This document shows, in pieces, positions 1-64,000 of a stretch of 64,000 nucleotides of DNA. Both the position numbers and the translations under genes were made by a program. Location: the NCBI RefSeq assembly GCF_015751965.1, contig NZ_JADOVH010000003.1, positions 186,001-250,000 on the forward strand, in the 5' to 3' direction. Each line of letters begins with the position of its first letter. The stretch's first letter is position 1. The notes beneath the pieces were generated by a model that searched no databases, was not told the origin of the DNA, and saw nothing but the letters and a program-made list of their open reading frames with translations. The stretch is from Frigoribacterium sp. CG_9.8 (GTDB lineage: Bacteria > Actinomycetota > Actinomycetes > Actinomycetales > Microbacteriaceae).

Positions 1-170
1 ACGATGTGCGCGTGTGCGTCGGGATCGCGGCGCGCGGCAACGGGCATATCGCTCTTCTGTCCCAGCTCGCCACTGTGCTCCTCGATCCGGACAGGGCGGC
101 GGCGCTTCGTGCTGCAACGACCAGTTCACTGGTCTACGAGCTCCTCACTCCCGATCCGGAAGACGAGTAG
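1..170 (+). CDS. PTS EIIA domain (fructose/mannitol type), C-terminal fragment
   Basis: The frame is open from the left edge and ends in TAG at 168-170, giving 55 visible residues. The segment GIAARGNGHIALLSQLA followed by a short acidic turn and a last helix ending in SLVYELL resembles the end of the PTS_EIIA_2 domain, which passes phosphate from HPr to the EIIB part of a sugar permease. The phosphorylated histidine would lie upstream of the window. A dehydrogenase follows 6 bp downstream and HPr after that, which supports a PTS locus. The family call rests on the tail only, so the substrate cannot be stated. Confidence 0.6.
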   Translation, partial: DVRVCVGIAARGNGHIALLSQLATVLLDPDRAAALRAATTSSLVYELLTPDPEDE

Positions 171-176
171 AGGCGC

Positions 177-1217
177 GTGAAGGTGGCACGGTTCTATGCG
201 CCAGGCGACATCCGACTCGAAGAGATTGCTGAACCGCAGGCCTCTGCGGGGGAAGTCAAGATCCGAGTGCGCAACTGTTCCACCTGCGGAACAGATGTCA
301 AGATCTCCCGGTCTGGTCATCCGAATATGACTCCGCCCCAAGTGATGGGCCATGAGATCGCCGGCGAAATCGTCGATGTTGGTCACGGTGTCGAGGGATG
401 GATGGTGGGGGATCGGGTACAGGTCATCGCCGCGATTCCCGATGGCACCTGTGCCGACTGCCTGGCTGATCGTCCGACGGTCTGCGCTCATCAGCTTTCT
501 CTGGGCTATCAGTTCCCCGGTGGATTCGCCGAGTTCATGATCGTGCCGCGTGAGGTCTTGAAAGTGGGTGGCCTCAACCGCATTCCGGATGGGCTCGGAT
601 TTGCCGAAGCGAGTCTTGCGGAACCACTCGCCTGCGTGCTCAATGGCCAGGAACTCGCGCGGGTCGGTGACGGAGATGTGGTCGTGGTCGTCGGATCCGG
701 CCCCATTGGCTGCCTTCATGTGCGTCTGGCCAGGGCTCGAGGTGCGGCGATGATCATCCTCGTCGATCTCAACGCCGAGCGGCTGAAGAAGGCCGCCGAC
801 CTCGTGCTGCCAGACCTCGCCATCGCGTCCGAAACTAGCGATCCCGTCGCGGCAGTGCTCGAGGCCACAGGCGGGCGGGGAGCGGATGTCGTGATCACCG
901 CCGCAGCGTCCGGAGCGGCCCAGGAACAGGGGCTTCTGATGCTTGCCCGACGCGGTCGACTCAGCCTGTTCGGCGGACTGCCAAAGGACCACCCCACCAT
1001 CACTGTCGACTCGAATCTTGTGCATTACCGCGAACTCACGATCGTGGGAGTGAACGGTTCAAGCCCTGTACAGAACAAGATGGCACTCGAGCTGATCGCA
1101 TCCGGTGCCGTGCCGGTGGGGGATCTCATCACCCATCGATTACCCCTCGACGACGTGCTTGAAGCGATCGAGATTGTCGCCCGCGGCGATGGCATCAAGG
1201 TCACGATCGAACCCTGA
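177..1217 (+). CDS. zinc-dependent medium-chain dehydrogenase, polyol (phosphate) dehydrogenase-like
   Basis: A 346-residue MDR-superfamily NAD(P)-dependent alcohol dehydrogenase. The GroES-like N-terminal half carries the catalytic zinc ligands C37, H58 and E59 (VMGHEIAGE), and a Rossmann half follows with GSGPIG near residue 170. The structural zinc lobe is incomplete: C91, C94 and C102 are present, but the first cysteine of the usual four is D88. The start is GTG at 177, 6 bp after the EIIA stop, so the two are probably co-transcribed. Between EIIA and HPr genes it most likely oxidises a sugar alcohol or its phosphate delivered by the PTS (inference). The exact substrate is unknown. Confidence 0.85.
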   Translation: MKVARFYAPGDIRLEEIAEPQASAGEVKIRVRNCSTCGTDVKISRSGHPNMTPPQVMGHEIAGEIVDVGHGVEGWMVGDRVQVIAAIPDGTCADCLADRPTVCAHQLSLGYQFPGGFAEFMIVPREVLKVGGLNRIPDGLGFAEASLAEPLACVLNGQELARVGDGDVVVVVGSGPIGCLHVRLARARGAAMIILVDLNAERLKKAADLVLPDLAIASETSDPVAAVLEATGGRGADVVITAAASGAAQEQGLLMLARRGRLSLFGGLPKDHPTITVDSNLVHYRELTIVGVNGSSPVQNKMALELIASGAVPVGDLITHRLPLDDVLEAIEIVARGDGIKVTIEP

Positions 1218-1265
1218 ACCGTTACCCACCGTTCCACTCAACAACCAAATATCTAGGAGTCACCA

Positions 1266-1535
1266 ATGTCTGAACGTACCGTCGCCGTCGCCTCGAGCGT
1301 CGGACTTCACGCCCGGCCTGCATCACTGTTCAGCCAGGCTGCCGCGAAGGTCGGAGTGCCGGTAACACTCACGAGTGCGGCGGGAAAAACAGTGAATGCG
1401 GCAAGCATCCTCGGCGTGCTCTCTCTCGGAATCGGTCACGGTGACGTCGTCACCCTCGCGGCGGATGGGGATGAGGCCGACACCGCCCTCGACGCACTCG
1501 CTGAGCTCCTGAATACCGATTTGGATAAGGACTGA
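1266..1535 (+). CDS. ptsH: phosphocarrier protein HPr
   Basis: An 89-residue HPr, the soluble carrier that takes phosphate from Enzyme I and gives it to EIIA domains. The active histidine is H15 in GLHARPA. The regulatory serine region is kept as S47 in VNAASILG, the site HPr kinase uses in Firmicutes; whether it is used here is not known. AGGAG lies 6 bases before the ATG. It follows the dehydrogenase by 48 bp on the same strand and closes a small PTS cluster. Length and motifs are normal for the family. Confidence 0.95.
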   Translation: MSERTVAVASSVGLHARPASLFSQAAAKVGVPVTLTSAAGKTVNAASILGVLSLGIGHGDVVTLAADGDEADTALDALAELLNTDLDKD

Positions 1536-1598
1536 CCCTACGCTGAGCCTCATGGTTCGAGCGGGTGAGTGATTCCTCCGCGCGGCGACCGACTGTTC

Positions 1599-1604
1599 TA
1601 GGCT
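1599..1604 (+). promoter_or_regulatory. -10 box TAGGCT of a leaderless DUF885 transcript
   Basis: TAGGCT ends six bases before the ATG at 1611, which places the predicted transcription start on or next to the start codon. No -35 hexamer is obvious. Confidence 0.55.
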
Positions 1605-1610
1605 CGGGTA

Positions 1611-3296
1611 ATGACTGACACCGACCAGGCCCACGAGGCCCGTCCCACCACCGCCATCGACGCAATCGCCGAGACCTGGGTGGATACCGAACTAGATCTC
1701 TTCCCCGAATACCGCGTGTATCTCGGGCGGGTGGGACACGAGGGGGAGTATTCCGACTACTCGCCAGAGGGTTCCGAGCGGGTGATCTCGGAGGTAAGGA
1801 AGACCCTCGCGAATATCCACGCGGCCACGCCTGTGGACGCGGTGGACGAAGTGACCAAAATGGACCTGAGCCGTGAACTTCAGCTTCAGATCGACAAACA
1901 TGAGGCCGGATTCGATCAGCGGGATCTCAACGTCATTGCCTCCGCACCCCAGAGCATGCGTGATATTTTCGACCTGATGCCGACGGATTCCGAGGAGGAT
2001 TGGTCGCACGTTGCCACGCGAATGCGTAACCTTCCGGCGGCGATGGATGGCTACATCCGCACCCTGCGCACCGGTATCGCTGCCGGTAACGTACCGGCCA
2101 TCCGTCAGATTCGAGAAGTCATCGCGCAGGCGGGAAAGCACGTAGCCGACACCGGCTTCTTCTATCGGCTGGCCGAGGGTGCCAGGGCCGGCACGAGCGA
2201 CCTGCCCACGTCGTTGCGTGTTGACCTCGCAGCCGCAGCGCGCGACTCTGCCGGGGCATACGCGGTACTGTCCGAATTCCTCGAGAACGAACTCGCTCCG
2301 CACGCCACGCAGAGGGATGCCGTTGGCCGTGAGATCTACACTCTCGCCTCCCGCGATTTCCTCGGCGCAGTGGTCGACCTCGACGAGACCTACGAGTGGG
2401 GTATCGAAGAACTGGCGCGGATGACCGCAGAGCAGGAGTCGATCGCGCGTGAGATCAAGCCCGGGGCATCCGTGCTGGAGGCCATTGCCTTCCTCGACGA
2501 GGACGCGAGCCGCAAGCTCCACGGGACTGACGCCCTGCAGAGGTGGATGCAGGAAACGAGTGACCGCGCCGTCGAGGAGCTTTCGAAAGTGCATTTCGAC
2601 ATCCCGGCTGAGGTGCGTCGGCTCGAGTGCATGATCGCTCCGACCCAGGAGGGCGGTATCTACTACACGTCCCCCACCGACGATTTCTCGCGTGCCGGCC
2701 GCATGTGGTGGAGCGTACCGGAGGGTGTCACCGAGTTCGACACCTGGCGTGAGCTCACCACGGTGTACCATGAGGGTGTTCCCGGACATCATCTCCAGAT
2801 CGGCCAGGCCGTCTACAACAAGGCACTCCTCAATACCTGGCGTCGCAATGCCGGCACCTCGGGTCACGCCGAGGGCTGGGCCCTCTATGCGGAACGCCTG
2901 ATGGAGCAGCTCGGCTATCTGGACGACCCGGCCGATCGACTCGGCATGCTCGACGGCCAGCGGATGCGTGCCGCCAGGGTTGTTCTGGACATCGGAGTGC
3001 ACTTGGAGAAGCAGCTCCCCGACGGATCCGGTCCGTGGACGGGAGAGTATGCATTCGGATTCCTCGGAGCCAACGTCAACATGAGCCCGGAGTTCGTGCG
3101 CTTTGAGGTAAATCGTTACCTCGGTTGGCCGGGACAGGCACCCTCCTACAAGATCGGCCAGCGCATCTGGGAGCAGCTCCGTGACGAGTTCGCGCGGCGC
3201 GAAGGTGCTGACTTCGACATCCGCGCATTCCACAAGAAGGCGCTGGACATCGGTGGAGTCGGACTCGACACCCTGAAAGCGGCCATGCTCACCTAG
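1611..3296 (+). CDS. DUF885 family protein, putative metallopeptidase
   Basis: A 561-residue DUF885 protein. The family signature YHEGVPGHHLQ is near residues 386-396 and GHAEGWALYAERL about 35 residues later; the histidines and glutamates are thought to bind zinc in a gluzincin-like peptidase fold. No signal peptide is seen, so it is probably cytoplasmic. The ATG is preceded by a TAGGCT box six bases upstream and has no Shine-Dalgarno sequence, so a leaderless transcript is likely. It is a monocistronic unit between HPr and the FMN monooxygenase. The substrate is unknown; peptidase activity is inferred from the family. Confidence 0.85.
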   Translation: MTDTDQAHEARPTTAIDAIAETWVDTELDLFPEYRVYLGRVGHEGEYSDYSPEGSERVISEVRKTLANIHAATPVDAVDEVTKMDLSRELQLQIDKHEAGFDQRDLNVIASAPQSMRDIFDLMPTDSEEDWSHVATRMRNLPAAMDGYIRTLRTGIAAGNVPAIRQIREVIAQAGKHVADTGFFYRLAEGARAGTSDLPTSLRVDLAAAARDSAGAYAVLSEFLENELAPHATQRDAVGREIYTLASRDFLGAVVDLDETYEWGIEELARMTAEQESIAREIKPGASVLEAIAFLDEDASRKLHGTDALQRWMQETSDRAVEELSKVHFDIPAEVRRLECMIAPTQEGGIYYTSPTDDFSRAGRMWWSVPEGVTEFDTWRELTTVYHEGVPGHHLQIGQAVYNKALLNTWRRNAGTSGHAEGWALYAERLMEQLGYLDDPADRLGMLDGQRMRAARVVLDIGVHLEKQLPDGSGPWTGEYAFGFLGANVNMSPEFVRFEVNRYLGWPGQAPSYKIGQRIWEQLRDEFARREGADFDIRAFHKKALDIGGVGLDTLKAAMLT

Positions 3297-3325
3297 TTCT
3301 CACCTGTCCGGATGGCGAGAACTGA

Positions 3326-3331
3326 TAGCGT
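3326..3331 (+). promoter_or_regulatory. -10 box TAGCGT of a leaderless monooxygenase transcript
   Basis: TAGCGT is separated by six bases from ATG 3338. The same spacing is seen at over a dozen genes in the window. Confidence 0.55.
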
Positions 3332-3337
3332 GCGCGG

Positions 3338-4711
3338 ATGAGCGTTCCCTTGCTTTTCAATCTCTTCGAGATGAACACCGTCGGGCATATCTCGCACGGT
3401 CTCTGGACCCATCCGCACAATAATCGTCACCGTTATACCGACCTCGACTTTTGGACGGCCGAAGCGAAGCTTCTTGAAGAGGGGCTGTTCGACGCCGTTT
3501 TTCTCGCCGATGTCATCGGGGCATACGACGGTTATCGTGACGGGCCGGAGACCGCTTTGCGGGAGGCGGTGCAGATTCCCAATAATGATCCGCTGCTGCT
3601 CATCCCGGCAATGGCTGCGGTGACGAAACATCTCGGATTCGTCGCCACATTTTCGACGACCTATGAACCACCGTTCGCGTTTGCCCGTCGCGCCTCGACC
3701 CTCGACCATCTCACCAAGGGACGATTCGGATGGAACGTGGTCACCTCTTACCTCCCGAACGCCGCGCGAAACTTCGGTCTCGATGACGAACTTGACCATG
3801 CGGAGCGATACGACCGCGCCCATGAATATCTCGATGTGCTTTACAAGCTCTGGGAGGGATCGTGGGACGACGACGCGGTCGTCCGCGATGTGGCGAACCG
3901 CGTCTATACCGACTCATCCAAAGTGCGTCCAATCGATCACGCGGGCAAGTATTTCCGGGTGGCTGGCCCTCATCTGTCGGAACCGTCGCTGCAACGCACA
4001 CCGGTGATCTACCAGGCGGGAAGCTCGACGACCGGTCGCGACTTCGCAGCCACGCACGCCGAAGCCGTGTTCGTCGGGGGATCCTCTCTCGAGGACTTCC
4101 GCAATACGATCGACGATATTCATCGGCGCGGCGAAGTAGTCGGGCGCCCGCGCGGGTCGATCAAGACCCTCGCCAGCGCAGTGCTGATAGCCGGTCGCAC
4201 GAGAGAGGCGGCCCAGGAGAAAGCGAAAGAATTCGAGAGGATGTCCAGTGCCGAGGGCTACCTCGCCCATGCCGGTGGAGGCAGCGGAATCGACCTCGCG
4301 GCTTACCCACCGGAAACGCGTATCAGCGACATCCGCTCGACCGGCGGCCGGGATGCGGCAACAACGAGCCGCTATGCGCCTGGCGTAACCGTCGGCGACG
4401 CGCTTCGCGACGTGACCCGTTTCGATCGCGGTCCGTTTTACGCGGTCGGTACCGGAACCGACATCGCGGACGCGATTGAGAGCTGGGTAGAAAAAACGGG
4501 CATCGACGGTTTCAACCTCCGCCAGTTCACGTCACCGGGAACGGTTGAGGACTTCGTCGAATACGTCGTTCCGGAGTTGCAGACGCGCGGGCTGTATCGG
4601 CTGGCTTACGAGCCGGGAACCCTCCGGGAACGCCTGTTCGGTGCGGGCATCCCCCGCCTTCAAAGCACCCATCCGGGGGCACGCTATCGAGGTGGCGCCG
4701 CTCTTTTCTGA
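3338..4711 (+). CDS. LLM-class FMN-dependent monooxygenase, NtaA/SnaA/DmoA family
   Basis: A 457-residue luciferase-like flavin monooxygenase. N-terminal features typical of the NtaA/DszA/DmoA branch include the VGHISHGLWTHP segment, FLADV near residue 57 and GRFGWNVVTS near residue 130, followed by the YDRAHEYLDVLYKLWEGSWD block. These enzymes use FMNH2 from a separate flavin reductase to oxidise chelators, sulfides or sulfones. No reductase lies nearby, so the substrate cannot be deduced. The start ATG has a TAGCGT box six bases upstream and no ribosome-binding site. It is a single-gene unit upstream of rpsA. Confidence 0.88.
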   Translation: MSVPLLFNLFEMNTVGHISHGLWTHPHNNRHRYTDLDFWTAEAKLLEEGLFDAVFLADVIGAYDGYRDGPETALREAVQIPNNDPLLLIPAMAAVTKHLGFVATFSTTYEPPFAFARRASTLDHLTKGRFGWNVVTSYLPNAARNFGLDDELDHAERYDRAHEYLDVLYKLWEGSWDDDAVVRDVANRVYTDSSKVRPIDHAGKYFRVAGPHLSEPSLQRTPVIYQAGSSTTGRDFAATHAEAVFVGGSSLEDFRNTIDDIHRRGEVVGRPRGSIKTLASAVLIAGRTREAAQEKAKEFERMSSAEGYLAHAGGGSGIDLAAYPPETRISDIRSTGGRDAATTSRYAPGVTVGDALRDVTRFDRGPFYAVGTGTDIADAIESWVEKTGIDGFNLRQFTSPGTVEDFVEYVVPELQTRGLYRLAYEPGTLRERLFGAGIPRLQSTHPGARYRGGAALF

Positions 4712-4715
4712 GCGT

Positions 4716-4743
4716 TAGACTGAAGAGTCGCTTTTTTGGCGAC
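4716..4743 (+). promoter_or_regulatory. probable rpsA promoter and leader hairpin
   Basis: TAGACT at 4716-4721 is a good -10 candidate and gives rpsA an untranslated leader of about 120 bases. A short stem GTCGC/GCGAC with a T-rich loop follows at 4727-4743 and might be the end of the upstream transcript or part of the rpsA leader. The rest of the leader to 4847 shows nothing else recognisable. Confidence 0.4.
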
Positions 4744-4847
4744 ATTCCATCCGCTGCCTTTCGCGGGATACCAATAGACGAACGCTCACTCGGGCTGCGT
4801 CCACTGCGTTAGGCCCAACACAATGTCCATCCTGGAGCAACTACTAC

Positions 4848-6293
4848 ATGACAATCGTAACGACCGACAAGGCGCCCAAGCAGGTCGCAATCAACGACAT
4901 CGGATCTGCTGAAGACTTTCTCGCCGCGGTCGAAAAGACTCTCAAGTTTTTCAACGACGGAGACCTCATCGAGGGAACCGTCGTCAAGATCGATCGTGAC
5001 GAGGTCCTCCTCGACGTCGGTTACAAGACCGAGGGTGTCATCCCCTCCCGCGAACTTTCCATCAAGCATGACGTGGACCCCACCGAGGTTGTCCAGGTCG
5101 GCGATGTGGTCGAAGCCCTCGTCCTCCAGAAGGAAGACAAAGAAGGCCGCCTCATCCTCTCCAAGAAGCGCGCTCAGTACGAGCGTGCGTGGGGTGATGT
5201 CGAGAAGATCAAGGAAGCCGACGGCGTCGTCACCGGTTCCGTCATCGAGGTCGTCAAGGGCGGGCTCATCGTCGACATTGGACTCCGTGGATTCCTGCCG
5301 GCCTCGCTCATCGAGCTTCGCCGTGTTCGCGATCTCACTCCGTACCTCGGCCAGGAGATCGAGGCCAAGATCCTCGAGCTCGACAAGAACCGCAACAATG
5401 TTGTGCTCTCTCGCCGCGCGCTCCTCGAGCAGACCCAGAGCGAGAGCCGCACGACTTTCCTGAACAACCTCGCCAAGGGCCAGGTTCGCAAGGGTGTCGT
5501 TTCGTCCATCGTCAACTTCGGTGCATTCGTCGACCTTGGAGGCGTTGACGGTCTCGTTCACGTTTCCGAGCTCAGCTGGAAGCACATCGAGCACGCCTCA
5601 GAGGTTGTCGAGGTTGGCCAGGAGGTCACCGTCGAGATCCTCGAGGTCGACCTCGAGCGCGAGCGCGTCTCCCTGTCGCTCAAAGCGACTCAGGAAGACC
5701 CGTGGCAGGTATTCGCCCGCACCCACGCCATCGGCCAGGTTGCACCGGGCAGGGTCACGAAGCTCGTTCCGTTTGGCGCCTTCGTGCGCGTTGCGGAGGG
5801 CATCGAGGGCCTTGTGCACATCTCGGAGCTGTCGGGCAAGCACGTTGAGCTCGCTGAGCAGGTCGTCTCGGTCGGCGATGAGGTGTTTGTCAAGGTCATC
5901 GACATCGACCTCGAGCGCCGTCGCATCTCCCTCTCGCTGAAGCAGGCGAACGAGGGTGTCGACCCCGATGGCACCGAATTCGACCCGGCGCTCTACGGAA
6001 TGCTCACCGAGTACGACGATGCCGGAAACTACAAGTACCCGGATGGATTCGACCCGGAAACGAACGAGTGGAAAGAGGGCTTCGAGTCTCAGCGCGAAAA
6101 GTGGGAGCAGGATTACGCTGCAGCCCAGGCTCGCTGGGAAGCCCACAAGAAGCAGGTGTCGACGGCCGACGAGATCAGCGACGCACCCGTTGCCGGCGGA
6201 TCCTCGTTCTCCAACGACGCCGACTCCGCTGGAACGCTGGCGGACGATGAGGCACTCGCGGCACTTCGCGAGAAGCTGAGCTCCAACTCCTAA
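4848..6293 (+). CDS. rpsA: 30S ribosomal protein S1
   Basis: A 481-residue bS1 with four S1 RNA-binding repeats beginning near residues 38, 124, 211 and 296. The last two carry the classical GAFVDL/GLVHVSELSW and GAFVRV/GLVHISELSG motifs, and the tail is acidic and low in complexity. Four repeats, rather than the six of E. coli, are usual in actinobacteria. GGAG lies about 11 bases before the ATG, unlike the many leaderless neighbours. A strong hairpin terminator follows directly, so rpsA is transcribed alone. Confidence 0.97.
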   Translation: MTIVTTDKAPKQVAINDIGSAEDFLAAVEKTLKFFNDGDLIEGTVVKIDRDEVLLDVGYKTEGVIPSRELSIKHDVDPTEVVQVGDVVEALVLQKEDKEGRLILSKKRAQYERAWGDVEKIKEADGVVTGSVIEVVKGGLIVDIGLRGFLPASLIELRRVRDLTPYLGQEIEAKILELDKNRNNVVLSRRALLEQTQSESRTTFLNNLAKGQVRKGVVSSIVNFGAFVDLGGVDGLVHVSELSWKHIEHASEVVEVGQEVTVEILEVDLERERVSLSLKATQEDPWQVFARTHAIGQVAPGRVTKLVPFGAFVRVAEGIEGLVHISELSGKHVELAEQVVSVGDEVFVKVIDIDLERRRISLSLKQANEGVDPDGTEFDPALYGMLTEYDDAGNYKYPDGFDPETNEWKEGFESQREKWEQDYAAAQARWEAHKKQVSTADEISDAPVAGGSSFSNDADSAGTLADDEALAALREKLSSNS

Positions 6294-6303
6294 GCAGTTT
6301 CTT

Positions 6304-6341
6304 CGAAACGGCCGGACCCCCTCACGGGTCCGGCCGTTTCG
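6304..6341 (+). terminator. rho-independent terminator of rpsA
   Basis: A 16-bp perfect GC-rich stem (6304-6319 with 6326-6341) with the six-base loop CCTCAC starts 10 bp after the rpsA stop. The T tract after it is short and interrupted. Confidence 0.85.
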
Positions 6342-6366
6342 TCGTTCCGTGGGCGAAACCATCGTC

Positions 6367-6428
6367 TCCGGGCGTATTCGGACAAAGTGGGCCAGCACGC
6401 TGGCCCGTCTTGTCCGAATACGCCCGGA
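6367..6428. repeat. 62-bp near-perfect palindrome
   Basis: Outer arms of 19 bp (6367-6385 and 6410-6428) are exact inverted copies. Inner arms of 8 bp (GGGCCAGC at 6389-6396 and GCTGGCCC at 6399-6406) are also exact. They are joined by a weakly paired triplet on each side and only two bases at the centre. It sits after the rpsA terminator and ends 21 bp before the coaE -10 box, so it is not needed to terminate rpsA. No second copy was noticed in the window. Confidence 0.85.
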
Positions 6429-6448
6429 AGTGCGGGGCGCGCGTGGGC

Positions 6449-6454
6449 TAGCAT
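6449..6454 (+). promoter_or_regulatory. -10 box TAGCAT of a leaderless coaE transcript
   Basis: TAGCAT is seven bases before GTG 6462, which matches the conserved CoaE N-terminus. This box decides the start against the longer open frame that begins inside the palindrome. Confidence 0.6.
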
Positions 6455-6461
6455 TATCTGT

Positions 6462-7085
6462 GTGTACCTCATCGGCCTCACTGGTGGCATCGCTTCGGGA
6501 AAGTCCGTGGTCGCTAAGAGACTGGCCGAACTCGGAGCGACGGTGGTGGATGCCGACCAGGTAGCCAGGGATGTGGTCGCTCCCGGAACCCCGGGCCTTG
6601 CCGCAATTGCCAGGCGATTCGGCTCCAGAGTCGTCGCGGCTGACGGGTCGCTCGATCGCACGTCGCTCGGAAAACTGATCTTCACGGACCCGGATGCCCG
6701 GCTCGCGCTGAACGCGATCACCCACCCAGCCATTCGACGCCGCAGTGCCGAACTGTTTGTTGACGCCGAATGCGCTGACCCGCACGCGGTCGTAATCTAC
6801 GACGTGCCACTTCTCATCGAGGCATCCGCTGAGCCCGGATATCACAAGTTCGATCTTGTCGTTGTGGTTGATGCGAGCTCCGAAACGCGGTTGGTGCGCC
6901 TCGTGCAGCTGCGCGGTCACACTCGGGAAGAAGCGCAGCAACGGCTCAATTCCCAGGCCACCGACTCAGAACGCCTCGCCATCGCTGACGTTGTAATCGA
7001 CAGCAACGGCACGGTCGAGGAAACGATCGCGCAGGCCGAGGCGCTCTGGAACGGGCTCCCGGGGAGCACCCGACCGGGGGCGTAG
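6462..7085 (+). CDS. coaE: dephospho-CoA kinase
   Basis: A 207-residue CoaE, which phosphorylates the ribose 3'-OH of dephospho-CoA in the last step of coenzyme A synthesis. The P-loop GGIASGKS is at residues 8-15, the DADQVARD segment follows at about residue 33, and YDVPLLIEA is mid-protein. The frame is open from 6387, but the first 25 codons fall in the palindrome and do not resemble CoaE. GTG 6462 gives the family N-terminus MYLIGLTGG and has a leaderless -10 box. The rpsA-coaE order is common in actinobacteria. Confidence 0.95.
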   Translation: MYLIGLTGGIASGKSVVAKRLAELGATVVDADQVARDVVAPGTPGLAAIARRFGSRVVAADGSLDRTSLGKLIFTDPDARLALNAITHPAIRRRSAELFVDAECADPHAVVIYDVPLLIEASAEPGYHKFDLVVVVDASSETRLVRLVQLRGHTREEAQQRLNSQATDSERLAIADVVIDSNGTVEETIAQAEALWNGLPGSTRPGA

Positions 7086-7137
7086 GGTCTGCGAAAACTC
7101 TCAGACGGTCGTGGACGACGGAAGAGGGTGAAGAGGT

Positions 7138-7143
7138 TAGATT
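7138..7143 (+). promoter_or_regulatory. -10 box TAGATT of a leaderless hydrolase transcript
   Basis: TAGATT ends six bases before the GTG start at 7150, and no ribosome-binding site sits at the usual distance. Confidence 0.5.
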
Positions 7144-7149
7144 TAGCCG

Positions 7150-8121
7150 GTGACTACACACCGGGGACGATGGGGCGCACTAGCGCTGGCACTGTCCGTG
7201 TTCGTAGTTCTCGGATCATCCCTGAGCTTCGGAGCTATCGAAGCATCGTCCACTCTGCCAAAACCTGATCGTCAAAGCACTTCGCTTATCTCCTTCCGAC
7301 TTGATCCTCCGGCGGGTCAGATTCTCTTTCCTAACCGAAACAATTACGCCCAGCACGCCGCGTCTCCCGGCGCGCTTCTTCTCTTCTTGCCGGCCACTGG
7401 TGCGCAGCCCTCGGACTACCGGATGTTTCTGCGCACCGCAGTCGCGTCGGGTTACAACGTCCTCGGCCTCGACTACTGGAACCGTGGCAAGTCTGTTGTC
7501 AACACCTGTGGCGGCGATCCCGAGTGCTACACCGCGGTGCAGCGCAATCGGTTCGACGGAACTGTTCCCAGTGCGGTGAGCAACGTCGAGCCGGCCAATT
7601 CGATCCTCAATCGCCTCACGCTCGCACTCACACAGCTGGAGACCGTCGACCCGGCAGGTCAGTGGGGACGCTATCTGGATCACGGTCAGGTGGACTGGTC
7701 ACGCATCGTGCTCGCCGGACACTCGCAGGGCGGCGGCGAATCCGCCTACATCGCTCACCTCCATCTTGTTCACGGCGTTCTGATGTTCTCATCTCCGGTG
7801 CTGACCGACGACGGTGCGCCGGCGGCATGGATGCGCGAGCCGGGGATGACACCGGCAAGTCGGATGTATGGATTTGTCAACCAGAACGACATGTACTTCA
7901 GCAAAATTGCCGGATCATGGTCGGTTTTGCAGTTGCAGCAGGCTGGCTCCCCGGCGCTGGTGGACGTGCCACGCGGCTCACACCAGCTGGTCAGCACACT
8001 TGATATGGGAACTCCGGCCGAGGCGCACGGGCGCACCGTCACTGACGGAACCGCACAGTCACCAGACGGTGTGCCGCTGTATCAGCCCACCTGGGAGTGG
8101 ATGCTCGACCAGACGAAATGA
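7150..8121 (+). CDS. secreted alpha/beta hydrolase
   Basis: A 323-residue protein with an N-terminal basic stretch and a hydrophobic segment of about 20 residues (residues 8-30), ending near SFGAIEASS, a probable Sec signal peptide or anchor. The nucleophile elbow GHSQGGG is near residues 190-196, after a strand ending VLAGHS. A late PRGSHQL segment is a candidate for the catalytic histidine. It resembles the BPSS1187-type hydrolases of unknown substrate. The GTG start appears leaderless. It stands alone between coaE and the acyl-CoA ligase, both on the same strand. Confidence 0.75.
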   Translation: MTTHRGRWGALALALSVFVVLGSSLSFGAIEASSTLPKPDRQSTSLISFRLDPPAGQILFPNRNNYAQHAASPGALLLFLPATGAQPSDYRMFLRTAVASGYNVLGLDYWNRGKSVVNTCGGDPECYTAVQRNRFDGTVPSAVSNVEPANSILNRLTLALTQLETVDPAGQWGRYLDHGQVDWSRIVLAGHSQGGGESAYIAHLHLVHGVLMFSSPVLTDDGAPAAWMREPGMTPASRMYGFVNQNDMYFSKIAGSWSVLQLQQAGSPALVDVPRGSHQLVSTLDMGTPAEAHGRTVTDGTAQSPDGVPLYQPTWEWMLDQTK

Positions 8122-8177
8122 CACTGGTGGAGTGGCGTATTCCCCGCCGCCATCGGCCGAGTAACGCCGTAACCGAT

Positions 8178-8183
8178 TAGCCT
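8178..8183 (+). promoter_or_regulatory. -10 box TAGCCT of a leaderless acyl-CoA ligase transcript
   Basis: TAGCCT is six bases before GTG 8190. It would drive the ligase and, by overlap, the acyltransferase behind it. Confidence 0.55.
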
Positions 8184-8189
8184 TGATCC

Positions 8190-9770
8190 GTGACTGCGGA
8201 CCCCATTGCTGCCCCGACGCCCACGCCATCGCTCCGGGAACTCATCCTCAACCGCAGTGTGAGCCACCCGAGTAGCCGTTACCTCGAGGATGCGCGGTCC
8301 GACCGTTTCGTCGACTACGACGACCTGGCGACACTGGTCCGGACCTGGTGGGACGAGTTCAATACACGAGCCGTCGCTCGGGGTTCGCTCGTATTCATCG
8401 ACCTCGCCGATCCGCTGTCCTTTGCTGTCGTGTTTCTATCCGTCGTGAGCTCCGGCCGCATCGCGGTGCCAATCGACCCCGGTGCTACGGTCGCGGACGT
8501 CGAGCGCATTGCGTCGATCGTCGACGTCGTCAGTGCTCAGGTCAGCGACCGGGAGCAGCCAGCGACTTTGGGGGGTGCAGTGCTGATGCGGCTGGTTGAA
8601 CAGACCGGTACGCCCGAGCAGTCCGATATGCGTGAGCAGACGGGCCTTGCTGAGCTGGCGGGTCCTCCCGCGCTCGGGAAGCACCGCGTGATGCCCGACC
8701 GTTCGGACGGTGGGGGTGGCGTGCTGCTCTTCACTTCCGGCTCTACCGGCACGCCGAAGGGCGTCGAGTTGGACGAGCAACACCTGCTGTTCGTGGCAGG
8801 CGCGGTTGCCGAGCACAACGCGCTACGCCGCTCGGATCGCGGCTACAGTCCCCTCCCGCTTTTCCACGTCAATGCGGAGGTCGTCGGACTGCTTTCCACC
8901 CTTGTCGCCGGTTCGGCGCTTGTTCTTGACCGCCGCTTCCACCGCACTGGTTTCTGGAAGTTGATGGGCAACCGGCGAATCACCTGGATCAACGCGGTCC
9001 CGGCCATCCTCGCCGTGCTTGCGAGGGACGAGGAGCTCCGGGTGCCCGAGCACATTAGATTCATCCGTTCTGCTTCGGCACCTCTTCCCGATGCCGTCCG
9101 CGACGCCTTCTCCTGCACTTCTCTTGTGATCAGCTGGGGCATGACGGAGGGCGCCAGCCAGATCGCCGCGACCCCCCTCGGGCAGCCGCTGCGCGCCGGA
9201 TCCGTAGGACCGCCGATCGGCGGCGAAGTGTCTGTGCGGGATGAGAGTGGACGAGAGTGCGCGGTCGGGGAGGTCGGATCGCTCTGGGTGCGTGGGCAGG
9301 GAATCGTCCGCTCCTATTTCAGCGGACGGGCAGCGGATCGGTTCGATGCGAACGGATGGCTTCTCACTGGCGATCTCGGCCGTGTCGATGACGACGGGTG
9401 GGTCTATCTTTCCGGTCGTTCTGACGACGTGATCAACCGGGGCGGGGAGAAGGTCTACCCGGCCGAGGTCGAGGACGTGCTGCTTGAGGATAAGCGTGTA
9501 CGGGAGGTGGTCGTGGTGGCCCGTCCCGACGCGATTCTCGGCCAGGTGCCGGTTGCCTATGTGATCCCGGTTGTGGACACAGTGTCCGATGCAGTGTCGG
9601 ATGACTCGCTTGTCGCCGACCTTGCGGCACTCTGCGAGGCTCGTTTGCCGCGATTCAAGAGGCCCGTCGAGATCAGCATTGTGGAGGATGTCCCGCGGAC
9701 ACCCACCGGCAAGGTGCAACGCCGTCGAGTGCGCGAATTTGATGCGGCCAACGAAGGGGAATCGGAGTGA
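8190..9770 (+). CDS. class I adenylate-forming enzyme, acyl-CoA synthetase-like
   Basis: A 526-residue AMP-binding enzyme that activates a carboxylic acid as acyl-AMP and usually passes it to CoA. All core motifs are present: LLFTSGSTGTPKGVE near residue 180, the SWGMTEGAS aromatic motif near residue 315, LTGDLG, the hinge SGRSDDVINRGGEKVYP, and the C-terminal lysine in PTGKVQRRR. An acidic, low-conservation insert lies around residues 125-165. The acyltransferase gene starts inside its stop (GTGA overlap), so the two are translationally coupled, and the acyl chain made here may feed that enzyme (inference). The substrate is unknown. Confidence 0.88.
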   Translation: MTADPIAAPTPTPSLRELILNRSVSHPSSRYLEDARSDRFVDYDDLATLVRTWWDEFNTRAVARGSLVFIDLADPLSFAVVFLSVVSSGRIAVPIDPGATVADVERIASIVDVVSAQVSDREQPATLGGAVLMRLVEQTGTPEQSDMREQTGLAELAGPPALGKHRVMPDRSDGGGGVLLFTSGSTGTPKGVELDEQHLLFVAGAVAEHNALRRSDRGYSPLPLFHVNAEVVGLLSTLVAGSALVLDRRFHRTGFWKLMGNRRITWINAVPAILAVLARDEELRVPEHIRFIRSASAPLPDAVRDAFSCTSLVISWGMTEGASQIAATPLGQPLRAGSVGPPIGGEVSVRDESGRECAVGEVGSLWVRGQGIVRSYFSGRAADRFDANGWLLTGDLGRVDDDGWVYLSGRSDDVINRGGEKVYPAEVEDVLLEDKRVREVVVVARPDAILGQVPVAYVIPVVDTVSDAVSDDSLVADLAALCEARLPRFKRPVEISIVEDVPRTPTGKVQRRRVREFDAANEGESE

Positions 9771-10915
9771 CCGATCCGTTGGCCGCTGCCACACCGCCAC
9801 CGGCGAAGCGGATGACGTCTCCGCACCTGTACGAGGTGGACGTCGTTCGCATCCTCACCTTCGCCTCCGTCATCGCCGTACACACCACCAGTCAAACGGT
9901 CGCGGACGATGACCTCGTGCTCTACGGGTTTCTTGCCCTGGTGCATTTCACCCGTGAGGTGTTTTTTGCCCTGACAGCGTTCGTGCTGATCTACAGCTAT
10001 CTCAACCGTCCCCAGCCGATGAAGACGTTCCTTCCCCGTCGATTCCTACTCGTCGGGGTGCCCTATCTTCTGTGGTCGGTCATCTACTTCGTGGTGGGCA
10101 TAATCCGCACGCCCGGTGGCACATTCGGGGAGATGCTCCTGCGGCTCGGCGGCGACATCCTCACTGGAACCGCCTTCTACCACCTCTACTTCCTGCTCGT
10201 GACAATGCAGGTGTACCTGCTGGTACCGGTGATGCTGTGGCTGGTGCGTCGAACCCGGGGTAAACATCCGCTACTTCTCGGCAGCAGTCTCGCCATCCAG
10301 TTGGTGCTCACCGGGCTTTACATGTACTTTCCCGATGTCACCTCCGGCATCAACGATTTCAATAAGCAACTCTTTTTCAGTTACCAGTTCTTCATCATCG
10401 CCGGTGCCGTTGCCGCCGACCATTCGGCGGCGTTCCTCGCCTGGATCAGATGCCACCGCCGCGCCATCGGATTCGTCGTCGTAGCCACCGCGGCGTGCAC
10501 TCTCGGCGTCTATATCGTCAATATGCTGACAGGCCGCAGCCCGTATCGGGCGGGGACCCCACTGCAGCCGATCGAGATGCTCTGGTCGATCGCGGTGGCC
10601 CTCGGTTTCCTCGCCGTCGGCACGTGGTGGGCCGACCGGCGTGACCCACGCAGTGTCGTAGCGAAGAGCCTCGATCTGGGATCGGACCGATCGTTTGGCA
10701 TCTTTCTATCGCATCCGCTCTTTATCTGGCTGCTGCTGTGGGCAGGCGATGACTGGCTGGAACGCAGCGTGCCAAAGCCCTGGTTGACGCTCGTGACCTA
10801 TGTGCTCGTGGTGCTGCTCTCACTCGGCCTCACCGAACTGTCTCGGCGTTCATGGTTCAGCCTCGGCCTCACCGGCCGGAGGTTCAGTTCGAGGAAGTCT
10901 GTTCGCGCTAGCTGA
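9767..10915 (+). CDS. membrane acyltransferase, acyltransferase-3 family
   Basis: A 382-residue integral membrane protein with about ten hydrophobic segments. It starts like the Acyl_transf_3 (OafA/NodX) family with YEVDVVRILTFASVIAVHTT, which contains the aspartate-valine-arginine motif and the membrane histidine expected to act in O-acyl transfer. These enzymes acylate exported polysaccharides, lipids or antibiotics. The GTG start overlaps the stop of the acyl-CoA ligase by 4 bp. The pair looks like a self-contained acylation module, but nothing nearby identifies the acceptor. Confidence 0.82.
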   Translation: MTDPLAAATPPPAKRMTSPHLYEVDVVRILTFASVIAVHTTSQTVADDDLVLYGFLALVHFTREVFFALTAFVLIYSYLNRPQPMKTFLPRRFLLVGVPYLLWSVIYFVVGIIRTPGGTFGEMLLRLGGDILTGTAFYHLYFLLVTMQVYLLVPVMLWLVRRTRGKHPLLLGSSLAIQLVLTGLYMYFPDVTSGINDFNKQLFFSYQFFIIAGAVAADHSAAFLAWIRCHRRAIGFVVVATAACTLGVYIVNMLTGRSPYRAGTPLQPIEMLWSIAVALGFLAVGTWWADRRDPRSVVAKSLDLGSDRSFGIFLSHPLFIWLLLWAGDDWLERSVPKPWLTLVTYVLVVLLSLGLTELSRRSWFSLGLTGRRFSSRKSVRAS

Positions 10916-10921
10916 TGCTGT

Positions 10922-10951
10922 ACGGCAGTACTTGCTACGGCAGTACTCGCT
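10922..10951. repeat. 15-bp direct repeat, two copies, across the MFS stop codon
   Basis: Two adjacent 15-bp units (10922-10936 and 10937-10951) differ at one base. The unit nearer the gene encodes the last residues RVLP and the stop, and the other copy lies just behind it. Confidence 0.7.
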
Positions 10952-12236
10952 GCGGTTTCATCACGGCCGCGACGACTGCCGCTGCGGCGAGAAGTGCAAT
11001 GGATGCGGCGAACGGCCATTGCCACCCTGCTGCGCCAACCAGGTAGCCGAAGAGAATCGGCGAGAAAATTCCCGCAAGGCCGAAGCCGGTGTTCATCATG
11101 CCGCTCGCGGTGCCCGACCATTCCGGCGCCACATCCATCGGGATCGCCCAGAGGGTGGCATTGCAGAGTTCGAGGAAGAAAAATGACAGGGAAAGCGAAA
11201 GTATTGCGAGGGGGAGATCGTTGCCGAACAGTAGTGGCGTGAGACAGACGAGCGACCCGATCAGGCCGATCAGAAGGATGAACCGGCGGGCATTGCGCAG
11301 ATTGCCGGTGCGACGGAGGATTCGATCGCTGAAAATGCCACCAACGGTATCGCCGACGACACCGGCGAGCAACACGACAGCAGTGAACACCGCATAGTCG
11401 ACAAGGGCGAGGCCGTAGCGGTCCGCGAGGAAGGAGGGGATCCAGGTGAGGAAGACCCAGAGGGTCCAGCCGTAGCCGAAGTCCACAAAGGTCACCGGCA
11501 GGATCGTGCGGATCAGTCGCTTCCACGGCACGGGCGGCCGCGCAGCTTTCTCCAACGCCCGGGGGAGCTCGCTGAGTTCCTGTTCAGTGATGCGGGGATA
11601 GTCCTGCGGCCGATCCCGGAAGAGAGTGACCCAGAGCACCGCCCAGAGCGCGCTGAGCGCACCGATGATGATGAATGACACCTGCCACCCGGCGATTGGG
11701 CCGCCGAGCGAGTCGCCCCAGATGATCAGTCCGCCGACGATCAAGGGTGCCGCAGCATTTCCGAGCCGGGATGCCGAATGCACGATTCCCTGGACAAAGC
11801 CGTTTCGATCGATCGGCACCCATTTCGCCATTGCGAAGGTCGCGGTGGGAAACGCTGCCGATTCTGTGAGCCCGAGCAAGAGACGCGCACCGACAAGCGA
11901 GGCGAGTCCGACGGAGAAACCGGTGGCAATGGTTGCAACACACCAGAGAATGCCAATCCAGAACAGTGCTTTTCGCGGTCCGATCCGCTCTCCGAGATTG
12001 CCACCGATGATCTGGAAGAGCGCATAGGGAAGCGAAAAGGCTGCGACGGCAACGCCAAATTCCGCGGTCGTGAGATCGAGAGCCGTGATGATCGTCGGCC
12101 CTGCGGTCGAAATATTGGTGCGATCGATGTAGGAGATTGCGTACATGATGCACAGCAGAATCACGACACGACCACGCATGCGACCGAAGATCGGGCTCGC
12201 TTTCGCCGGACTCGGGCGGGACTGTGTGACGGTCAT
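10935..12236 (-). CDS. MFS transporter, anion:cation symporter (ACS) family
   Basis: A 433-residue major facilitator with about twelve membrane segments. The first helix region CIMYAISYIDRTNIS is the hallmark of the ACS family (hexuronate, glucarate, phthalate and similar organic anions), and an RDRPQDYP-type central loop follows. The frame is open for 29 more codons upstream, but ATG 12236 (MTVTQSRPSP) has AGAAAG about 8 bases before it and fits the family. It is a single minus-strand gene divergent from uvrB across about 215 bp, with no regulator nearby. The substrate cannot be read from the sequence. Confidence 0.88.
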   Translation of the reverse strand: MTVTQSRPSPAKASPIFGRMRGRVVILLCIMYAISYIDRTNISTAGPTIITALDLTTAEFGVAVAAFSLPYALFQIIGGNLGERIGPRKALFWIGILWCVATIATGFSVGLASLVGARLLLGLTESAAFPTATFAMAKWVPIDRNGFVQGIVHSASRLGNAAAPLIVGGLIIWGDSLGGPIAGWQVSFIIIGALSALWAVLWVTLFRDRPQDYPRITEQELSELPRALEKAARPPVPWKRLIRTILPVTFVDFGYGWTLWVFLTWIPSFLADRYGLALVDYAVFTAVVLLAGVVGDTVGGIFSDRILRRTGNLRNARRFILLIGLIGSLVCLTPLLFGNDLPLAILSLSLSFFFLELCNATLWAIPMDVAPEWSGTASGMMNTGFGLAGIFSPILFGYLVGAAGWQWPFAASIALLAAAAVVAAVMKPQRVLP

Positions 12237-12439
12237 CGTGTTTCTTTCTGCCGTCGTAGTGAGGTGGTGGTGAAAAAACGGGATCCGTGTCGCTTCGGTG
12301 TCTCGGTTGCCATGAAAATTCACCGGTTATCTCTATGCAACGCCTGATGGGGCACTCGCACAATGACTAGAGGCGAGTGCAGTGCAGGTCATGAATTCTG
12401 CCATAGGAGATATCCAGCAGTGGTGTCGGTGGCGCTGCC

Positions 12440-12445
12440 TAAGCT
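12440..12445 (+). promoter_or_regulatory. -10 box TAAGCT of a leaderless uvrB transcript
   Basis: TAAGCT is six bases before ATG 12452. The 12237-12451 intergenic region was checked for an actinobacterial LexA box (GAAC-N4-GTTC type); none was found. Confidence 0.5.
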
Positions 12446-12451
12446 TGAAAC

Positions 12452-14521
12452 ATGGAGCCAACACGCGCCGTACGACCGTTCGAGGTCATCAGCGAATACA
12501 CACCAAGCGGGGATCAGCCCACAGCGATCGCCGAACTGACCGCGCGGGTAAACGCGGGGGAGACCGACATCGTGTTGCTCGGTGCGACCGGTACTGGCAA
12601 GTCGGCCACTACGGCCTGGCTGATTGAAGCGGTGCAGCGCCCGACCCTCGTGCTTGCACACAACAAGACGCTTGCTGCGCAGTTGGCCACCGAGTTCCGC
12701 GAGCTCATGCCGAATAACGCGGTCGAATACTTTGTCTCCTACTACGACTACTACCAGCCGGAGGCGTATGTGCCACAGACCGATACCTTCATCGAGAAGG
12801 ACTCCTCGGTCAACGCCGAGGTTGAGCGGTTGCGGCACTCCACGACCAATGCGCTGCTCAGCCGTCGGGACGTAATTGTCGTCTCGACAGTGTCCTGCAT
12901 CTATGGACTCGGTTCCTCGGAGGAGTACCTCGAGGCGATGATGGCGCTCCAGGTCGGCATGACGATCAATCGCGAGACGCTGATCCGCAAGTTCGTTTCG
13001 ATGCAGTACCAGCGCAATGACGTGGACTTCTCCCGTGGCAATTTTCGCGTGCGGGGCGACACGATAGAGATTATTCCGATGTATGAGGAGCTGGCGATCC
13101 GCATCGAGATGTTCGGTGACGAGGTCGAGGGTCTGTATAGCCTGCATCCGCTCACTGGCGATGTGGTGAAGAAGCTCGACGCGGTTTCGGTATTTCCCGG
13201 CTCACACTATGTCGCAGGCCAAGACCGCATGCACGCGGCAATCAAGACCATCAAGGTAGAGCTCGAAGAGCGGCTCGCACAGCTCGAGAAAGAGGGCAAA
13301 CTTCTCGAGGCACAGCGGCTGCGCATGCGCACGACCTTCGATATCGAGATGATGGAGCAGATCGGGTTCTGCAGCGGAATCGAGAACTATTCTCGCCACA
13401 TCGACCAGCGCCAACCTGGCGAAGCTCCGCACTGTCTGATCGACTATTTTCCCGATGACCTCCTTGTCGTCATCGATGAGTCTCATGTCACTGTGCCGCA
13501 AATCGGTGCGATGTATGAGGGGGATGCGTCGCGCAAGCGCACTCTCGTCGAACACGGCTTCCGACTCCCGAGCGCCCTCGACAACCGTCCTCTCAAGTTC
13601 AATGAGTTTCTCGATCGAGTCGGCCAGAAGGTATATCTCTCGGCGACACCGGGCAAGTATGAGATGGGGATCACCGACAGCGTGGTGCAGCAAATCATCC
13701 GCCCAACCGGGTTGATCGATCCCGAGATCGTCGTCAAGCCCTCCAAGGGCCAGATCGACGATCTGCTCGAGGAAATCCGCAAACGCACCGCGCTCAACGA
13801 ACGAGTACTTGTGACCACACTCACCAAGAAGATGGCGGAGGAGCTCACCGAGTTTCTTGGTGAAGCGGGGGTTCGAGTTCGCTACCTGCATTCGGATGTC
13901 GATACCCTTCGCCGCGTCGAGCTGCTCACGGAACTGCGACAGGGCGTCTATGACGTACTGGTCGGCATCAACCTGCTGCGGGAGGGCCTCGACCTCCCGG
14001 AAGTTTCCCTCGTGGCGATCCTCGATGCTGATAAGGAGGGTTTCCTGCGCTCGTCGACTTCGCTCATCCAGACCATCGGTCGCGCAGCGCGTAACGTTTC
14101 CGGCGCGGTCCACATGTATGCCGACGTGATGACCGACTCGATGAAACTCGCGATTTCCGAGACGACACGTCGCCGGGAACTGCAGGTGGCCTACAACCTC
14201 GAGCGCGGCGTCGATCCGCAACCGCTGCGCAAAAAGATCGCCGACATCACCGAGTCACTCAATCGTGAGGGAGCCGACACTGCGCAGTTGCTTGCCGGCC
14301 GGAACGGGCGCACGCGCGCTCCGACACCCAACCTCAAGCGTCATGGCGGTCTTGCGGCCAGCGGTGCCAATGACCTCGAGTCGATCATCCGCGATCTCAA
14401 CGACCAGATGCTTCAGGCCGCTGGGGAGCTAAAGTTCGAGCTCGCTGGTCGATTACGAGACGAGGTGTCCGACCTGAAGAAGGAGCTGCGGCAGATGGAG
14501 GCCGCCGGCCACATCTCCTGA
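12452..14521 (+). CDS. uvrB: excinuclease ABC subunit B
   Basis: A 689-residue UvrB, the damage-verification helicase of nucleotide excision repair. The Walker A motif GATGTGKS is near residues 43-50. The beta-hairpin [14 protein letters not shown] that threads between the strands is near residues 91-104. DESHV (Walker B) is mid-protein, helicase motifs end in QTIGRAARN, and a UVR coiled domain that binds UvrC occupies roughly residues 645-680. Length is normal. uvrA and uvrC lie 1 and 4 kb downstream on the same strand, with a GNAT gene inserted on the other strand. Confidence 0.98.
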
Positions 14522-14556
14522 GGCCGAGGTCCCGCAAGCACGACCGGTCCCTCTCC

Positions 14557-15360
14557 CTATTTCCTCCAGCGGTAGGGCGTTGTAGTCGAGACGGCAACCA
14601 TTCCAGAGCGTTCAAGAATGGGTCGCGAATACTCGGTCGAGTCGCTGTGAATCAGCGTCTTTCCCAGTGCGATTGCTGCACGAGCCCGAGCGGCTGTCAT
14701 CGCACGGTAAATCCCTCGACCGCGCCACTCGTGGCGAGTTGCACCACCCCAGATTCCGGCAAAGTCAGAATCCTTGATCGGATCGAGCCGCCCAGCAGTC
14801 ACGATCTCACCACCGGTCTCACCGATCCACAGTTGCATTCCGTCCGCCACTGACAGCCTCCGCAGGATGTCGTTCGCCGTCTGGTCGGAAACGGGATCGC
14901 CGAATACCTCATCCTGCATCGCACTCATTGCACGAACATCCGCCTCCGAGGTCACCTGTCGCACCGTCACACCCTCCGGAACTGGCGCGTCACCGGCAAG
15001 AGCCATGGCATCACCGATCACGATCGATTCCGCCTCATCCGGCGTAAAACCGTACTCCGTTAGTGCCTCGGAGAGCCCCGGGGCATCATCGTGTCCGCGC
15101 GTCTTCCATTCGACCTGCTCGATGGCGGGGTCAGACCGGTAATAACCCAGAGCCTCCGGGATGAGCAGTCGGATAGCCTCTGCAGTTGCGTTGCCGAGAT
15201 CACGGTAGGTGATGAACCCGCGTCCGCCGATGAAGGTCGCCAGGCGCAGCGGGCCGAGGCTGGTCACGGTCATGGCGCTCGTGGTCTCAGCGTCGGTGCG
15301 CAGCTGGGCGTCGTACGCGGCTAACAGTCGATCGCGAGTGTTCGTTTCGTTGGTTGTCAT
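14557..15360 (-). CDS. GNAT family N-acetyltransferase
   Basis: A 267-residue protein. The C-terminal half is a GNAT fold, with the acetyl-CoA loop recognisable in the segment RHEWRGRGIYRAMTAARARA and a preceding strand GIWGGAT; the N-terminal half is unassigned. The open frame extends 12 codons upstream, but ATG 15360 has GGAGAA eight bases before it. It lies between uvrB and uvrA on the opposite strand, so it is an insertion in the uvr cluster. The acceptor is unknown. Confidence 0.8.
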   Translation of the reverse strand: MTTNETNTRDRLLAAYDAQLRTDAETTSAMTVTSLGPLRLATFIGGRGFITYRDLGNATAEAIRLLIPEALGYYRSDPAIEQVEWKTRGHDDAPGLSEALTEYGFTPDEAESIVIGDAMALAGDAPVPEGVTVRQVTSEADVRAMSAMQDEVFGDPVSDQTANDILRRLSVADGMQLWIGETGGEIVTAGRLDPIKDSDFAGIWGGATRHEWRGRGIYRAMTAARARAAIALGKTLIHSDSTEYSRPILERSGMVAVSTTTPYRWRK

Positions 15361-15454
15361 CTGAGCATTCTCCATGAACGCGTGTGCCTGCCGCACGGCG
15401 GCACAAACCGCTCCGCGCTGAGCGAATCCCGAGGTTCACTGTCGGTGGCCTGCA

Positions 15455-15460
15455 TAGAAT
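15455..15460 (+). promoter_or_regulatory. -10 box TAGAAT of a leaderless uvrA transcript
   Basis: TAGAAT is seven bases before GTG 15468. This supports the shorter UvrA start over the longer frame that begins at 15384. Confidence 0.6.
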
Positions 15461-15467
15461 CTATAGA

Positions 15468-18392
<2,925 letters not shown>

Positions 18393-18401
18393 CTGCCAAC
18401 C

Positions 18402-20363
18402 ATGTCCGAGACTGTAGCCTGGCGTCCACGGGCGGGCGAGATCCCCCAGCAACCAGGGGTCTACTGCTTCCGTGACGTCGCCCAGCGGGTGCTGTATGTC
18501 GGAAAGGCAAAAAACCTCCGCGCCCGGCTGAGCAACTACTTTGCGCCGCTGGCAAGCCTGCACGAGCGCACCCGGCGGATGGTGCTGAGTGCGGCATCCG
18601 TCGAGTGGACCGTTGTCGGCACGGAATTCGAAGCGCTCCAGCTCGAGTTCACCTGGATAAAGGAATTCGACCCACCATTCAACGTGCAGTTCCGCGACGA
18701 CAAGTCCTACCCCTACCTCGCGATCACTCTCGGGGAAGATGTGCCGCGAGTGCTGGTGACCCGCAATCGTAATCTCAAGGGAGCCCGCTATTTCGGGCCG
18801 TATACGAAGGCGTGGGCGATTCGCGAAACGGTGGATCTCATGCTCAAGGCGTTCCCGATGCGCAGCTGCTCGGAATCCACCTACAAGCGTGCGGAACAGA
18901 CGGGCCGACCGTGCCTGCTCGGCGACATCGGCAAGTGTGCGGCGCCCTGCGTCGGTCGGGTGACCAAGGGGGAGCACAAGTCGATCGCGCTCGACTTCGC
19001 CTCGTTCATGGCTGGCAACGACTCCAAATACGTTGGCGAAGTCTCCAAGAAGATGAAGGCGGCATCAGCGGAGCAGGACTACGAGTCGGCGGCCAAGTTC
19101 CGCGATCAACTTGGTGCACTCACGACTGCACTGTCGAAGAACACGGTGGTGCTTTCTGACGACGTGGATGCCGACATCTTTGGTATTGCGCATGACGAGC
19201 TCGCTGCAGCGGTGCAGCAGTTCACCGTGCGCGGTGGACGCATCCGGGGGGTGCGCAGCTGGGTGGTAGACAAGGAGCTCGACCTGGAATTGGACGAGCT
19301 GGTGGAGACCGTCGTGCACAACGCCTACGACGAGCTCGATCCGCCGCGGCTCGTCGTGGTGCCCAAGCTGCCAGACGACGCGGCCGAGCTCGAGACCTGG
19401 CTCACCGAATTGCGCCTCGAGCGAGGTGTGGGCAACGGCCGTGTTGTGATGCGTGTTGCCCAGCGCGGTGAGCTCGCCGCGCTGGCTCTCACCGTGGCCA
19501 CGAACGCTCGTAATTCGCTCATCCTCTACAAGACGCGCAGAAGCGGTGACTTCGTGGCGCGATCGCAGGCTCTGGCTGACATTCAGGATGCCCTCGGCAT
19601 GGAAGATGCACCGCTGCGTATGGAGTGTTACGACGTATCGCACCTGAGCGGAACAAACATCGTCGCGTCGATGGTCGTCTTCGAAGACGGCTTACCGCGC
19701 AAAGACCAGTACCGTCGGTTCAGCATCCCGGAGTCAACCGACGACACGGAATCGATCTACCAGACGCTCTCCCGACGGCTCGCTCATCTCGATGACGATC
19801 CGGCGGCACAGGTTGCTGCTGCACTGTCCGCGGTCCAGTCCGACTCTTCGGGTAACTCCAGCACTGTGGGTGAGACAGGCAATGTGGGCGAGCCGGATAC
19901 TTCCAGCTCACCCGCGGCCCGGCCGCGTTTCGCCTATCGCCCAAGCCTGCTCATCGTCGACGGCGGCCAACCGCAGGTGGCCGCCGCTGCCCGCGCCTTG
20001 CAGGACGCGGGGATCACCGGGATAGCGCTGTGTGGGATTGCAAAACGGCTGGAGGAGATCTGGCTTCCCGGGAATGATTACCCGGTCATCCTGCCCCGCA
20101 ACAGCGACGCTCTCTTCCTGATTCAACGTATCCGCGATGAGGCTCACCGGTTCGCCATTACCTACCAGCGACAGCGGCGCAAGCGCGATCTGGGGTCGGT
20201 ACTCTCCGAGATTCCCGGCCTCGGTCCGGCCCGGGTGAAGGAACTGCTGCGTCACTTTGGCTCGGTCACCCAGCTTCGAGCGGCTGAGCCGACGGCCATT
20301 GCTGAGGTAAAGGGTGTTGGCACCGTGATCGCACAGACCATCTTTGAGAAACTTCGGGAGTGA
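18402..20363 (+). CDS. uvrC: excinuclease ABC subunit C
   Basis: A 653-residue UvrC, which makes both incisions in nucleotide excision repair. An N-terminal GIY-YIG nuclease domain opens with PGVYCFRD and [18 protein letters not shown] motif lies around residues 205-240, an RNase H-like nuclease domain contains [10 protein letters not shown] and VDGGQPQV, and the tail has helix-hairpin-helix motifs ([13 protein letters not shown]). A Ser/Gly/Glu-rich insert of about 40 residues sits just before the [13 protein letters not shown] segment and is probably a flexible loop. It starts 9 bp after uvrA. Confidence 0.98.
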
Positions 20364-20418
20364 GTTGGTCGGTAGGCTTGAATCTCAGACAACCGCACAG
20401 GAGTGAAGGTGTGACCAC

Positions 20419-21312
20419 GTGATGACCGGTAACAGCTACCGCGAGGCGGACCAGCATCAGGAGGTACTCATCGTCACCGGTATGTCCGGTGCCGGGCGAT
20501 CCACAGTCGGTAACGCCCTCGAGGACCTCGGCTGGTATGTCGTAGACAATTTGCCGCCTCAAATGCTGCGTCCCCTTGTCGAACTGGCCGGCAGGGCCGG
20601 AACCAACCTGCCGAAGGTGGCTGCGGTAGTGGATGTGCGCGGCGGCAAGCTTTTCGCTGACTTCGAAGAGACGGTCGAGGCACTGCGCGAGGCGACTCCC
20701 GTGCGCGTGCTCTTCCTCGAAGCGACAGACGCGGCCCTCGTCCGCCGGTTCGAACAGGTTCGGCGCCCGCATCCACTGCAGAGTGACGGCACGCTCCTCG
20801 ACGGAATCGGCGCCGAACGACAGCGGATGCTCGGGCTGCGCGAGTCGAGTGACATCATCGTCGACACCTCCGACCTCAACATCCACCAACTCGCAACGAA
20901 GATCTCAGAAACTTTTTCCAGTGCCGACACACCGGGGTTGCAACTCACCGTGATGAGCTTCGGTTACAAGTACGGGCTACCAGCAGATGCCGACCTCGTA
21001 GCCGACATGCGGTTTTTGCCGAATCCGTTCTGGGTGCCTTCACTGCGCACGCTTAGCGGACTCGATGCAGAAGTAAGTGATTACGTGCTCGCCCAGGAGG
21101 GTGCAAGCGAATTCGTGGATCGATACGTGCTCGCCCTCACCCCGGTACTCGCCGGCTTCCAGCGCGAAAACAAGAGACACGCTACGATCGCCATTGGGTG
21201 CACGGGGGGGAAGCACCGGTCGGTAGCGATCGTGCAACGCCTTGCCGCTCTTCTACGTGAGCAACCCGGTGTTGCCGTCAGTATCAAACACCGCGATCTC
21301 GGCCGAGAGTAG
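20419..21312 (+). CDS. rapZ: RapZ/YvcJ family nucleotide-binding protein
   Basis: A 297-residue P-loop protein of the RapZ family. The Walker A loop is GMSGAGRST near residue 21, with arginine in place of lysine, a form common in actinobacterial members. The C-terminal domain has the conserved SFGYKYGLPADADLVADMRFLPNPFW and GCTGGKHRSV blocks. In E. coli RapZ is an RNase adaptor that controls GlmS; in Gram-positives its role is less clear. GTG 20419 and ATG 20422 are both possible starts, preceded by GAAGGTG. It follows uvrC by 55 bp and precedes whiA, but yvcK, often found between them, is absent. Confidence 0.93.
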   Translation: MMTGNSYREADQHQEVLIVTGMSGAGRSTVGNALEDLGWYVVDNLPPQMLRPLVELAGRAGTNLPKVAAVVDVRGGKLFADFEETVEALREATPVRVLFLEATDAALVRRFEQVRRPHPLQSDGTLLDGIGAERQRMLGLRESSDIIVDTSDLNIHQLATKISETFSSADTPGLQLTVMSFGYKYGLPADADLVADMRFLPNPFWVPSLRTLSGLDAEVSDYVLAQEGASEFVDRYVLALTPVLAGFQRENKRHATIAIGCTGGKHRSVAIVQRLAALLREQPGVAVSIKHRDLGRE

Positions 21313-21419
21313 GAACGACGAACCGCGCTGCTCATCACGCCGGTGTTCGCACCGTGCGGTCGGACCCCAGACGCGGTCTGACCGTGTGATCTAAAACAAC
21401 TCAAAGTAAGGAATACGGA

Positions 21420-22400
21420 TTGGCTCTCACCGCCGACGTTAAAGACGAACTCGCGCGCATTGATGTGAGTAAGACCACAGTGCGAGCAGCGGAATTGGCC
21501 ACCATTCTTCGATTTTCCGGGGGGATCCACCTCATTTCCGGGCGTATCGCCGTCGAGTCGGAGCTCGATACTGCGCAACTCGCTCGACGTGTGCGCAGGG
21601 ATCTCGCGGAACTATATGGAGTGAAAAGCGAGATCTCGGTGATCGCCGCCTCAGGTTTGCGGCGCACAAGCCACTACCTGGTGCGAGTTCTCGACGGTGG
21701 AGAGACCCTGGCACGCCAAACCGGATTACTGGACGCCCGTCGCCGGCCGATCCGCGGACTCCCGAACAAACTCACTACCGGTAGCCGTGAAGAACTCGCT
21801 GCCGTGTGGCGCGGTGCTTTTCTGGCCCACGGTACGCTCACCGATCCCGGACGTTCGGCGGCACTCGAAATCACCTGCCCGGGCAACGAGTCAGCCATGG
21901 CGCTCGTCGGCGCTGCTGGTCGCCTCACAATTGCTGCGAAGGCGCGCGAGGTGCGTGGTGTTCACCGTGTCGTCATCCGCGATGGTGAGGCGATCAGCGC
22001 GATGCTTGTGCACATGGGCGCTCATACGACTGTGCTGAATTGGGAAGAACTGCGGCAGCGGCGGGAGGTGCGCGCCACGGCCAATCGTCTGGTGAACTTC
22101 GACGACGCGAACTTGCGTCGATCCGCTCAGGCTGCGGTTGCTGCGTGCGCGAGAGTCGATCGAGCGTTGGAGATCCTCGACGGGGATGTACCGGCTCATT
22201 TGCAGTACGCCGGCGATCTGCGCCTGCGCTTCCGGGACTCAAGCCTCGACGAGCTCGGTCATCATGCGGAACCGCCGATGACAAAGGACGCGGTGGCCGG
22301 TCGCATCCGCCGCCTTCTCGCGATGGCCGATAAACGTGCCGTTGATCTCGGCATCCCGGGCACCGACGCGAATCTACCTCCGGACTACGACGACGCCTGA
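21420..22400 (+). CDS. whiA: DNA-binding protein WhiA
   Basis: A 326-residue WhiA, a homing-endonuclease-derived regulator that works with WhiB in actinobacterial sporulation and division. The N-terminal LAGLIDADG-like region spans about residues 1-200 ([10 protein letters not shown]-type segment near 37, [19 protein letters not shown] near 135) and a C-terminal helix-turn-helix domain ends in [16 protein letters not shown]. The start is TTG at 21420 with AAGGAA eight bases upstream. Non-sporulating relatives keep the gene, probably for division or metabolism. Confidence 0.95.
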
Positions 22401-22421
22401 GAGTGCCCCAGCCGTGCCGAG

Positions 22422-22427
22422 TAGACT
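22422..22427 (+). promoter_or_regulatory. probable sodA promoter -10 box TAGACT
   Basis: TAGACT lies 22 bp after the whiA stop and gives sodA a leader of about 60 bases with a good AAGGAG ribosome-binding site. Confidence 0.45.
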
Positions 22428-22494
22428 GGGAACAGGCTCGAAGCGTCGCACGAATGCCACGTCAGCGGGTCAAAAAATCTAAGGAGATCGCACT

Positions 22495-23121
22495 ATGGCC
22501 GATTACACTCTGCCCGAACTGGGATACGACTACGGAGCACTCGCTCCGAGCATCAGCGGTACGATCATGGAACTTCACCACTCCAAGCATCATCAGGCGT
22601 ATGTGACCGGGGCCAATGCGGCCGTCGCGGCTCTCGCAGCAGCTCGAGACTCTGGTGACTTGGCCAACGTCAACAAGCTCGAAAAGGATCTTGCCTTCAA
22701 CCTCGGCGGACATGTCAACCACTCCATTTTCTGGACTAACCTGTCAGCGGATGGCGGCGACAAGCCCGTCGGCGAACTCGCATCGGCAATTGACGATAAT
22801 TTCGGATCGTTCGACAAGTTCACTGCGCACTTCACCGCAGCAGCGCTCGGTGTACAGGGCTCCGGTTGGGCGGCGCTGGTCTGGGACTCAATCGGTGAGA
22901 AACTGCTTATCAGCCAGTTCTTCGACCAGCAGTCAAACTTTGCCGCAGGTACCGTCCCGGTGCTGATGCTCGACGTCTGGGAGCACGCGTATTACCTGGA
23001 CTACAAGAACGTGCGCGCGGACTACGTCAAGGCATTCTGGAACATCGCCAACTGGGCGAATGTCCAAGAGCGTTTTAGCGTCGCTCGCGAAAAGACGAAC
23101 GGCCTGCTGGTACTGTCGTAG
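22495..23121 (+). CDS. sodA: superoxide dismutase, Mn/Fe family
   Basis: A 208-residue cytoplasmic superoxide dismutase that converts superoxide to peroxide and oxygen. Metal ligands are visible in [13 protein letters not shown] (first His), [10 protein letters not shown] (second His) and [13 protein letters not shown] (Asp and last His). A glutamine in the FFDQQSNF region favours manganese over iron, but cambialistic use cannot be excluded. AAGGAGA precedes the ATG by about 6 bases. It lies between whiA and gap with its own promoter candidate and a hairpin terminator behind it. Confidence 0.96.
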
Positions 23122-23140
23122 CGACTCAGCTCGACCGAAC

Positions 23141-23183
23141 GTCAGGGCGGTGCCGCCGGGTTCGTCCCGGCCGCACCCCTGAC
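23141..23183 (+). terminator. hairpin terminator after sodA
   Basis: A long GC-rich inverted repeat with a TTCG loop and two small bulges (GTCAGGG...CCCTGAC as outer arms) begins 19 bp after the sodA stop. There is no clear T tract, so termination is inferred from position and stability. Confidence 0.6.
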
Positions 23184-23213
23184 CTCATCCGTACTGCAGC
23201 ACACCCCCAATAA

Positions 23214-24257
<1,044 letters not shown>

Positions 24258-24266
24258 GGCAGCCGG

Positions 24267-25487
24267 ATGACGCTCCGCACGATCGACACTCTCGGTTCGC
24301 TTGCGGGCAGGACGGTCATCGTCCGCTGTGACCTGAACGTGCCCCTGAAGGGCGACCAGATCACGGACGATGGCCGTATCCGCGCCTCGCTTCCGACGCT
24401 CAACCGGCTCATTCACGCCGGGGCGCGGGTGGTCGTGGTGTCGCATCTCGGGCGCCCCGACGGCGCCCGGGACGCGAATTACAGCCTCGTCCCGGTGGCC
24501 CAACGGCTCAGTGAGCTTCTCGGTAAGAACGTGACCTTCGCGGTAGACACCGTCGGGCCCTCGGCAGTCGAGGCCGTGACCGACCTGCGCGACGGAGATG
24601 TCGTCGTGCTCGAGAATCTCCGCTTCAACCCGGGTGAGACCGCGAAGAATGCGGATGAGCGCCGTGAGTTCGCGAGCAAGCTCGCCGCTTTCGGCGATGC
24701 GTTCGTGTCCGACGGATTCGGCGTCGTCCATCGCAAGCAGGCGAGCGTCTACGAACTCGCCGAGCTCCTGCCGAGTGCCGCCGGAACCCTGATCGCGACC
24801 GAACTCGAGGTTCTCGACCGCCTCACCGAATCTCCGACGAGGCCCTACTCCGTGGTCCTCGGCGGCTCGAAGGTCTCGGACAAGCTCGGCGTGATCGCGC
24901 ACCTGCTCCCACGGGTCGATTCACTGCTCATCGGCGGCGGTATGCTCTTCACCTTCCTGGCGGCCCAGGGCCACACGGTCGGCGCGAGCCTGCTCGAGAT
25001 CGACCAGCTGGATGTCGTGCGGGGCTACCTGGCGAAGGCAAAAGAGCTCGGAGTGGCTATCGTGCTCCCGACCGATGTCGTGGTGGCCTCGAAGTTCGGC
25101 GCCGACGCGGAGCACCAGGTGCGGTCCGCCGAGGACATCGAAGGCTCTCCCTGGGGTAGATCCGGTCTCGGACTGGACATCGGACCGGAGACGGCTGACC
25201 GCTTCGCGGAGATCATCCGTGGCTCGAAAACCGTGTTCTGGAACGGTCCGATGGGTGTCTTCGAGCTCGCGCCCTTCGCCGCGGGCACCAAAACCGTCGC
25301 GCAGTCGTTGACCGAGGTCGCCGGCCTCTCGGTGGTCGGCGGAGGGGACTCCGCCGCCGCGGTGCGGGCACTCGGGTTCACCGATGACCAGTTCGGCCAC
25401 ATCTCCACCGGCGGTGGCGCGAGTCTCGAATTCCTGGAGGGCAAGAGCCTTCCGGGCCTTGAAGTACTGGGATGGACAGCAGCATGA
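24267..25487 (+). CDS. pgk: phosphoglycerate kinase
   Basis: A 406-residue phosphoglycerate kinase, the ATP-forming step of lower glycolysis. Visible motifs are VIVRCDLNVPL near residue 18, SHLGRPDG near residue 58, LENLRFNPGE near residue 112, and the C-terminal nucleotide-binding GGGDSAAAV and STGGGASLEFLEGK. The ATG lies 9 bp after the gap stop. Its stop overlaps the tpiA start (ATGA). Length is normal. Confidence 0.98.
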   Translation: MTLRTIDTLGSLAGRTVIVRCDLNVPLKGDQITDDGRIRASLPTLNRLIHAGARVVVVSHLGRPDGARDANYSLVPVAQRLSELLGKNVTFAVDTVGPSAVEAVTDLRDGDVVVLENLRFNPGETAKNADERREFASKLAAFGDAFVSDGFGVVHRKQASVYELAELLPSAAGTLIATELEVLDRLTESPTRPYSVVLGGSKVSDKLGVIAHLLPRVDSLLIGGGMLFTFLAAQGHTVGASLLEIDQLDVVRGYLAKAKELGVAIVLPTDVVVASKFGADAEHQVRSAEDIEGSPWGRSGLGLDIGPETADRFAEIIRGSKTVFWNGPMGVFELAPFAAGTKTVAQSLTEVAGLSVVGGGDSAAAVRALGFTDDQFGHISTGGGASLEFLEGKSLPGLEVLGWTAA

Positions 25488-26269
25488 CCACACGTACCCC
25501 GTTCATCGCCGGCAACTGGAAGATGAACCTCGACCACTTGCAGTCCATCGCCTTCGTGCAAAAGCTTGCCTGGAGCCTCAAGGATGCCCGGCTCGACTTT
25601 GGCACAGTGGAGGTGGCGATCTTTCCGCCGTTCACCGATCTGCGCTCGGTTCAGACCTTGATTTCAGCAGACAAGCTTTCGGTGAAATTCGGTGCGCAGG
25701 ATGTCTCGGCCCATGTCTCCGGCGCGTATACGGGGGAGATCTCCGGCGCGTTCCTGGCAGCACTCGATTGCAAGTACGTGATCGTCGGACACTCAGAGCG
25801 CCGAACGCTTCACAACGAAACCGATGAGATCGTGGCGGCAAAGGTCGCAGCGGCGATCACGCACGGGCTGGTGCCGGTGCTCTGCGTTGGCGAGACCGCT
25901 GCCGACCTCGAACAGCACGGTCCGAGTGCGGTTCCCGTTGCGCAGCTGCGCGCGGCGCTTGCCTCTGTCACACCCGGGGCAAATATCATCGTCGCCTACG
26001 AGCCGGTCTGGGCGATCGGCTCTGGCCAGGCGGCCACCCCCGCGCAGGCTGAGCAGGTCGCGGGCCAGTTGCGAGTCACTCTCGCCGAGATGATCGGCGA
26101 TGATGCTGCATCCGCTACCAGAATCCTGTACGGCGGCTCGGTGAAGGCGTCGAACATTGCGAGCTTCATGCGCGAATCCAATGTCGACGGCGCGCTGGTC
26201 GGCGGAGCAAGCCTGGACCTCGCGGAGTTCTCCAGCATCGCGCAATTCCAAAAACACGTCGGCACCTGA
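25484..26269 (+). CDS. tpiA: triosephosphate isomerase
   Basis: A 261-residue triosephosphate isomerase. Catalytic residues are visible as the lysine in AGNWKMN, the histidine in GHSERR and the glutamate in AYEPVWAIGSG, followed by the phosphate-binding GGSVKASN and GALVGGASL loops. The open frame starts four codons earlier, but ATG 25484 overlaps the pgk stop in an ATGA junction and begins with the expected TRTPFIAGNWK. Confidence 0.98.
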   Translation: MTTRTPFIAGNWKMNLDHLQSIAFVQKLAWSLKDARLDFGTVEVAIFPPFTDLRSVQTLISADKLSVKFGAQDVSAHVSGAYTGEISGAFLAALDCKYVIVGHSERRTLHNETDEIVAAKVAAAITHGLVPVLCVGETAADLEQHGPSAVPVAQLRAALASVTPGANIIVAYEPVWAIGSGQAATPAQAEQVAGQLRVTLAEMIGDDAASATRILYGGSVKASNIASFMRESNVDGALVGGASLDLAEFSSIAQFQKHVGT

Positions 26270-26289
26270 GTCCGTCCCTACCCGGCGGT

Positions 26290-26319
26290 TTCACAGGGAA
26301 CCACAACGCAAGTTATACT
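26290..26319 (+). promoter_or_regulatory. probable secG promoter
   Basis: TTCACA at 26290-26295 and TATACT at 26314-26319 with an 18-bp spacer. TATACT is the best -10 match in this neighbourhood. It would give secG and rbpA their own transcript independent of the gap operon. Confidence 0.5.
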
Positions 26320-26366
26320 TAGCCGCGCCCGATAGAGAATGTCGTCGCGCCCCAGAAAGGCTGTTC

Positions 26367-26618
26367 GTGGAAATTCTTCAGGTTGTCCTGCAGGTCGTGC
26401 TCGGTATCACGAGCCTCCTGCTGACCCTCCTCATCCTGCTGCATCGCGGTCGCGGCGGCGGATTGTCCGACATGTTCGGCGGGGGAGTGACGAGTAATCT
26501 CGGAGCATCCGGGGTTGCCGAACGCAACCTCAACCGCATCACGCTCATTCTCGCGTTGATCTGGGTGTCATCGATCATCGTGCTCGGTCTGATCACCAAG
26601 TTCGACGTAACCGGCTAG
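26367..26618 (+). CDS. secG: preprotein translocase subunit SecG
   Basis: An 83-residue SecG, the small stimulatory subunit of the SecYEG channel. It has two membrane segments (about residues 2-21 and 54-74) joined by the conserved glycine-rich loop HRGRGGGLSDMFGGG. The frame is open far upstream into tpiA, but GTG 26367 has AGAAAGG seven bases before it and gives the normal SecG N-terminus VEILQVVLQVV. rbpA follows after 11 bp. Confidence 0.95.
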   Translation: MEILQVVLQVVLGITSLLLTLLILLHRGRGGGLSDMFGGGVTSNLGASGVAERNLNRITLILALIWVSSIIVLGLITKFDVTG

Positions 26619-26629
26619 GAGACGTACCC

Positions 26630-26995
26630 ATGGCTTCAGGTGGCAGTGCTATTCGTGGTTCCCGCGTGGGAGCCGGCCCGATGGGCGAACAGGACCGTGG
26701 ATTCCACGCCGAGCGCGTGCAGGTCTTTTACTGGTGCGCCAGGGGCCATGAGCAGAGCCCGCACTTCTTAGCCACGATCGATCCTGATGACATTCCCGAG
26801 ATTCTTGACTGCCCGAACTGCGGCCATCCCGCCGGCCGCGACAAAGAAAATCCTCCGTCCGTCGTGAAGGTCGAGCCGTACAAGACCCATCTCGCCTACG
26901 TTAAAGAGCGGCGTACCGAAGAAGAAGCGGCGACGCTGCTCGACGAAGCGCTGGATCAGTTGCGTGCGCGCCGCGGTCGCCTGACTCCGCAATAG
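26630..26995 (+). CDS. rbpA: RNA polymerase-binding protein RbpA
   Basis: A 121-residue RbpA, an actinobacteria-specific factor that binds RNA polymerase with the primary sigma factor and helps open promoters. The N-terminal tail contains the basic segment RGSRVG, a core domain has two paired cysteines (WCARGH and CPNCGHPAGRD), and the C-terminal acidic helix (RRTEEEAATLLDEAL) contacts sigma. AGGAG precedes the ATG by about 8 bases. It is a strong marker that the host is an actinobacterium. Confidence 0.97.
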   Translation: MASGGSAIRGSRVGAGPMGEQDRGFHAERVQVFYWCARGHEQSPHFLATIDPDDIPEILDCPNCGHPAGRDKENPPSVVKVEPYKTHLAYVKERRTEEEAATLLDEALDQLRARRGRLTPQ

Positions 26996-27058
26996 CGCAT
27001 TCACCCGGCGCGCCCGGTCACGCTCCCGACACGTGTGTCCCGTGTTGTGTGGCTGTGG

Positions 27059-27080
27059 GTGCAGCGCCTGCTGGCTGCAC
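27059..27080. terminator. weak hairpin between convergent rbpA and pgl
   Basis: GTGCAGC and GCTGCAC form a 7-bp stem with an 8-base loop in the 93-bp gap between the two convergent stops. There is no T tract, so this is a weak candidate. Confidence 0.35.
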
Positions 27081-27088
27081 GCCTGGCG

Positions 27089-27859
27089 TCAGTACTCCGT
27101 GGCGATGAGGTCGTGCGGAACTTCGGCAGCAGCCTCTTTATCGACGAAGAACACCGTGCGTAACCGGCCCTCAACACCCGCCACCGGAACCTCCCAAGTG
27201 CTCGCGCCGGCGAGGGCGAGCCCGAGGGCCGACGCCTTGTCCGGGCCGGAAAGTGCCAGCCAGACGCGGTCCGCGCTGTTGATCGTCGACAGGGTGAGGC
27301 TGAGCCGCTCGGGCGGGGGCTTGGGGGAGTTGCGTACGGCAATCACCGTGCCATCGGTCACCCGGATGCCAGGCGCATCCGGGAACAGAGACGCGACGTG
27401 TCCGTCCGGGCCGACCCCGAGAAAAAGGATGTCGAAACGCGGTGCGTCCAGCCCGTCGCCCGCAGCATCCGCAAGTTGCGAGGCGTAATCCACAACTGCG
27501 TCATCAAGGCTCATTCCGGAATCCGACGCGGCGCACCAGTGAATGTTCCCGGCACGGAGCTCAACATGATCGAGTAGCGCGGCGCGCGCCTGGGTATCGT
27601 TGCGCTCGGCGTCACCGCGTGGCAGCCACCGCTCGTCACTCCACCACAGCACCACACGAGACCAGTCGATGCTGTCCCGCGCGGGAGAGTCGTTGATCGC
27701 CTCGAGAACCGCACTTCCGGCAGTGCCACCGGTCAGGGCGATGTTCACGCGCGGCTGTTGGTCAAGCAGGTCCACCATCTTCGTGATGAAGCGGGCAGCA
27801 ACCGAACCCGCAAGAGCCTTCTTATCAGCGTGAACGAGCACTCGCCGCGCAGTGCTCAT
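27089..27859 (-). CDS. pgl: 6-phosphogluconolactonase
   Basis: A 256-residue member of the DevB/SOL family that hydrolyses 6-phosphogluconolactone in the oxidative pentose phosphate pathway. Family motifs include LTGGTAGSAVL near residue 42, VVLWWSDERWLPRGD near residue 69, and ILFLGVGPDGHVASLFP near residue 145. It is the last gene of the minus-strand tkt-tal-pgi-zwf-opcA-pgl operon, and its start overlaps the opcA stop by 4 bp. Confidence 0.96.
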   Translation of the reverse strand: MSTARRVLVHADKKALAGSVAARFITKMVDLLDQQPRVNIALTGGTAGSAVLEAINDSPARDSIDWSRVVLWWSDERWLPRGDAERNDTQARAALLDHVELRAGNIHWCAASDSGMSLDDAVVDYASQLADAAGDGLDAPRFDILFLGVGPDGHVASLFPDAPGIRVTDGTVIAVRNSPKPPPERLSLTLSTINSADRVWLALSGPDKASALGLALAGASTWEVPVAGVEGRLRTVFFVDKEAAAEVPHDLIATEY

Positions 27860-28830
27860 GGCACGGGTACCGTGATGGATCCGGTCACCGTCGGCGCATC
27901 CAGCTCGGCGAGCCCGTGCTGGATCACCTCGCCGAAGAGATCGTCAGGATCGAGGCGACGCAGTTCCTCGGCCAGGCAGTCGCGCAGGTTGCGCCGGATG
28001 AGCGAGATGTCGTGCACCGGCTGGTTGGGCTGCACGAGAGTCACCGTGTTGGTGTTCGTGCGTTCGAGCTCGATCACTCCGGATGCCCGGTGCAGCCGGA
28101 CCCCCTGAATCCCACTCGATCCGTGTGCGGGCGTGACAAGCTCGTGACGGGCCGGCACCTTGAGTTGCATCTGTAACCACGCGGCGAGCAGTCCGGTCGA
28201 GGGTGAATCCGGCGCCCCATGCACCTCGACGGCTGTGATGGTTTCGTAGGGTGGCTGATCGAGCACTGCGGCAAGCTGTGCCCGCCACAGCGTGAGACGC
28301 GTCCAGGAGAAGTCGGTATCTCCCGGGCTGTAGGTTCGTGAGAGATGATTCAGAAATCCACGCGGGTCACTCTGCGCCGCAGCATCGGTGATCCGGCGCT
28401 GGGCGATCCGACCAAGCGGGGATATTGAGACGACCTCCGGGGCGTCTCCCGGCCACCACGCGACAACCGGCGCGTCGGGCAGCAGCAGTCCGGTGACGAG
28501 CCCGTCTTCGTCCGAGGCGGTATCGCCATACGCCTTGAGCACGATGACCTCGCTTGCGCCGGCATCACCGCCGACCCGAATCTGCGCATCGAGCCGCGCC
28601 GTGTCCGCCTCGTGATGGCCGTCGAGGCTGGTCGAGATCACGATCACGCGCATTGGATGCTCGCGCGAGGCGTCATTCGCAGCCTCGATGGCCTCCTCCT
28701 CATGACCGAGGTTGGTTGAGATGACGAGGGTAAGCACGCGCCCAAGCGCTACTGCCCCACCCTCTTCGCGGATTTTGACGAGAGTCTTCGAGATCTGGCT
28801 CGTGGTGGTGTTGGGAAGATCGACGATCAT
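27856..28830 (-). CDS. opcA: glucose-6-phosphate dehydrogenase assembly protein OpcA
   Basis: A 324-residue OpcA, a redox-responsive partner that activates glucose-6-phosphate dehydrogenase in actinobacteria and cyanobacteria. The N-terminus MIVDLPNTTTSQI, the internal VVAWWPGDAP segment and a C-terminal domain ending before EELRRLDPDD are typical. The frame extends 14 codons upstream into zwf, but ATG 28830 has GGAG about 7 bases before it. Its place directly behind zwf supports the role. Confidence 0.93.
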   Translation of the reverse strand: MIVDLPNTTTSQISKTLVKIREEGGAVALGRVLTLVISTNLGHEEEAIEAANDASREHPMRVIVISTSLDGHHEADTARLDAQIRVGGDAGASEVIVLKAYGDTASDEDGLVTGLLLPDAPVVAWWPGDAPEVVSISPLGRIAQRRITDAAAQSDPRGFLNHLSRTYSPGDTDFSWTRLTLWRAQLAAVLDQPPYETITAVEVHGAPDSPSTGLLAAWLQMQLKVPARHELVTPAHGSSGIQGVRLHRASGVIELERTNTNTVTLVQPNQPVHDISLIRRNLRDCLAEELRRLDPDDLFGEVIQHGLAELDAPTVTGSITVPVP

Positions 28831-28852
28831 GAATGGCTCCAGGCTGTGATGG

Positions 28853-30394
28853 TCACGGACGCCGCCAGACACGGCCGTCGCGGGCGAGCAGATCGTCGGC
28901 GGACTGCGGACCCCAGGTGCCCGGCGGGTATTGCTCCGGTTGCCCCTGGGTGGCCCAGTATGCTTCGATCGGGTCGAGGATTTGCCAGCTCAGCTCCACC
29001 TCCTGGTGACGGGGAAACAGCGGCGGGTCACCAAGAAGTACATCGAGGATCAGCCGCTCATAGGCCTCGGGGCTCGCTTCTGTAAAGGCGTGGCCGTAGC
29101 CGAAGTCCATTGTGACGTCACGCACCTGCACTCCGGCACCCGGCACTTTCGATCCGAAGCGAATCGTGACTCCCTCATCCGGCTGTACGCGGATGACAAG
29201 TGCGTTCTGGCCGAGTGCAGAGGTCTGGCTTTCCGCAAACAGGGATTGCGGAGCCCGTTTGAACACCACAGCGATCTCGGTGACCCGACGCCCGAGGCGC
29301 TTGCCCGCGCGCAGGTAGAACGGCACTCCCGCCCAGCGGCGAGTGCCGATATCCAGCCTGATCGCAGCGAACGTCTCGGTGAGCGACTCGGTATTCATGC
29401 CATCCTCTTCGAGGAACCCGACAACCTTCTCTCCACCCTGCCAGCCACTCGCATACTGGCCGCGGGCGGTCGAGTGGGACAGATCCTTCGGCAGCGTGAC
29501 TGCCGAAAGCACCTTTTCTTTCTCGGCTCGCAGATCTTTCGCCTCGAACGACACCGGCTCTTCCATCGCAGTGAGAGCGAACAGCTGCAAGAGATGATTC
29601 TGGATGACATCGCGGGCAGCACCGATCCCGTCGTAGTATCCGGCTCGTCCGCCGACGCCGATGTCTTCGGCCATCGTGATTTGCACGTGATCGACGTAAT
29701 TGGCGTTCCAGATGGGCTCGTACAGCTGATTGGCGAAGCGCAAGGCCAGGATGTTTTGCACCGTCTCCTTGCCAAGATAGTGGTCGATGCGGAACACGGA
29801 GTCCGGGGGGAACACCGACTCGACGACGTCGTTGAGCTCGCGGGCGGTCGTGAGGTCGCTGCCGAATGGCTTCTCGATCACGACACGGCGCCACGCGCCT
29901 TCCACTTCGTCCGCAAGCCCGGAGCGGCGGAGTTGTTCTGTCACCTGGGGGAACGACTTCGGGGGGATCGAGAGGTAGAACGCATGGTTGCCCATTGTTC
30001 CGCGCGTCCTGTCGAGCTCATCGAGCGTCTCTTTGAGCTCGGTGAATGCCGCGTCATCGTCGAACTCTCCCTGGATGAAGCGGATGCCTTCGGCGAGTTG
30101 CTTCCAGACGTTCTCGTCGAACGGTGTGCGGGCATACTGCTCAACGGCGTCATGGACCTCCCGCGCGAAGTCCTGGTCGGCCCAGTCCCGGCGGGCGAAC
30201 CCGACGAGTGCGAACCCCGGGGGGAGCAGGCCGCGGTTAGCCAGATCGTAGACTGCCGGCATCAGTTTCTTCCGGGCGAGGTCGCCGGTAACGCCGAAGA
30301 TGATCAGGGCACTTGGCCCGGCGATTCTGTTCAGACGGCGGTCAGAGGGCAACCTCAGCGGGTTGAACTCCGGCGTAATTTCCACCGGGGACAT
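28853..30394 (-). CDS. zwf: glucose-6-phosphate 1-dehydrogenase
   Basis: A 513-residue enzyme that starts the oxidative pentose phosphate pathway and makes NADPH. The nucleotide-binding motif GVTGDLARKKL is near residue 35 and the substrate-site signature RIDHYLGKE, with its catalytic histidine, is near residue 200. AGGAG precedes the ATG by 5 bases. It sits between pgi and opcA on the minus strand. Confidence 0.98.
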   Translation of the reverse strand: MSPVEITPEFNPLRLPSDRRLNRIAGPSALIIFGVTGDLARKKLMPAVYDLANRGLLPPGFALVGFARRDWADQDFAREVHDAVEQYARTPFDENVWKQLAEGIRFIQGEFDDDAAFTELKETLDELDRTRGTMGNHAFYLSIPPKSFPQVTEQLRRSGLADEVEGAWRRVVIEKPFGSDLTTARELNDVVESVFPPDSVFRIDHYLGKETVQNILALRFANQLYEPIWNANYVDHVQITMAEDIGVGGRAGYYDGIGAARDVIQNHLLQLFALTAMEEPVSFEAKDLRAEKEKVLSAVTLPKDLSHSTARGQYASGWQGGEKVVGFLEEDGMNTESLTETFAAIRLDIGTRRWAGVPFYLRAGKRLGRRVTEIAVVFKRAPQSLFAESQTSALGQNALVIRVQPDEGVTIRFGSKVPGAGVQVRDVTMDFGYGHAFTEASPEAYERLILDVLLGDPPLFPRHQEVELSWQILDPIEAYWATQGQPEQYPPGTWGPQSADDLLARDGRVWRRP

Positions 30395-30435
30395 GCGGCT
30401 CCTAGCGAGTGGTTAAGGGTTGGGCGAGGCGCGGA

Positions 30436-32034
30436 TCAGGCGATGGCGCTGAACAGCGCTGCGAGATCCTGTGCAGGGTCGGTAAGGGTGAGTGTCAACA
30501 CCGGGCGACCGTGGTCGGCGAGCACGCTCGCGTCACCTGCCGCCTGTGCCTGTATGAGATAACCATAGGAAAACGGGCTGTCCGGGATCTCGAGGTCAGT
30601 CGCGGCCGTCGCCGTGATCTGCAGGAAAACGCCGGTCGCGGGTCCGCCCTTGTGATACTGGCCGGTCGAGTGGAGAAAACGAGGTCCCCAGCCGAAGGTC
30701 ACTGGCCGACCGGTCTTCTCGGCGAGAAGGTCACGCAGCTTCGAGAGCTCACGGTTCGCGTGACGGTCGACGTAGGCCTGCACAGCCAGATAGTTATCGG
30801 GTCCGATGTGCACCAGAAGCGCGTCGATCGCAGCGGACACGGACTGTGCATCACCGAGAAGCCCGGCTGATCCGCGAACCTCAATACCGCCCTCGGTAAA
30901 CACCGGGGCAACGGGCTCGGGACGCTTCTCGAGCAGAGCGCGAGTCGCGATCTTGGCCGACTCGACATCAGGCTGGTCGAACGGATCGATGCCGAGCAGT
31001 CGGCCTGCAACCGCGACGGCGAACTCCCACACCAGCATTTGCGCACCGAGCGTGCCACTGATCTCGATTTCGCCCGGGAGCACCTCCTGGGTTGCGCGAG
31101 CACTCTCGACCAGGCGCACGATCTGCATGTCGGGGAGGTCCTCGGTGAGCTCGGGGGAGTGCAGGTCAAGCACCACCGGCAGCAGGCCTCTGCCGTTCTT
31201 CCCGGTGGATTCGGCGATGAGCTGCTCCACCCAGTCACCGAAACCGACGATGTACGAGCCATCCGCGACAATTCCGACCTTGTCTTTCAGCGGAACAGTG
31301 CCGGCAATCGCTGCTCCGAGGATGAGGCCGGGATTGGACGCCTGGTCCACCATCAGTTGGCCGGTAACGGCGGATGCTTCGGCAAGCAGAGCACCGATAT
31401 CGACGCCGGCCAGCCCCGACGGTACGAGACCGAAGGCGGTGAGGGCGGAATAGCGTCCGCCCACGTTGGGGTCGGCGTTGAAGACGCGGTACCCGGCGGC
31501 GCGAGCGGAAAGATCAAGTGGGGAGTCGGGATCGGTCACCACGACGATGCGCTCGGCCGGATCGATCCCGATGCCGTGGAAGGCCTCCTCGTAGGATTTA
31601 CGCTGGCTCGCGGTCTCAAGTGTCGAGCCCGACTTCGAGGAGATGACAATCGCCGTCGTCTCGAGTCGATCGGCAAGGGCGGCGAGGATCTGGCCGGGAT
31701 CCGTCGAGTCGAGAATGGTGAGTTCAACCCCGGCGGTGCGTGTGATGACCTCGGGGGCGAGTGACGAGCCACCCATGCCACCGAGGACGATGTGATTGAC
31801 ACCGGAGGCGTGCAGCCGGTCACGCAACGCGATGATGTCATCGATCAATGGCTCGGAGGTCACGACCGCTTCGATCCAGCCGAGACGCTGCGCTGCCCCG
31901 GCCTCAGCATCCGGTCCCCAGAGGGAGGGATCCTGGGTTGCGATTCGGGACGCGACGAGATCGCTGACCAGTTGCGGCACGATGCGGTCGACGGCTTCGG
32001 CTGCGGCACCACTCACGGTGATATCAAAACTCAC
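30436..32034 (-). CDS. pgi: glucose-6-phosphate isomerase
   Basis: A 532-residue phosphoglucose isomerase of the actinobacterial form often encoded between tal and zwf. SIS-type sugar-binding features are seen in [12 protein letters not shown] near residue 85, [11 protein letters not shown] near residue 132, and a downstream [11 protein letters not shown] block. The GTG start overlaps the tal stop in a GTGA junction. Its presence in the operon links glucose-6-phosphate to both branches. Confidence 0.95.
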
Positions 32035-33158
32035 TGTGACACCTCGGAGTTCGCCGACGCGAGAGCGGCGGTAACCGTGTCGAGCAGTTCATTCCACGAG
32101 ACGATGAATTTCTCGACGCCCTCTTTCTCGAGCAGCGCGGTCACCTCTTCGTACGAGATTCCCATCGCGTCCAGTGCGTCGAGAACGGCATTGGCGTCGT
32201 CGTAGTTGCCGGTGACTTGGTCACCGTCGATCACACCATGGTCGAAAGTGGCCTCGAGGGTCTTCTCGGGCATGGTGTTGACGACGTTTGCGACGGCAAG
32301 TTCGGTGACATAGAGAGTGTCGGCAAGGGTGGGATCCTTGACTCCGGTAGATGCCCACAGCGGACGCTGAACGCGAGCTCCTGCAGCAAGCAGCCCCTTG
32401 GCCCGCTCGCTGTCGAAGGCCTGCGTAAAGACCTGGTAGGCGAGGCGCGCATTGGCGATGCCGGCTTTGCTCTTCAGCGCAATCGCCTCCGGTGTTCCGA
32501 TGGAATCGAGGCGGTTATTGATCTCGGTGTCAACACGGGAGACGAAGAACGATGCGACCGAGCGGATGGTCGACAGGTCGTGCCCTGCGGCCCTGGCCTG
32601 TTCGAGGCCGGTGAGGTAGGCGTTGATCACTTGGCGGTGGCGTTCGAGGCTGAAAATCAGCGTCACATTGACGCTGATACCCGATCCGATCGTCTCTGTG
32701 ATCGCTTCGAGGCCCTCGAGAGTCGCGGGGATCTTGATCATCGCGTTCGCACGGTTGACCTTGGCCCAGAGCTGCTTGGCCTGGGCGGATGTCGCTGCCG
32801 CATCGTGAGCAAAGCCTGGCTCTACCTCGATTGAGACGCAGCCATCCTGGCCGCCGGTCCGGTCGTAAACCGCGCGGAAAATGTCGCACGCGTTCGCGAC
32901 ATCCTCGGTGGTGATCTCGAAAACAGCCTCCGTGACGGTCTTGCCAGCCGCGGCCAGCTCAGCAACCTGGGCATCGTAGGCCTCACCCTTGGCAAGGGCG
33001 CTCGCGAAGATCGTCGGATTGGTGGTGACCCCCACCACATTACGATCGGCGATCAGCCCATGCAGGCCCCCGGAGGTGATCCTGTCTCGGGAGAGATCGT
33101 CAAGCCAGATGCTGGTGCCAAGAGCGGAGAGTACGGCAGTTGCGGTGTTCGCGGTCAT
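32031..33158 (-). CDS. tal: transaldolase
   Basis: A 375-residue transaldolase of the longer actinobacterial type, which moves a dihydroxyacetone unit between sugar phosphates. Motifs are [10 protein letters not shown] near residue 18, [13 protein letters not shown] near residue 43, and the Schiff-base lysine in [10 protein letters not shown] near residue 140. It starts 25 bp after the tkt stop and overlaps pgi by 4 bp. Confidence 0.97.
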
Positions 33159-33183
33159 TTTCGTTTCCCTTTTCCTTCGACGC

Positions 33184-35277
33184 CTAAACGGCGGCGATCG
33201 AGTCCTTAGCTGCAGAAATGGCGTGCTCAGTGGTCATTCCAAACTCACGAAACAGCGTCTTGTAGTCGGCGGATGCCCCGAAATGTTCGATCGAGACACT
33301 GCGACCGGCGTCACCGACAATGCCACGCCAGGTGAGGTCGCAGCCGGCTTCGATCGAGACCCGCGCCTTGACGTTCTTCGGAAGCACGGATTCGCGGTAC
33401 TCGGCCGACTGCTCCTCGAACCACTCGAGGCACGGAGCCGAGACGACCCGGGCGTTGATACCCTCGGCCTTCAGCCGCTCGCGGGCGTCCACTGCGATCT
33501 GCACCTCAGAGCCAGTGGCGATGAGGATCACATCGGGGATGCCATTCGGCGCCTCCGCGAGCACATACGCGCCCTTGGCGACGTGCTTCGCCGAGGCGAA
33601 GGTCTCGCCACTGGCGATATCCGCTCCGCGCTCGAACACCGGGATGTTCTGGCGGGTCAGCGCGATACCCGCGGGCCCGTTGCGTCGCTTCAGGATGGTC
33701 TTCCACGCCCAGGCTGTCTCGTTCGCGTCGCCGGGGCGCACGATGTCGAGGCCCGGGATGGCACGGAGGGCGGCGAGCTGCTCGATGGGCTGATGGGTCG
33801 GACCGTCTTCGCCGAGCGCCACGGAGTCGTGGGTCCAGACGTAGATCGCCGGCGCCTTCATCAGCGCGGCGAGGCGCACGGCCGGCCGCATGTAATCGCT
33901 GAAGATCAGGAAGGTTCCGCCGAAAGGCCGAGTGTTTCCGTGCAGAACGATGCCGTTGAGGATGGCCCCCATTGCATGTTCGCGAATACCGAAGTGCAAG
34001 ACGCGACCGTATTTGTTTCCGGTCCATTCGTGGGTCGAGTGCTCGGCCGGCACGAAGGACTGCGCGCCCTCGATGGTGGTGTTGTTGGACTCGGCTAGGT
34101 CAGCCGAGCCACCCCACAATTCGGGGATGACCGCACCGAGTGCGCTCAGCACCTTGCCCGATGCCGCACGCGTCGAGACCTCGGTGCCTGCCGCAAAGAC
34201 CGGAAGGGCTTCTTCCACACCCTCGGGCAGCTCGCCCGAGATGATGCGGTCAAGCAGTACTTTGCGGTCGGGGTTGGCGGTGGCCCAGGCAGCGAACTGG
34301 GTGTCCCACTCGACATGAGCGGCGTGGCCTCGATCGACGGCCTTTCGGGTATGCGCGAGAACGGCAGGATCGACCACGAAGGTCTTCCCCGGATCGAAGC
34401 CAAGAACCTGCTTGACCGCGGCCAATTCTTCGGCGCCGAGTGCAGATCCGTGGATCTTGCCCGTGTTCTGCTTCTTCGGGCTCGGCCAGCCGATGATCGT
34501 CTTGAGAATGATCAGCGACGGCTTCGAAGTCTCGCTCTTCGCCGCCTCAATGGCATCGTTGAGCGCCGCGATGTCTTCGACGTACTGTCCGGTCTTCTTC
34601 CAGTCGACCACCTGCACGTGCCAGTGGTAGGCCTCGTAGCGGGCCTTGACGTCTTCGGTGAAGGCGATATTGGTATCGTCTTCGATCGAGATCTGGTTGC
34701 TGTCGTAGATCGCGATGAGGTTGCCGAGCTCCTGGTGGCCGGCGAGAGAGGATGCCTCGCTCGTCACGCCCTCCTGCAGGTCGCCATCGCCGGCGATCGT
34801 GTAGATGTAGTGGTCGAAGGGGCTCGTGCCTTCCGTTGCATCCGGGTCGAACAGTCCTCGCTCGAAGCGGGATGCGTAGGCGAAGCCCACGGCCGAGGAG
34901 ATCCCCTGGCCGAGCGGCCCGGTGGTGATCTCGACGCCGTCGGTGTGGCCATATTCGGGGTGCCCCGGCGTCAGGGAGCCCCAGGTGCGCAGCGCCTTCA
35001 GGTCGTCGAGCTCGAGGCCGTAGCCGCTGAGATAAAACTGCACATACTGGGTGAGTGAGGAGTGCCCCACTGAGAGGATGAAGCGGTCGCGCCCGATCCA
35101 GGAGCTGTCGCTCGGGTCCCGGCGCATCACTTTCTGAAAGAGCAGGTATGCGGCGGGAGCCAGGCTCATGGCGGTGCCCGGGTGCCCGTTTCCGACCTTC
35201 TCGACGGCATCCGCTGCCAAAATGCGAGCGGTGTCTACTGCGGTGTTGTCAATGGGATCCCATTGGAGAGCTGCCAC
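33184..35277 (-). CDS. tkt: transketolase
   Basis: A 697-residue thiamine-diphosphate transketolase. Visible motifs are the N-terminal [19 protein letters not shown], the diphosphate- and metal-binding [13 protein letters not shown] segment, and the pyrimidine-domain blocks [15 protein letters not shown] and [16 protein letters not shown]. The GTG start at 35277 has GAAGG 11 bases upstream, and the AT-rich stretch 35290-35306 probably holds its promoter. It leads the six-gene pentose phosphate operon. Confidence 0.98.
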
Positions 35278-35549
35278 GAGAGTTCGACCCTTCTATTTTC
35301 TACGATGTCTGTCCCGGGTGGGTCACACCGCCTGAGGTAAGTACACATGCTCGCCTGACGACATCGGCAGTGCTGTGAGCAGACCGGAGCACCAATCGGG
35401 GTTGGCGTGGGCTGCATCACGGCGTGCGAGCACCTTCAAGTATAGAGAAACCCCTGCGTCAGCGCGTTGCGCAGCGGCCGAGCAGCGGAGAGGGTGTGGG
35501 GAGCAGCGGTCCACCCGGTGCTCCCAGCCGGGGAGCTTAGAATGGGCCT
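35278..35549. other. intergenic region between divergent tkt and ctaB
   Basis: A 272-bp gap. The left end carries the AT-rich tkt promoter area, and the right end carries the TAGAAT box of ctaB. The middle has a small CTGCG/CGCAG stem near 35448 and no convincing open frame or RNA gene. Confidence 0.5.
35538..35543 (+). promoter_or_regulatory. -10 box TAGAAT upstream of ctaB
   Basis: TAGAAT is six bases before GTG 35550. A second in-frame start, ATG 35574, is preceded by GAGGAG only two bases away, which is tighter than normal. Confidence 0.55.
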
Positions 35550-36500
35550 GTGCAACCGGGTGTTAGAGGAGTAATGGACGTAGCGATAGAGACTCGCCAA
35601 CCGAAAACGCGGATCGGTATCGCCCGCAAATCGAAGGCCTACTTCGCACTGACCAAACCCCGAGTTATCGAGCTTCTTCTGGTCACGACTGCCCCGGTCA
35701 TGATCCTGGCGCAGGGGGGCATCCCGAATCTCTGGCTGATGCTGTGGACCCTCGTCGGAGGTGCACTCAGTGCTGGATCGGCTGGGGCATTCAATTGCTA
35801 TATCGATCGCGACATGGATCGCGTCATGAAGCGCACGAGCAAACGTCCGCTTGTCACCGGGGAGCTCACTGACCGCGAGGCCTTCATCTTCGCGTGGATC
35901 GTTGGAGTGGCGTCGATCCTGGTGCTCGGGCTGCTCGTCAACTGGCTCGCCGCTGCGCTGTCCCTCGTCGCCATCATGTTCTACGTCTTGGTCTACACGC
36001 TCCTGCTCAAGCGCCGCACGCCCCAAAACATCGTGTGGGGTGGCGCCGCGGGCTGTATGCCAGTACTCATCGGTTGGACGGCTGTCACGGGTTCGCTCAG
36101 CTGGACTCCGGTCATCCTGTTCGGGATCGTGTTTCTGTGGACACCGCCTCACTACTGGCCCCTCTCAATGCGTTACCGTGCCGACTATGCGTCTGTAAAC
36201 GTGCCGATGCTCGCCGTCGTGCGAGGTCGAACCGTGGTGGGCCTGCAGGTCGTTCTCTACGCCTGGGCCACCGTCGCCTGCTCGCTGCTGCTGATTCCGG
36301 TGGCGAACATGGGCATCCTCTACTCCGTCGTTGCGGTCCTGGCGGGTGGATGGTTCGTGTTCGAGTCTCACCGGCTCTACTCCATGGCGCTTCGCCACAA
36401 AACGGTGAAGCCGATGCGGGTGTTCCACAGTTCCATCAGCTACCTCACCCTGCTCTTCATGGCCGTGGGCATCGACCCGCTGCTCGCCCTCCTGCGCTGA
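35550..36500 (+). CDS. ctaB: protoheme IX farnesyltransferase (heme O synthase)
   Basis: A 316-residue UbiA-family membrane prenyltransferase that adds farnesyl to heme B. The prenyl-diphosphate motif [20 protein letters not shown] is near residue 90, the second aspartate-rich loop [17 protein letters not shown] is near residue 190, and about nine membrane segments are predicted by eye. GTG 35550 fits a leaderless start and ATG 35574 is the alternative; the conserved part begins later ([12 protein letters not shown]). It is coupled to ctaA, which completes heme A for cytochrome c oxidase. Confidence 0.95.
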
Positions 36501-37522
36501 CCACAGCGCTGATCCACGATCTCGAAAAGGACCGACTCATCGTCACCCCACTTGGCTGGCTGGCCAGCCGCTTCACCCTCGGAGCTCGCGCACTGCGCTG
36601 GGGCACCACCGCCGCCCTCGTGGTGAGCATCTTCATCGTGCTCACCGGTGGCGTCGTTCGCGTCACCGGATCGGGGCTTGGCTGCCCCACCTGGCCCGCG
36701 TGCGAAGCCGGTTCGTTCACGAGCACCCCCGAGCTCGGAATCCACGGCTTCATCGAGTTTGCAAATCGTGCCCTGACCGGCGTACTGATCGTCGCGGTCG
36801 GCTGGGCCATTGTGGCCGCCAGGCTACAGAAGCCGCGCAATCGCACCCTCACCCGGCTGGCCTGGTCTCAGTTCTGGCTCGTCATCGCGAACTCCATCGC
36901 CGGAGGCATTTCCGTGCTCACCGGTTTGAACCCCTACGTGGTTGCCATGCATTTCGTGCTTGCCATCGCATTGCTTACCACCACGACCCTCACCTGGCAC
37001 CGTGCGCGGCAGGCTCTTTCGGCGGAGACGTCACCAGTGTCTGCGATCCCGCGTTTGGCTGGCCCGCTGAGCTGGGCACTCGTGGTGACCACCTTCGTTC
37101 TCATCGTCATTGGAACGCTCGTGACCGGTTCCGGGCAACACGCGGGGGACTCAGCCGACGTGCCGCGCATGGGTTTCGTGTGGCAGCACGTGGCCGTCGT
37201 CCATGGGGTGCTTGGCACAGCGGTGATCCTGCTCGCCCTTGCGCTCTACGGCTCCCTGCGCAGTCATCCGAACGCCTCCCTTGCACGCTTGAGAGTGGTG
37301 TTATTTCTGGGTGTGACCATTGCGCAGGCTGCCCTCGGACTGCTGCAGTCGGTCATCGGAGTGCCGGCCGCGCTCGTCGCCATTCATGTGCTCGGCTCAG
37401 CTCTCGTCTGGGTTGGCGCGCTGCGGGTATTACTCGACGTCAATCCGCAGCTGTACCGAACAGCGGGACCACGCGAACCCGTGATATCGGGCGCGGTGGC
37501 CGAGGCTGCGACTCTGCGCTGA
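36497..37522 (+). CDS. ctaA: heme A synthase CtaA/COX15
   Basis: About 341 residues if read from the CTG at 36497, which overlaps the ctaB stop as CTGA. The first standard start, GTG 36620, would cut away the front of membrane helix 1 and leave 300 residues. Eight hydrophobic helices are visible. [16 protein letters not shown] holds the extracytoplasmic cysteine pair of Bacillus-type CtaA, and histidines for heme are in [27 protein letters not shown] and AIHVLGS. The enzyme oxidises heme O to heme A. The function is secure; the start codon is not. Confidence 0.88.
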
Positions 37523-37786
37523 TTCGCAACCCGCTCCCATAGAATCAGCAATGGCGGAGCGGGCGGTGTGGCCAAGTCGAGAGCGACGTAGGTGGCTGGG
37601 GCGCGGTAGCCGCGCCGTTATCAGACCGAAGCGACTGGGCAGGCGAAGCGAGAGCATCGCGGCAGTTCAAGTCTCAGTTCAAGTCTCAGTCCGAGTCTCG
37701 AACAGGTGTGCAGCGGGCCAATACGGGTTTTTGATGTGTAGGGTAATTAGGGCAGTGATTTGTATGCAAAAAGAAAGAGGGAAAAT
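37523..37786 (+). other. suf leader region with possible Arg-rich small ORF
   Basis: A 264-bp gap before sufB. TAGAAT at 37540-37545 stands five bases before an ATG (37551) that opens an 83-codon Arg-rich frame overlapping sufB; it resembles no family I know and may be chance. Three 12-bp repeats follow, and the last 60 bases are unusually AT-rich, fitting a promoter or leader. A T-arm-like GTTCAAGTCTC occurs, but no tRNA can be folded. No SufR-type regulator gene is present. Confidence 0.4.
37664..37699. repeat. 12-bp tandem repeat, three units
   Basis: AGTTCAAGTCTC occurs twice exactly, and a third copy (AGTCCGAGTCTC) has two changes. It lies 87 bp before the sufB start, outside any secure gene. 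Confidence 0.8.
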
Positions 37787-39205
37787 ATGTCGGACATCCT
37801 GATCGACCGTCCCGAACTTGAAAGCCTCGGCATCTACGAGTTTGGCTGGTCCGACTCGGACGTTGCCGGAGCATCCGCTAGACGCGGAATCTCTCCCGAG
37901 GTGGTTGCCGACATCTCGGCGCTGAAGAGCGAACCGGAATGGATGCTCAAGAACCGTCTCAAGGCGCTCGCCCTCTTCTACAAGAAGCCGATGCCAGCCT
38001 GGGGCGCGGACCTCTCCGGCATTGATTTTGACAACATCAAATACTTCGTTCGCTCCACTGAGAAGCAAGCGCAGACCTGGGATGACCTCCCGGATGACAT
38101 CAAGAGCACATACGAGAAGCTCGGCATTCCCGAGGCCGAGCGCCAGCGCCTCGTGTCCGGCGTCGCCGCCCAGTACGAGTCCGAGGTGGTGTACCACACC
38201 ATCAACAAGGATCTCGAAGACCAGGGTGTCATCTTCATGGACACCGACACGGCGCTCAAGGAGCATCCTGAGCTCTTCAAGGAATATTTCGGCACGGTGA
38301 TCCCGGCCGGCGACAACAAGTTTGCGGCATTGAACACCTCCGTGTGGTCGGGCGGGTCATTCGTCTACGTGCCAAAGGGCGTGCACGTGCAGATCCCACT
38401 GCAGGCCTACTTCCGCATCAACACCGAGAACATGGGCCAGTTCGAGCGCACGCTGATCATCGCCGATGAAGGTTCCTACGTGCACTACATCGAGGGATGC
38501 ACCGCACCGATTTACAAGTCGGACTCCCTCCACTCGGCGGTCGTCGAGATCATTGTGAAGAAGAACGCTCGCGTTCGGTACACGACAATCCAGAACTGGT
38601 CGAATAACGTCTACAACCTCGTGACCAAGCGGGCAATCGCCCATGAGGGTGCCACCATGGAGTGGATCGACGGCAACATCGGTTCGAAGGTCACCATGAA
38701 GTACCCCTCGATCTATCTCGTCGGGGAGCACGCGAAAGGCGAAACTCTTTCGGTCGCCTTCGCCGGGCCGGGACAGCATCAGGACGCCGGAGCCAAAATG
38801 ATTCATATGGCTCCGTACACGCAGTCATCCATCGTGTCGAAGTCGATTGCACGGGGCGGTGGCCGAACCGGCTATCGCGGTGAAGTGCGCATCGCCGAGG
38901 GTGCTCACCACTCCGCAAACACGGTGCGCTGTGACGCGCTTCTCGTTGACGCGATCTCACGTTCCGACACGTACCCCACGACGGATGTTCGCGAGGACGA
39001 CGTGCAGATGGGCCATGAGGCCACGGTCTCGAGGGTGAGTGCGGAGCAGCTGTTCTACCTGCAATCACGCGGAATGCCCGAAGATGAGGCAATGGCCATG
39101 ATCGTGCGCGGCTTCATCGAACCCATCGCTCGCGAGCTCCCGATGGAGTACGCACTCGAACTCAACAAGCTCATCGAGATGGGCATGGAAGGCAGCGTCG
39201 GCTAG
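37787..39205 (+). CDS. sufB: Fe-S cluster assembly scaffold SufB
   Basis: A 472-residue SufB, which with SufD and SufC forms the SufBC2D scaffold for Fe-S clusters. Conserved blocks include [21 protein letters not shown] near residue 168, IEGCTAPIY and the late [11 protein letters not shown]. The frame is open from 37760, but ATG 37787 has GAGGGA six bases upstream and gives [11 protein letters not shown]. It is first in sufB-sufD-Rieske-sufC-sufT-like. No sufS or sufU gene is in the cluster. Confidence 0.97.
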
Positions 39206-40435
39206 GTGTCTGTTCCCACTCAAACCGCGCCCGCAACGGTCTCAACGGGTGCATCGACAGCGCCCGATCATTCTCGCCTCGGGTCCAAGCAACACAGCGA
39301 TGGTGGCTGGGGTCTCGTACCTCTCCAGGTGCGTTCCGCACGCTTCGCGTCGTTCGACGTTACCGACTTCGAGACCGTCACCGGTCATGAAGCCGAGTGG
39401 AAGCACACTCCGGTTGCACGGGTGCAGCCGCTGATCGACGGCACCCTCGACCCGGATATCCGACCCGTCACCGCGACAGCGTCGTCTGACGATTCGGTGA
39501 CCGTCGAATGGATCGACCGCAACGACAGTCGCATCGGTAGTGCCGGCAAACCGGAGGAACGGGCATCCGCTAACGCCTGGAGTGCTTTCGAGTCGGCGCT
39601 GATGGTCACCATCACCGGTGAGCAGCCCTCCGAGATCTCGGTGACCCGATCCGCGCTGGGAACGGGCGCCCGTGCTGCGCACACTGTCATCCACGCAACG
39701 CATCACAGTGTCGGAACTGTCGTGCTCCAGAACAGCGGCGACGCGCTGCTCAGCGAGAATGTCGAAATCATCCTCGATGAGGGTGCCCACCTCACGGTCG
39801 TGACAGTACAGCAGTGGAATGCCTCGGCTGTGCACCTGGCAAGCCACTTCTCGGAAATCGGGCGCGATGCCCGACTGAAGCACGTCGTGGTCTCACTCGG
39901 CGGTTCGGTAGTGCGGGTGAATCCCTCCGCTCATCTCTCGCGTGAGGGTGGAGAAGTCGAGTTGTACGGCGTGTACTTCGCCGACACCGGCCAGCACCTC
40001 GAACAACAGGTCTTCGTCAACCACGATGCCCCCAACACGAAATCGCGCGTGAGCTATAAAGGGGCGCTGCAGGGTGTCGGCGCACACACAGTGTGGGTAG
40101 GCGACGTGCTCATCCGCCCCACCGCCTCCGGAACCGACAGCTACGAGCAAAATCGCAACCTGCTCCTGACGGATGGCGCGCGCGCCGACTCGATCCCGAA
40201 CCTCGAAATCGAGACCGGTGAAATCGCCGGTGCCGGCCACGCGAGTGCTTCCGGCCGATTCGACGATGAGCAGCTGTTCTACCTGCAGGCGCGCGGCATT
40301 GGTGAAGACGAAGCGCGACGACTGGTCGTGCGCGGTTTTCTCTCGGAGATCGTGCAGAAGATCGGATCACCGGCGCTTGAAGAGCGACTGCAGAACGCCA
40401 TCGAAGCCGAACTCGCCCTGAGCACAGCCTCATAA
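39206..40435 (+). CDS. sufD: Fe-S cluster assembly protein SufD
   Basis: A 409-residue SufD, the partner of SufB in the scaffold complex. The beta-helix core shows RVSYKGALQGVGAHTVWVGD near residue 280 and the C-terminal AGHASASGRFDDEQLFYLQARG segment shared with SufB. The GTG start follows the sufB TAG directly with no gap, so translation is likely coupled. The first 60 residues are poorly conserved. Confidence 0.93.
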   Translation: MSVPTQTAPATVSTGASTAPDHSRLGSKQHSDGGWGLVPLQVRSARFASFDVTDFETVTGHEAEWKHTPVARVQPLIDGTLDPDIRPVTATASSDDSVTVEWIDRNDSRIGSAGKPEERASANAWSAFESALMVTITGEQPSEISVTRSALGTGARAAHTVIHATHHSVGTVVLQNSGDALLSENVEIILDEGAHLTVVTVQQWNASAVHLASHFSEIGRDARLKHVVVSLGGSVVRVNPSAHLSREGGEVELYGVYFADTGQHLEQQVFVNHDAPNTKSRVSYKGALQGVGAHTVWVGDVLIRPTASGTDSYEQNRNLLLTDGARADSIPNLEIETGEIAGAGHASASGRFDDEQLFYLQARGIGEDEARRLVVRGFLSEIVQKIGSPALEERLQNAIEAELALSTAS

Positions 40436-40450
40436 TGGCAACAATCGTTG

Positions 40451-40534
40451 CCTAAGCAGAGTCCCAGCCTGAGCAGAGTCTTTGCCCAAACACCGTCTGT
40501 GCCCAAACACCGTCTGTGCAACAACACCGTCTCA
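40451..40534. repeat. 17-bp period tandem repeats between sufD and the Rieske gene
   Basis: Two units of a CCTRAGCAGAGTC type (40451-40467 and 40468-40484) are followed by two exact copies of GCCCAAACACCGTCTGT (40484-40500 and 40501-40517) and a decayed third (40518-40534). A period of 17 is not a multiple of three, so this stretch is not coding, and the Rieske start must lie beyond it. Confidence 0.8.
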
Positions 40535-40555
40535 CCCGGAATGAAAGAAGCGTCA

Positions 40556-40879
40556 GTGACCATCAAGATCTGTGCCGAAAGTGACATCGAACCCGGATCG
40601 GCCGTGCGTGTGGTCGTCGACGGCACCCCCATCGCTGTTGTGCGGGACTCGACGGGAACCGTGCACGCCATCGGTGACACCTGCACGCACGGTGACATCT
40701 CGCTTGCCGAAGGTTTCGTCGAAGACGACACCCTCGAGTGCTGGGCGCACGGCTCCAGATTTTCACTCGTGACCGGTAAACCGATCACCCTTCCGGCCTA
40801 CGATGCGGTTCCCGTCTTCGCGGTATCCATCGTGGACGGTGACGTCTTCATCGACCCGACCCCCGTGGTCATTCCCTAA
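40556..40879 (+). CDS. Rieske [2Fe-2S] ferredoxin
   Basis: About 107 residues with the full Rieske site CTHGDISLAEGF...ECWAHGSRF (C-X-H and C-X2-H), so it binds a 2Fe-2S cluster with two cysteines and two histidines. The frame is open from 40448 but crosses noncoding 17-bp repeats. GTG 40556 (preceded by AAAGAAG) or ATG 40541 are the realistic starts. Such ferredoxins are often found between sufD and sufC in actinobacteria. A role as electron donor for cluster assembly is plausible, not shown. Confidence 0.92.
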   Translation: MTIKICAESDIEPGSAVRVVVDGTPIAVVRDSTGTVHAIGDTCTHGDISLAEGFVEDDTLECWAHGSRFSLVTGKPITLPAYDAVPVFAVSIVDGDVFIDPTPVVIP

Positions 40880-40898
40880 TACACAAGGAGTTCGCACC

Positions 40899-41663
40899 AT
40901 GTCAGTACTCGAAGTCATCGACCTCCACGTGAGTGTCGAAACCGAACAGGGCACCAAGCAGATTCTCAACGGTGTCGACCTCATCGTGAACGAGGGCGAG
41001 ATCCATGCGATCATGGGCCCCAACGGCTCCGGCAAGTCGACCCTCGCGTACACCATCGCCGGGCATCCCAAGTATCACGTGGAGAGTGGATCGGTCACTC
41101 TCGACGGCCAGGACTTGCTCGCTATGCCCGTGGACGCCCGCGCCCGCGCCGGTCTCTTTCTCGCGATGCAGTATCCGGTGGAAATCCCCGGGGTTGCGGT
41201 GACGAACTTCCTGCGCACGGCCAAGACCGCGATCGACGGTGCGCAGCCCCCCATTCGCACCTGGACTAAAGAGGTCACAGAAGCGATGAAGAACCTGCGG
41301 ATGGATGCGTCGTTCAAGGACCGTAATGTGAACGAGGGGTTCTCCGGTGGCGAGAAGAAACGCCACGAGATTCTGCAGCTCGAGCTTCTCAAACCGAAGT
41401 TTGCGATCCTCGACGAGACCGACTCTGGACTGGATGTCGACGCGCTCAAGATCGTCTCCGAGGGTGTGAATCGAGCCAAGGAGAACACCGGGCTCGGTCT
41501 GCTACTGATTACCCACTACACGCGTATCCTCCGTTACATCACGCCCGACTATGTGCATGTCTTCGTGGACGGCCGTGTGGCAGAAGAGGGCGGTGCCGAG
41601 CTGGCCGATCGTCTCGAAAACGAAGGCTACGATCGCTTCCTGGCCCCCGCGAGCCTAGGCTAG
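40899..41663 (+). CDS. sufC: Fe-S cluster assembly ATPase SufC
   Basis: A 254-residue ABC-type ATPase. Walker A is GPNGSGKSTLAY near residue 40, the signature FSGGEKKRHEI is near residue 150, and Walker B ILDETDSGLDVD follows, with the RILRYITPDYVHVFVDGRV end typical of SufC. AAGGAG lies 8 bases before ATG 40899, which rules out the longer frame from 40803 that runs back into the Rieske gene. It powers the SufBC2D complex. Confidence 0.98.
   Translation: MSVLEVIDLHVSVETEQGTKQILNGVDLIVNEGEIHAIMGPNGSGKSTLAYTIAGHPKYHVESGSVTLDGQDLLAMPVDARARAGLFLAMQYPVEIPGVAVTNFLRTAKTAIDGAQPPIRTWTKEVTEAMKNLRMDASFKDRNVNEGFSGGEKKRHEILQLELLKPKFAILDETDSGLDVDALKIVSEGVNRAKENTGLGLLLITHYTRILRYITPDYVHVFVDGRVAEEGGAELADRLENEGYDRFLAPASLG
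41656..41661 (+). promoter_or_regulatory. -10 box TAGGCT inside the sufC end
   Basis: TAGGCT overlaps the last codons of sufC and is six bases before ATG 41668, so the next gene may also have its own leaderless transcript. Confidence 0.4.
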
Positions 41664-41667
41664 GGCC

Positions 41668-41997
41668 ATGGCTGTTGCACTTGCTCCGGCGCTCTTCGAC
41701 CAGGTTGAAGAGGCGCTCAAGGATGTTATGGACCCCGAGCTCGGGATCAATATCGTCGATCTCGGACTCATTTACGATCTCACCTGGGATGACGACAACG
41801 ATGCACTCATCATCAGCATGACGTTGACCAGCGCTGGGTGTCCGCTCACCGATGTGATCGAGGAGCAGACTGCGCAGTCTCTCGATGGGGTGGTTGATCA
41901 GTTCCGGATCAACTGGATCTGGATGCCGCCGTGGGGACCGGAAAAAATTACCGACGACGGCCGCGACATGATGAGGGCACTCGGCTTCTCGATGTAG
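41668..41997 (+). CDS. metal-sulfur cluster biosynthetic factor, SufT/DUF59 (MIP18) family
   Basis: A 109-residue single-domain DUF59 protein with the family start EALKDVMDPELGINIVDLGL and the cysteine motif TSAGCPLTD near residue 55, followed by WMPPWGPEKI. SufT-like proteins help mature Fe-S proteins. It begins 4 bp after sufC and ends the suf run; the next gene is on the other strand. In many actinobacteria sufS and sufU come before it; here they are missing. Confidence 0.92.
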   Translation: MAVALAPALFDQVEEALKDVMDPELGINIVDLGLIYDLTWDDDNDALIISMTLTSAGCPLTDVIEEQTAQSLDGVVDQFRINWIWMPPWGPEKITDDGRDMMRALGFSM

Positions 41998-42011
41998 CGA
42001 CCGCGCACCGG

Positions 42012-42365
42012 TCAGTCCGCGAAGTACAGCTGCCGGTGCAGACGGCATCCGTCGTTGAATGGAGCTGAGCAGGTCGGACAGGCGCTGAGGTCGAAGTAGG
42101 CAGCGATCGTCAATTCTGTGGAGCAGACTCCACAGAGGAGTGCCCGCTGGTCATGCAGTGACTTTGGCCATTGCTCCGCCTGGTGCCCCGCAGACATTTC
42201 GTGGCAGAGGTGGCACGGGTAGTAGAGACGACAGCAGTAGAACTTGATCGCGATGACGTCGGTCACCGTCGCGTAATGCACGCAGCGGGTCTGGTTGTCG
42301 ATGGTCGCGCCGTGCACCGCCGTGCCACCCTCGGTGGGGCGGTTGGTGAGGCGATCGGCGCTCAT
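42012..42365 (-). CDS. CHY zinc finger protein
   Basis: A 117-residue protein with the CHY-type zinc module: TRCVHY, then FYCCRLYYPCHLCHEMSAGH, LCGVC, and a last CPTCSAPFNDGCRLH. Related domains occur in eukaryotic RING proteins such as Pirh2 and in short bacterial proteins of unknown function. Its ATG overlaps the ecfT stop (ATGA), so it is the last gene of the bioY-ligase-thiolase-ecfA-ecfT operon. A metal-binding or regulatory role for the operon is only a guess. Confidence 0.88.
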   Translation of the reverse strand: MSADRLTNRPTEGGTAVHGATIDNQTRCVHYATVTDVIAIKFYCCRLYYPCHLCHEMSAGHQAEQWPKSLHDQRALLCGVCSTELTIAAYFDLSACPTCSAPFNDGCRLHRQLYFAD

Positions 42366-42958
42366 TCGATTCCCCGTGCCGTGAGCGCATCGGCGAGTTC
42401 GTCCGAATGTTTCAGTGACATCACCAGCAGTGGCACGACGAATCTCTGCGGGCGCACCGGGACCCCTCGTGCGCGCTGTGCCTCGCGTATCTGGGAAGCG
42501 AAACCGCTAATCACGGGTATCGCCGTCATGGTCAGTGCAAGCAGCAGGCCGATGGCAGCCGTGTTGACACGCAATCTTCGCAGCGGTGCCAGCGCATGAT
42601 CCGTGGCATCGAGCAGTGCGGGGATGCGCGTGGTGAGCGTGATCAGTGCGGCAAGTACGATCACGACGAGAACCCGACTCGTGTTGGTAATCGCGTCCAT
42701 CAGCGGCAGAAAAATCACTTGACTGACGAGCATCACCAGCACGATCCAGCGCGAAGTGTAGAGCTGGCGCAGCAGCGTGAGGATTCCGAGCCCTGAACAC
42801 ATATAGAGCGCGACAGTGATCACTCCGGCGAGGGGGAGGCTCCACACGGTGCCTGTGGTCACGGTGATCGCGAGTGCCAACGCCGCAAATACGAGCACCT
42901 TCGCGCCTGCCGGCATGCGGTGGAGCACACTGGTGCCCGGGTGATATAGCGCGATCAT
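42362..42958 (-). CDS. bioN: ECF transporter transmembrane subunit EcfT (BioN-like)
   Basis: A 198-residue membrane protein with four to five hydrophobic helices. Its C-terminal cytosolic part carries two Ala-Arg-Gly motifs (EAQRARGVP and DALTARGIE), which in EcfT proteins couple to the ATPase grooves. It overlaps ecfA upstream by 4 bp and the CHY gene downstream by 4 bp. With BioY in the same operon it most likely forms the BioMNY biotin importer (inference from family and context). Confidence 0.92.
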   Translation of the reverse strand: MIALYHPGTSVLHRMPAGAKVLVFAALALAITVTTGTVWSLPLAGVITVALYMCSGLGILTLLRQLYTSRWIVLVMLVSQVIFLPLMDAITNTSRVLVVIVLAALITLTTRIPALLDATDHALAPLRRLRVNTAAIGLLLALTMTAIPVISGFASQIREAQRARGVPVRPQRFVVPLLVMSLKHSDELADALTARGIE

Positions 42959-43647
42959 GGGTGGTCTCTCTCGTAACGTGCGATGACGGATCGCGGGTCA
43001 CCGTGCTCCAGTAGCATCCCCTCTTTGAATCTCAGTACAACATCGCACCGTGCAGCTAATCGAAGATCATGCGTGACAAGAACGAGTTGCTGGGGGATCT
43101 CATCCAGGAGGCGATTACCGATCTTTCTGCTGTTCGACGCATCGAGCATGGCGGTGGGCTCGTCGGCAACCACCAGATCAGGCTCACCGATGAGGATCGC
43201 ACCGAGGGCGAGAAGCTGCTTCTGGCCACTGGACAAACCGTGGGTCGACGCCTCCGCATGAGCTCCGAGATCGACGGCGGCGATGGTCGATGTCACCCTC
43301 CCATCCACCTCGGCACGAGTGAGCCCCCGGCCGCGCAGCGAGAAGGCAAGATCCTCGGTGACCGTCGGCATCACAATCTGCGCATCCGGATTACTGAAGA
43401 TGAAACCGACCCGCTGCCGCAGCCGTCTGCCGTCACGCAGCGGGTCGAGACCGTGAATCATCACCCTGCCTCTGGTGGGGGAGACCAAGCCGTTGAACAG
43501 CCGGGCGAAGGTCGACTTTCCCGACCCATTCGAGCCGATCACCCCGATCCGCTTCTCATTGAGCGTGATTGACACCTCCCGCAGAGCGGCCCGGCCGGCG
43601 AATTCGACGCAGACGTCCTCGAACCGAATCTCCTGCTGTCCACTCAT
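42955..43647 (-). CDS. bioM: ECF transporter ATP-binding subunit EcfA (BioM-like)
   Basis: A 230-residue ABC ATPase: Walker A GSNGSGKSTFARLF near residue 38, signature LSSGQKQLLALG near residue 130, Walker B LVVADEPTAMLD. The signature begins LSSGQ rather than LSGGQ, which is within the ECF range. The frame runs 47 codons further up into the thiolase gene, but ATG 43647 overlaps the thiolase stop as ATGA and gives MSGQQEIRFEDVCV. It energises the BioY-EcfT importer. Confidence 0.94.
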   Translation of the reverse strand: MSGQQEIRFEDVCVEFAGRAALREVSITLNEKRIGVIGSNGSGKSTFARLFNGLVSPTRGRVMIHGLDPLRDGRRLRQRVGFIFSNPDAQIVMPTVTEDLAFSLRGRGLTRAEVDGRVTSTIAAVDLGAHAEASTHGLSSGQKQLLALGAILIGEPDLVVADEPTAMLDASNSRKIGNRLLDEIPQQLVLVTHDLRLAARCDVVLRFKEGMLLEHGDPRSVIARYERDHP

Positions 43648-44849
43648 CGCACAACCTCGAACAGAGCGGCGACGCCCATCCCGCCACCAACCGCTGCGGT
43701 GGCGATTCCAAAACTGCCCGCCGGAGCATTTTCGTGGACCAGGCGGGTGAACAGGCGCACCACGCTCACTGCACCGCTGGCACCCCACGGATGGCCGAGC
43801 GCGAGCGCCCCGCCCCCGGTGCAGACCCGTGGATCGACCCAGTCCCCGCCGGCGAGGCCGAGCCGGTCGAGCACAGCGAGGGTCTGAGCCGCGAACGCCT
43901 CGACTATTTCGAACGCGGCGACATCGTCGAGACGGAGGCCAGCCAGTTCACACACCCGGTTCACCGCGGCCACCGGACCGATGCCCGGTAGCGCCGGATC
44001 GCATCCGATCGTCGCGTGGGCCACGAGGGCGAGGCCCGGGGCATTCCCACGCACGCTGTTCGCAACAACGGCGACGACTGCGGCGCCATCGGAGATGCGA
44101 CAGGAGTTGCCCGCCGTCACAGTGCCGCTGGACAGTCCACGGGCCGGCGGGTAGAGAGGGGCGAGGCGGGGGAGAAGCGCCAGAATCTGCCGGCGCGGGC
44201 TGTCATCATGTTCGAGCGCCTCGAGTGCGACGATCTCATCGTCAAATCCACCGTCGCGCGCCTGATCGAGTGCACGTCGGTGGCTGCGCGCGGCATAGGC
44301 ATCCTGGCGACAGCGATCGATGCCGGATGCTGCCGCGAGGTCTTGGGCGGCCGGCCCCATCTCTGGATCGGGGAATCCGGGCGGGGTGAACGCCGCACGC
44401 GCATAGGGCACGCCATTGGCGATTCGCAGTGGGGCGGTGGAAGCGCTCTCTGCGCCGCCGGCCAAGATGAGCCGCGGACCTGAGCCGTGGGAGAAATTGC
44501 CACGGGTGGAATCGGCCCGAATCGAATCTGTCGCGGAGATGATCGCCGAGAGCCCACTGCCGCACTGCGTGTCGATAGTTACTCCTGGCACACTCACGTC
44601 GAAACCGGCGCCGAGAGCTGCCCGCCGAGCGATGTTCCCACCCGGGCCCATGCAGTTGCCGAGCACAACATCCGCGATCACGACCGGTGATCCGATGGCT
44701 CGTTCCGCGTCCGCACGGCACGCCCGCAGCACCGGGGCAGCGAGTTGCTCAACACCCAGGCGCGCGAGGCGCATCCCCCTGGTCGAGATCGCAGTTCGAC
44801 GGGCGGCAATCACGACCGCGCTGTACTGGTCGACCCGTAGTTCAGTCAA
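43644..44849 (-). CDS. thiolase family protein (YhfS-like) lacking key catalytic residues
   Basis: A 401-residue thiolase fold. The nucleophile C96 (DTQCGSGLS) and H353 (GHPWGASG) are kept. The second cysteine of the usual CIGGG motif is A386 (GIATAAVGGGMG), and the asparagine of NEAFA is V316 (EIVEAFAAQ). Normal thiolytic or Claisen activity is therefore doubtful. The TTG start overlaps the ligase stop by 8 bp and has GAGGTG upstream; the stop overlaps ecfA. A ligase-thiolase-bioY grouping is known from Bacillus yhfUTS, a predicted BirA regulon member. The role here may be salvage of a biotin precursor acid (inference). Confidence 0.88.
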   Translation of the reverse strand: MTELRVDQYSAVVIAARRTAISTRGMRLARLGVEQLAAPVLRACRADAERAIGSPVVIADVVLGNCMGPGGNIARRAALGAGFDVSVPGVTIDTQCGSGLSAIISATDSIRADSTRGNFSHGSGPRLILAGGAESASTAPLRIANGVPYARAAFTPPGFPDPEMGPAAQDLAAASGIDRCRQDAYAARSHRRALDQARDGGFDDEIVALEALEHDDSPRRQILALLPRLAPLYPPARGLSSGTVTAGNSCRISDGAAVVAVVANSVRGNAPGLALVAHATIGCDPALPGIGPVAAVNRVCELAGLRLDDVAAFEIVEAFAAQTLAVLDRLGLAGGDWVDPRVCTGGGALALGHPWGASGAVSVVRLFTRLVHENAPAGSFGIATAAVGGGMGVAALFEVVR

Positions 44850-46200
44850 GTCTGGTCACCTCACCATTATCGATGGCTCGCCGCACCGCATCGCGGTCTG
44901 GTTTACCGGAGAGCGTTCGCGGGAGGTGGTCGGTGCGGTACCAGCGTCGCGGGAGATGGGAGGGAATAAATCGGCTGCGTGCGTGTGTGCGGAGATCACG
45001 CGCCGTCGGCGTTGCGCCACCGGGAGTCGTCTCGATCAGCACAGCCACCAGGGCACCGAGGCTCGCGTTGGGGATACCGAGCACCACAGCATCCTCGATT
45101 CCGTCAATGGATCGCAATGCCATTTCGACGTCCTCCGGCACCACAGTGGCAGAGCCGGTGAGGATGGCACCATCCAGACGCCCACGAAAGTGCAGACGGT
45201 GCGTGCTGTCCACCTCCACCAGGTCGCCAACTGAGGCCCACCCACCAGGCGCATGCCGCAGTGCGCCATCACTGGCGTTGTATCCAGAGGCGTGAGATCC
45301 AGAGGCGTGAGATCCAGAGGCGTGAGATCCAGAGGCGTGATATCCCGAGGCGAGATATGGCGATCGCACCCACAGTTCGCCCAGAGTGAGTCTGCCTGCA
45401 TCACCAGTGCCTGCATCACCAGCGCTTGGATTTATGCGGACCTCAACCCCCGGGAACGCCAGATAACCGAGACCATCCGTATCGACCGCCACGAAGGAGA
45501 GTTCGGCGGCACCGTAGTACGAGACCACCCTCATGCCCAGGGCTTCTGCCCGACGGCGCAGGGCGATATCGAGGTGCGCACCCCCCACGAATGCCAGGCG
45601 CACCCGGTGCGGGGTCTGGCCGTTCTCGAGTGACTCGACGATTGTGCGCAGCGCATGGGGTGTCCCGTGTACAACCGTCGCGTGCGTGAGGTCGGCCGGG
45701 TCGAACCCGTGGGATATCGGAAGCACGATCGCCGCGCCGACCGCCCTCGCGTGCGCCACCGAGAACAGCGAAAGGGAGGACGATAGCGGTGCGGGCAGGT
45801 ACACGGCATCCGTGCTCTGCAGTTGCATCAGCTCGGTGACCGCGGCGAATGACGATGACCACGAGGCCTCCGATCGCAGTATTAGCCGGGGGGATCCGGT
45901 GCTGCCCGAGCTGAAAGCCGCCCACCCGGTGTCGGAACGTATGGTGTCCTGTCCCGCGTGCATCCGCAGTTGTGCCCAGACGTGTGCATCCCACCGTTCG
46001 TCGCCGAGAAGGGGGATCGAGCCGGCTGTCCGGACCGCAAGGGCCCTCACCAGCCCAGCGACAGGATCATTGGTGCTGATCGGCACGAGTCTGTTCGCCG
46101 GGAATTGCCCCTCGACCGCGGCCAGGCGGATCCGCTCGGTGAATTGCGCCTCGGTCAGCCCGACCTCGCCGCACCACAGAGCGATCCTCTCGATGATCAC
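44842..46200 (-). CDS. adenylate-forming acyl ligase of the bioY operon (YhfT-like)
   Basis: A 452-residue AMP-binding enzyme. The P-loop is SSGSTGSPRLIL, with arginine where most members have lysine. Other motifs are YYGAAELSF, SVGDLV, GRLDGAILTGSATVVPEDVE, and the C-terminal catalytic lysine in LSGKPDRDA. Between SPYLASGY and SVGDLV lies a Gly/Ser/His/Ala repeat made of five 15-bp units. GTG 46200 has AGGAA before it, while GTG 46230 has its only GGAG directly abutting. It is shorter than standard acyl-CoA ligases (about 500-550). It is second in the operon behind bioY. Confidence 0.87.
   Translation of the reverse strand: MIIERIALWCGEVGLTEAQFTERIRLAAVEGQFPANRLVPISTNDPVAGLVRALAVRTAGSIPLLGDERWDAHVWAQLRMHAGQDTIRSDTGWAAFSSGSTGSPRLILRSEASWSSSFAAVTELMQLQSTDAVYLPAPLSSSLSLFSVAHARAVGAAIVLPISHGFDPADLTHATVVHGTPHALRTIVESLENGQTPHRVRLAFVGGAHLDIALRRRAEALGMRVVSYYGAAELSFVAVDTDGLGYLAFPGVEVRINPSAGDAGTGDAGRLTLGELWVRSPYLASGYHASGSHASGSHASGSHASGYNASDGALRHAPGGWASVGDLVEVDSTHRLHFRGRLDGAILTGSATVVPEDVEMALRSIDGIEDAVVLGIPNASLGALVAVLIETTPGGATPTARDLRTHARSRFIPSHLPRRWYRTDHLPRTLSGKPDRDAVRRAIDNGEVTRLD
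45286..45360. repeat. 15-bp tandem repeat inside the acyl ligase gene, five units
   Basis: AGAGGCGTGAGATCC is repeated exactly three times (45286-45330), a fourth unit has one change, and a fifth is more divergent. On the minus strand it encodes pentapeptides of the type SHASG, apparently grown from the native YLASG motif. Confidence 0.9.
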
Positions 46201-46269
46201 CTGATTCCTACTGATCTCACCGCGGCCCACTCCAGAGACCGCAGCATATTTTTCGCAGCACGTCGCGGT

Positions 46270-46893
46270 CTATTCGGGGTCGGATGATTTGTTGTACGCA
46301 GCGACGCGCAACTCGGGAGTGGAGCGCACTGTCTGTTCGAATGCGCGCGGGTAGGCCCGCCAGAGTGCCTGGGTCACCAGGGTAGCCACGATGACCTTCG
46401 CGATATCACCCGGTAAGAATGCCGTGCTGAACAACGCGGTCTGTGCCAGCGGGAGCCCGGTGATGAGGGATTGAAACGGAATTCCGATGGCGTACACGAC
46501 GACGATGCCTCCGATCGCGCAGCCGAGTGCTGTGCGCCACCAGCGGGGCTCCCGATTACCGGAGCGGGCAATAAGGCCGATGACGAAGGCGCCGACGATC
46601 CATCCGATCAGGTACCCCACTGAGGGCCCGGCGAAGACAGCGATACCGCCTCGGCCTCCCGACAGAAGGGGAAGCCCAACCAGGACCAGCACCTCGAAGA
46701 CCAGGATCGCAGCCGCCGCGCGCCACGGCCCGAGGATCGCACCGGCGAGCATCACGCCGAGTGTTTGGGCTGTGATGGGAACCGCTCCACCAAAGACCGT
46801 GATGGCCCCCGGTAGGCCGAGAACAGCCAGAATGGCCGCAAATACGGCAATGCGGGTGATATCGCGGATGCTGAAGGTGGGTCGGATTCCCAT
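46270..46893 (-). CDS. bioY: biotin transporter BioY (ECF S component)
   Basis: A 207-residue integral membrane protein with six hydrophobic segments and the BioY landmarks GAVPITAQTLGVMLAGA near residue 35, GGRGGIAVFAGPSVGYLIG near residue 80, and a late LPGDIAKVIVA. It captures biotin and works with EcfA/EcfT encoded 2.6 kb downstream. ATG 46893 opens the six-gene operon. The intergenic region upstream holds two BioQ-type palindromes shared with the divergent TetR gene. Confidence 0.95.
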   Translation of the reverse strand: MGIRPTFSIRDITRIAVFAAILAVLGLPGAITVFGGAVPITAQTLGVMLAGAILGPWRAAAAILVFEVLVLVGLPLLSGGRGGIAVFAGPSVGYLIGWIVGAFVIGLIARSGNREPRWWRTALGCAIGGIVVVYAIGIPFQSLITGLPLAQTALFSTAFLPGDIAKVIVATLVTQALWRAYPRAFEQTVRSTPELRVAAYNKSSDPE

Positions 46894-46952
46894 CGGGGTG
46901 TGCTCGTTTCGTCGCTGTGCGGGGAATGGGGCGGCGCCAGTCGGCGCGGTCC

Positions 46953-46980
46953 TGAACGGTGTTCACCTGAACGCTGTTCT
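46953..46980. promoter_or_regulatory. tandem BioQ-type operators between bioY and the TetR gene
   Basis: Two palindromes TGAAC-GGT-GTTCA (46953-46965) and TGAAC-GCT-GTTCT (46968-46980) lie with centres 15 bp apart. The published BioQ box of Corynebacterium is TGAAC-N3-GTTAC, as I recall it. The second operator overlaps the -35 element of the TetR promoter, which suggests autoregulation together with control of bioY. Confidence 0.75.
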
Positions 46981-46995
46981 AGATGTCGTTAGACT
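46967..46995 (+). promoter_or_regulatory. promoter of the TetR regulator
   Basis: CTGAAC (46967-46972), a 17-bp spacer and TAGACT (46990-46995) form a good promoter, with the start predicted a few bases before ATG 47005. A minus-strand candidate for bioY is TTGTGT-N18-TAGAAC in the same interval (weaker). Confidence 0.55.
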
Positions 46996-47004
46996 ACCCA
47001 CACA

Positions 47005-47745
47005 ATGACCCAGCCCGGAACCGGTGCCGCGAAGGCGGCGCGCCACACTCGCGAAGATGTCGTCGTCGCAGCCCTCGGCATTCTCGACCAGTACGGACTG
47101 GCCGACCTGACGATGCGACGTCTCGGTGCAGTTCTTGACGTGCAACCGAGTGCCCTGTACTGGCATTTCGCGAACAAACAGACTCTTCTCGCATCAATCG
47201 CCGACCGGATTGTGGAACGGGCGCGTTTCGTGCCGCAGACCGACGATGCGTTCGCCGCAGCTTCAGTCACCGGTGGCCAGTGGCGGGGTGCAACCCGCGA
47301 CGAGGCGTACGCCCTTCGCGACGCACTGCTGGCGTTCCGGGATGGTGCAGAGCTGGTGTCGAGCACACTCGCGCTCGGCCTCGGGGCTGGCCTGCCGATA
47401 ACGCGGCTCACCGCGTCGATCCGGCGCGGGGGCTTCGACCGCAGGACAAGCGGCATCGCCGCGGCAGCCATCGTCCATTTTGTGCTCGGCCACGTCTCGC
47501 ATGAACAGCAGAGGCTGCAAGCGGACAGTCTCGGAGTGGTCGCCGAGGCTGCGTCTGCCCACCCAGCGTCTGCCCACCCAGCATCTGCCCACCCAGCATC
47601 TGCCCACCCCACGTCTGCGCACCCCACAACGGCCGGGTCTGTTCCGCAGGCGATCGAATCGTTCGAGTTCGGCATTTCGCTTCTTGTTGCAGGTCTCGAT
47701 GTTCAGCATCGGCAGGCAAGCCAGCCCACCACGAAGCCGGTGTGA
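47005..47745 (+). CDS. TetR family regulator, probable BioQ
   Basis: A 246-residue TetR regulator. The N-terminal helix-turn-helix covers about residues 15-60 (REDVVVAALGILDQYG, then LDVQPSALYWHFANKQTLL). The C-terminal ligand domain is interrupted near residues 183-208 by five Ala-Ser-Ala-His-Pro units encoded by a 15-bp tandem repeat. It is divergent from bioY and shares two TGAAC-N3-GTTC operators with it. BioQ, a TetR repressor of biotin genes in Corynebacterium and Mycobacterium, is the closest functional match by site and context; I cannot confirm orthology from sequence alone. Confidence 0.8.
   Translation: MTQPGTGAAKAARHTREDVVVAALGILDQYGLADLTMRRLGAVLDVQPSALYWHFANKQTLLASIADRIVERARFVPQTDDAFAAASVTGGQWRGATRDEAYALRDALLAFRDGAELVSSTLALGLGAGLPITRLTASIRRGGFDRRTSGIAAAAIVHFVLGHVSHEQQRLQADSLGVVAEAASAHPASAHPASAHPASAHPTSAHPTTAGSVPQAIESFEFGISLLVAGLDVQHRQASQPTTKPV
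47551..47625. repeat. 15-bp tandem repeat inside the TetR gene, five units
   Basis: GCGTCTGCCCACCCA occurs twice exactly (47551-47580), followed by three units with one to three changes. It encodes Ala/Thr-Ser-Ala-His-Pro pentapeptides. Confidence 0.9.
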
Positions 47746-47820
47746 CTGCGAGGAAATATACTGGAGGACAACCCCACCCTCCTGTCGTCGCAAGATGACT
47801 CAAACAATTGGACTCTGCCT

Positions 47821-49419
47821 GTGCTCAGCGTGCACGACCTCGAACTGCGTGTTGGCGCGCGCATGCTCATGGAGGACGTCACCTTCAGAGTCGAACGCGG
47901 AGACAAGATCGGCCTGGTCGGCCGAAACGGGGCGGGGAAGACGACCCTGACGAAGGTGCTCGCTGGTGAAGAACTCGCCACCGGCGGAACGATCGACTCG
48001 ACCGGTGAGATCGGGTACCTGCCGCAGGATCCTCGTTCTGGTAACCCGGAGGATCTCGCGCGCACCCGCATCCTCGACGCCCGCGGTCTCGGACAGATCG
48101 TGATCGGCATGGAGAAGACTGCCCTGGATATGGGGGACCCCGACGAGAAGGTCGCCGCCAAAGCGATGAAGCAGTATGGCGAGCTTCAGGATCGTTTCAT
48201 GGCCCTTGGTGGTTACGCGGCCGAAGCCGAGGCTGCGTCGATCGCAAGCAATCTCAGCCTGCCCGACCGCATCCTCGACCAGCCGCTTTCGACGCTCTCT
48301 GGTGGCCAGCGTCGGCGTATCGAGCTCGCCCGAATTTTGTTCTCCGGAGCGGACACCATGCTGCTCGATGAGCCAACTAACCACCTCGATGCTGACTCGG
48401 TCACCTGGCTCCGCGAGTTTCTCAAGAACTTCCAGGGCGGTCTGATCGTGATCAGTCACGATGTCGAGCTCGTCGAAGACACCGTGAATCGAGTGTTCTA
48501 CCTCGATGCGAACCGCCAGGTCATCGATATCTACAACATGAGCTGGAAGAACTACCAGCGCCAGCGCGCCGCCGACGAGGAACGTCGCAAAAAAGAACGA
48601 GTGAACGTCGAGAAAAAAGCCGGCGTCCTGCAGCTCCAGGCCGCCAAGTTCGGCGCTAAAGCCTCCAAAGCCGCGGCTGCTCACCAGATGGTGCGGCGTG
48701 CGGAAAAGATGCTCTCCGGGCTGGACGCTGTGCGGGCTGTCGACCGGGTAGCCAAGCTGAGATTCCCCGATCCCGCGCCCTGCGGACGCACACCGTTGAT
48801 GGCATCCAACCTCTCAAAGAGCTATGGATCGCTCGAGATTTTCACCGCGGTCGACCTGGCCATCGACCGAGGGTCGAAAGTGGTGATCCTCGGTTTCAAC
48901 GGGGCAGGCAAGACCACCCTGCTCCGCATCCTCGCGAGTGTCGATCAGCCGGACACCGGCCAGCTCGAGCCCGGCCATGGACTGCGGATCGGCTATTACG
49001 CACAAGAACACGAGACCATTGACGTGAAACGTTCGGTGCTTCAAAACATGGTGTCATCCTCACCGAATATCACCGAGACGGAGGCGCGCCGAGTTCTCGG
49101 TTCGTTCCTGTTCTCGGGGGACGATGCCACCAAGCTTGCGGGCGTGCTGTCCGGCGGTGAGAAGACCAGGCTCGCTCTTGCGATGATCGTCGTATCGGGC
49201 GCGAACGTACTGCTCCTCGATGAGCCGACCAACAACCTCGACCCGGCAAGTCGACTCGAGATCCTCGACGCCCTGGCGAATTATTCCGGGGCCGTGGTGC
49301 TGGTCAGCCACGACGAGGGTGCCGTGGAGGCGCTCAACCCCGAGCGCGTGCTGATCCTGCCCGATGGCACCGAAGACCTCTGGAACCGCGACTACGCCGA
49401 CCTGGTGGCGCTGGCGTAA
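47821..49419 (+). CDS. ABC-F family ATP-binding protein
   Basis: A 532-residue soluble protein with two ABC domains and no membrane segment. Walker A motifs are [10 protein letters not shown] near residue 39 and [12 protein letters not shown] near residue 360. The signatures are LSGGQRRRIELAR and LSGGEKTRLALA, with Walker B ending LDEPTNHLD and LDEPTNNLD. A charged linker of about 80 residues lies between the domains. ABC-F proteins act on ribosomes in translation control or antibiotic protection; which subgroup this belongs to is unclear. The start is GTG. Its last 28 bases overlap the convergent SURF1 gene. Confidence 0.93.
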   Translation: MLSVHDLELRVGARMLMEDVTFRVERGDKIGLVGRNGAGKTTLTKVLAGEELATGGTIDSTGEIGYLPQDPRSGNPEDLARTRILDARGLGQIVIGMEKTALDMGDPDEKVAAKAMKQYGELQDRFMALGGYAAEAEAASIASNLSLPDRILDQPLSTLSGGQRRRIELARILFSGADTMLLDEPTNHLDADSVTWLREFLKNFQGGLIVISHDVELVEDTVNRVFYLDANRQVIDIYNMSWKNYQRQRAADEERRKKERVNVEKKAGVLQLQAAKFGAKASKAAAAHQMVRRAEKMLSGLDAVRAVDRVAKLRFPDPAPCGRTPLMASNLSKSYGSLEIFTAVDLAIDRGSKVVILGFNGAGKTTLLRILASVDQPDTGQLEPGHGLRIGYYAQEHETIDVKRSVLQNMVSSSPNITETEARRVLGSFLFSGDDATKLAGVLSGGEKTRLALAMIVVSGANVLLLDEPTNNLDPASRLEILDALANYSGAVVLVSHDEGAVEALNPERVLILPDGTEDLWNRDYADLVALA

Positions 49420-50255
49420 GAAGTTTCGAGGATCTCATCCTCGACGTCATTGTCACTGCGCGGCTTGGTCAGCCTCTTGCGCTCTCGCACCTCGACGCGC
49501 TGCTGCTCGTCGGGGTCATCGGCGTTTCGCATCCGATATTCCTGCCGGACCGCATACCAGAGCCCGAAGAATGCCATGATGCCAAAAATGATCCACTGGA
49601 TCGCATAGGAGATATGCAAGCCCTCATCGAGTTGCGGTTGGGGGGTCGCCGCAGGTCGGGTCTCCGCAGCCGGGCTCTCCGACACCATCAGCCCGTAGGC
49701 ACCGGTGTAGGTTGGCGCGCCGACAAGCCGTGCGACATCCGGAAGATGGATCGTGGCGAGTTCCCTTTGTGTATCCGATCGACCGGAAAGGGTGGGTTCA
49801 CCGGCTTGGAGCCTGACAATCACCGTCACAGTTCCAGTGCGCGGTGAGGGGATGCTGTCGGGCCGGTCCTGCTTATTTCCGATCGGTAGATAACCACGGT
49901 TTACGACGAACACGCTGCCATCTGCGAGCTGTAGCGGATCGAGCACCTCGAACCCCGGCTGCCCGTTCAGCGGTCGATTGCGCACAAGCACCTGCGCGTC
50001 GGCTAGATAGGTGCCGGACATGGTCACTTGCTTCCAGCGCTGCTGCGGCGAGTACGAAGACAGAGTGGGGAGGGCAGCATTGAGGAGGACAGGGTCGCTG
50101 TGGTAGTTGCGATCGACGAGTTCGTTGGCGGTTCGGGTCTCAGTGAGCCGCGCGACCTGCCACTGGGACAGCCCGATACAGACGGTCGCGAATACCACGG
50201 CGAGGGCGAGATACCCGAGCCACCGCCGACTGAACGCAAATTTCCATCGGTTCAC
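49392..50255 (-). CDS. SURF1 family cytochrome c oxidase assembly protein
   Basis: A 287-residue SURF1/Shy1 protein with an N-terminal membrane helix (residues 13-30), the conserved WQVARLTET segment, VLVRNRPLNGQPGFEVLDPL and VNRGYLP, and a second helix near residue 225 (IQWIIFGIMAFFGLWYAV). It assists insertion of heme A into cytochrome oxidase subunit I, which fits the ctaAB genes in the same window. The GTG start overlaps the upstream stop (GTGA), and the 3' end overlaps the ABC-F gene by 28 bp. Confidence 0.9.
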   Translation of the reverse strand: MNRWKFAFSRRWLGYLALAVVFATVCIGLSQWQVARLTETRTANELVDRNYHSDPVLLNAALPTLSSYSPQQRWKQVTMSGTYLADAQVLVRNRPLNGQPGFEVLDPLQLADGSVFVVNRGYLPIGNKQDRPDSIPSPRTGTVTVIVRLQAGEPTLSGRSDTQRELATIHLPDVARLVGAPTYTGAYGLMVSESPAAETRPAATPQPQLDEGLHISYAIQWIIFGIMAFFGLWYAVRQEYRMRNADDPDEQQRVEVRERKRLTKPRSDNDVEDEILETSYASATRSA

Positions 50256-50524
50256 GGCAAACGGGTCTCCGCGGTGAGGGGGCCGGGGAGCCGGTCGAGC
50301 GGCCGTGACAACGGGGAGACGACCACCGGGAAATCACGAGCCTCGAGATAATCATGAAGGTAGTCGCGGTGCTCATCGCACGCTAGCCAGATCTTGACCC
50401 GCTCCACACCGTGAATTCGTGGGTTACGCCAATTTACATTCCACCCGGCGAGCAGTGTGCAGCCGGCTCGTGAGCAGACCTGTTCCGTGAGCTCATCATC
50501 GAATCCGATCACGGGGAGCCCCAT
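50252..50524 (-). CDS. conserved small cysteine-containing protein of unknown function
   Basis: 90 residues from ATG 50524. It contains CSRAGC near residue 17, the segment WRNPRIHGVERVKIWLACDEHRD and a final RDFPVVVS. Similar short proteins are widespread next to SURF1 and DUF3099 genes in Micrococcales and are sometimes mislabelled acetone carboxylase. The paired cysteines and histidines may bind metal. It is linked to DUF3099 upstream (TGATG junction) and SURF1 downstream (GTGA). Confidence 0.75.
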   Translation of the reverse strand: MGLPVIGFDDELTEQVCSRAGCTLLAGWNVNWRNPRIHGVERVKIWLACDEHRDYLHDYLEARDFPVVVSPLSRPLDRLPGPLTAETRLP

Positions 50525-50814
50525 CACTGCGAGTCGGGCCTGGAACCACCGGGAGGACGGCGAACAAGCCCACCCGGTCGCAACACCGTGGTGGCGGGCT
50601 TGGGGGTGCCTGCATTGGCCAGCACGACCGCGATGTACGGAAGCACAACCGCGCCGATGGCGGGGATCAAAAGCCACCAGCCAGGCACGACGAGGCACAG
50701 CAGGATGCAGACCGTTCGGATGCTCATTGCCACCGTGTAATTGATCATGCGACTGCGCCGATCATCCTTGGGAGACCGGGGAAGCGAGGTAATCGACTGC
50801 TGTAGTTTTGCCAT
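50524..50814 (-). CDS. DUF3099 small membrane protein
   Basis: 96 residues with an N-terminal SITSLPRSPKDDRRSRMINY segment typical of DUF3099, then two membrane helices (about residues 29-48 and 50-66), and a basic, proline-rich tail. The function is unknown. It heads a three-gene minus-strand operon with the cysteine-rich protein and SURF1, so a link to respiratory chain assembly is possible but unproven. Confidence 0.82.
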   Translation of the reverse strand: MAKLQQSITSLPRSPKDDRRSRMINYTVAMSIRTVCILLCLVVPGWWLLIPAIGAVVLPYIAVVLANAGTPKPATTVLRPGGLVRRPPGGSRPDSQ

Positions 50815-50928
50815 GGGTAGTTCAAGCCTACGGCTAAGGTTGGGGGGAATTTGTTAGTGCCCGGCATACGCTCAGGGGACGTCATTGCACGCGCCGAAGC
50901 ACACAGACACGACGAGAGTGAGAGAGCG

Positions 50929-51651
50929 ATGACCAGCTCGGAATTCGTTTGCCGGACCGTGCTGGTAACCGGAGGAAATCGGGGAATCGGATTTGCCATC
51001 GCGGCGGAGTTCGTCGCTCTCGGACATCGGGTCGCGGTAACGGCCCGCTCGGGAGCTGGCCCGGTTGGCAGCCTCACGGTTCGCGCCGACGTTACCGACC
51101 CACTATCCATCGATGCAGCCTTCACCGAAGTCGAGGCCGCCATCGGACCGGTCGAAATCCTCGTGGCGAACGCCGGAATCACGAAAGACACTCTTTTGCT
51201 CCGGATGTCCGACGACGACTTCACCTCGGTGATCGACACCAATCTGTCAGGCGCTTTTCGCGTGGTGAAGCGAGCATCCAAGGGCATGCTGAAGGCGCGG
51301 TATGGGCGCATCGTTCTCGTATCGAGCGTGGTGGGGCTCCTCGGGTCCGCCGGCCAGATCAACTACTCGGCATCGAAGAGCGGGCTGATCGGGCTCGCCC
51401 GCTCAGTGACCCGCGAGTTGGGTGCACGCGGCATAACCGCGAACGTGATCGCCCCCGGTTTCGTCGAGACGGATATGACGGCAGAGCTTCCCGAGGCTCA
51501 GCAGGCGGCCTACAAAAAATCCATCCCGGCCGGCCGGTTCGCGAGTTCCGAGGAAGTCGCCAAAGTCGTGGCCTGGCTGGCGGGGGATGACGCAGGGTAC
51601 ATCTCTGGCGCGGTCATACCGGTTGACGGTGGTCTCGGCATGGGGCACTGA
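50929..51651 (+). CDS. fabG: 3-oxoacyl-ACP reductase FabG-like short-chain dehydrogenase
   Basis: A 240-residue short-chain dehydrogenase. The cofactor motif TGGNRGIG is near residue 14, NAG near residue 81, the catalytic serine in VLVSSVVG near residue 130, and YSASK near residue 145, with FabG-like DTNLSGAFRV and the C-terminal ISGAVIPVDGGLGMGH. The frame is open from 50851, but ATG 50929 has GAGAGAG just before it. It is monocistronic, divergent from DUF3099. It probably reduces beta-ketoacyl-ACP. Confidence 0.9.
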   Translation: MTSSEFVCRTVLVTGGNRGIGFAIAAEFVALGHRVAVTARSGAGPVGSLTVRADVTDPLSIDAAFTEVEAAIGPVEILVANAGITKDTLLLRMSDDDFTSVIDTNLSGAFRVVKRASKGMLKARYGRIVLVSSVVGLLGSAGQINYSASKSGLIGLARSVTRELGARGITANVIAPGFVETDMTAELPEAQQAAYKKSIPAGRFASSEEVAKVVAWLAGDDAGYISGAVIPVDGGLGMGH

Positions 51652-51681
51652 CCCACCACTGACCCACCACCGACCCATCCT
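51649..51681. repeat. 11-bp tandem repeat at the fabG stop codon
   Basis: TGACCCACCAC occurs twice exactly, the first copy including the fabG TGA, and a third degenerate copy follows. The remaining gap to serB (to 51726) shows nothing recognisable. Confidence 0.75.
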
Positions 51682-51726
51682 CTTATCGTCGCCCAGCCCT
51701 GCCGTTCTCGCTGCGCTGGTCAGCGA

Positions 51727-52365
51727 TCAGCCGCGCAATCCGAGCAACGGCAACAGCTGACTGAGATCACGGACGTCCATCAGCACATCCGCCTCGTCAC
51801 GGACCGGCGCCTTGGCGTCGAAACCGACGGCGAGCCCGGTGATCGCCATCATCGGCAGGTCGTTTGCTCCGTCACCCACCGCGACCGTGTGCGCAAGTGG
51901 CACGCCGAAGTCAGCGGCCCATTCCGTGAGGGTGTCTGCCTTCGCCTTGGCATCGATGACAGGACCTACCAGTCTTCCGGTCAGCACTCCGTTGAAGACT
52001 TCGAGACGATTCGCCCTCCAGTAGTCCAGGCGGAGCTGCGTGGCAATGGGGTCAATGATCTCGTGAAATCCGCCCGAGACGACGGCCACTCGACCACCCG
52101 CAGCGCGCACACCGGCGATCATCGCCTGCGCTCCGCGAGTGATACTGACCCGTCGACTGACTTCGCCGAAAACCGTCTCTGGCAGTCCGGCGAGCGTCGC
52201 GACCCGTGCCCTCAGGCTCTCCTCGAAGTCGACCTCACCGTTCATGGCACGTGCGGTGATCTGCGCCACCGCGACACCCGAGCCTGCGGCATCCGCCAGC
52301 AGCTCGATCACCTCATTTTCGATGAGGGTGGAATCGACATCGAGAACTATGAGAAAGCGGGGCAT
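51727..52365 (-). CDS. serB: phosphoserine phosphatase
   Basis: A 212-residue HAD-family enzyme that releases serine from phosphoserine. The nucleophile motif is LDVDSTLIENEVIELLA near residue 8, VVSGGFHEIIDPIA (motif II) is mid-protein, and VAVGDGANDLPMM (motifs III/IV) is near residue 160. Length fits the single-domain SerB without ACT domains. It is convergent with fabG and lies 51 bp downstream of glgC on the same strand. Confidence 0.95.
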   Translation of the reverse strand: MPRFLIVLDVDSTLIENEVIELLADAAGSGVAVAQITARAMNGEVDFEESLRARVATLAGLPETVFGEVSRRVSITRGAQAMIAGVRAAGGRVAVVSGGFHEIIDPIATQLRLDYWRANRLEVFNGVLTGRLVGPVIDAKAKADTLTEWAADFGVPLAHTVAVGDGANDLPMMAITGLAVGFDAKAPVRDEADVLMDVRDLSQLLPLLGLRG

Positions 52366-52416
52366 CGGGTACAGACCGTTCGTTCGGCACAGGGAAATCG
52401 ACGTGCTGAGATGACG

Positions 52417-53655
52417 CTAGCTGACTGTGACACCCTTGCCGACAATGGTGATCCCCGATTCGGTGACCGTGAATCCGCGTGCCCGGTCTTCTTCGGTATC
52501 CACCCCGACGCTCGCGCCCGGGTTTACGACGACCTCTTTGTCGAGGATGGCACGACGCACCACGGCATCCGGTCCGATTCGCACCCGGTCGAACACAATC
52601 GAGTCGACCACCTGCGCACCGGACTCGATGATCGCCCAGGGTCCAAGTACGCTGCGCTCGATGTGGGCTCCGGAGAGGAGCGATCCGAGCGACACGATCG
52701 AGTCGATGGTGGTTCCGAGGTTGCCCTTGGAGTCACGCACGAACTTGGCCGGAGGAGAGTTGAGCTGCTGGCTGAAGATCGGCCAGTCGCTGTTGTAGAG
52801 ATTGAAGATCGGCAGCGCAGAGATCAGGTCCTGGTGAGCGTCGAAGAACGACTCGATTGTTCCGACATCCCGCCAGTAGTAGCGGTCGCGGTCGGTCGCG
52901 CCGGGCACTTCGTTGCGGTTCAGGTCGTAGACGGCGGCATCCCCCCGCGATACGAAGTCGGGCACGATGTCTCCTCCCATGTCGTGATTGGATGTCGTGA
53001 GCTCCCCATCACGCAGCACCGCATCAATGAGGATGTCGGCGTCGAAGACATAGTTGCCCATAGAGACAAGCACCTCATCCGGGGAGTCCGCGAGTCCAAC
53101 CGCGTTCTTCGGCTTCTCGAGAAACTGCGCGATGCGGGTTGGGTCATCCGGATCGAGTTCGATAACCCCGAACTGGTCGGCGAGTGCGATCGGCTGGCGA
53201 ATCGCAGCGACGGTCACTCCGGCACCCGATGCGATGTGTGCCTCGATCATCTGGCTGAAGTCCATGCGGTACACGTGGTCTGCTCCGACAACAACGACAA
53301 TGTCGGGCTTCTCATCGCGCAGGAGGTTGAGACTCTGCAGGATGGCATCGGCAGATCCCGCAAACCAGCGCTTGCCGAGCCGCTGCTGCGCGGGCACAGA
53401 TGCCACGTACGAAGCCGTTATTCCATCGAGCCGCCACGTCTGTGACACATGCCGATCGAGGCTGTGCGACTTGTACTGAGTCAGCACGACAATCTGCCGA
53501 AGCCCGGAATTGATGAGATTCGACAGGGCGAAATCGATCAGACGGTAATTACCACCAAACGGCACGGCCGGTTTTGCGCGGTCTGCGGTGAGTGGCATGA
53601 GGCGCTTGCCTTCTCCACCGGCGAGAACAATGCCAAAGATCTTCTTCGATGCCAT
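52417..53655 (-). CDS. glgC: glucose-1-phosphate adenylyltransferase
   Basis: A 412-residue ADP-glucose pyrophosphorylase. The N-terminal nucleotidyltransferase motif is [20 protein letters not shown] near residue 11, [10 protein letters not shown] follows near residue 43, and a C-terminal left-handed beta-helix is marked by [17 protein letters not shown]. It makes ADP-glucose for the divergent GlgA/GlgM. The start ATG is preceded by TACTGT at six bases, so it appears leaderless. Confidence 0.97.
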
Positions 53656-53661
53656 GGCCTA

Positions 53662-53667
53662 ACAGTA
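53662..53667 (-). promoter_or_regulatory. -10 box TACTGT of a leaderless glgC transcript
   Basis: On the minus strand TACTGT ends six bases before the glgC ATG. It lies 38 bp from the -10 box of divergent glgA, so both promoters share the 62-bp gap. Confidence 0.5.
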
Positions 53668-53704
53668 GGCGACGGGTGGCGCCGTGTTAGCCCACGAACC
53701 GCGC

Positions 53705-53710
53705 TAGCGT
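53705..53710 (+). promoter_or_regulatory. -10 box TAGCGT of a leaderless glgA transcript
   Basis: TAGCGT is seven bases before GTG 53718. Confidence 0.5.
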
Positions 53711-53717
53711 GTGAGCT

Positions 53718-54899
53718 GTGAGAGTCGATCTGATTACCAGGGAGTACCCGCCAGAGGTCTATGGTGGAGCCGGCGTGCACGTGAGTGAGTTGGTCAGGGC
53801 ACTGCGGCTCGACATTGATGTCGTAGTGCGCGCCTTCGGCAAGCAACGCAATGAAGCGCAGGTCTTCTCCTACGAAGTGCCACCGGGGCTCGCCAAGGCC
53901 AATCCGACGCTCGCAACTCTTGGGGTCGATCTCGAGATCGCCCAAGATGTTGCCGGTGCCGATCTTGTGCACTCTCACACCTGGTACGCCAACGCTGCAG
54001 GTCATCTCGCCCAGCTCCTCCATGGCATCCCGCACGTGGTCACCGCCCACAGTCTTGAGCCGCTGCGTCCCTGGAAAACCGAGCAGCTCGGTGGCGGCTA
54101 TCGGATTTCGAGTTGGATCGAGCGCGGCGCCTTCACCGCGGCCGATGCCGTCATCGCCGTGAGTCACGGAATGCGACATGACATCCTGCGTTCCTATCCG
54201 GCTCTCGATGAAGCCAAAGTCTTCGTTGTGCACAACGGTATTGATCTCGAGTCGTGGCATCCGGTCGAGGATGATGCGCTGCTCCGTGTCCTCGGGATTG
54301 ACCCTGACCGCCCGACAGTCGTCTTCGTCGGTCGGATCACCCGCCAGAAGGGCCTGCCGTACCTCCTGCGTGCGGCGGCGCTGCTGCCGGAGGAGGTGCA
54401 GCTCGTGCTCTGCGCTGGCGCACCGGATACGGCGGAAATTATGGCCGAGGTGCGCACTGGGGTCGCCGAACTGCAACGCACCCGCACCGGTGTGGTCTGG
54501 ATTGAGGAGATGTTGAGCCGGCATGACCTTTCGGCCGTTCTCACCGCGGCGACCACCTTCGTCTGCCCGTCGATCTATGAGCCACTCGGCATCGTCAACC
54601 TCGAAGCAATGGCCTGCGGAGCCGCCGTCGTCGGTACTGCGACCGGAGGTATCCCCGAAGTCATCGACGATGGGGTGACCGGCCGACTGGTCCCGATCGC
54701 CCAGGCGCAAGATGGCACAGGCACACCGCTCGACCCGGAACGATTCATCGCCGATCTTGCGTGGACCCTCACTGAGGTCGTCAGCGATCCGCAATCAGCC
54801 CGTCGCATGGGTGAAGCTGGTCGGATTCGAGCCGCGCGAGACTTTGGCTGGGATCGCATCTCCAAACGCACTCAGGAGATCTACCGTTCGCTGCTCTGA
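53718..54899 (+). CDS. glgA: GT4 glycogen synthase / maltose-1-phosphate synthase (GlgA/GlgM type)
   Basis: A 393-residue GT4 glycosyltransferase of the actinobacterial GlgA kind. The N-terminal TREYPPEVYGGAGVHVSELV binds the acceptor and phosphate loop, VFVGRITRQKGLPYLL is at the start of the donor domain near residue 201, and the C-terminal SIYEPLGIVNLEAMACGAAVVGT carries the ADP-glucose-binding glutamates. Mycobacterial members (GlgM) make maltose-1-phosphate from ADP-glucose for the GlgE pathway, so either activity is possible. It is divergent from glgC. Confidence 0.92.
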   Translation: MRVDLITREYPPEVYGGAGVHVSELVRALRLDIDVVVRAFGKQRNEAQVFSYEVPPGLAKANPTLATLGVDLEIAQDVAGADLVHSHTWYANAAGHLAQLLHGIPHVVTAHSLEPLRPWKTEQLGGGYRISSWIERGAFTAADAVIAVSHGMRHDILRSYPALDEAKVFVVHNGIDLESWHPVEDDALLRVLGIDPDRPTVVFVGRITRQKGLPYLLRAAALLPEEVQLVLCAGAPDTAEIMAEVRTGVAELQRTRTGVVWIEEMLSRHDLSAVLTAATTFVCPSIYEPLGIVNLEAMACGAAVVGTATGGIPEVIDDGVTGRLVPIAQAQDGTGTPLDPERFIADLAWTLTEVVSDPQSARRMGEAGRIRAARDFGWDRISKRTQEIYRSLL

Positions 54900-55000
54900 A
54901 ACGCGCGAGGGCGGTACGCAGGCAGCGGCGCGCAGCAGGTGCGGGGGCGTGCGCAGGATCTGCAGCAGTGGCGGTCGAATGAATCGTATGGCGACGAAGG

Positions 55001-55006
55001 TAGGGT
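55001..55006 (+). promoter_or_regulatory. -10 box TAGGGT of a leaderless ABC ATPase transcript
   Basis: TAGGGT is six bases before ATG 55013. Confidence 0.5.
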
Positions 55007-55012
55007 GGAGTC

Positions 55013-55804
55013 ATGGCCAGCGTTCTCCAGCTTTCCGACGTCTCTGTCGTCCGAGAAGGCAACCACATCCTTGATTCCGTCACCTGGACCGTGGAAGACG
55101 ACCAGCGTTGGGTCATCCTCGGACCAAACGGTGCCGGTAAGACCACTCTGTTGCAGCTCGCGTCCGCGATGATCCACCCGAGCTCCGGAAGCGTGAAAAT
55201 CCTCGATGCCACACTCGGGCGCACCGACGTGTTCGATCTTCGGCCGCGCATCGGCTTCGCCTCAACAGCGATGGCTCGACGTATTCCGGCTACTGAGCGG
55301 GTGCTGGATGTCGTGCTGACGGCCGCATATTCCATCGCCGGACGATGGAATGAAGCCTATGAGGACATCGACGAGCGCCGTGCCAGGCGGGTTCTTGCCG
55401 AGTGGAAACTCGACCACCTCGAGGATCGCCAATTCGGGCGGTTGAGTGATGGTGAGCAGAAGCGGGTGCAGATCGCCCGCGCGGTGATGACCGATCCCGA
55501 GCTTCTGCTTCTGGACGAACCGGCGGCGAGTCTCGATCTCGGTGCGCGCGAGGAACTGCTGCAATTGCTCGGCGGGTACGCGCGGGCCGAGCAGGCTCCG
55601 GCGATCGTCATGGTCACCCATCACGTTGAAGAGATTCCGCGAGGCTTCGGTCACGCGCTCCTGTTGTCGCGAGGCCACATCACCGCTGCCGGACCGATCA
55701 ATGAAGTAATCACGCCGGAGAAGCTCACCGAGGCCTTTGAACTGGATCTGCTGGTGGAAGAACACGACGGACGATTCACGGCGCGCGCCGCACAGTCGAA
55801 CTAG
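55013..55804 (+). CDS. ABC transporter ATP-binding protein, stand-alone
   Basis: A 263-residue single ABC ATPase: Walker [13 protein letters not shown] near residue 43, signature [13 protein letters not shown] near residue 145, Walker [13 protein letters not shown], and the switch histidine in VTHHVEEIP. The signature has aspartate in place of the second glycine. No permease gene is adjacent, so it may be an orphan subunit or a soluble ModF/YlmA-like ATPase. It lies between glgA and the L31 gene, and its function is unknown. Confidence 0.88.
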
Positions 55805-55884
55805 CGCGCATCAGTTCTGGTAGTGTCGATAGCTGGCTTAGAGCCCCATTTTTATCCCACACCTCCAACACCAAGGAAACTACG

Positions 55885-56133
55885 ATGAAGACTGCAATCC
55901 ACCCCGACTACAGCGCGGTTGTCTTTCGCGATCTGGCGAGCGGCGAGACCTTCCTCACACGTTCCACTGTCAAAAGCGACAAGACCATCGATCTCGACGG
56001 CGTGACTTACCCGGTGATCGACGTGGAAATCTCCTCTGCTTCACACCCCTTCTACACGGGCAAGCAGCGCATCCTCGACAGCGCTGGCCGGGTCGAGAAG
56101 TTCAACTCCCGCTATAAAGGCTTTGGCGCATAA
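55885..56133 (+). CDS. rpmE2: 50S ribosomal protein bL31 type B
   Basis: 82 residues matching the type B form of bL31, with [16 protein letters not shown], the [21 protein letters not shown] block and no CxxC zinc cysteines. The zinc-free paralogue often replaces the zinc-binding form when zinc is scarce. The 80-bp upstream region was searched for a Zur-type palindrome and none was found. AAGGAAA precedes the ATG. A terminator with a T run follows. Confidence 0.95.
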
Positions 56134-56151
56134 CCCAGCGATAAATTCTTC

Positions 56152-56192
56152 GAAGACAGGCGATCGGCTCCGGCCGGTCGTCTTCTTTTTTC
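56152..56192 (+). terminator. rho-independent terminator of rpmE2
   Basis: An outer stem GAAGA/TCTTC and an inner stem CGATCGG/CCGGTCG, with a bulge on the left arm, are followed by a run of six T. It is the most classical terminator in the window. Confidence 0.85.
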
Positions 56193-56240
56193 CCGAATGC
56201 TGGCCGACTGCTGCCCAACTGCCGCCGGACTGCCGCCCAT

Positions 56241-56975
56241 CTACCGCTCTGGCCATGCCCCGTCGGCGACGAAGGTGGGATCTTTGGAGCGACGCATGTA
56301 CTCCTGGAAGCTCGCGGCACTCTCTGCGGCCCAGGTGACCTGGTTGGAGTGCACGAGGGCGACATCGTCGCCGAGAAGGTTCGCATACTTGCGAGCGACC
56401 GCTTGCGCCACTCGGCCGGCTGCGACGGCATCCGCTTCTGCATCATGGGCATCCATGAGTTCGACACCGTAGTGCTGCGCTGCCGCCTCGAGAGTGCGTT
56501 TGCCCTTGCGGAACCGATCCATCGCGCGGTCGATCACCAGGGGGTCGATGATGGGCAGCGGATTGTCAAGAGGCTCGATACCGTGTCGACGACACTCCCG
56601 ATTGAGCAGCGTGAGGTCATAAGACGCGTTATAGACCACGATGGGAACACCCTGATCGAGCAACGCCCGCAGCACAGCGACGATCTCGGCAACGACTTCC
56701 GCGGCGTCCCGACCCTCTGCGCGCGCTCTCTGGGTCGTGATCCCGTGCACTGCGGACGCCTGCAACGGGATCTCAATACCCGGGTCAGCAAGCCAAGAGA
56801 CACCCTTCGGCTGCCCTGTGACATCCAGCACTCCCACGTACGCTGAGACGATTCGACTGGTGTCGGTGTCTATCCCAGTGGTCTCGAGGTCGAAGACCCC
56901 GAGCCGGTCAGACCAGGAGTCTGCCTCGCTGCCTGTCTCTGTGCTGATCATCATCGTCGTGTCGTCACCATTCAC
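56241..56975 (-). CDS. DnaQ-like 3'-5' exonuclease (DEDDh)
   Basis: A 244-residue exonuclease of the polymerase III epsilon family. Metal-binding motifs are FDLETTG near residue 28 (Asp, Glu), NASYDLTLL near residue 117 (Asp), and HDAEADA near residue 177 (His, Asp). It lacks the extra domains of E. coli DnaQ, and actinobacteria have several such paralogues, so it need not be the replicative proofreader. It starts 10 bp after treS on the same strand and is probably co-transcribed. Confidence 0.9.
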   Translation of the reverse strand: MNGDDTTMMISTETGSEADSWSDRLGVFDLETTGIDTDTSRIVSAYVGVLDVTGQPKGVSWLADPGIEIPLQASAVHGITTQRARAEGRDAAEVVAEIVAVLRALLDQGVPIVVYNASYDLTLLNRECRRHGIEPLDNPLPIIDPLVIDRAMDRFRKGKRTLEAAAQHYGVELMDAHDAEADAVAAGRVAQAVARKYANLLGDDVALVHSNQVTWAAESAASFQEYMRRSKDPTFVADGAWPER

Positions 56976-56984
56976 CCTCTGAGG

Positions 56985-58709
56985 CTAGGGCCGACCACCG
57001 TCAGCGCCCGACGACCCGACGTGAAGCCAGTAAAAACTCTGGGTTCCGAGGGTGAGTGTGATCGTGCCATCGTCGGTGAATGAGGGGAACTCGCCCCCAC
57101 CGAACAGGTCGTAGAGGGTGGAACCCGAGAACTGCTCCGCGGTGATGGTGACGGAGATCGGGTTGTGCGCGAAGCTGAACACGCAGAGCACGTTCTCAGC
57201 GGAATCACCGAACTGGGTGCCGGATCCCGCGTACGAGCGCACGAAAGCCAGTACCGATTCGTGGTTGGTTTTTAGCACGGTGAGAGTGCCGAGCCCGAAG
57301 GTCGGGTGTGCCTTGCGCACATGGATCACATTGCGCACCCAGTGCAGGAGCGAGCGGGACTGAGCGAGCTGCGACTCGACATTTGCCAGGGTGTAGTTAT
57401 AGACAAGCGAGTGCACGACGGGGAGGTACAACTTGCCAGGGTCGGCGGCTGAGAACCCCGCGTTGCGATCCGGAGTCCACTGCATCGGGGTACGCGAAGA
57501 ATCCCGGTCGGGAAGCCAGATGTTGTCGCCCATTCCGATCTCGTCCCCGTAGTACAGGAATGGGCTGCCCGCGAGGCTGAACAGCAGGGCATGGGCGAGT
57601 TCGAGTTCTGCGCGAGAGTTGTCGAGGAGAGGGGCGAGGCGTCGGCGGATGCCCACATTCGAGCGCATCCGCGGGTCGTACGCGTACCAGCCGTACATGG
57701 CCTGACGATATTCCTCCGAGACCATTTCCAGGCTGAGTTCGTCGTGGTTACGGAGGAACACTCCCCACCCCGCTCCATCCGGAATGTCCGTGGTTTCGGC
57801 GAGAATTCGGGTGAGTTCGGCTGCATTCTGCGAGCGCAGAGAGTAGAAGATTCTCGGCATGACCGGGAAGTCGAAGGCCATATGGCACTCCGGCTCCTCC
57901 TGGGTGCCGAAAAACGCGGCGACTTCACGCGGCCACTGGTTCGCCTCGGCGATCATGATCCGACCCGGATACTCCTCGTCGAACATTTCCCTTACGCGCT
58001 TGATGTAGTCGTGGGTCGCAGCCTCGCCCTCACCGTTACCCTCCTCGGATTCGAACAGGTACGGAATGGCATCAAGGCGCATGCCGTCCACTCCGAGGTC
58101 GAGCCAAAACCGCATGACATCCAATACGGCATCCTGTACGGCGGGATTCTCAAAGTTGAGGTCGGGCTGGTGCGAGAAGAAGCGGTGGAAGAAGAACTGG
58201 CGACGCACGGGATCGAAGGTCCAGTTGGACTCCTCGGTGTCGACAAAGATGACCCGGATGTTCGGATAGGTCTCGTCCGAATCGCTCCACACGTAGTAAT
58301 CGCCGTATGGCCCCTCCGGGTCGGAGCGAGACTGCTGGAACCACTCATGCTGATCGGACGTGTGGTTGAGCGGATAGTCGATAACGATGCGCATGTTGCG
58401 CTCGTGCGCTTTGGTCACAAGGTCGACAAACTCGTCGAGCGTGCCGAACTCCGGAAGGATCGCGCGGAAGTCGGACACGTCATACCCGCCGTCGCGCAGC
58501 GGTGACTGGTAAAACGGGGGGAGCCAGAGCGCATCGATGCCGAGCCATTGCAGATAGTCGAGCTTGGACAGCAACCCCTGGAGATCGCCTGAGCCGTCCC
58601 CGTTGCTGTCCACAAAGGACCGGACCATCACCTCGTAGAAGACCGAGCGCCGGTACCACTGCGGATCGAGGGCCAAACCCGGCAGTTGGATGGGTGCGGT
58701 AAAGCTCAC
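56985..58709 (-). CDS. treS: trehalose synthase (maltose alpha-D-glucosyltransferase)
   Basis: A 574-residue GH13 enzyme that interconverts maltose and trehalose. It begins with DPQWYRRSVFYEVMVRSFVD, has the nucleophile aspartate in DGMRLDAIPYLFE, the acid/base glutamate in IMIAEANQWP and LRNHDELSLEM, and ends in a short beta domain. The open frame runs 37 codons upstream, but GTG 58709 has GAGGAG five bases before it. No maltokinase domain or gene adjoins it. With GlgC/GlgM 3 kb away it suggests a GlgE-type glucan route whose other parts lie elsewhere. Confidence 0.95.
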   Translation of the reverse strand: MSFTAPIQLPGLALDPQWYRRSVFYEVMVRSFVDSNGDGSGDLQGLLSKLDYLQWLGIDALWLPPFYQSPLRDGGYDVSDFRAILPEFGTLDEFVDLVTKAHERNMRIVIDYPLNHTSDQHEWFQQSRSDPEGPYGDYYVWSDSDETYPNIRVIFVDTEESNWTFDPVRRQFFFHRFFSHQPDLNFENPAVQDAVLDVMRFWLDLGVDGMRLDAIPYLFESEEGNGEGEAATHDYIKRVREMFDEEYPGRIMIAEANQWPREVAAFFGTQEEPECHMAFDFPVMPRIFYSLRSQNAAELTRILAETTDIPDGAGWGVFLRNHDELSLEMVSEEYRQAMYGWYAYDPRMRSNVGIRRRLAPLLDNSRAELELAHALLFSLAGSPFLYYGDEIGMGDNIWLPDRDSSRTPMQWTPDRNAGFSAADPGKLYLPVVHSLVYNYTLANVESQLAQSRSLLHWVRNVIHVRKAHPTFGLGTLTVLKTNHESVLAFVRSYAGSGTQFGDSAENVLCVFSFAHNPISVTITAEQFSGSTLYDLFGGGEFPSFTDDGTITLTLGTQSFYWLHVGSSGADGGRP

Positions 58710-58815
58710 AGTGCTCCTCTCGAGAGCAGGGTAGGCATTGGTAAGGGCATCGACGGTTATCGAGCCGGTCAAGTCTAGGCGCGTGTGCCAAACGCCCGCG
58801 TGACGTCGGATTACG

Positions 58816-58821
58816 TACAAT
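58816..58821 (+). promoter_or_regulatory. -10 box TACAAT of a leaderless hydrolase transcript
   Basis: TACAAT is seven bases before ATG 58829 and would drive the hydrolase and the coupled glycosyltransferase. Confidence 0.55.
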
Positions 58822-58828
58822 CGACATA

Positions 58829-59824
58829 ATGTCTGTTCACTCGCCCTACGCCGAATTGCTCAACCGGATGCCCATTGAGCGACACGAAATCGTGATCCTC
58901 GGGAGCACCACTCGGTACTGGGTGTACGGACCGGATGATGCCCCACTGACAATCGTCATCGCTCACGGGTATCGCGGGGAACATCACGGTCTCGAACCGG
59001 TGATCGCCCAGATGCCTGGGATTCGCTGGATCGGTCCGGATATGCCCGGCTTCGGAGAATCGACGCCACTCACCGAGGTGCCACATTCGATCGACGGATT
59101 TGCCAAATGGCTCACCGCGTTCATCGATGCCCTTGGTCTGACGGGCACCGCAATACCACTCGGGCACTCATTCGGCTCGATCATCTCGTCAAAGGCCGTC
59201 GCCGATGGGCTGCAAGCGCCTGCGCTCATCCTGATCAATCCGATTTCTAATTCCGGGCTGGAGGGGCCGAGCAGGGTGGCGACGATGTTCACAGTGGTGT
59301 TCTACCGCTTAGCCGGTCGCCTCTCCGCCCGGGCCGGTGATTTTCTGCTCAAGCAATGGATCGTGGTGCAGTTCATGAGCTCGGTACTCGCCAAATCCAA
59401 GAACCGCCAGTTGCGCCGCTGGATCCATTACCAGCACCACACCTACTTCAACAGGTTCGCCAGTCGTGACTCGGTGGTCGAAGCGTTCGAAGCGTCAATC
59501 AGTGCGAATGTGTCTACCTACTCGGACGCCATCGGTGTTGCGACTCTGCTCGTCGCGGCCGAACTCGACGACATTACCCCGGTGCAGGCTCACCGCGATC
59601 TTGTCGCGACAATGACCGATGCAAAGCTCGAGCTGCTCATGGGTGTCGGACACCTCATCCACTACGAGGTGCCGGAACTTGCCGCCGCAGCGATCCACAC
59701 CTTCCTACTCGAGCAGGGGCTGTTCGGTGACCTGCCGCCGGAGGCGCGAAGCGGTAGGCACAGCAGTCCGGCAGCCCACAGTGAGCCGAGCGCGGAATCC
59801 GGAATAGAGTCCAGCCGGCCGTGA
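58829..59824 (+). CDS. alpha/beta hydrolase
   Basis: A 331-residue cytoplasmic alpha/beta hydrolase. The oxyanion strand is IVIAHGYRGEHHG near residue 32, the nucleophile elbow PLGHSFGS is near residue 113, an acid is likely in AAELDDITP and the histidine is in GVGHLIHYE near residue 275. A cap of about 80 residues lies between. The C-terminal 40 residues are low in complexity. Its stop overlaps the glycosyltransferase start by 4 bp, so the two probably act together, perhaps on a glycolipid or exported glycan (inference). Confidence 0.85.
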   Translation: MSVHSPYAELLNRMPIERHEIVILGSTTRYWVYGPDDAPLTIVIAHGYRGEHHGLEPVIAQMPGIRWIGPDMPGFGESTPLTEVPHSIDGFAKWLTAFIDALGLTGTAIPLGHSFGSIISSKAVADGLQAPALILINPISNSGLEGPSRVATMFTVVFYRLAGRLSARAGDFLLKQWIVVQFMSSVLAKSKNRQLRRWIHYQHHTYFNRFASRDSVVEAFEASISANVSTYSDAIGVATLLVAAELDDITPVQAHRDLVATMTDAKLELLMGVGHLIHYEVPELAAAAIHTFLLEQGLFGDLPPEARSGRHSSPAAHSEPSAESGIESSRP

Positions 59825-60837
59825 AGGTGATCTTCGACTGTCGCTATACCCGGTTCACGAGCCATGATGGCATCAGCCGGCATACCACAGGGTTGGTCGA
59901 GGCATTCTCCCGACTGCATCCGGTGACCATGCTGATCAGCGATACGCGCCAGCTCGCGCTGCTCCCCGACCTGCCCTGGGTGACGGGGCGTCCAGGCACC
60001 AGTGCACTCGAGCCGTTCATCGGGCTGCTCTTGATCAACAGGCACAGGCCAGATGTTGTTTTTTCTCCGATGCAGACCATGGGTGCCACCGGTCGGCGCT
60101 ATCGGCTCGTGCTGACCGTGCACGACCTGGTGTTTTATCGAATCACCAAAATACCGGCCGGTTACAGCTGGTTTGTGCGACTCATCTGGCGTGCCTTTTA
60201 CCTCACTTACTGGCCGCAGCGTGCCGTGCTCAGTCGGGCGGATGCCGTAGTCACCGGCTCATACAACTGCGAGCGAGAAATGATCGAGGCGCGTCTCACG
60301 CGACGCCCTCTGACCGTGATCAGGCCGGGCGCCAGTGACTCCGGCTGCACGCAGCTGGCCGGTCCGCGCTCGAAGACGCTGGTCTACATGGGCACTTTCC
60401 AGCCGAATAAGAATGTCGAGACGCTGGCCCGCGGCATGCACCACCTGCCCGGTTACGCTCTCCGGCTGCTGTCGCGAATCAACGCCGAGGATCGCGATCG
60501 TATCGCAGCACTCGCCCCCCACGGATCTGTACGTTTCGATGACGGCGTGAGTGACGAGCACTACCTCGACGCCCTTGTGGATGCCACGGCAATGGTCACG
60601 GCCTGTTGGGACGAGGGATTCGGCATCCCGCTGATCGAGGGCGAGGCTGTCGGCGTACCGCTTGTGTTCAGCGATATTCCTCTGTTCCACGAGGTCGGAG
60701 GCGATGCCGCCATCTACTTTGACCACAGTGACGGCGCCGCATTCGCCAACGCCGTACTTTCACTCGAGACGCCGGGAGAGTGGCGACGGCGCAGCGAGGC
60801 GTCCCGCGCGCGGTCTGCCGAGTTCAGCTGGGACTAA
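59821..60837 (+). CDS. GT4 glycosyltransferase, probably shortened by a late nonsense mutation
   Basis: 338 residues of a GT-B glycosyltransferase group 1 protein. Motifs include YTRFTSHDGISRHTTGLVEA near residue 9, VLTVHDLVFYR near residue 97, YMGTFQPNKNVETLARG near residue 190, and the donor site CWDEGFGIPLIEGEAVGVPL near residue 262. It ends abruptly at SAEFSWD before a TAA at 60835-60837. The same frame continues beyond the stop as SARRLLALLSSLMPT up to TAG 60901, exactly what GT4 C-termini look like, so a single substitution may have made the stop. Loss of this last helix may or may not inactivate the protein. Confidence 0.85.
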   Translation: MKVIFDCRYTRFTSHDGISRHTTGLVEAFSRLHPVTMLISDTRQLALLPDLPWVTGRPGTSALEPFIGLLLINRHRPDVVFSPMQTMGATGRRYRLVLTVHDLVFYRITKIPAGYSWFVRLIWRAFYLTYWPQRAVLSRADAVVTGSYNCEREMIEARLTRRPLTVIRPGASDSGCTQLAGPRSKTLVYMGTFQPNKNVETLARGMHHLPGYALRLLSRINAEDRDRIAALAPHGSVRFDDGVSDEHYLDALVDATAMVTACWDEGFGIPLIEGEAVGVPLVFSDIPLFHEVGGDAAIYFDHSDGAAFANAVLSLETPGEWRRRSEASRARSAEFSWD

Positions 60838-60899
60838 TCGGCTCGACGGTTGCTCGCACTCTTATCTAGCCTGATGCCAACCGGGCACGCGGTCGACCC
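60838..60899 (+). other. remnant coding tail of the glycosyltransferase
   Basis: The 62 bp between the TAA and the convergent phosphatase gene read in frame as a plausible GT4 C-terminus (21 codons). No terminator is seen. Confidence 0.5.
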
Positions 60900-61583
60900 T
60901 TAGGAGCGAGGCTCCACGCCCATCTCGCGCTGCTCGACGGCATTCTGCTCATCGAAGTCGTCGCACCCAACGGTCACCGATTCGATATCGATCGGATCAT
61001 TGAACAGTACAAGTTCAATCGCGCCGTCGACGTGGCGAAAACTGTGCACCGATCCGTTTGTGATCAGGATGCCGCGGTGGCGTTCCGTCTGCAGCGAGAC
61101 ATGATTCAGCACCGAGCGAATCACGCCTCCATGCGTGGTCACGATCAGACGCGCATCCGGTGACCCGGGGGAGCGATCCTGCTCATACCGCTCGGCGAGG
61201 GCAACGAGCGCCGGGATGACCCTCGCCGCGACATCCTGACGACGCTCGCGCCCGGGAACGGGCGTGGCCCCGGGGAATAGTCGCAGGAGCTCACGATCGT
61301 CGAGACCTTCGGCCTCCCCATAGCGGCGCTCGACGAGATCATCGAGCACCTCGATCTTGGTTCGATTGATCCCCACCGCGGTTGCGATGATCTCGCCCGT
61401 CTCAAATGCCCGAGACAGGGGGCTGGAGGCGATCCCGTCCCACGGCTGTCGCGCCAGAAGGCGCCCGGAGCGCGCTGCCTGGTCGCGTCCCGTGTCATTG
61501 AGGGGAATGTCGGTACTTCCCTGGATGCGACGCGCGCGATTCCAGTCGGTCTCGCCGTGGCGCACCAGGTAGATCAGGGTCAT
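60900..61583 (-). CDS. histidine phosphatase family protein
   Basis: A 227-residue phosphoglycerate-mutase-like phosphatase. The phosphorylated histidine is in YLVRHGETDWN near residue 9, the arginine-bearing SPLSRAFETGE is near residue 56, the acid is in ERRYGEAEGL, and the second histidine is in VTTHGGVIRSV near residue 150. This cofactor-independent subgroup covers mutases, sugar phosphatases and alpha-ribazole phosphatases; the substrate cannot be told. GAAGGA precedes the ATG by about 10 bases. It is convergent with the glycosyltransferase. Confidence 0.92.
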   Translation of the reverse strand: MTLIYLVRHGETDWNRARRIQGSTDIPLNDTGRDQAARSGRLLARQPWDGIASSPLSRAFETGEIIATAVGINRTKIEVLDDLVERRYGEAEGLDDRELLRLFPGATPVPGRERRQDVAARVIPALVALAERYEQDRSPGSPDARLIVTTHGGVIRSVLNHVSLQTERHRGILITNGSVHSFRHVDGAIELVLFNDPIDIESVTVGCDDFDEQNAVEQREMGVEPRS

Positions 61584-61646
61584 ACGGTTACGGTCCTTCG
61601 ACAGTCAGCGGGCCGGGTGGGTCGCCCCGTGCCGACCGGTAGCTGT

Positions 61647-62498
61647 TCAGTTGGTGAGGCGGATCGCAAGTTCGGCGAGAGTCTCCGAAATGCCTGCATC
61701 AATCTTAACGGTGGCACGTGGATCACCCTTGGTGACACCGCGGTTCACGATGACCACGGGGAGTCGGCGCTTTGACGCCTGGTCGAGCAAGCGGATACCG
61801 GAATTGACCACCAGCGAGGATCCGGCGATGAGCAGGGCCTCGGCCGACTGCATGAGGGCGCTCGCCTCTGAGAACTTCTCGGTCGGAATGAACTCTCCGA
61901 AGAACACGATATCCGGCTTGAGGATGCCGCCGCAGACGGTGCACTCGGGGGTGACAAAGTCCGCAATCTGGTTGAATTCGACATCTCCGTCGGGACCGAG
62001 TTCACCGGAGTCGGGCTGGTCGAGCCACTCGTTTGCGCTGGTGATCCGCTTGGCAACATCGGAGCGGGAGAAGGTTTGACCGCAGGTGAGACAGCGCACG
62101 CGGTCCATGGTGCCGTGCAGGTCAACGACCCGCTGCGATCCGGCTCTCAGGTGTAATCCATCCACGTTTTGCGTGATGATTCCGTTGACGATGCCGCCGG
62201 TCTCGAGTTCGGCAAGTGTGCGGTGTCCGTCATTGGGCGAGGCACCATCGAAGCGCTTCCAGCCCAGATGACTTCCCGCCCAGTAGCGTTTGCGATACTC
62301 GGCATCTTTCATAAATTGCTGGAAGGTCATGGGATTACGCACGGGTGCGCCGTCGCCGCGGTAATCCGGGATGCCGGAGTCGGTGCTCATCCCCGCACCG
62401 GTGAGCACGGCGAGCGTGCGCCCGCGGAGAGCTTCAGCGGCGGCATCCAACTCGGCGGAGGTGGCCATTGGCCAATTACGAAGTGACACACCGGCCAT
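61647..62498 (-). CDS. NAD-dependent protein deacylase, sirtuin (Sir2 family)
   Basis: A 283-residue sirtuin. The NAD motif is VLTGAGMSTDSGIPDYRG near residue 33, TQNVDGLHLRAG is near residue 115, the catalytic histidine is in DLHGT, and zinc cysteines are in RCLTCG and ECTVCGG, followed by KPDIVFFGE. The frame starts at ATG 62525, but GGGAGG precedes ATG 62498, which is preferred; the difference is nine residues. It removes acyl groups from lysines. It is monocistronic, next to the histidine phosphatase. Confidence 0.92.
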   Translation of the reverse strand: MAGVSLRNWPMATSAELDAAAEALRGRTLAVLTGAGMSTDSGIPDYRGDGAPVRNPMTFQQFMKDAEYRKRYWAGSHLGWKRFDGASPNDGHRTLAELETGGIVNGIITQNVDGLHLRAGSQRVVDLHGTMDRVRCLTCGQTFSRSDVAKRITSANEWLDQPDSGELGPDGDVEFNQIADFVTPECTVCGGILKPDIVFFGEFIPTEKFSEASALMQSAEALLIAGSSLVVNSGIRLLDQASKRRLPVVIVNRGVTKGDPRATVKIDAGISETLAELAIRLTN

Positions 62499-62653
62499 GA
62501 TCACTGTCCCTCCCACTGTCGACATGGCACGTCAGCACCTGCTTTAGAGTAAACAATCGAGTTTGCGGTTATGTTTCCGAATGCTGACAGTGTGAGCCGG
62601 CCAGGCTAAGAATTCAATCCGGCACCAAATGGATGCGCGGCAGAGAGAGACCC

Positions 62654-63457
62654 ATGCACACTGTGCGAATCGACGACCTCGACCACGCGGGCCTTGCCGA
62701 TTACTGCGGCTTGACCGACGCGGCTCTGCGGCGCATGAGCGAACCCGCCGGAGGGCTGTATATCGCCGAGTCGTCGAAGGTAATCACGCGGGCGATCGCG
62801 GCGGGTCATCGGCCACGTTCGGTTCTCGTTCAGGAGCAGTGGCTCGCCGAGATGGAGCTGCTTCTAGCGGACTGGGATATTCCGATTTACGTCGGCACCC
62901 CCGGTTTACTCGAGAGTCTGACGGGTTTCAACCTGCATCGCGGCGCCCTCGCGGCAATGCATCGGCCGCCCCTTCGACCGGTTGCGGAGGTGGTTGCTGG
63001 CGCGCGCCGTGTCGTTGTGATCGAAGATGTCGTGGACCATACCAATGTCGGCGCTATTTTCCGGGCGGCTGCGGGCCTGGGGGCGGATGCCGTGCTCGTG
63101 ACCCCGCGCTGCGCCGATCCGCTGTACCGCCGGAGCGTGCGAGTGAGCATGGGAACAGTGCTGCAGGTGCCCTGGACGCGCTTACCGGAGTGGCCGGAGG
63201 GAGCGCTCATGCTCAAGAGCGCAGGTTTTCACCTGGCTGCCCTCGCTCTCTCGGATTCCGCCATCGATCTCGACGTGCTTGCCGCGAATCCGCCAGAGAA
63301 GCTCGCGCTGCTGCTCGGGACCGAAGGAGACGGGCTGAGCCGGAACGCCATCAGCCACGCCGACACCGTGATCACCATCCCGATGCTGCACGGTGTCGAC
63401 TCACTCAATGTCGCATCAGCGAGCGCCGTGGCCCTGTGGGCGCTCCGGGTGCGATGA
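62654..63457 (+). CDS. TrmH/SpoU family RNA methyltransferase
   Basis: About 267 residues from ATG 62654 (AGAGAGAG just upstream); ATG 62633 adds seven. The N-terminal domain resembles the L30e-like substrate-binding part (YIAESSKVITRAIAAG). The C-terminal SpoU knot has motif 1 in DHTNVGAIFRAAAGLG near residue 137, motif 2 in LLLGTEGDGLS near residue 222, and motif 3 in IPMLHGVDSLNVASASAVAL. It methylates a ribose 2'-OH in tRNA or rRNA using S-adenosylmethionine; the target position is unknown. Confidence 0.92.
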   Translation: MHTVRIDDLDHAGLADYCGLTDAALRRMSEPAGGLYIAESSKVITRAIAAGHRPRSVLVQEQWLAEMELLLADWDIPIYVGTPGLLESLTGFNLHRGALAAMHRPPLRPVAEVVAGARRVVVIEDVVDHTNVGAIFRAAAGLGADAVLVTPRCADPLYRRSVRVSMGTVLQVPWTRLPEWPEGALMLKSAGFHLAALALSDSAIDLDVLAANPPEKLALLLGTEGDGLSRNAISHADTVITIPMLHGVDSLNVASASAVALWALRVR

Positions 63458-63482
63458 TCACGGCGACCCGGGAGGCGAAAAG

Positions 63483-63488
63483 TATTAT
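63483..63488 (+). promoter_or_regulatory. -10 box TATTAT of a leaderless carboxypeptidase transcript
   Basis: TATTAT is six bases before ATG 63495. Confidence 0.5.
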
Positions 63489-63494
63489 TGCCCC

Positions 63495-64000
63495 ATGACG
63501 GTGACTGAGGTATTCGAGCCTGCGGTGCCGCGAGATCCAGGGCGGCGCAGGCGGCCGACCCGGCGGCAACTGATCCGCCGGCGTCTGATTGTGTTCTCCG
63601 CAGCCGCCATGGTGATCGGGCTGGGGATCTATCTCCCGGTGACATTGCTCGCCCCGCTCGGTGCCACGGCGGGCGAGCTTGTGCAATTCACCGATGCAGC
63701 CCGCGGTGCAGCGACGCCAACGCTACCGGATTACGGAGCCAGTGCAGTGAGAGTGATCGGATATCCCGAGGCATCAGCGTCAGCCGGGAGCACGGCACCG
63801 CTGCCGATCGCGAGCATCAGCAAGATCATCACCACTCTCGTCGTGTTGGAGGCAAAGCCGCTCTCCCCGGGAGATTCTGGCCCGACGATCACGTTCACAG
63901 CCGCAGACGCCTCTCTGCGTGCCACCTACGTCGCGCAAAACGGTGAGACCAAACCGCTCACTGCGGGGTCGACCATCAGTCAACTCGACCTCATGCGAGT
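63495..64000 (+). CDS. D-alanyl-D-alanine carboxypeptidase (S11 family), N-terminal part
   Basis: The frame opens at ATG 63495 and runs off the right edge (168 codons seen). After a basic cytoplasmic stretch of about 35 residues comes one membrane helix (LIVFSAAAMVIGLGIYLPV), then an extracytoplasmic domain. PIASISKIITTLVVLE holds the SxxK serine-lysine pair of penicillin-binding carboxypeptidases, which trim peptidoglycan stem peptides. The SxN and KTG motifs would lie beyond the window. The leader resembles a signal anchor rather than a cleaved peptide. Confidence 0.85.
   Translation, partial: MTVTEVFEPAVPRDPGRRRRPTRRQLIRRRLIVFSAAAMVIGLGIYLPVTLLAPLGATAGELVQFTDAARGAATPTLPDYGASAVRVIGYPEASASAGSTAPLPIASISKIITTLVVLEAKPLSPGDSGPTITFTAADASLRATYVAQNGETKPLTAGSTISQLDLMR

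Follow-up and report, generated by a model that had tools for sequence, protein, structure and literature searches.

A BioQ-box biotin uptake operon of an apparent Frigoribacterium auxotroph carries a ligase/thiolase-like gene pair that may rebuild shortened biotin

In Bacillus, the yhfUTS genes include ligase and thiolase-like genes that are under biotin control. Among the condensing enzymes of biotin synthesis, BioZ makes a pimeloyl thioester and needs bioFADB. Biotin controls the yhfT-yhfS genes of Staphylococcus aureus, members of the BirA regulon, and the accessible parts of the literature name their products no more closely than as a putative ligase of fatty acids and a putative acyltransferase. 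In Corynebacterium and Mycobacterium smegmatis, bio genes are controlled by the TetR-type repressor BioQ, the consensus box of which is printed as TGAAC-N3-GTTCA in the accessible part of its description (PMC3398298). Among the matches listed, no literature title dealt with the ligase/thiolase-like pair described below or with bacterial bisnorbiotin salvage, which is not proof of absence.

The DNA analysed here (the window) is a stretch of 64,000 nucleotides from Frigoribacterium sp. CG_9.8. Open reading frames and family scans placed tetR, bioY, an acid:CoA ligase gene, a thiolase-like gene, ecfA, ecfT and a zf-CHY gene in the window (Table 1), with gene set, order and strand as in the original prediction. 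The predicted overlaps of 4 to 8 bp from the ligase gene onward were confirmed as well: the ligase and thiolase-like genes overlap by 8 bp and the following three junctions by 4 bp each, while bioY and the ligase gene do not overlap (an alternative GTG start of the latter is possible at 46200). The operon unites the three parts of a BioYMN importer, namely the BioY S component (the only BioY match in the genome), EcfA and EcfT. The locus resembles the BioQ regulons of Corynebacterium and M. smegmatis in its TetR repressor kin, its TGAAC-N3-GTTCA box and the control of bio genes, but differs from them in that the boxes form a 15-bp tandem, tetR is divergent from bioY, no biotin synthase was found and the operon includes the ligase/thiolase-like pair.

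Table 1. Features of the biotin operon and its divergent regulator gene (window positions).
Feature	Position	Strand	Basis
zf-CHY gene, 117 aa, final gene of the operon	42012-42365	-	PF05495 2.4e-09
ecfT/CbiQ (bioN-like), transmembrane component	42362-42958	-	PF02361 CbiQ 9.5e-11
ecfA (bioM-like), ATPase of biotin ECF transporter	42955-43647	-	ABC_tran; best NCBIfam model ECF_ATPase_1, under its cut-off
Thiolase-like condensing enzyme (putative), TTG start, without second catalytic Cys	43644-44849	-	Thiolase_N/C; best NCBIfam model PRK06690, under its cut-off
AMP-forming acid:CoA ligase, 462 aa, GTG start	44842-46230	-	AMP-binding + AMP-binding_C; best NCBIfam model PRK07638, under its cut-off
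bioY, biotin ECF S component, 207 aa	46270-46893	-	PF02632 1.9e-36
BioQ box 1, TGAACGGTGTTCA, perfect 13-bp palindrome	46953-46965	.	predicted from sequence
BioQ box 2, TGAACGCTGTTCT, one end mismatch	46968-46980	.	predicted from sequence
tetR, BioQ-type repressor gene, 246 aa	47005-47745	+	TetR_N, TetR_C_1; best PDB matches 5yej/5xs9/5yek, 8.6e-31 to 9.3e-31

Related loci were collected among actinobacteria via the single peptide pattern YYGAAELS, and so represent only ligases carrying this pattern. In 79 of the resulting 80 loci the ligase and thiolase-like genes are adjacent, the remaining locus ending at a contig edge. These loci further contain bioY (74/80), ecfA (70/80), ecfT (69/80) and the zf-CHY gene (42/80), and 72 of them have an upstream box, with the Garicola koreensis locus (L229) scored as a miss for a box upstream of bioY although boxes are located 5′ of its bioB.

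The TetR protein was compared with BioQ by means of a protein tree, in which it fell in a clade of 42 rows (support 100/100) together with bioB-adjacent TetRs and PDB entry 5xs9; we take 5xs9 and 5yej to be M. smegmatis BioQ. The bioB-adjacent group of this tree consisted of six loci plus the PDB fragment (the L229 TetR not being included), and one protein labelled as "other" (L110) also landed within the BioQ clade. In a phylum-wide scan, the five next-best TetRs all adjoined bioB, with a box in between. Judged by its sequence, the TetR protein is BioQ, as originally predicted. The genome's biotin protein ligase gave no match to an HTH family and is therefore unlikely as repressor, for which reason BirA was rejected in this role. 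A second, weaker BPL/LplA/LipB match is also present in the genome.

Both predicted TGAAC-N3-GTTC palindromes are indeed present within the 111-bp gap between tetR and bioY, at a spacing of 15 bp, placing a TGAAC-N3-GTTCA-type box at the promoters of both tetR itself and the biotin genes, as known for BioQ. The consensus originally invoked (TGAAC-N3-GTTAC) differs from the published form (PMC3398298, as printed in its accessible part). A promoter/terminator scan of the gap yielded no match. The window contained 3 strand-matches to the box versus 0.43 expected, a number reached in 1 of 100 shuffles. A single box is not rare, since 13 distinct TGAACNNNGTTC sites (14 strand-matches; control 4) were found genome-wide, and the other 11 were rejected as regulon members, all being single and 9 lying within long ORFs; the two intergenic ones adjoin a GFO/IDH/MocA oxidoreductase gene and a DndB-like gene. 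The 15-bp-phased tandem, on the other hand, occurs only once in this genome, and all 31 tandem-box places in 150 family genomes are located at either bioY or the ligase/thiolase-like pair (backwards control pattern: 0/150 genomes).

The expected recurrence of the box near other biotin genes was borne out at bioB and bioY of relatives, though not at the single sites of this genome. More specifically, boxes were located 5′ of bioB in one family genome (G070) and 5′ of a bioY/bioB cluster in another (G135), while the third family genome with bioB (G078) had no box adjoining that gene. In two genomes (G017 and G098), the pair lies apart from bioY behind a tandem box of its own, supporting the proposed co-regulation of the pair with biotin uptake. 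Together, the protein tree, the boxes at relatives' bioB and bioY and the 31 tandem places make it very probable that the biotin operon is under BioQ regulation. Such control is not universal, however, since 6 of 24 relatives having the pair lack both tetR and the promoter box, and bioB of G078 lacks a box.

The predicted structure of the thiolase-like protein shows the thiolase fold, and the protein shares with FadA, BktB and the Zoogloea thiolase the nucleophilic Cys (C96; 106/106 family rows) and the GHP His (H353; 105/105). In contrast to these enzymes, it lacks the second catalytic Cys of the CxGGG motif (A386 in the window protein; Ser or Ala in 103/103 readable family rows versus Cys in 27/27 ordinary thiolases) as well as the NEAF Asn (V316; V or T in 105/105 rows versus Asn in 27/27), and carries a Trp following GHP. 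It also has Pro at position 288, where 25 of the 27 ordinary thiolases have Met. The 106 family rows represent 97 distinct genes (nine being in twice), and the 1-3 gap rows per position were left out of these counts. The original "thiolase" label thus suits the fold, whereas the catalytic residues do not bear it out. Because the second Cys is consistently missing from this family and present in ordinary thiolases, we propose that the enzyme does not perform thiolysis; loss of the NEAF Asn could mean that it just transfers or hydrolyses acyl groups.

The ligase retained the core motifs S108-G109, YYGAAE, G335-D336 and R351-x-D353 and the catalytic K443 (invariant in 24 rows), and its predicted structure has the ANL fold, as befits an ANL acid:CoA ligase. 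Its best structure neighbours were CytC1, MatB, McbA, MenE and benzoate ligases; not until ranks 38 and 50 did fatty-acyl ligases appear. The best NCBIfam models for the pair, PRK07638 for the ligase (132 versus a cut-off of 518 bits) and PRK06690 for the thiolase-like protein (282 versus 498 bits), are presumably the YhfT and YhfS models, respectively. The same two models were best for the S. aureus pair (271 and 395 bits, below the cut-offs too), the thiolase-like member of which shows 40% identity across aligned columns and also lacks the second Cys (Gly there). The S. aureus pair differs in retaining the NEAF Asn, in being governed by BirA rather than BioQ and in having no bioY within the 9-kb stretch around it; the small genes 3′ of it gave no significant family match.

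Outside the collected loci, the pair was found behind a BirA-like site in Staphylococcus, and with bioY in Azospirillum, Sinorhizobium and Streptantibioticus. The latter cassettes share five parts with the window operon, albeit in a different order (ecfA-ecfT-bioY-ligase-thiolase-like), and no BioQ box was present in the cassettes of L247, L253 and L255 (L248 being outside this check). In Sinorhizobium meliloti, BioY, AMP-binding and thiolase genes shift expression together, according to Table 1 of PMC12445080. A YbgC-like thioesterase gene and a PIG3/acrylyl-CoA-reductase-like MDR gene adjoin the pair in Rhizobium and, as a further difference from the window operon, in the Sinorhizobium and Streptantibioticus cassettes. 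Relatives of the MDR, thioesterase and Azospirillum MFS proteins were found in 0 of the 80 actinobacterial loci at 1e-8, so that reduction and release steps would need enzymes from elsewhere in the window's cell.

Neither bioB nor bioD was found in the window's genome, and the host, an auxotroph by gene content, seems unable to make biotin. A bioB over the cut-off was absent from 147 of 150 family genomes, and from 24 of the 25 that have the pair. We read the locus as a BioQ-repressed biotin-acquisition operon of an auxotroph, in which the pair rebuilds imported shortened biotin, and give this reading as a whole a probability of about 0.42. It builds on the gene order, the boxes, the BioQ kinship, the auxotrophy, the residue loss and the spread of the pair.

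BioQ from the divergent tetR would repress the operon via the two phased boxes over the shared promoter, and biotin shortage would lead to production of the BioY-EcfAT importer, the ligase and the thiolase-like enzyme. From an imported acid in which the biotin ring is already present, such as bisnorbiotin, whose side chain is shorter by two carbons, the ligase would then form the CoA ester. To this ester the thiolase-like enzyme, still equipped with Cys96 and His353 but devoid of the base cysteine, would add two carbons in a decarboxylative, ketosynthase-like condensation, for which we infer a malonyl donor. General fatty-acid enzymes would reduce the condensation product, after which a thioesterase would release biotin. 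This lengthen-and-release order is suggested because thioesterase and MDR reductase-like genes adjoin the pair in three genera. The chemistry itself, activation and two-carbon lengthening of a bisnorbiotin-like side chain, is put forward tentatively. By analogy, a decarboxylative C2 extension for biotin would be shared with the BioZ/KAS III enzymes. The occurrence of bisnorbiotin is documented for humans (PMC9106636, in its accessible part) but not where this bacterium lives.

Other roles for the pair were weighed against this salvage. The original prediction had left open activation of a precursor or of a side-chain acid, and only the latter is retained as the favoured reading. A pair that makes pimeloyl-CoA for biotin synthesis, with a BioW-like ligase acting on pimelate or glutarate, would agree with its presence in some bioB holders (G070 and G. 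koreensis), but precursor activation is impossible here by any known route, given that neither bioB nor bioD of the ring pathway needed alongside BioW turned up in this genome; a bioB over the cut-off is also missing from nearly all pair-bearing family genomes. This option is hardly credible, and refuted for this genome unless some unknown biotin synthase exists. Degradation of biotin or of longer side-chain analogues by beta-oxidation, as the name "thiolase" and a thiolase fold adjoining an acid:CoA ligase might suggest, is very improbable given the missing second Cys, and no acyl-CoA dehydrogenase or hydratase came up when the seven genes were scanned against family models; moreover, an operon for biotin starvation should not destroy biotin.

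Two further alternatives deserve more weight. As biotin shortage stops acetyl-CoA carboxylase, the ligase might activate outside fatty acids for the thiolase-like enzyme to lengthen or exchange, an unlikely fatty-acid-sparing role that a biotin-responsive regulator would fit equally well and that echoes the names given to relatives by NCBIfam and, in their accessible parts, by papers (acyl-CoA synthetase, long-chain fatty acid ligase, acetyl-CoA acyltransferase). Against it speak the company of bioY in two phyla, the low ranks of fatty-acyl ligases among the structure neighbours and the loss of the second Cys, which argues against malonyl-free condensation. Quite unlikely is a trapping role, with the ligase converting biotin itself into biotinyl-CoA so that it stays in the cell, and with Cys96-His353 of the thiolase-like enzyme serving acyl transfer or hydrolysis. 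Conservation of these two residues amid loss of the Claisen residues, next to an intact ligase, is compatible with such trapping, but the genome already has a biotin protein ligase, and in three genera the pair has a neighbouring thioesterase gene, the product of which would reverse the trapping.

Returning to side-chain salvage, a slightly less probable extension of it is that the pair represents an undescribed route for biotin vitamers across Actinomycetota, Pseudomonadota and Bacillota. In this route, shortened biotins such as bisnorbiotin would regain their full valeryl side chain through a dedicated acid:CoA ligase and a former thiolase now acting as ketosynthase, under various regulators (BioQ, BirA and others), letting "simple" auxotrophs use biotin breakdown products. 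With the lost catalytic residues, the auxotrophy and the thioesterase and reductase neighbours taken together, the role of the pair comes down to a few testable reactions. In the accessible part of a large community study, the usable forms are given as biotin, dethiobiotin, DAPA and KAPA (PMC6593275). If the salvage reading is true, biotin auxotrophs can feed on the breakdown products of biotin, and vitamin-need predictions for microbial communities, such as this list of usable forms, would have to widen.

Re-reading of the sequence confirmed the seven genes and the two palindromic boxes where the original prediction had placed them (table). The boxes occupy the gap between tetR and bioY at a spacing of 15 bp, or about 1.4 helical turns. 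The tetR and ligase genes, which are unrelated, each contain a 15-bp repeat in almost five copies; these inserts are absent from most aligned relatives, a few of which have different inserts at the same places.

Features of the biotin-linked operon and its surroundings in the window
Feature	Positions	Strand	Remark
Seven-gene stretch	42012-47745		
zf-CHY gene	42012-42365	-	
ecfT		-	
ecfA		-	
Thiolase-like gene	43644-44849	-	
AMP-forming acid:CoA ligase gene	44842-46230	-	
15-bp repeat in ligase	45282-45352		encodes ASGSH-type peptides
bioY		-	
Boxes	46953-46965; 46968-46980		
tetR		+	divergent
15-bp repeat in tetR	47551-47624		encodes SAHPA-type peptides
suf-like (Fe-S assembly) cluster	39206-41997		convergent with the operon, ends 14 bp away (by eye)

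The closest solved structures to the TetR protein of the window were 5yej, 5xs9 and 5yek (about 9e-31), which we take to be M. smegmatis BioQ. In a maximum-likelihood tree of 65 rows, the window TetR, the bioY-linked TetRs, the bioB-adjacent TetRs and 5xs9 shared a 42-row clade (100/100) with 23 other TetRs outside it, bearing out the earlier proposal that this regulator groups with BioQ. One row inside the clade had been labelled 'other' (locus L110), and its locus carries the tandem boxes too. When 246 genomes of the phylum were scanned with the window TetR, scores of at least 187 bits were obtained in five genomes besides that of the window, followed by scores of 120 bits or less; all five of these next-best genes adjoin bioB, with a box in between. 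No DNA-binding domain was shown in the biotin protein ligase of the window genome. We place the operon under BioQ regulation with a probability of about 0.93, binding and repression being predicted. RegPrecise contains BioQ regulons, as a passage of PMC6593275 states.

The single box TGAACNNNGTTC is common, with 13 distinct sites in the 2.85-Mb window genome. The 11 sites outside the tetR-bioY gap are all single, nine within long ORFs and two in intergenic positions adjoining a GFO/IDH/MocA oxidoreductase gene and a DndB-like gene. The phased pair of boxes, GAACNNNGTTC-N4-GAACNNNGTTC, occurs once in the window genome and at 31 places in 29 genomes among 150 genomes of the family, and a backwards control pattern was found in none of the 150. 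Fifteen of these places, including the window, lie upstream of bioY followed by the ligase and thiolase-like genes (the pair), 14 lie upstream of bioY without the pair, and two (genomes G017 and G098) lie upstream of the pair alone, with bioY-ecfA-ecfT elsewhere behind a tandem of its own. Among the 14, BioY was weak by tblastn in two genomes, G052 and G019 (45 and 55 bits), and Pfam assigns BioY to both (106 and 116 bits). A TetR gene stood on the other side of the tandem in 12/12 places fetched to look at that. The expectation that the box would also mark other biotin genes held in part: bioB scored above the cut-off in three of the 150 genomes, and boxes precede bioB in one (G070) and lie between tetR and a bioY/bioB cluster in another (G135), but none was found next to bioB in the third (G078), nor was a biotin gene recognised at the other 11 single sites of the window genome. 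By eye, TATAGT immediately precedes the first box on the bioY side in 8 of 18 upstream sequences, which fits promoter occlusion; it is absent from the window's own sequence, and a promoter scan of the window's tetR-bioY gap found nothing.

In the family scan, bioY adjoined the pair in 22 of 24 relatives. Fifteen of the 24 had tetR and a box, two a box without adjacent tetR, and six neither (loci L035, L037 and L052-L055; L054 has one box, some 1 kb upstream); in one the contig ended too early. A TTGTACGGC stretch recurs upstream of bioY in three of L052-L055, with a close form in the fourth (by eye), and may be the site of another regulator. A scan of named genomes based on the ligase alignment (pattern YYGAAELS) yielded 299 relatives, the best 80 of which were kept and examined. 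Among these 80, the thiolase-like gene was adjacent to the ligase in 79, the remaining locus being cut by a contig end, and bioY was found in 74, an upstream box in 72, tetR in 60 and zf-CHY in 42; they range from Microbacteriaceae to Micromonospora, Asanoa, Actinoplanes, Kribbella, Kineosporia, Promicromonospora, Brachybacterium and Arthrobacter. Because the zf-CHY gene trails biotin operons with or without the pair (the window; loci L241, L244 and L051) and occurs at that many named loci, it may belong to the BioQ regulon.

Several loci showed further arrangements. In Garicola koreensis (L229, 5223-11287), tetR, two boxes, bioB, bioY, ecfA, ecfT, ligase and thiolase-like gene follow in that order on the same strand, which may place biotin synthase in one BioQ operon with the pair. 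Two loci of one genome of the host's genus (L033 and L146, G139) each show tetR-box-bioY, one with the pair and the other with ecfA-ecfT-CHY. In two class-level relatives (L138 of G199, L139 of G424), an AMP ligase is encoded downstream of ecfT: a second one in G199 and the sole ligase match of the locus in G424.

Outside Actinomycetota, the pair occurs with ecfA-ecfT-bioY in Azospirillum (two records) and on Sinorhizobium meliloti pSymB, where the ligase is unannotated and was recovered by tblastn; in all, Actinomycetota included, the pair is adjacent to bioY in two phyla. On Rhizobium etli p42f the pair lies without bioY within the stretch read, and a thioesterase gene is directly upstream. 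In Staphylococcus aureus, AATGTTAAC-N15-GTTTACATT, a motif that we take to resemble a BirA site, precedes the pair, presumably vraA/vraB. A portion of PMC6391492 describes S. aureus yhfS-yhfT as being under BirA control through a site with a mismatch, and we infer that these genes are the pair seen here. In Table 1 of PMC12445080, three S. meliloti genes, one for BioY, SMc00965 (AMP-binding) and SMc00966 (thiolase family), decrease together in a nolR+ strain.

Alignment of the window protein with solved thiolases revealed that EIVEAF replaces the ELNEAF motif and AVGGG replaces C-I-G-[GV]-G. Across 106 rows of the thiolase-like family (97 distinct genes), Cys96 (106/106), His353 (105/105) and Trp355 (104/105) are present, while the second catalytic Cys is lost in 103/103 (Ser 70, Ala 33) and the Asn of NEAF in 105/105 (Val 99, Thr 6); 27/27 ordinary thiolases have both. 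The Staphylococcus, Rhizobium, Sinorhizobium, Streptantibioticus and two Azospirillum proteins differ in keeping Asn, with Gly in place of the second Cys (6/6). Across three phyla, the biotin-linked proteins lack this Cys, have an aromatic residue following GHP and show DxQCGSG around the nucleophile. In a tree of 55 thiolases, 28 altered proteins fell on one side of a branch (100/99), those of G157, G438 and G346 being nearer to ordinary thiolases and that of G157 retaining Asn. A ligase match was present in the searched locus of 28/28 altered thiolases (downstream of ecfT in G424) and within 1.5 kb of 1/27 ordinary ones (L097). Among the 50 structure matches listed for the predicted model (mean pLDDT 88.5), all were thiolase-family, one being titled by a Thermus protein number alone. 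The second Cys of thiolases deprotonates acetyl-CoA during Claisen condensation, acting as a base that acyl transfer or decarboxylative condensation does not require. Since it is missing, normal thiolysis or acetyl-CoA condensation appears unlikely from the sequence, although another residue could possibly serve as base.

The ligase core motifs and catalytic Lys443 are conserved in 24/24 rows; its model is nearest CytC1, MatB, McbA and MenE, with benzoate ligases lower down, a fold likeness that does not give the substrate. The original prediction had allowed for activation of a biotin precursor. This falls for the window genome, where bioB stayed below the cut-off (best 32 bits versus 225) and bioD had no match, so that pimelate, KAPA, DAPA and dethiobiotin would not be convertible to biotin by a known route. 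The 150 include 25 pair-bearing genomes, namely G070 (thiolase-like match 44%) and 24 others whose match reaches at least 52%; of these, only G070 had bioB above the cut-off. The substrate of the pair is probably a biotin-linked acid. A YbgC/FadM-like thioesterase and an MDR of the PIG3/acrylyl-CoA-reductase kind adjoin the pair on S. meliloti pSymB, on Streptantibioticus pSCAT and on Rhizobium plasmids, where tblastn detected them in L246, L252 and L254 and the annotation gives them in L250. Family models, applied to the proteins of R. etli and S. meliloti, gave NCBIfam scores under the cut-offs. In Streptantibioticus both genes lie directly upstream of ecfA-ecfT-bioY-ligase-thiolase in a single tight cluster; a search of the 80 named actinobacterial loci recovered neither. 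These neighbours hint at a pathway: ligase, condensing enzyme, reductase and thioesterase together are what would be needed to add two carbons to an imported acid and release it.

BioQ with BioYMN is already known, and Bacillus subtilis yhfTS is under BirA control according to part of a review (PMC11089781). As far as our literature searches show, what appears to be new is a BioQ regulon with tandem boxes that takes in the pair, the absence of the thiolase base cysteine from every biotin-linked protein examined, and a proposed salvage role of the pair. That role, C2 repair of shortened biotin such as bisnorbiotin, is put forward tentatively, as a possibility that we rate below even odds. Bisnorbiotin is a human biotin breakdown product making up 13-23% of total biotin in 24-h urine, as an excerpt of PMC9106636 reports, and our reading assumes that bacteria in soil or water encounter it. 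In such salvage, the ligase would activate the imported shortened-biotin acid, the thiolase-like condensing enzyme would lengthen its side chain by two carbons, a reductase would act on the condensed product, and a thioesterase would free the lengthened acid.
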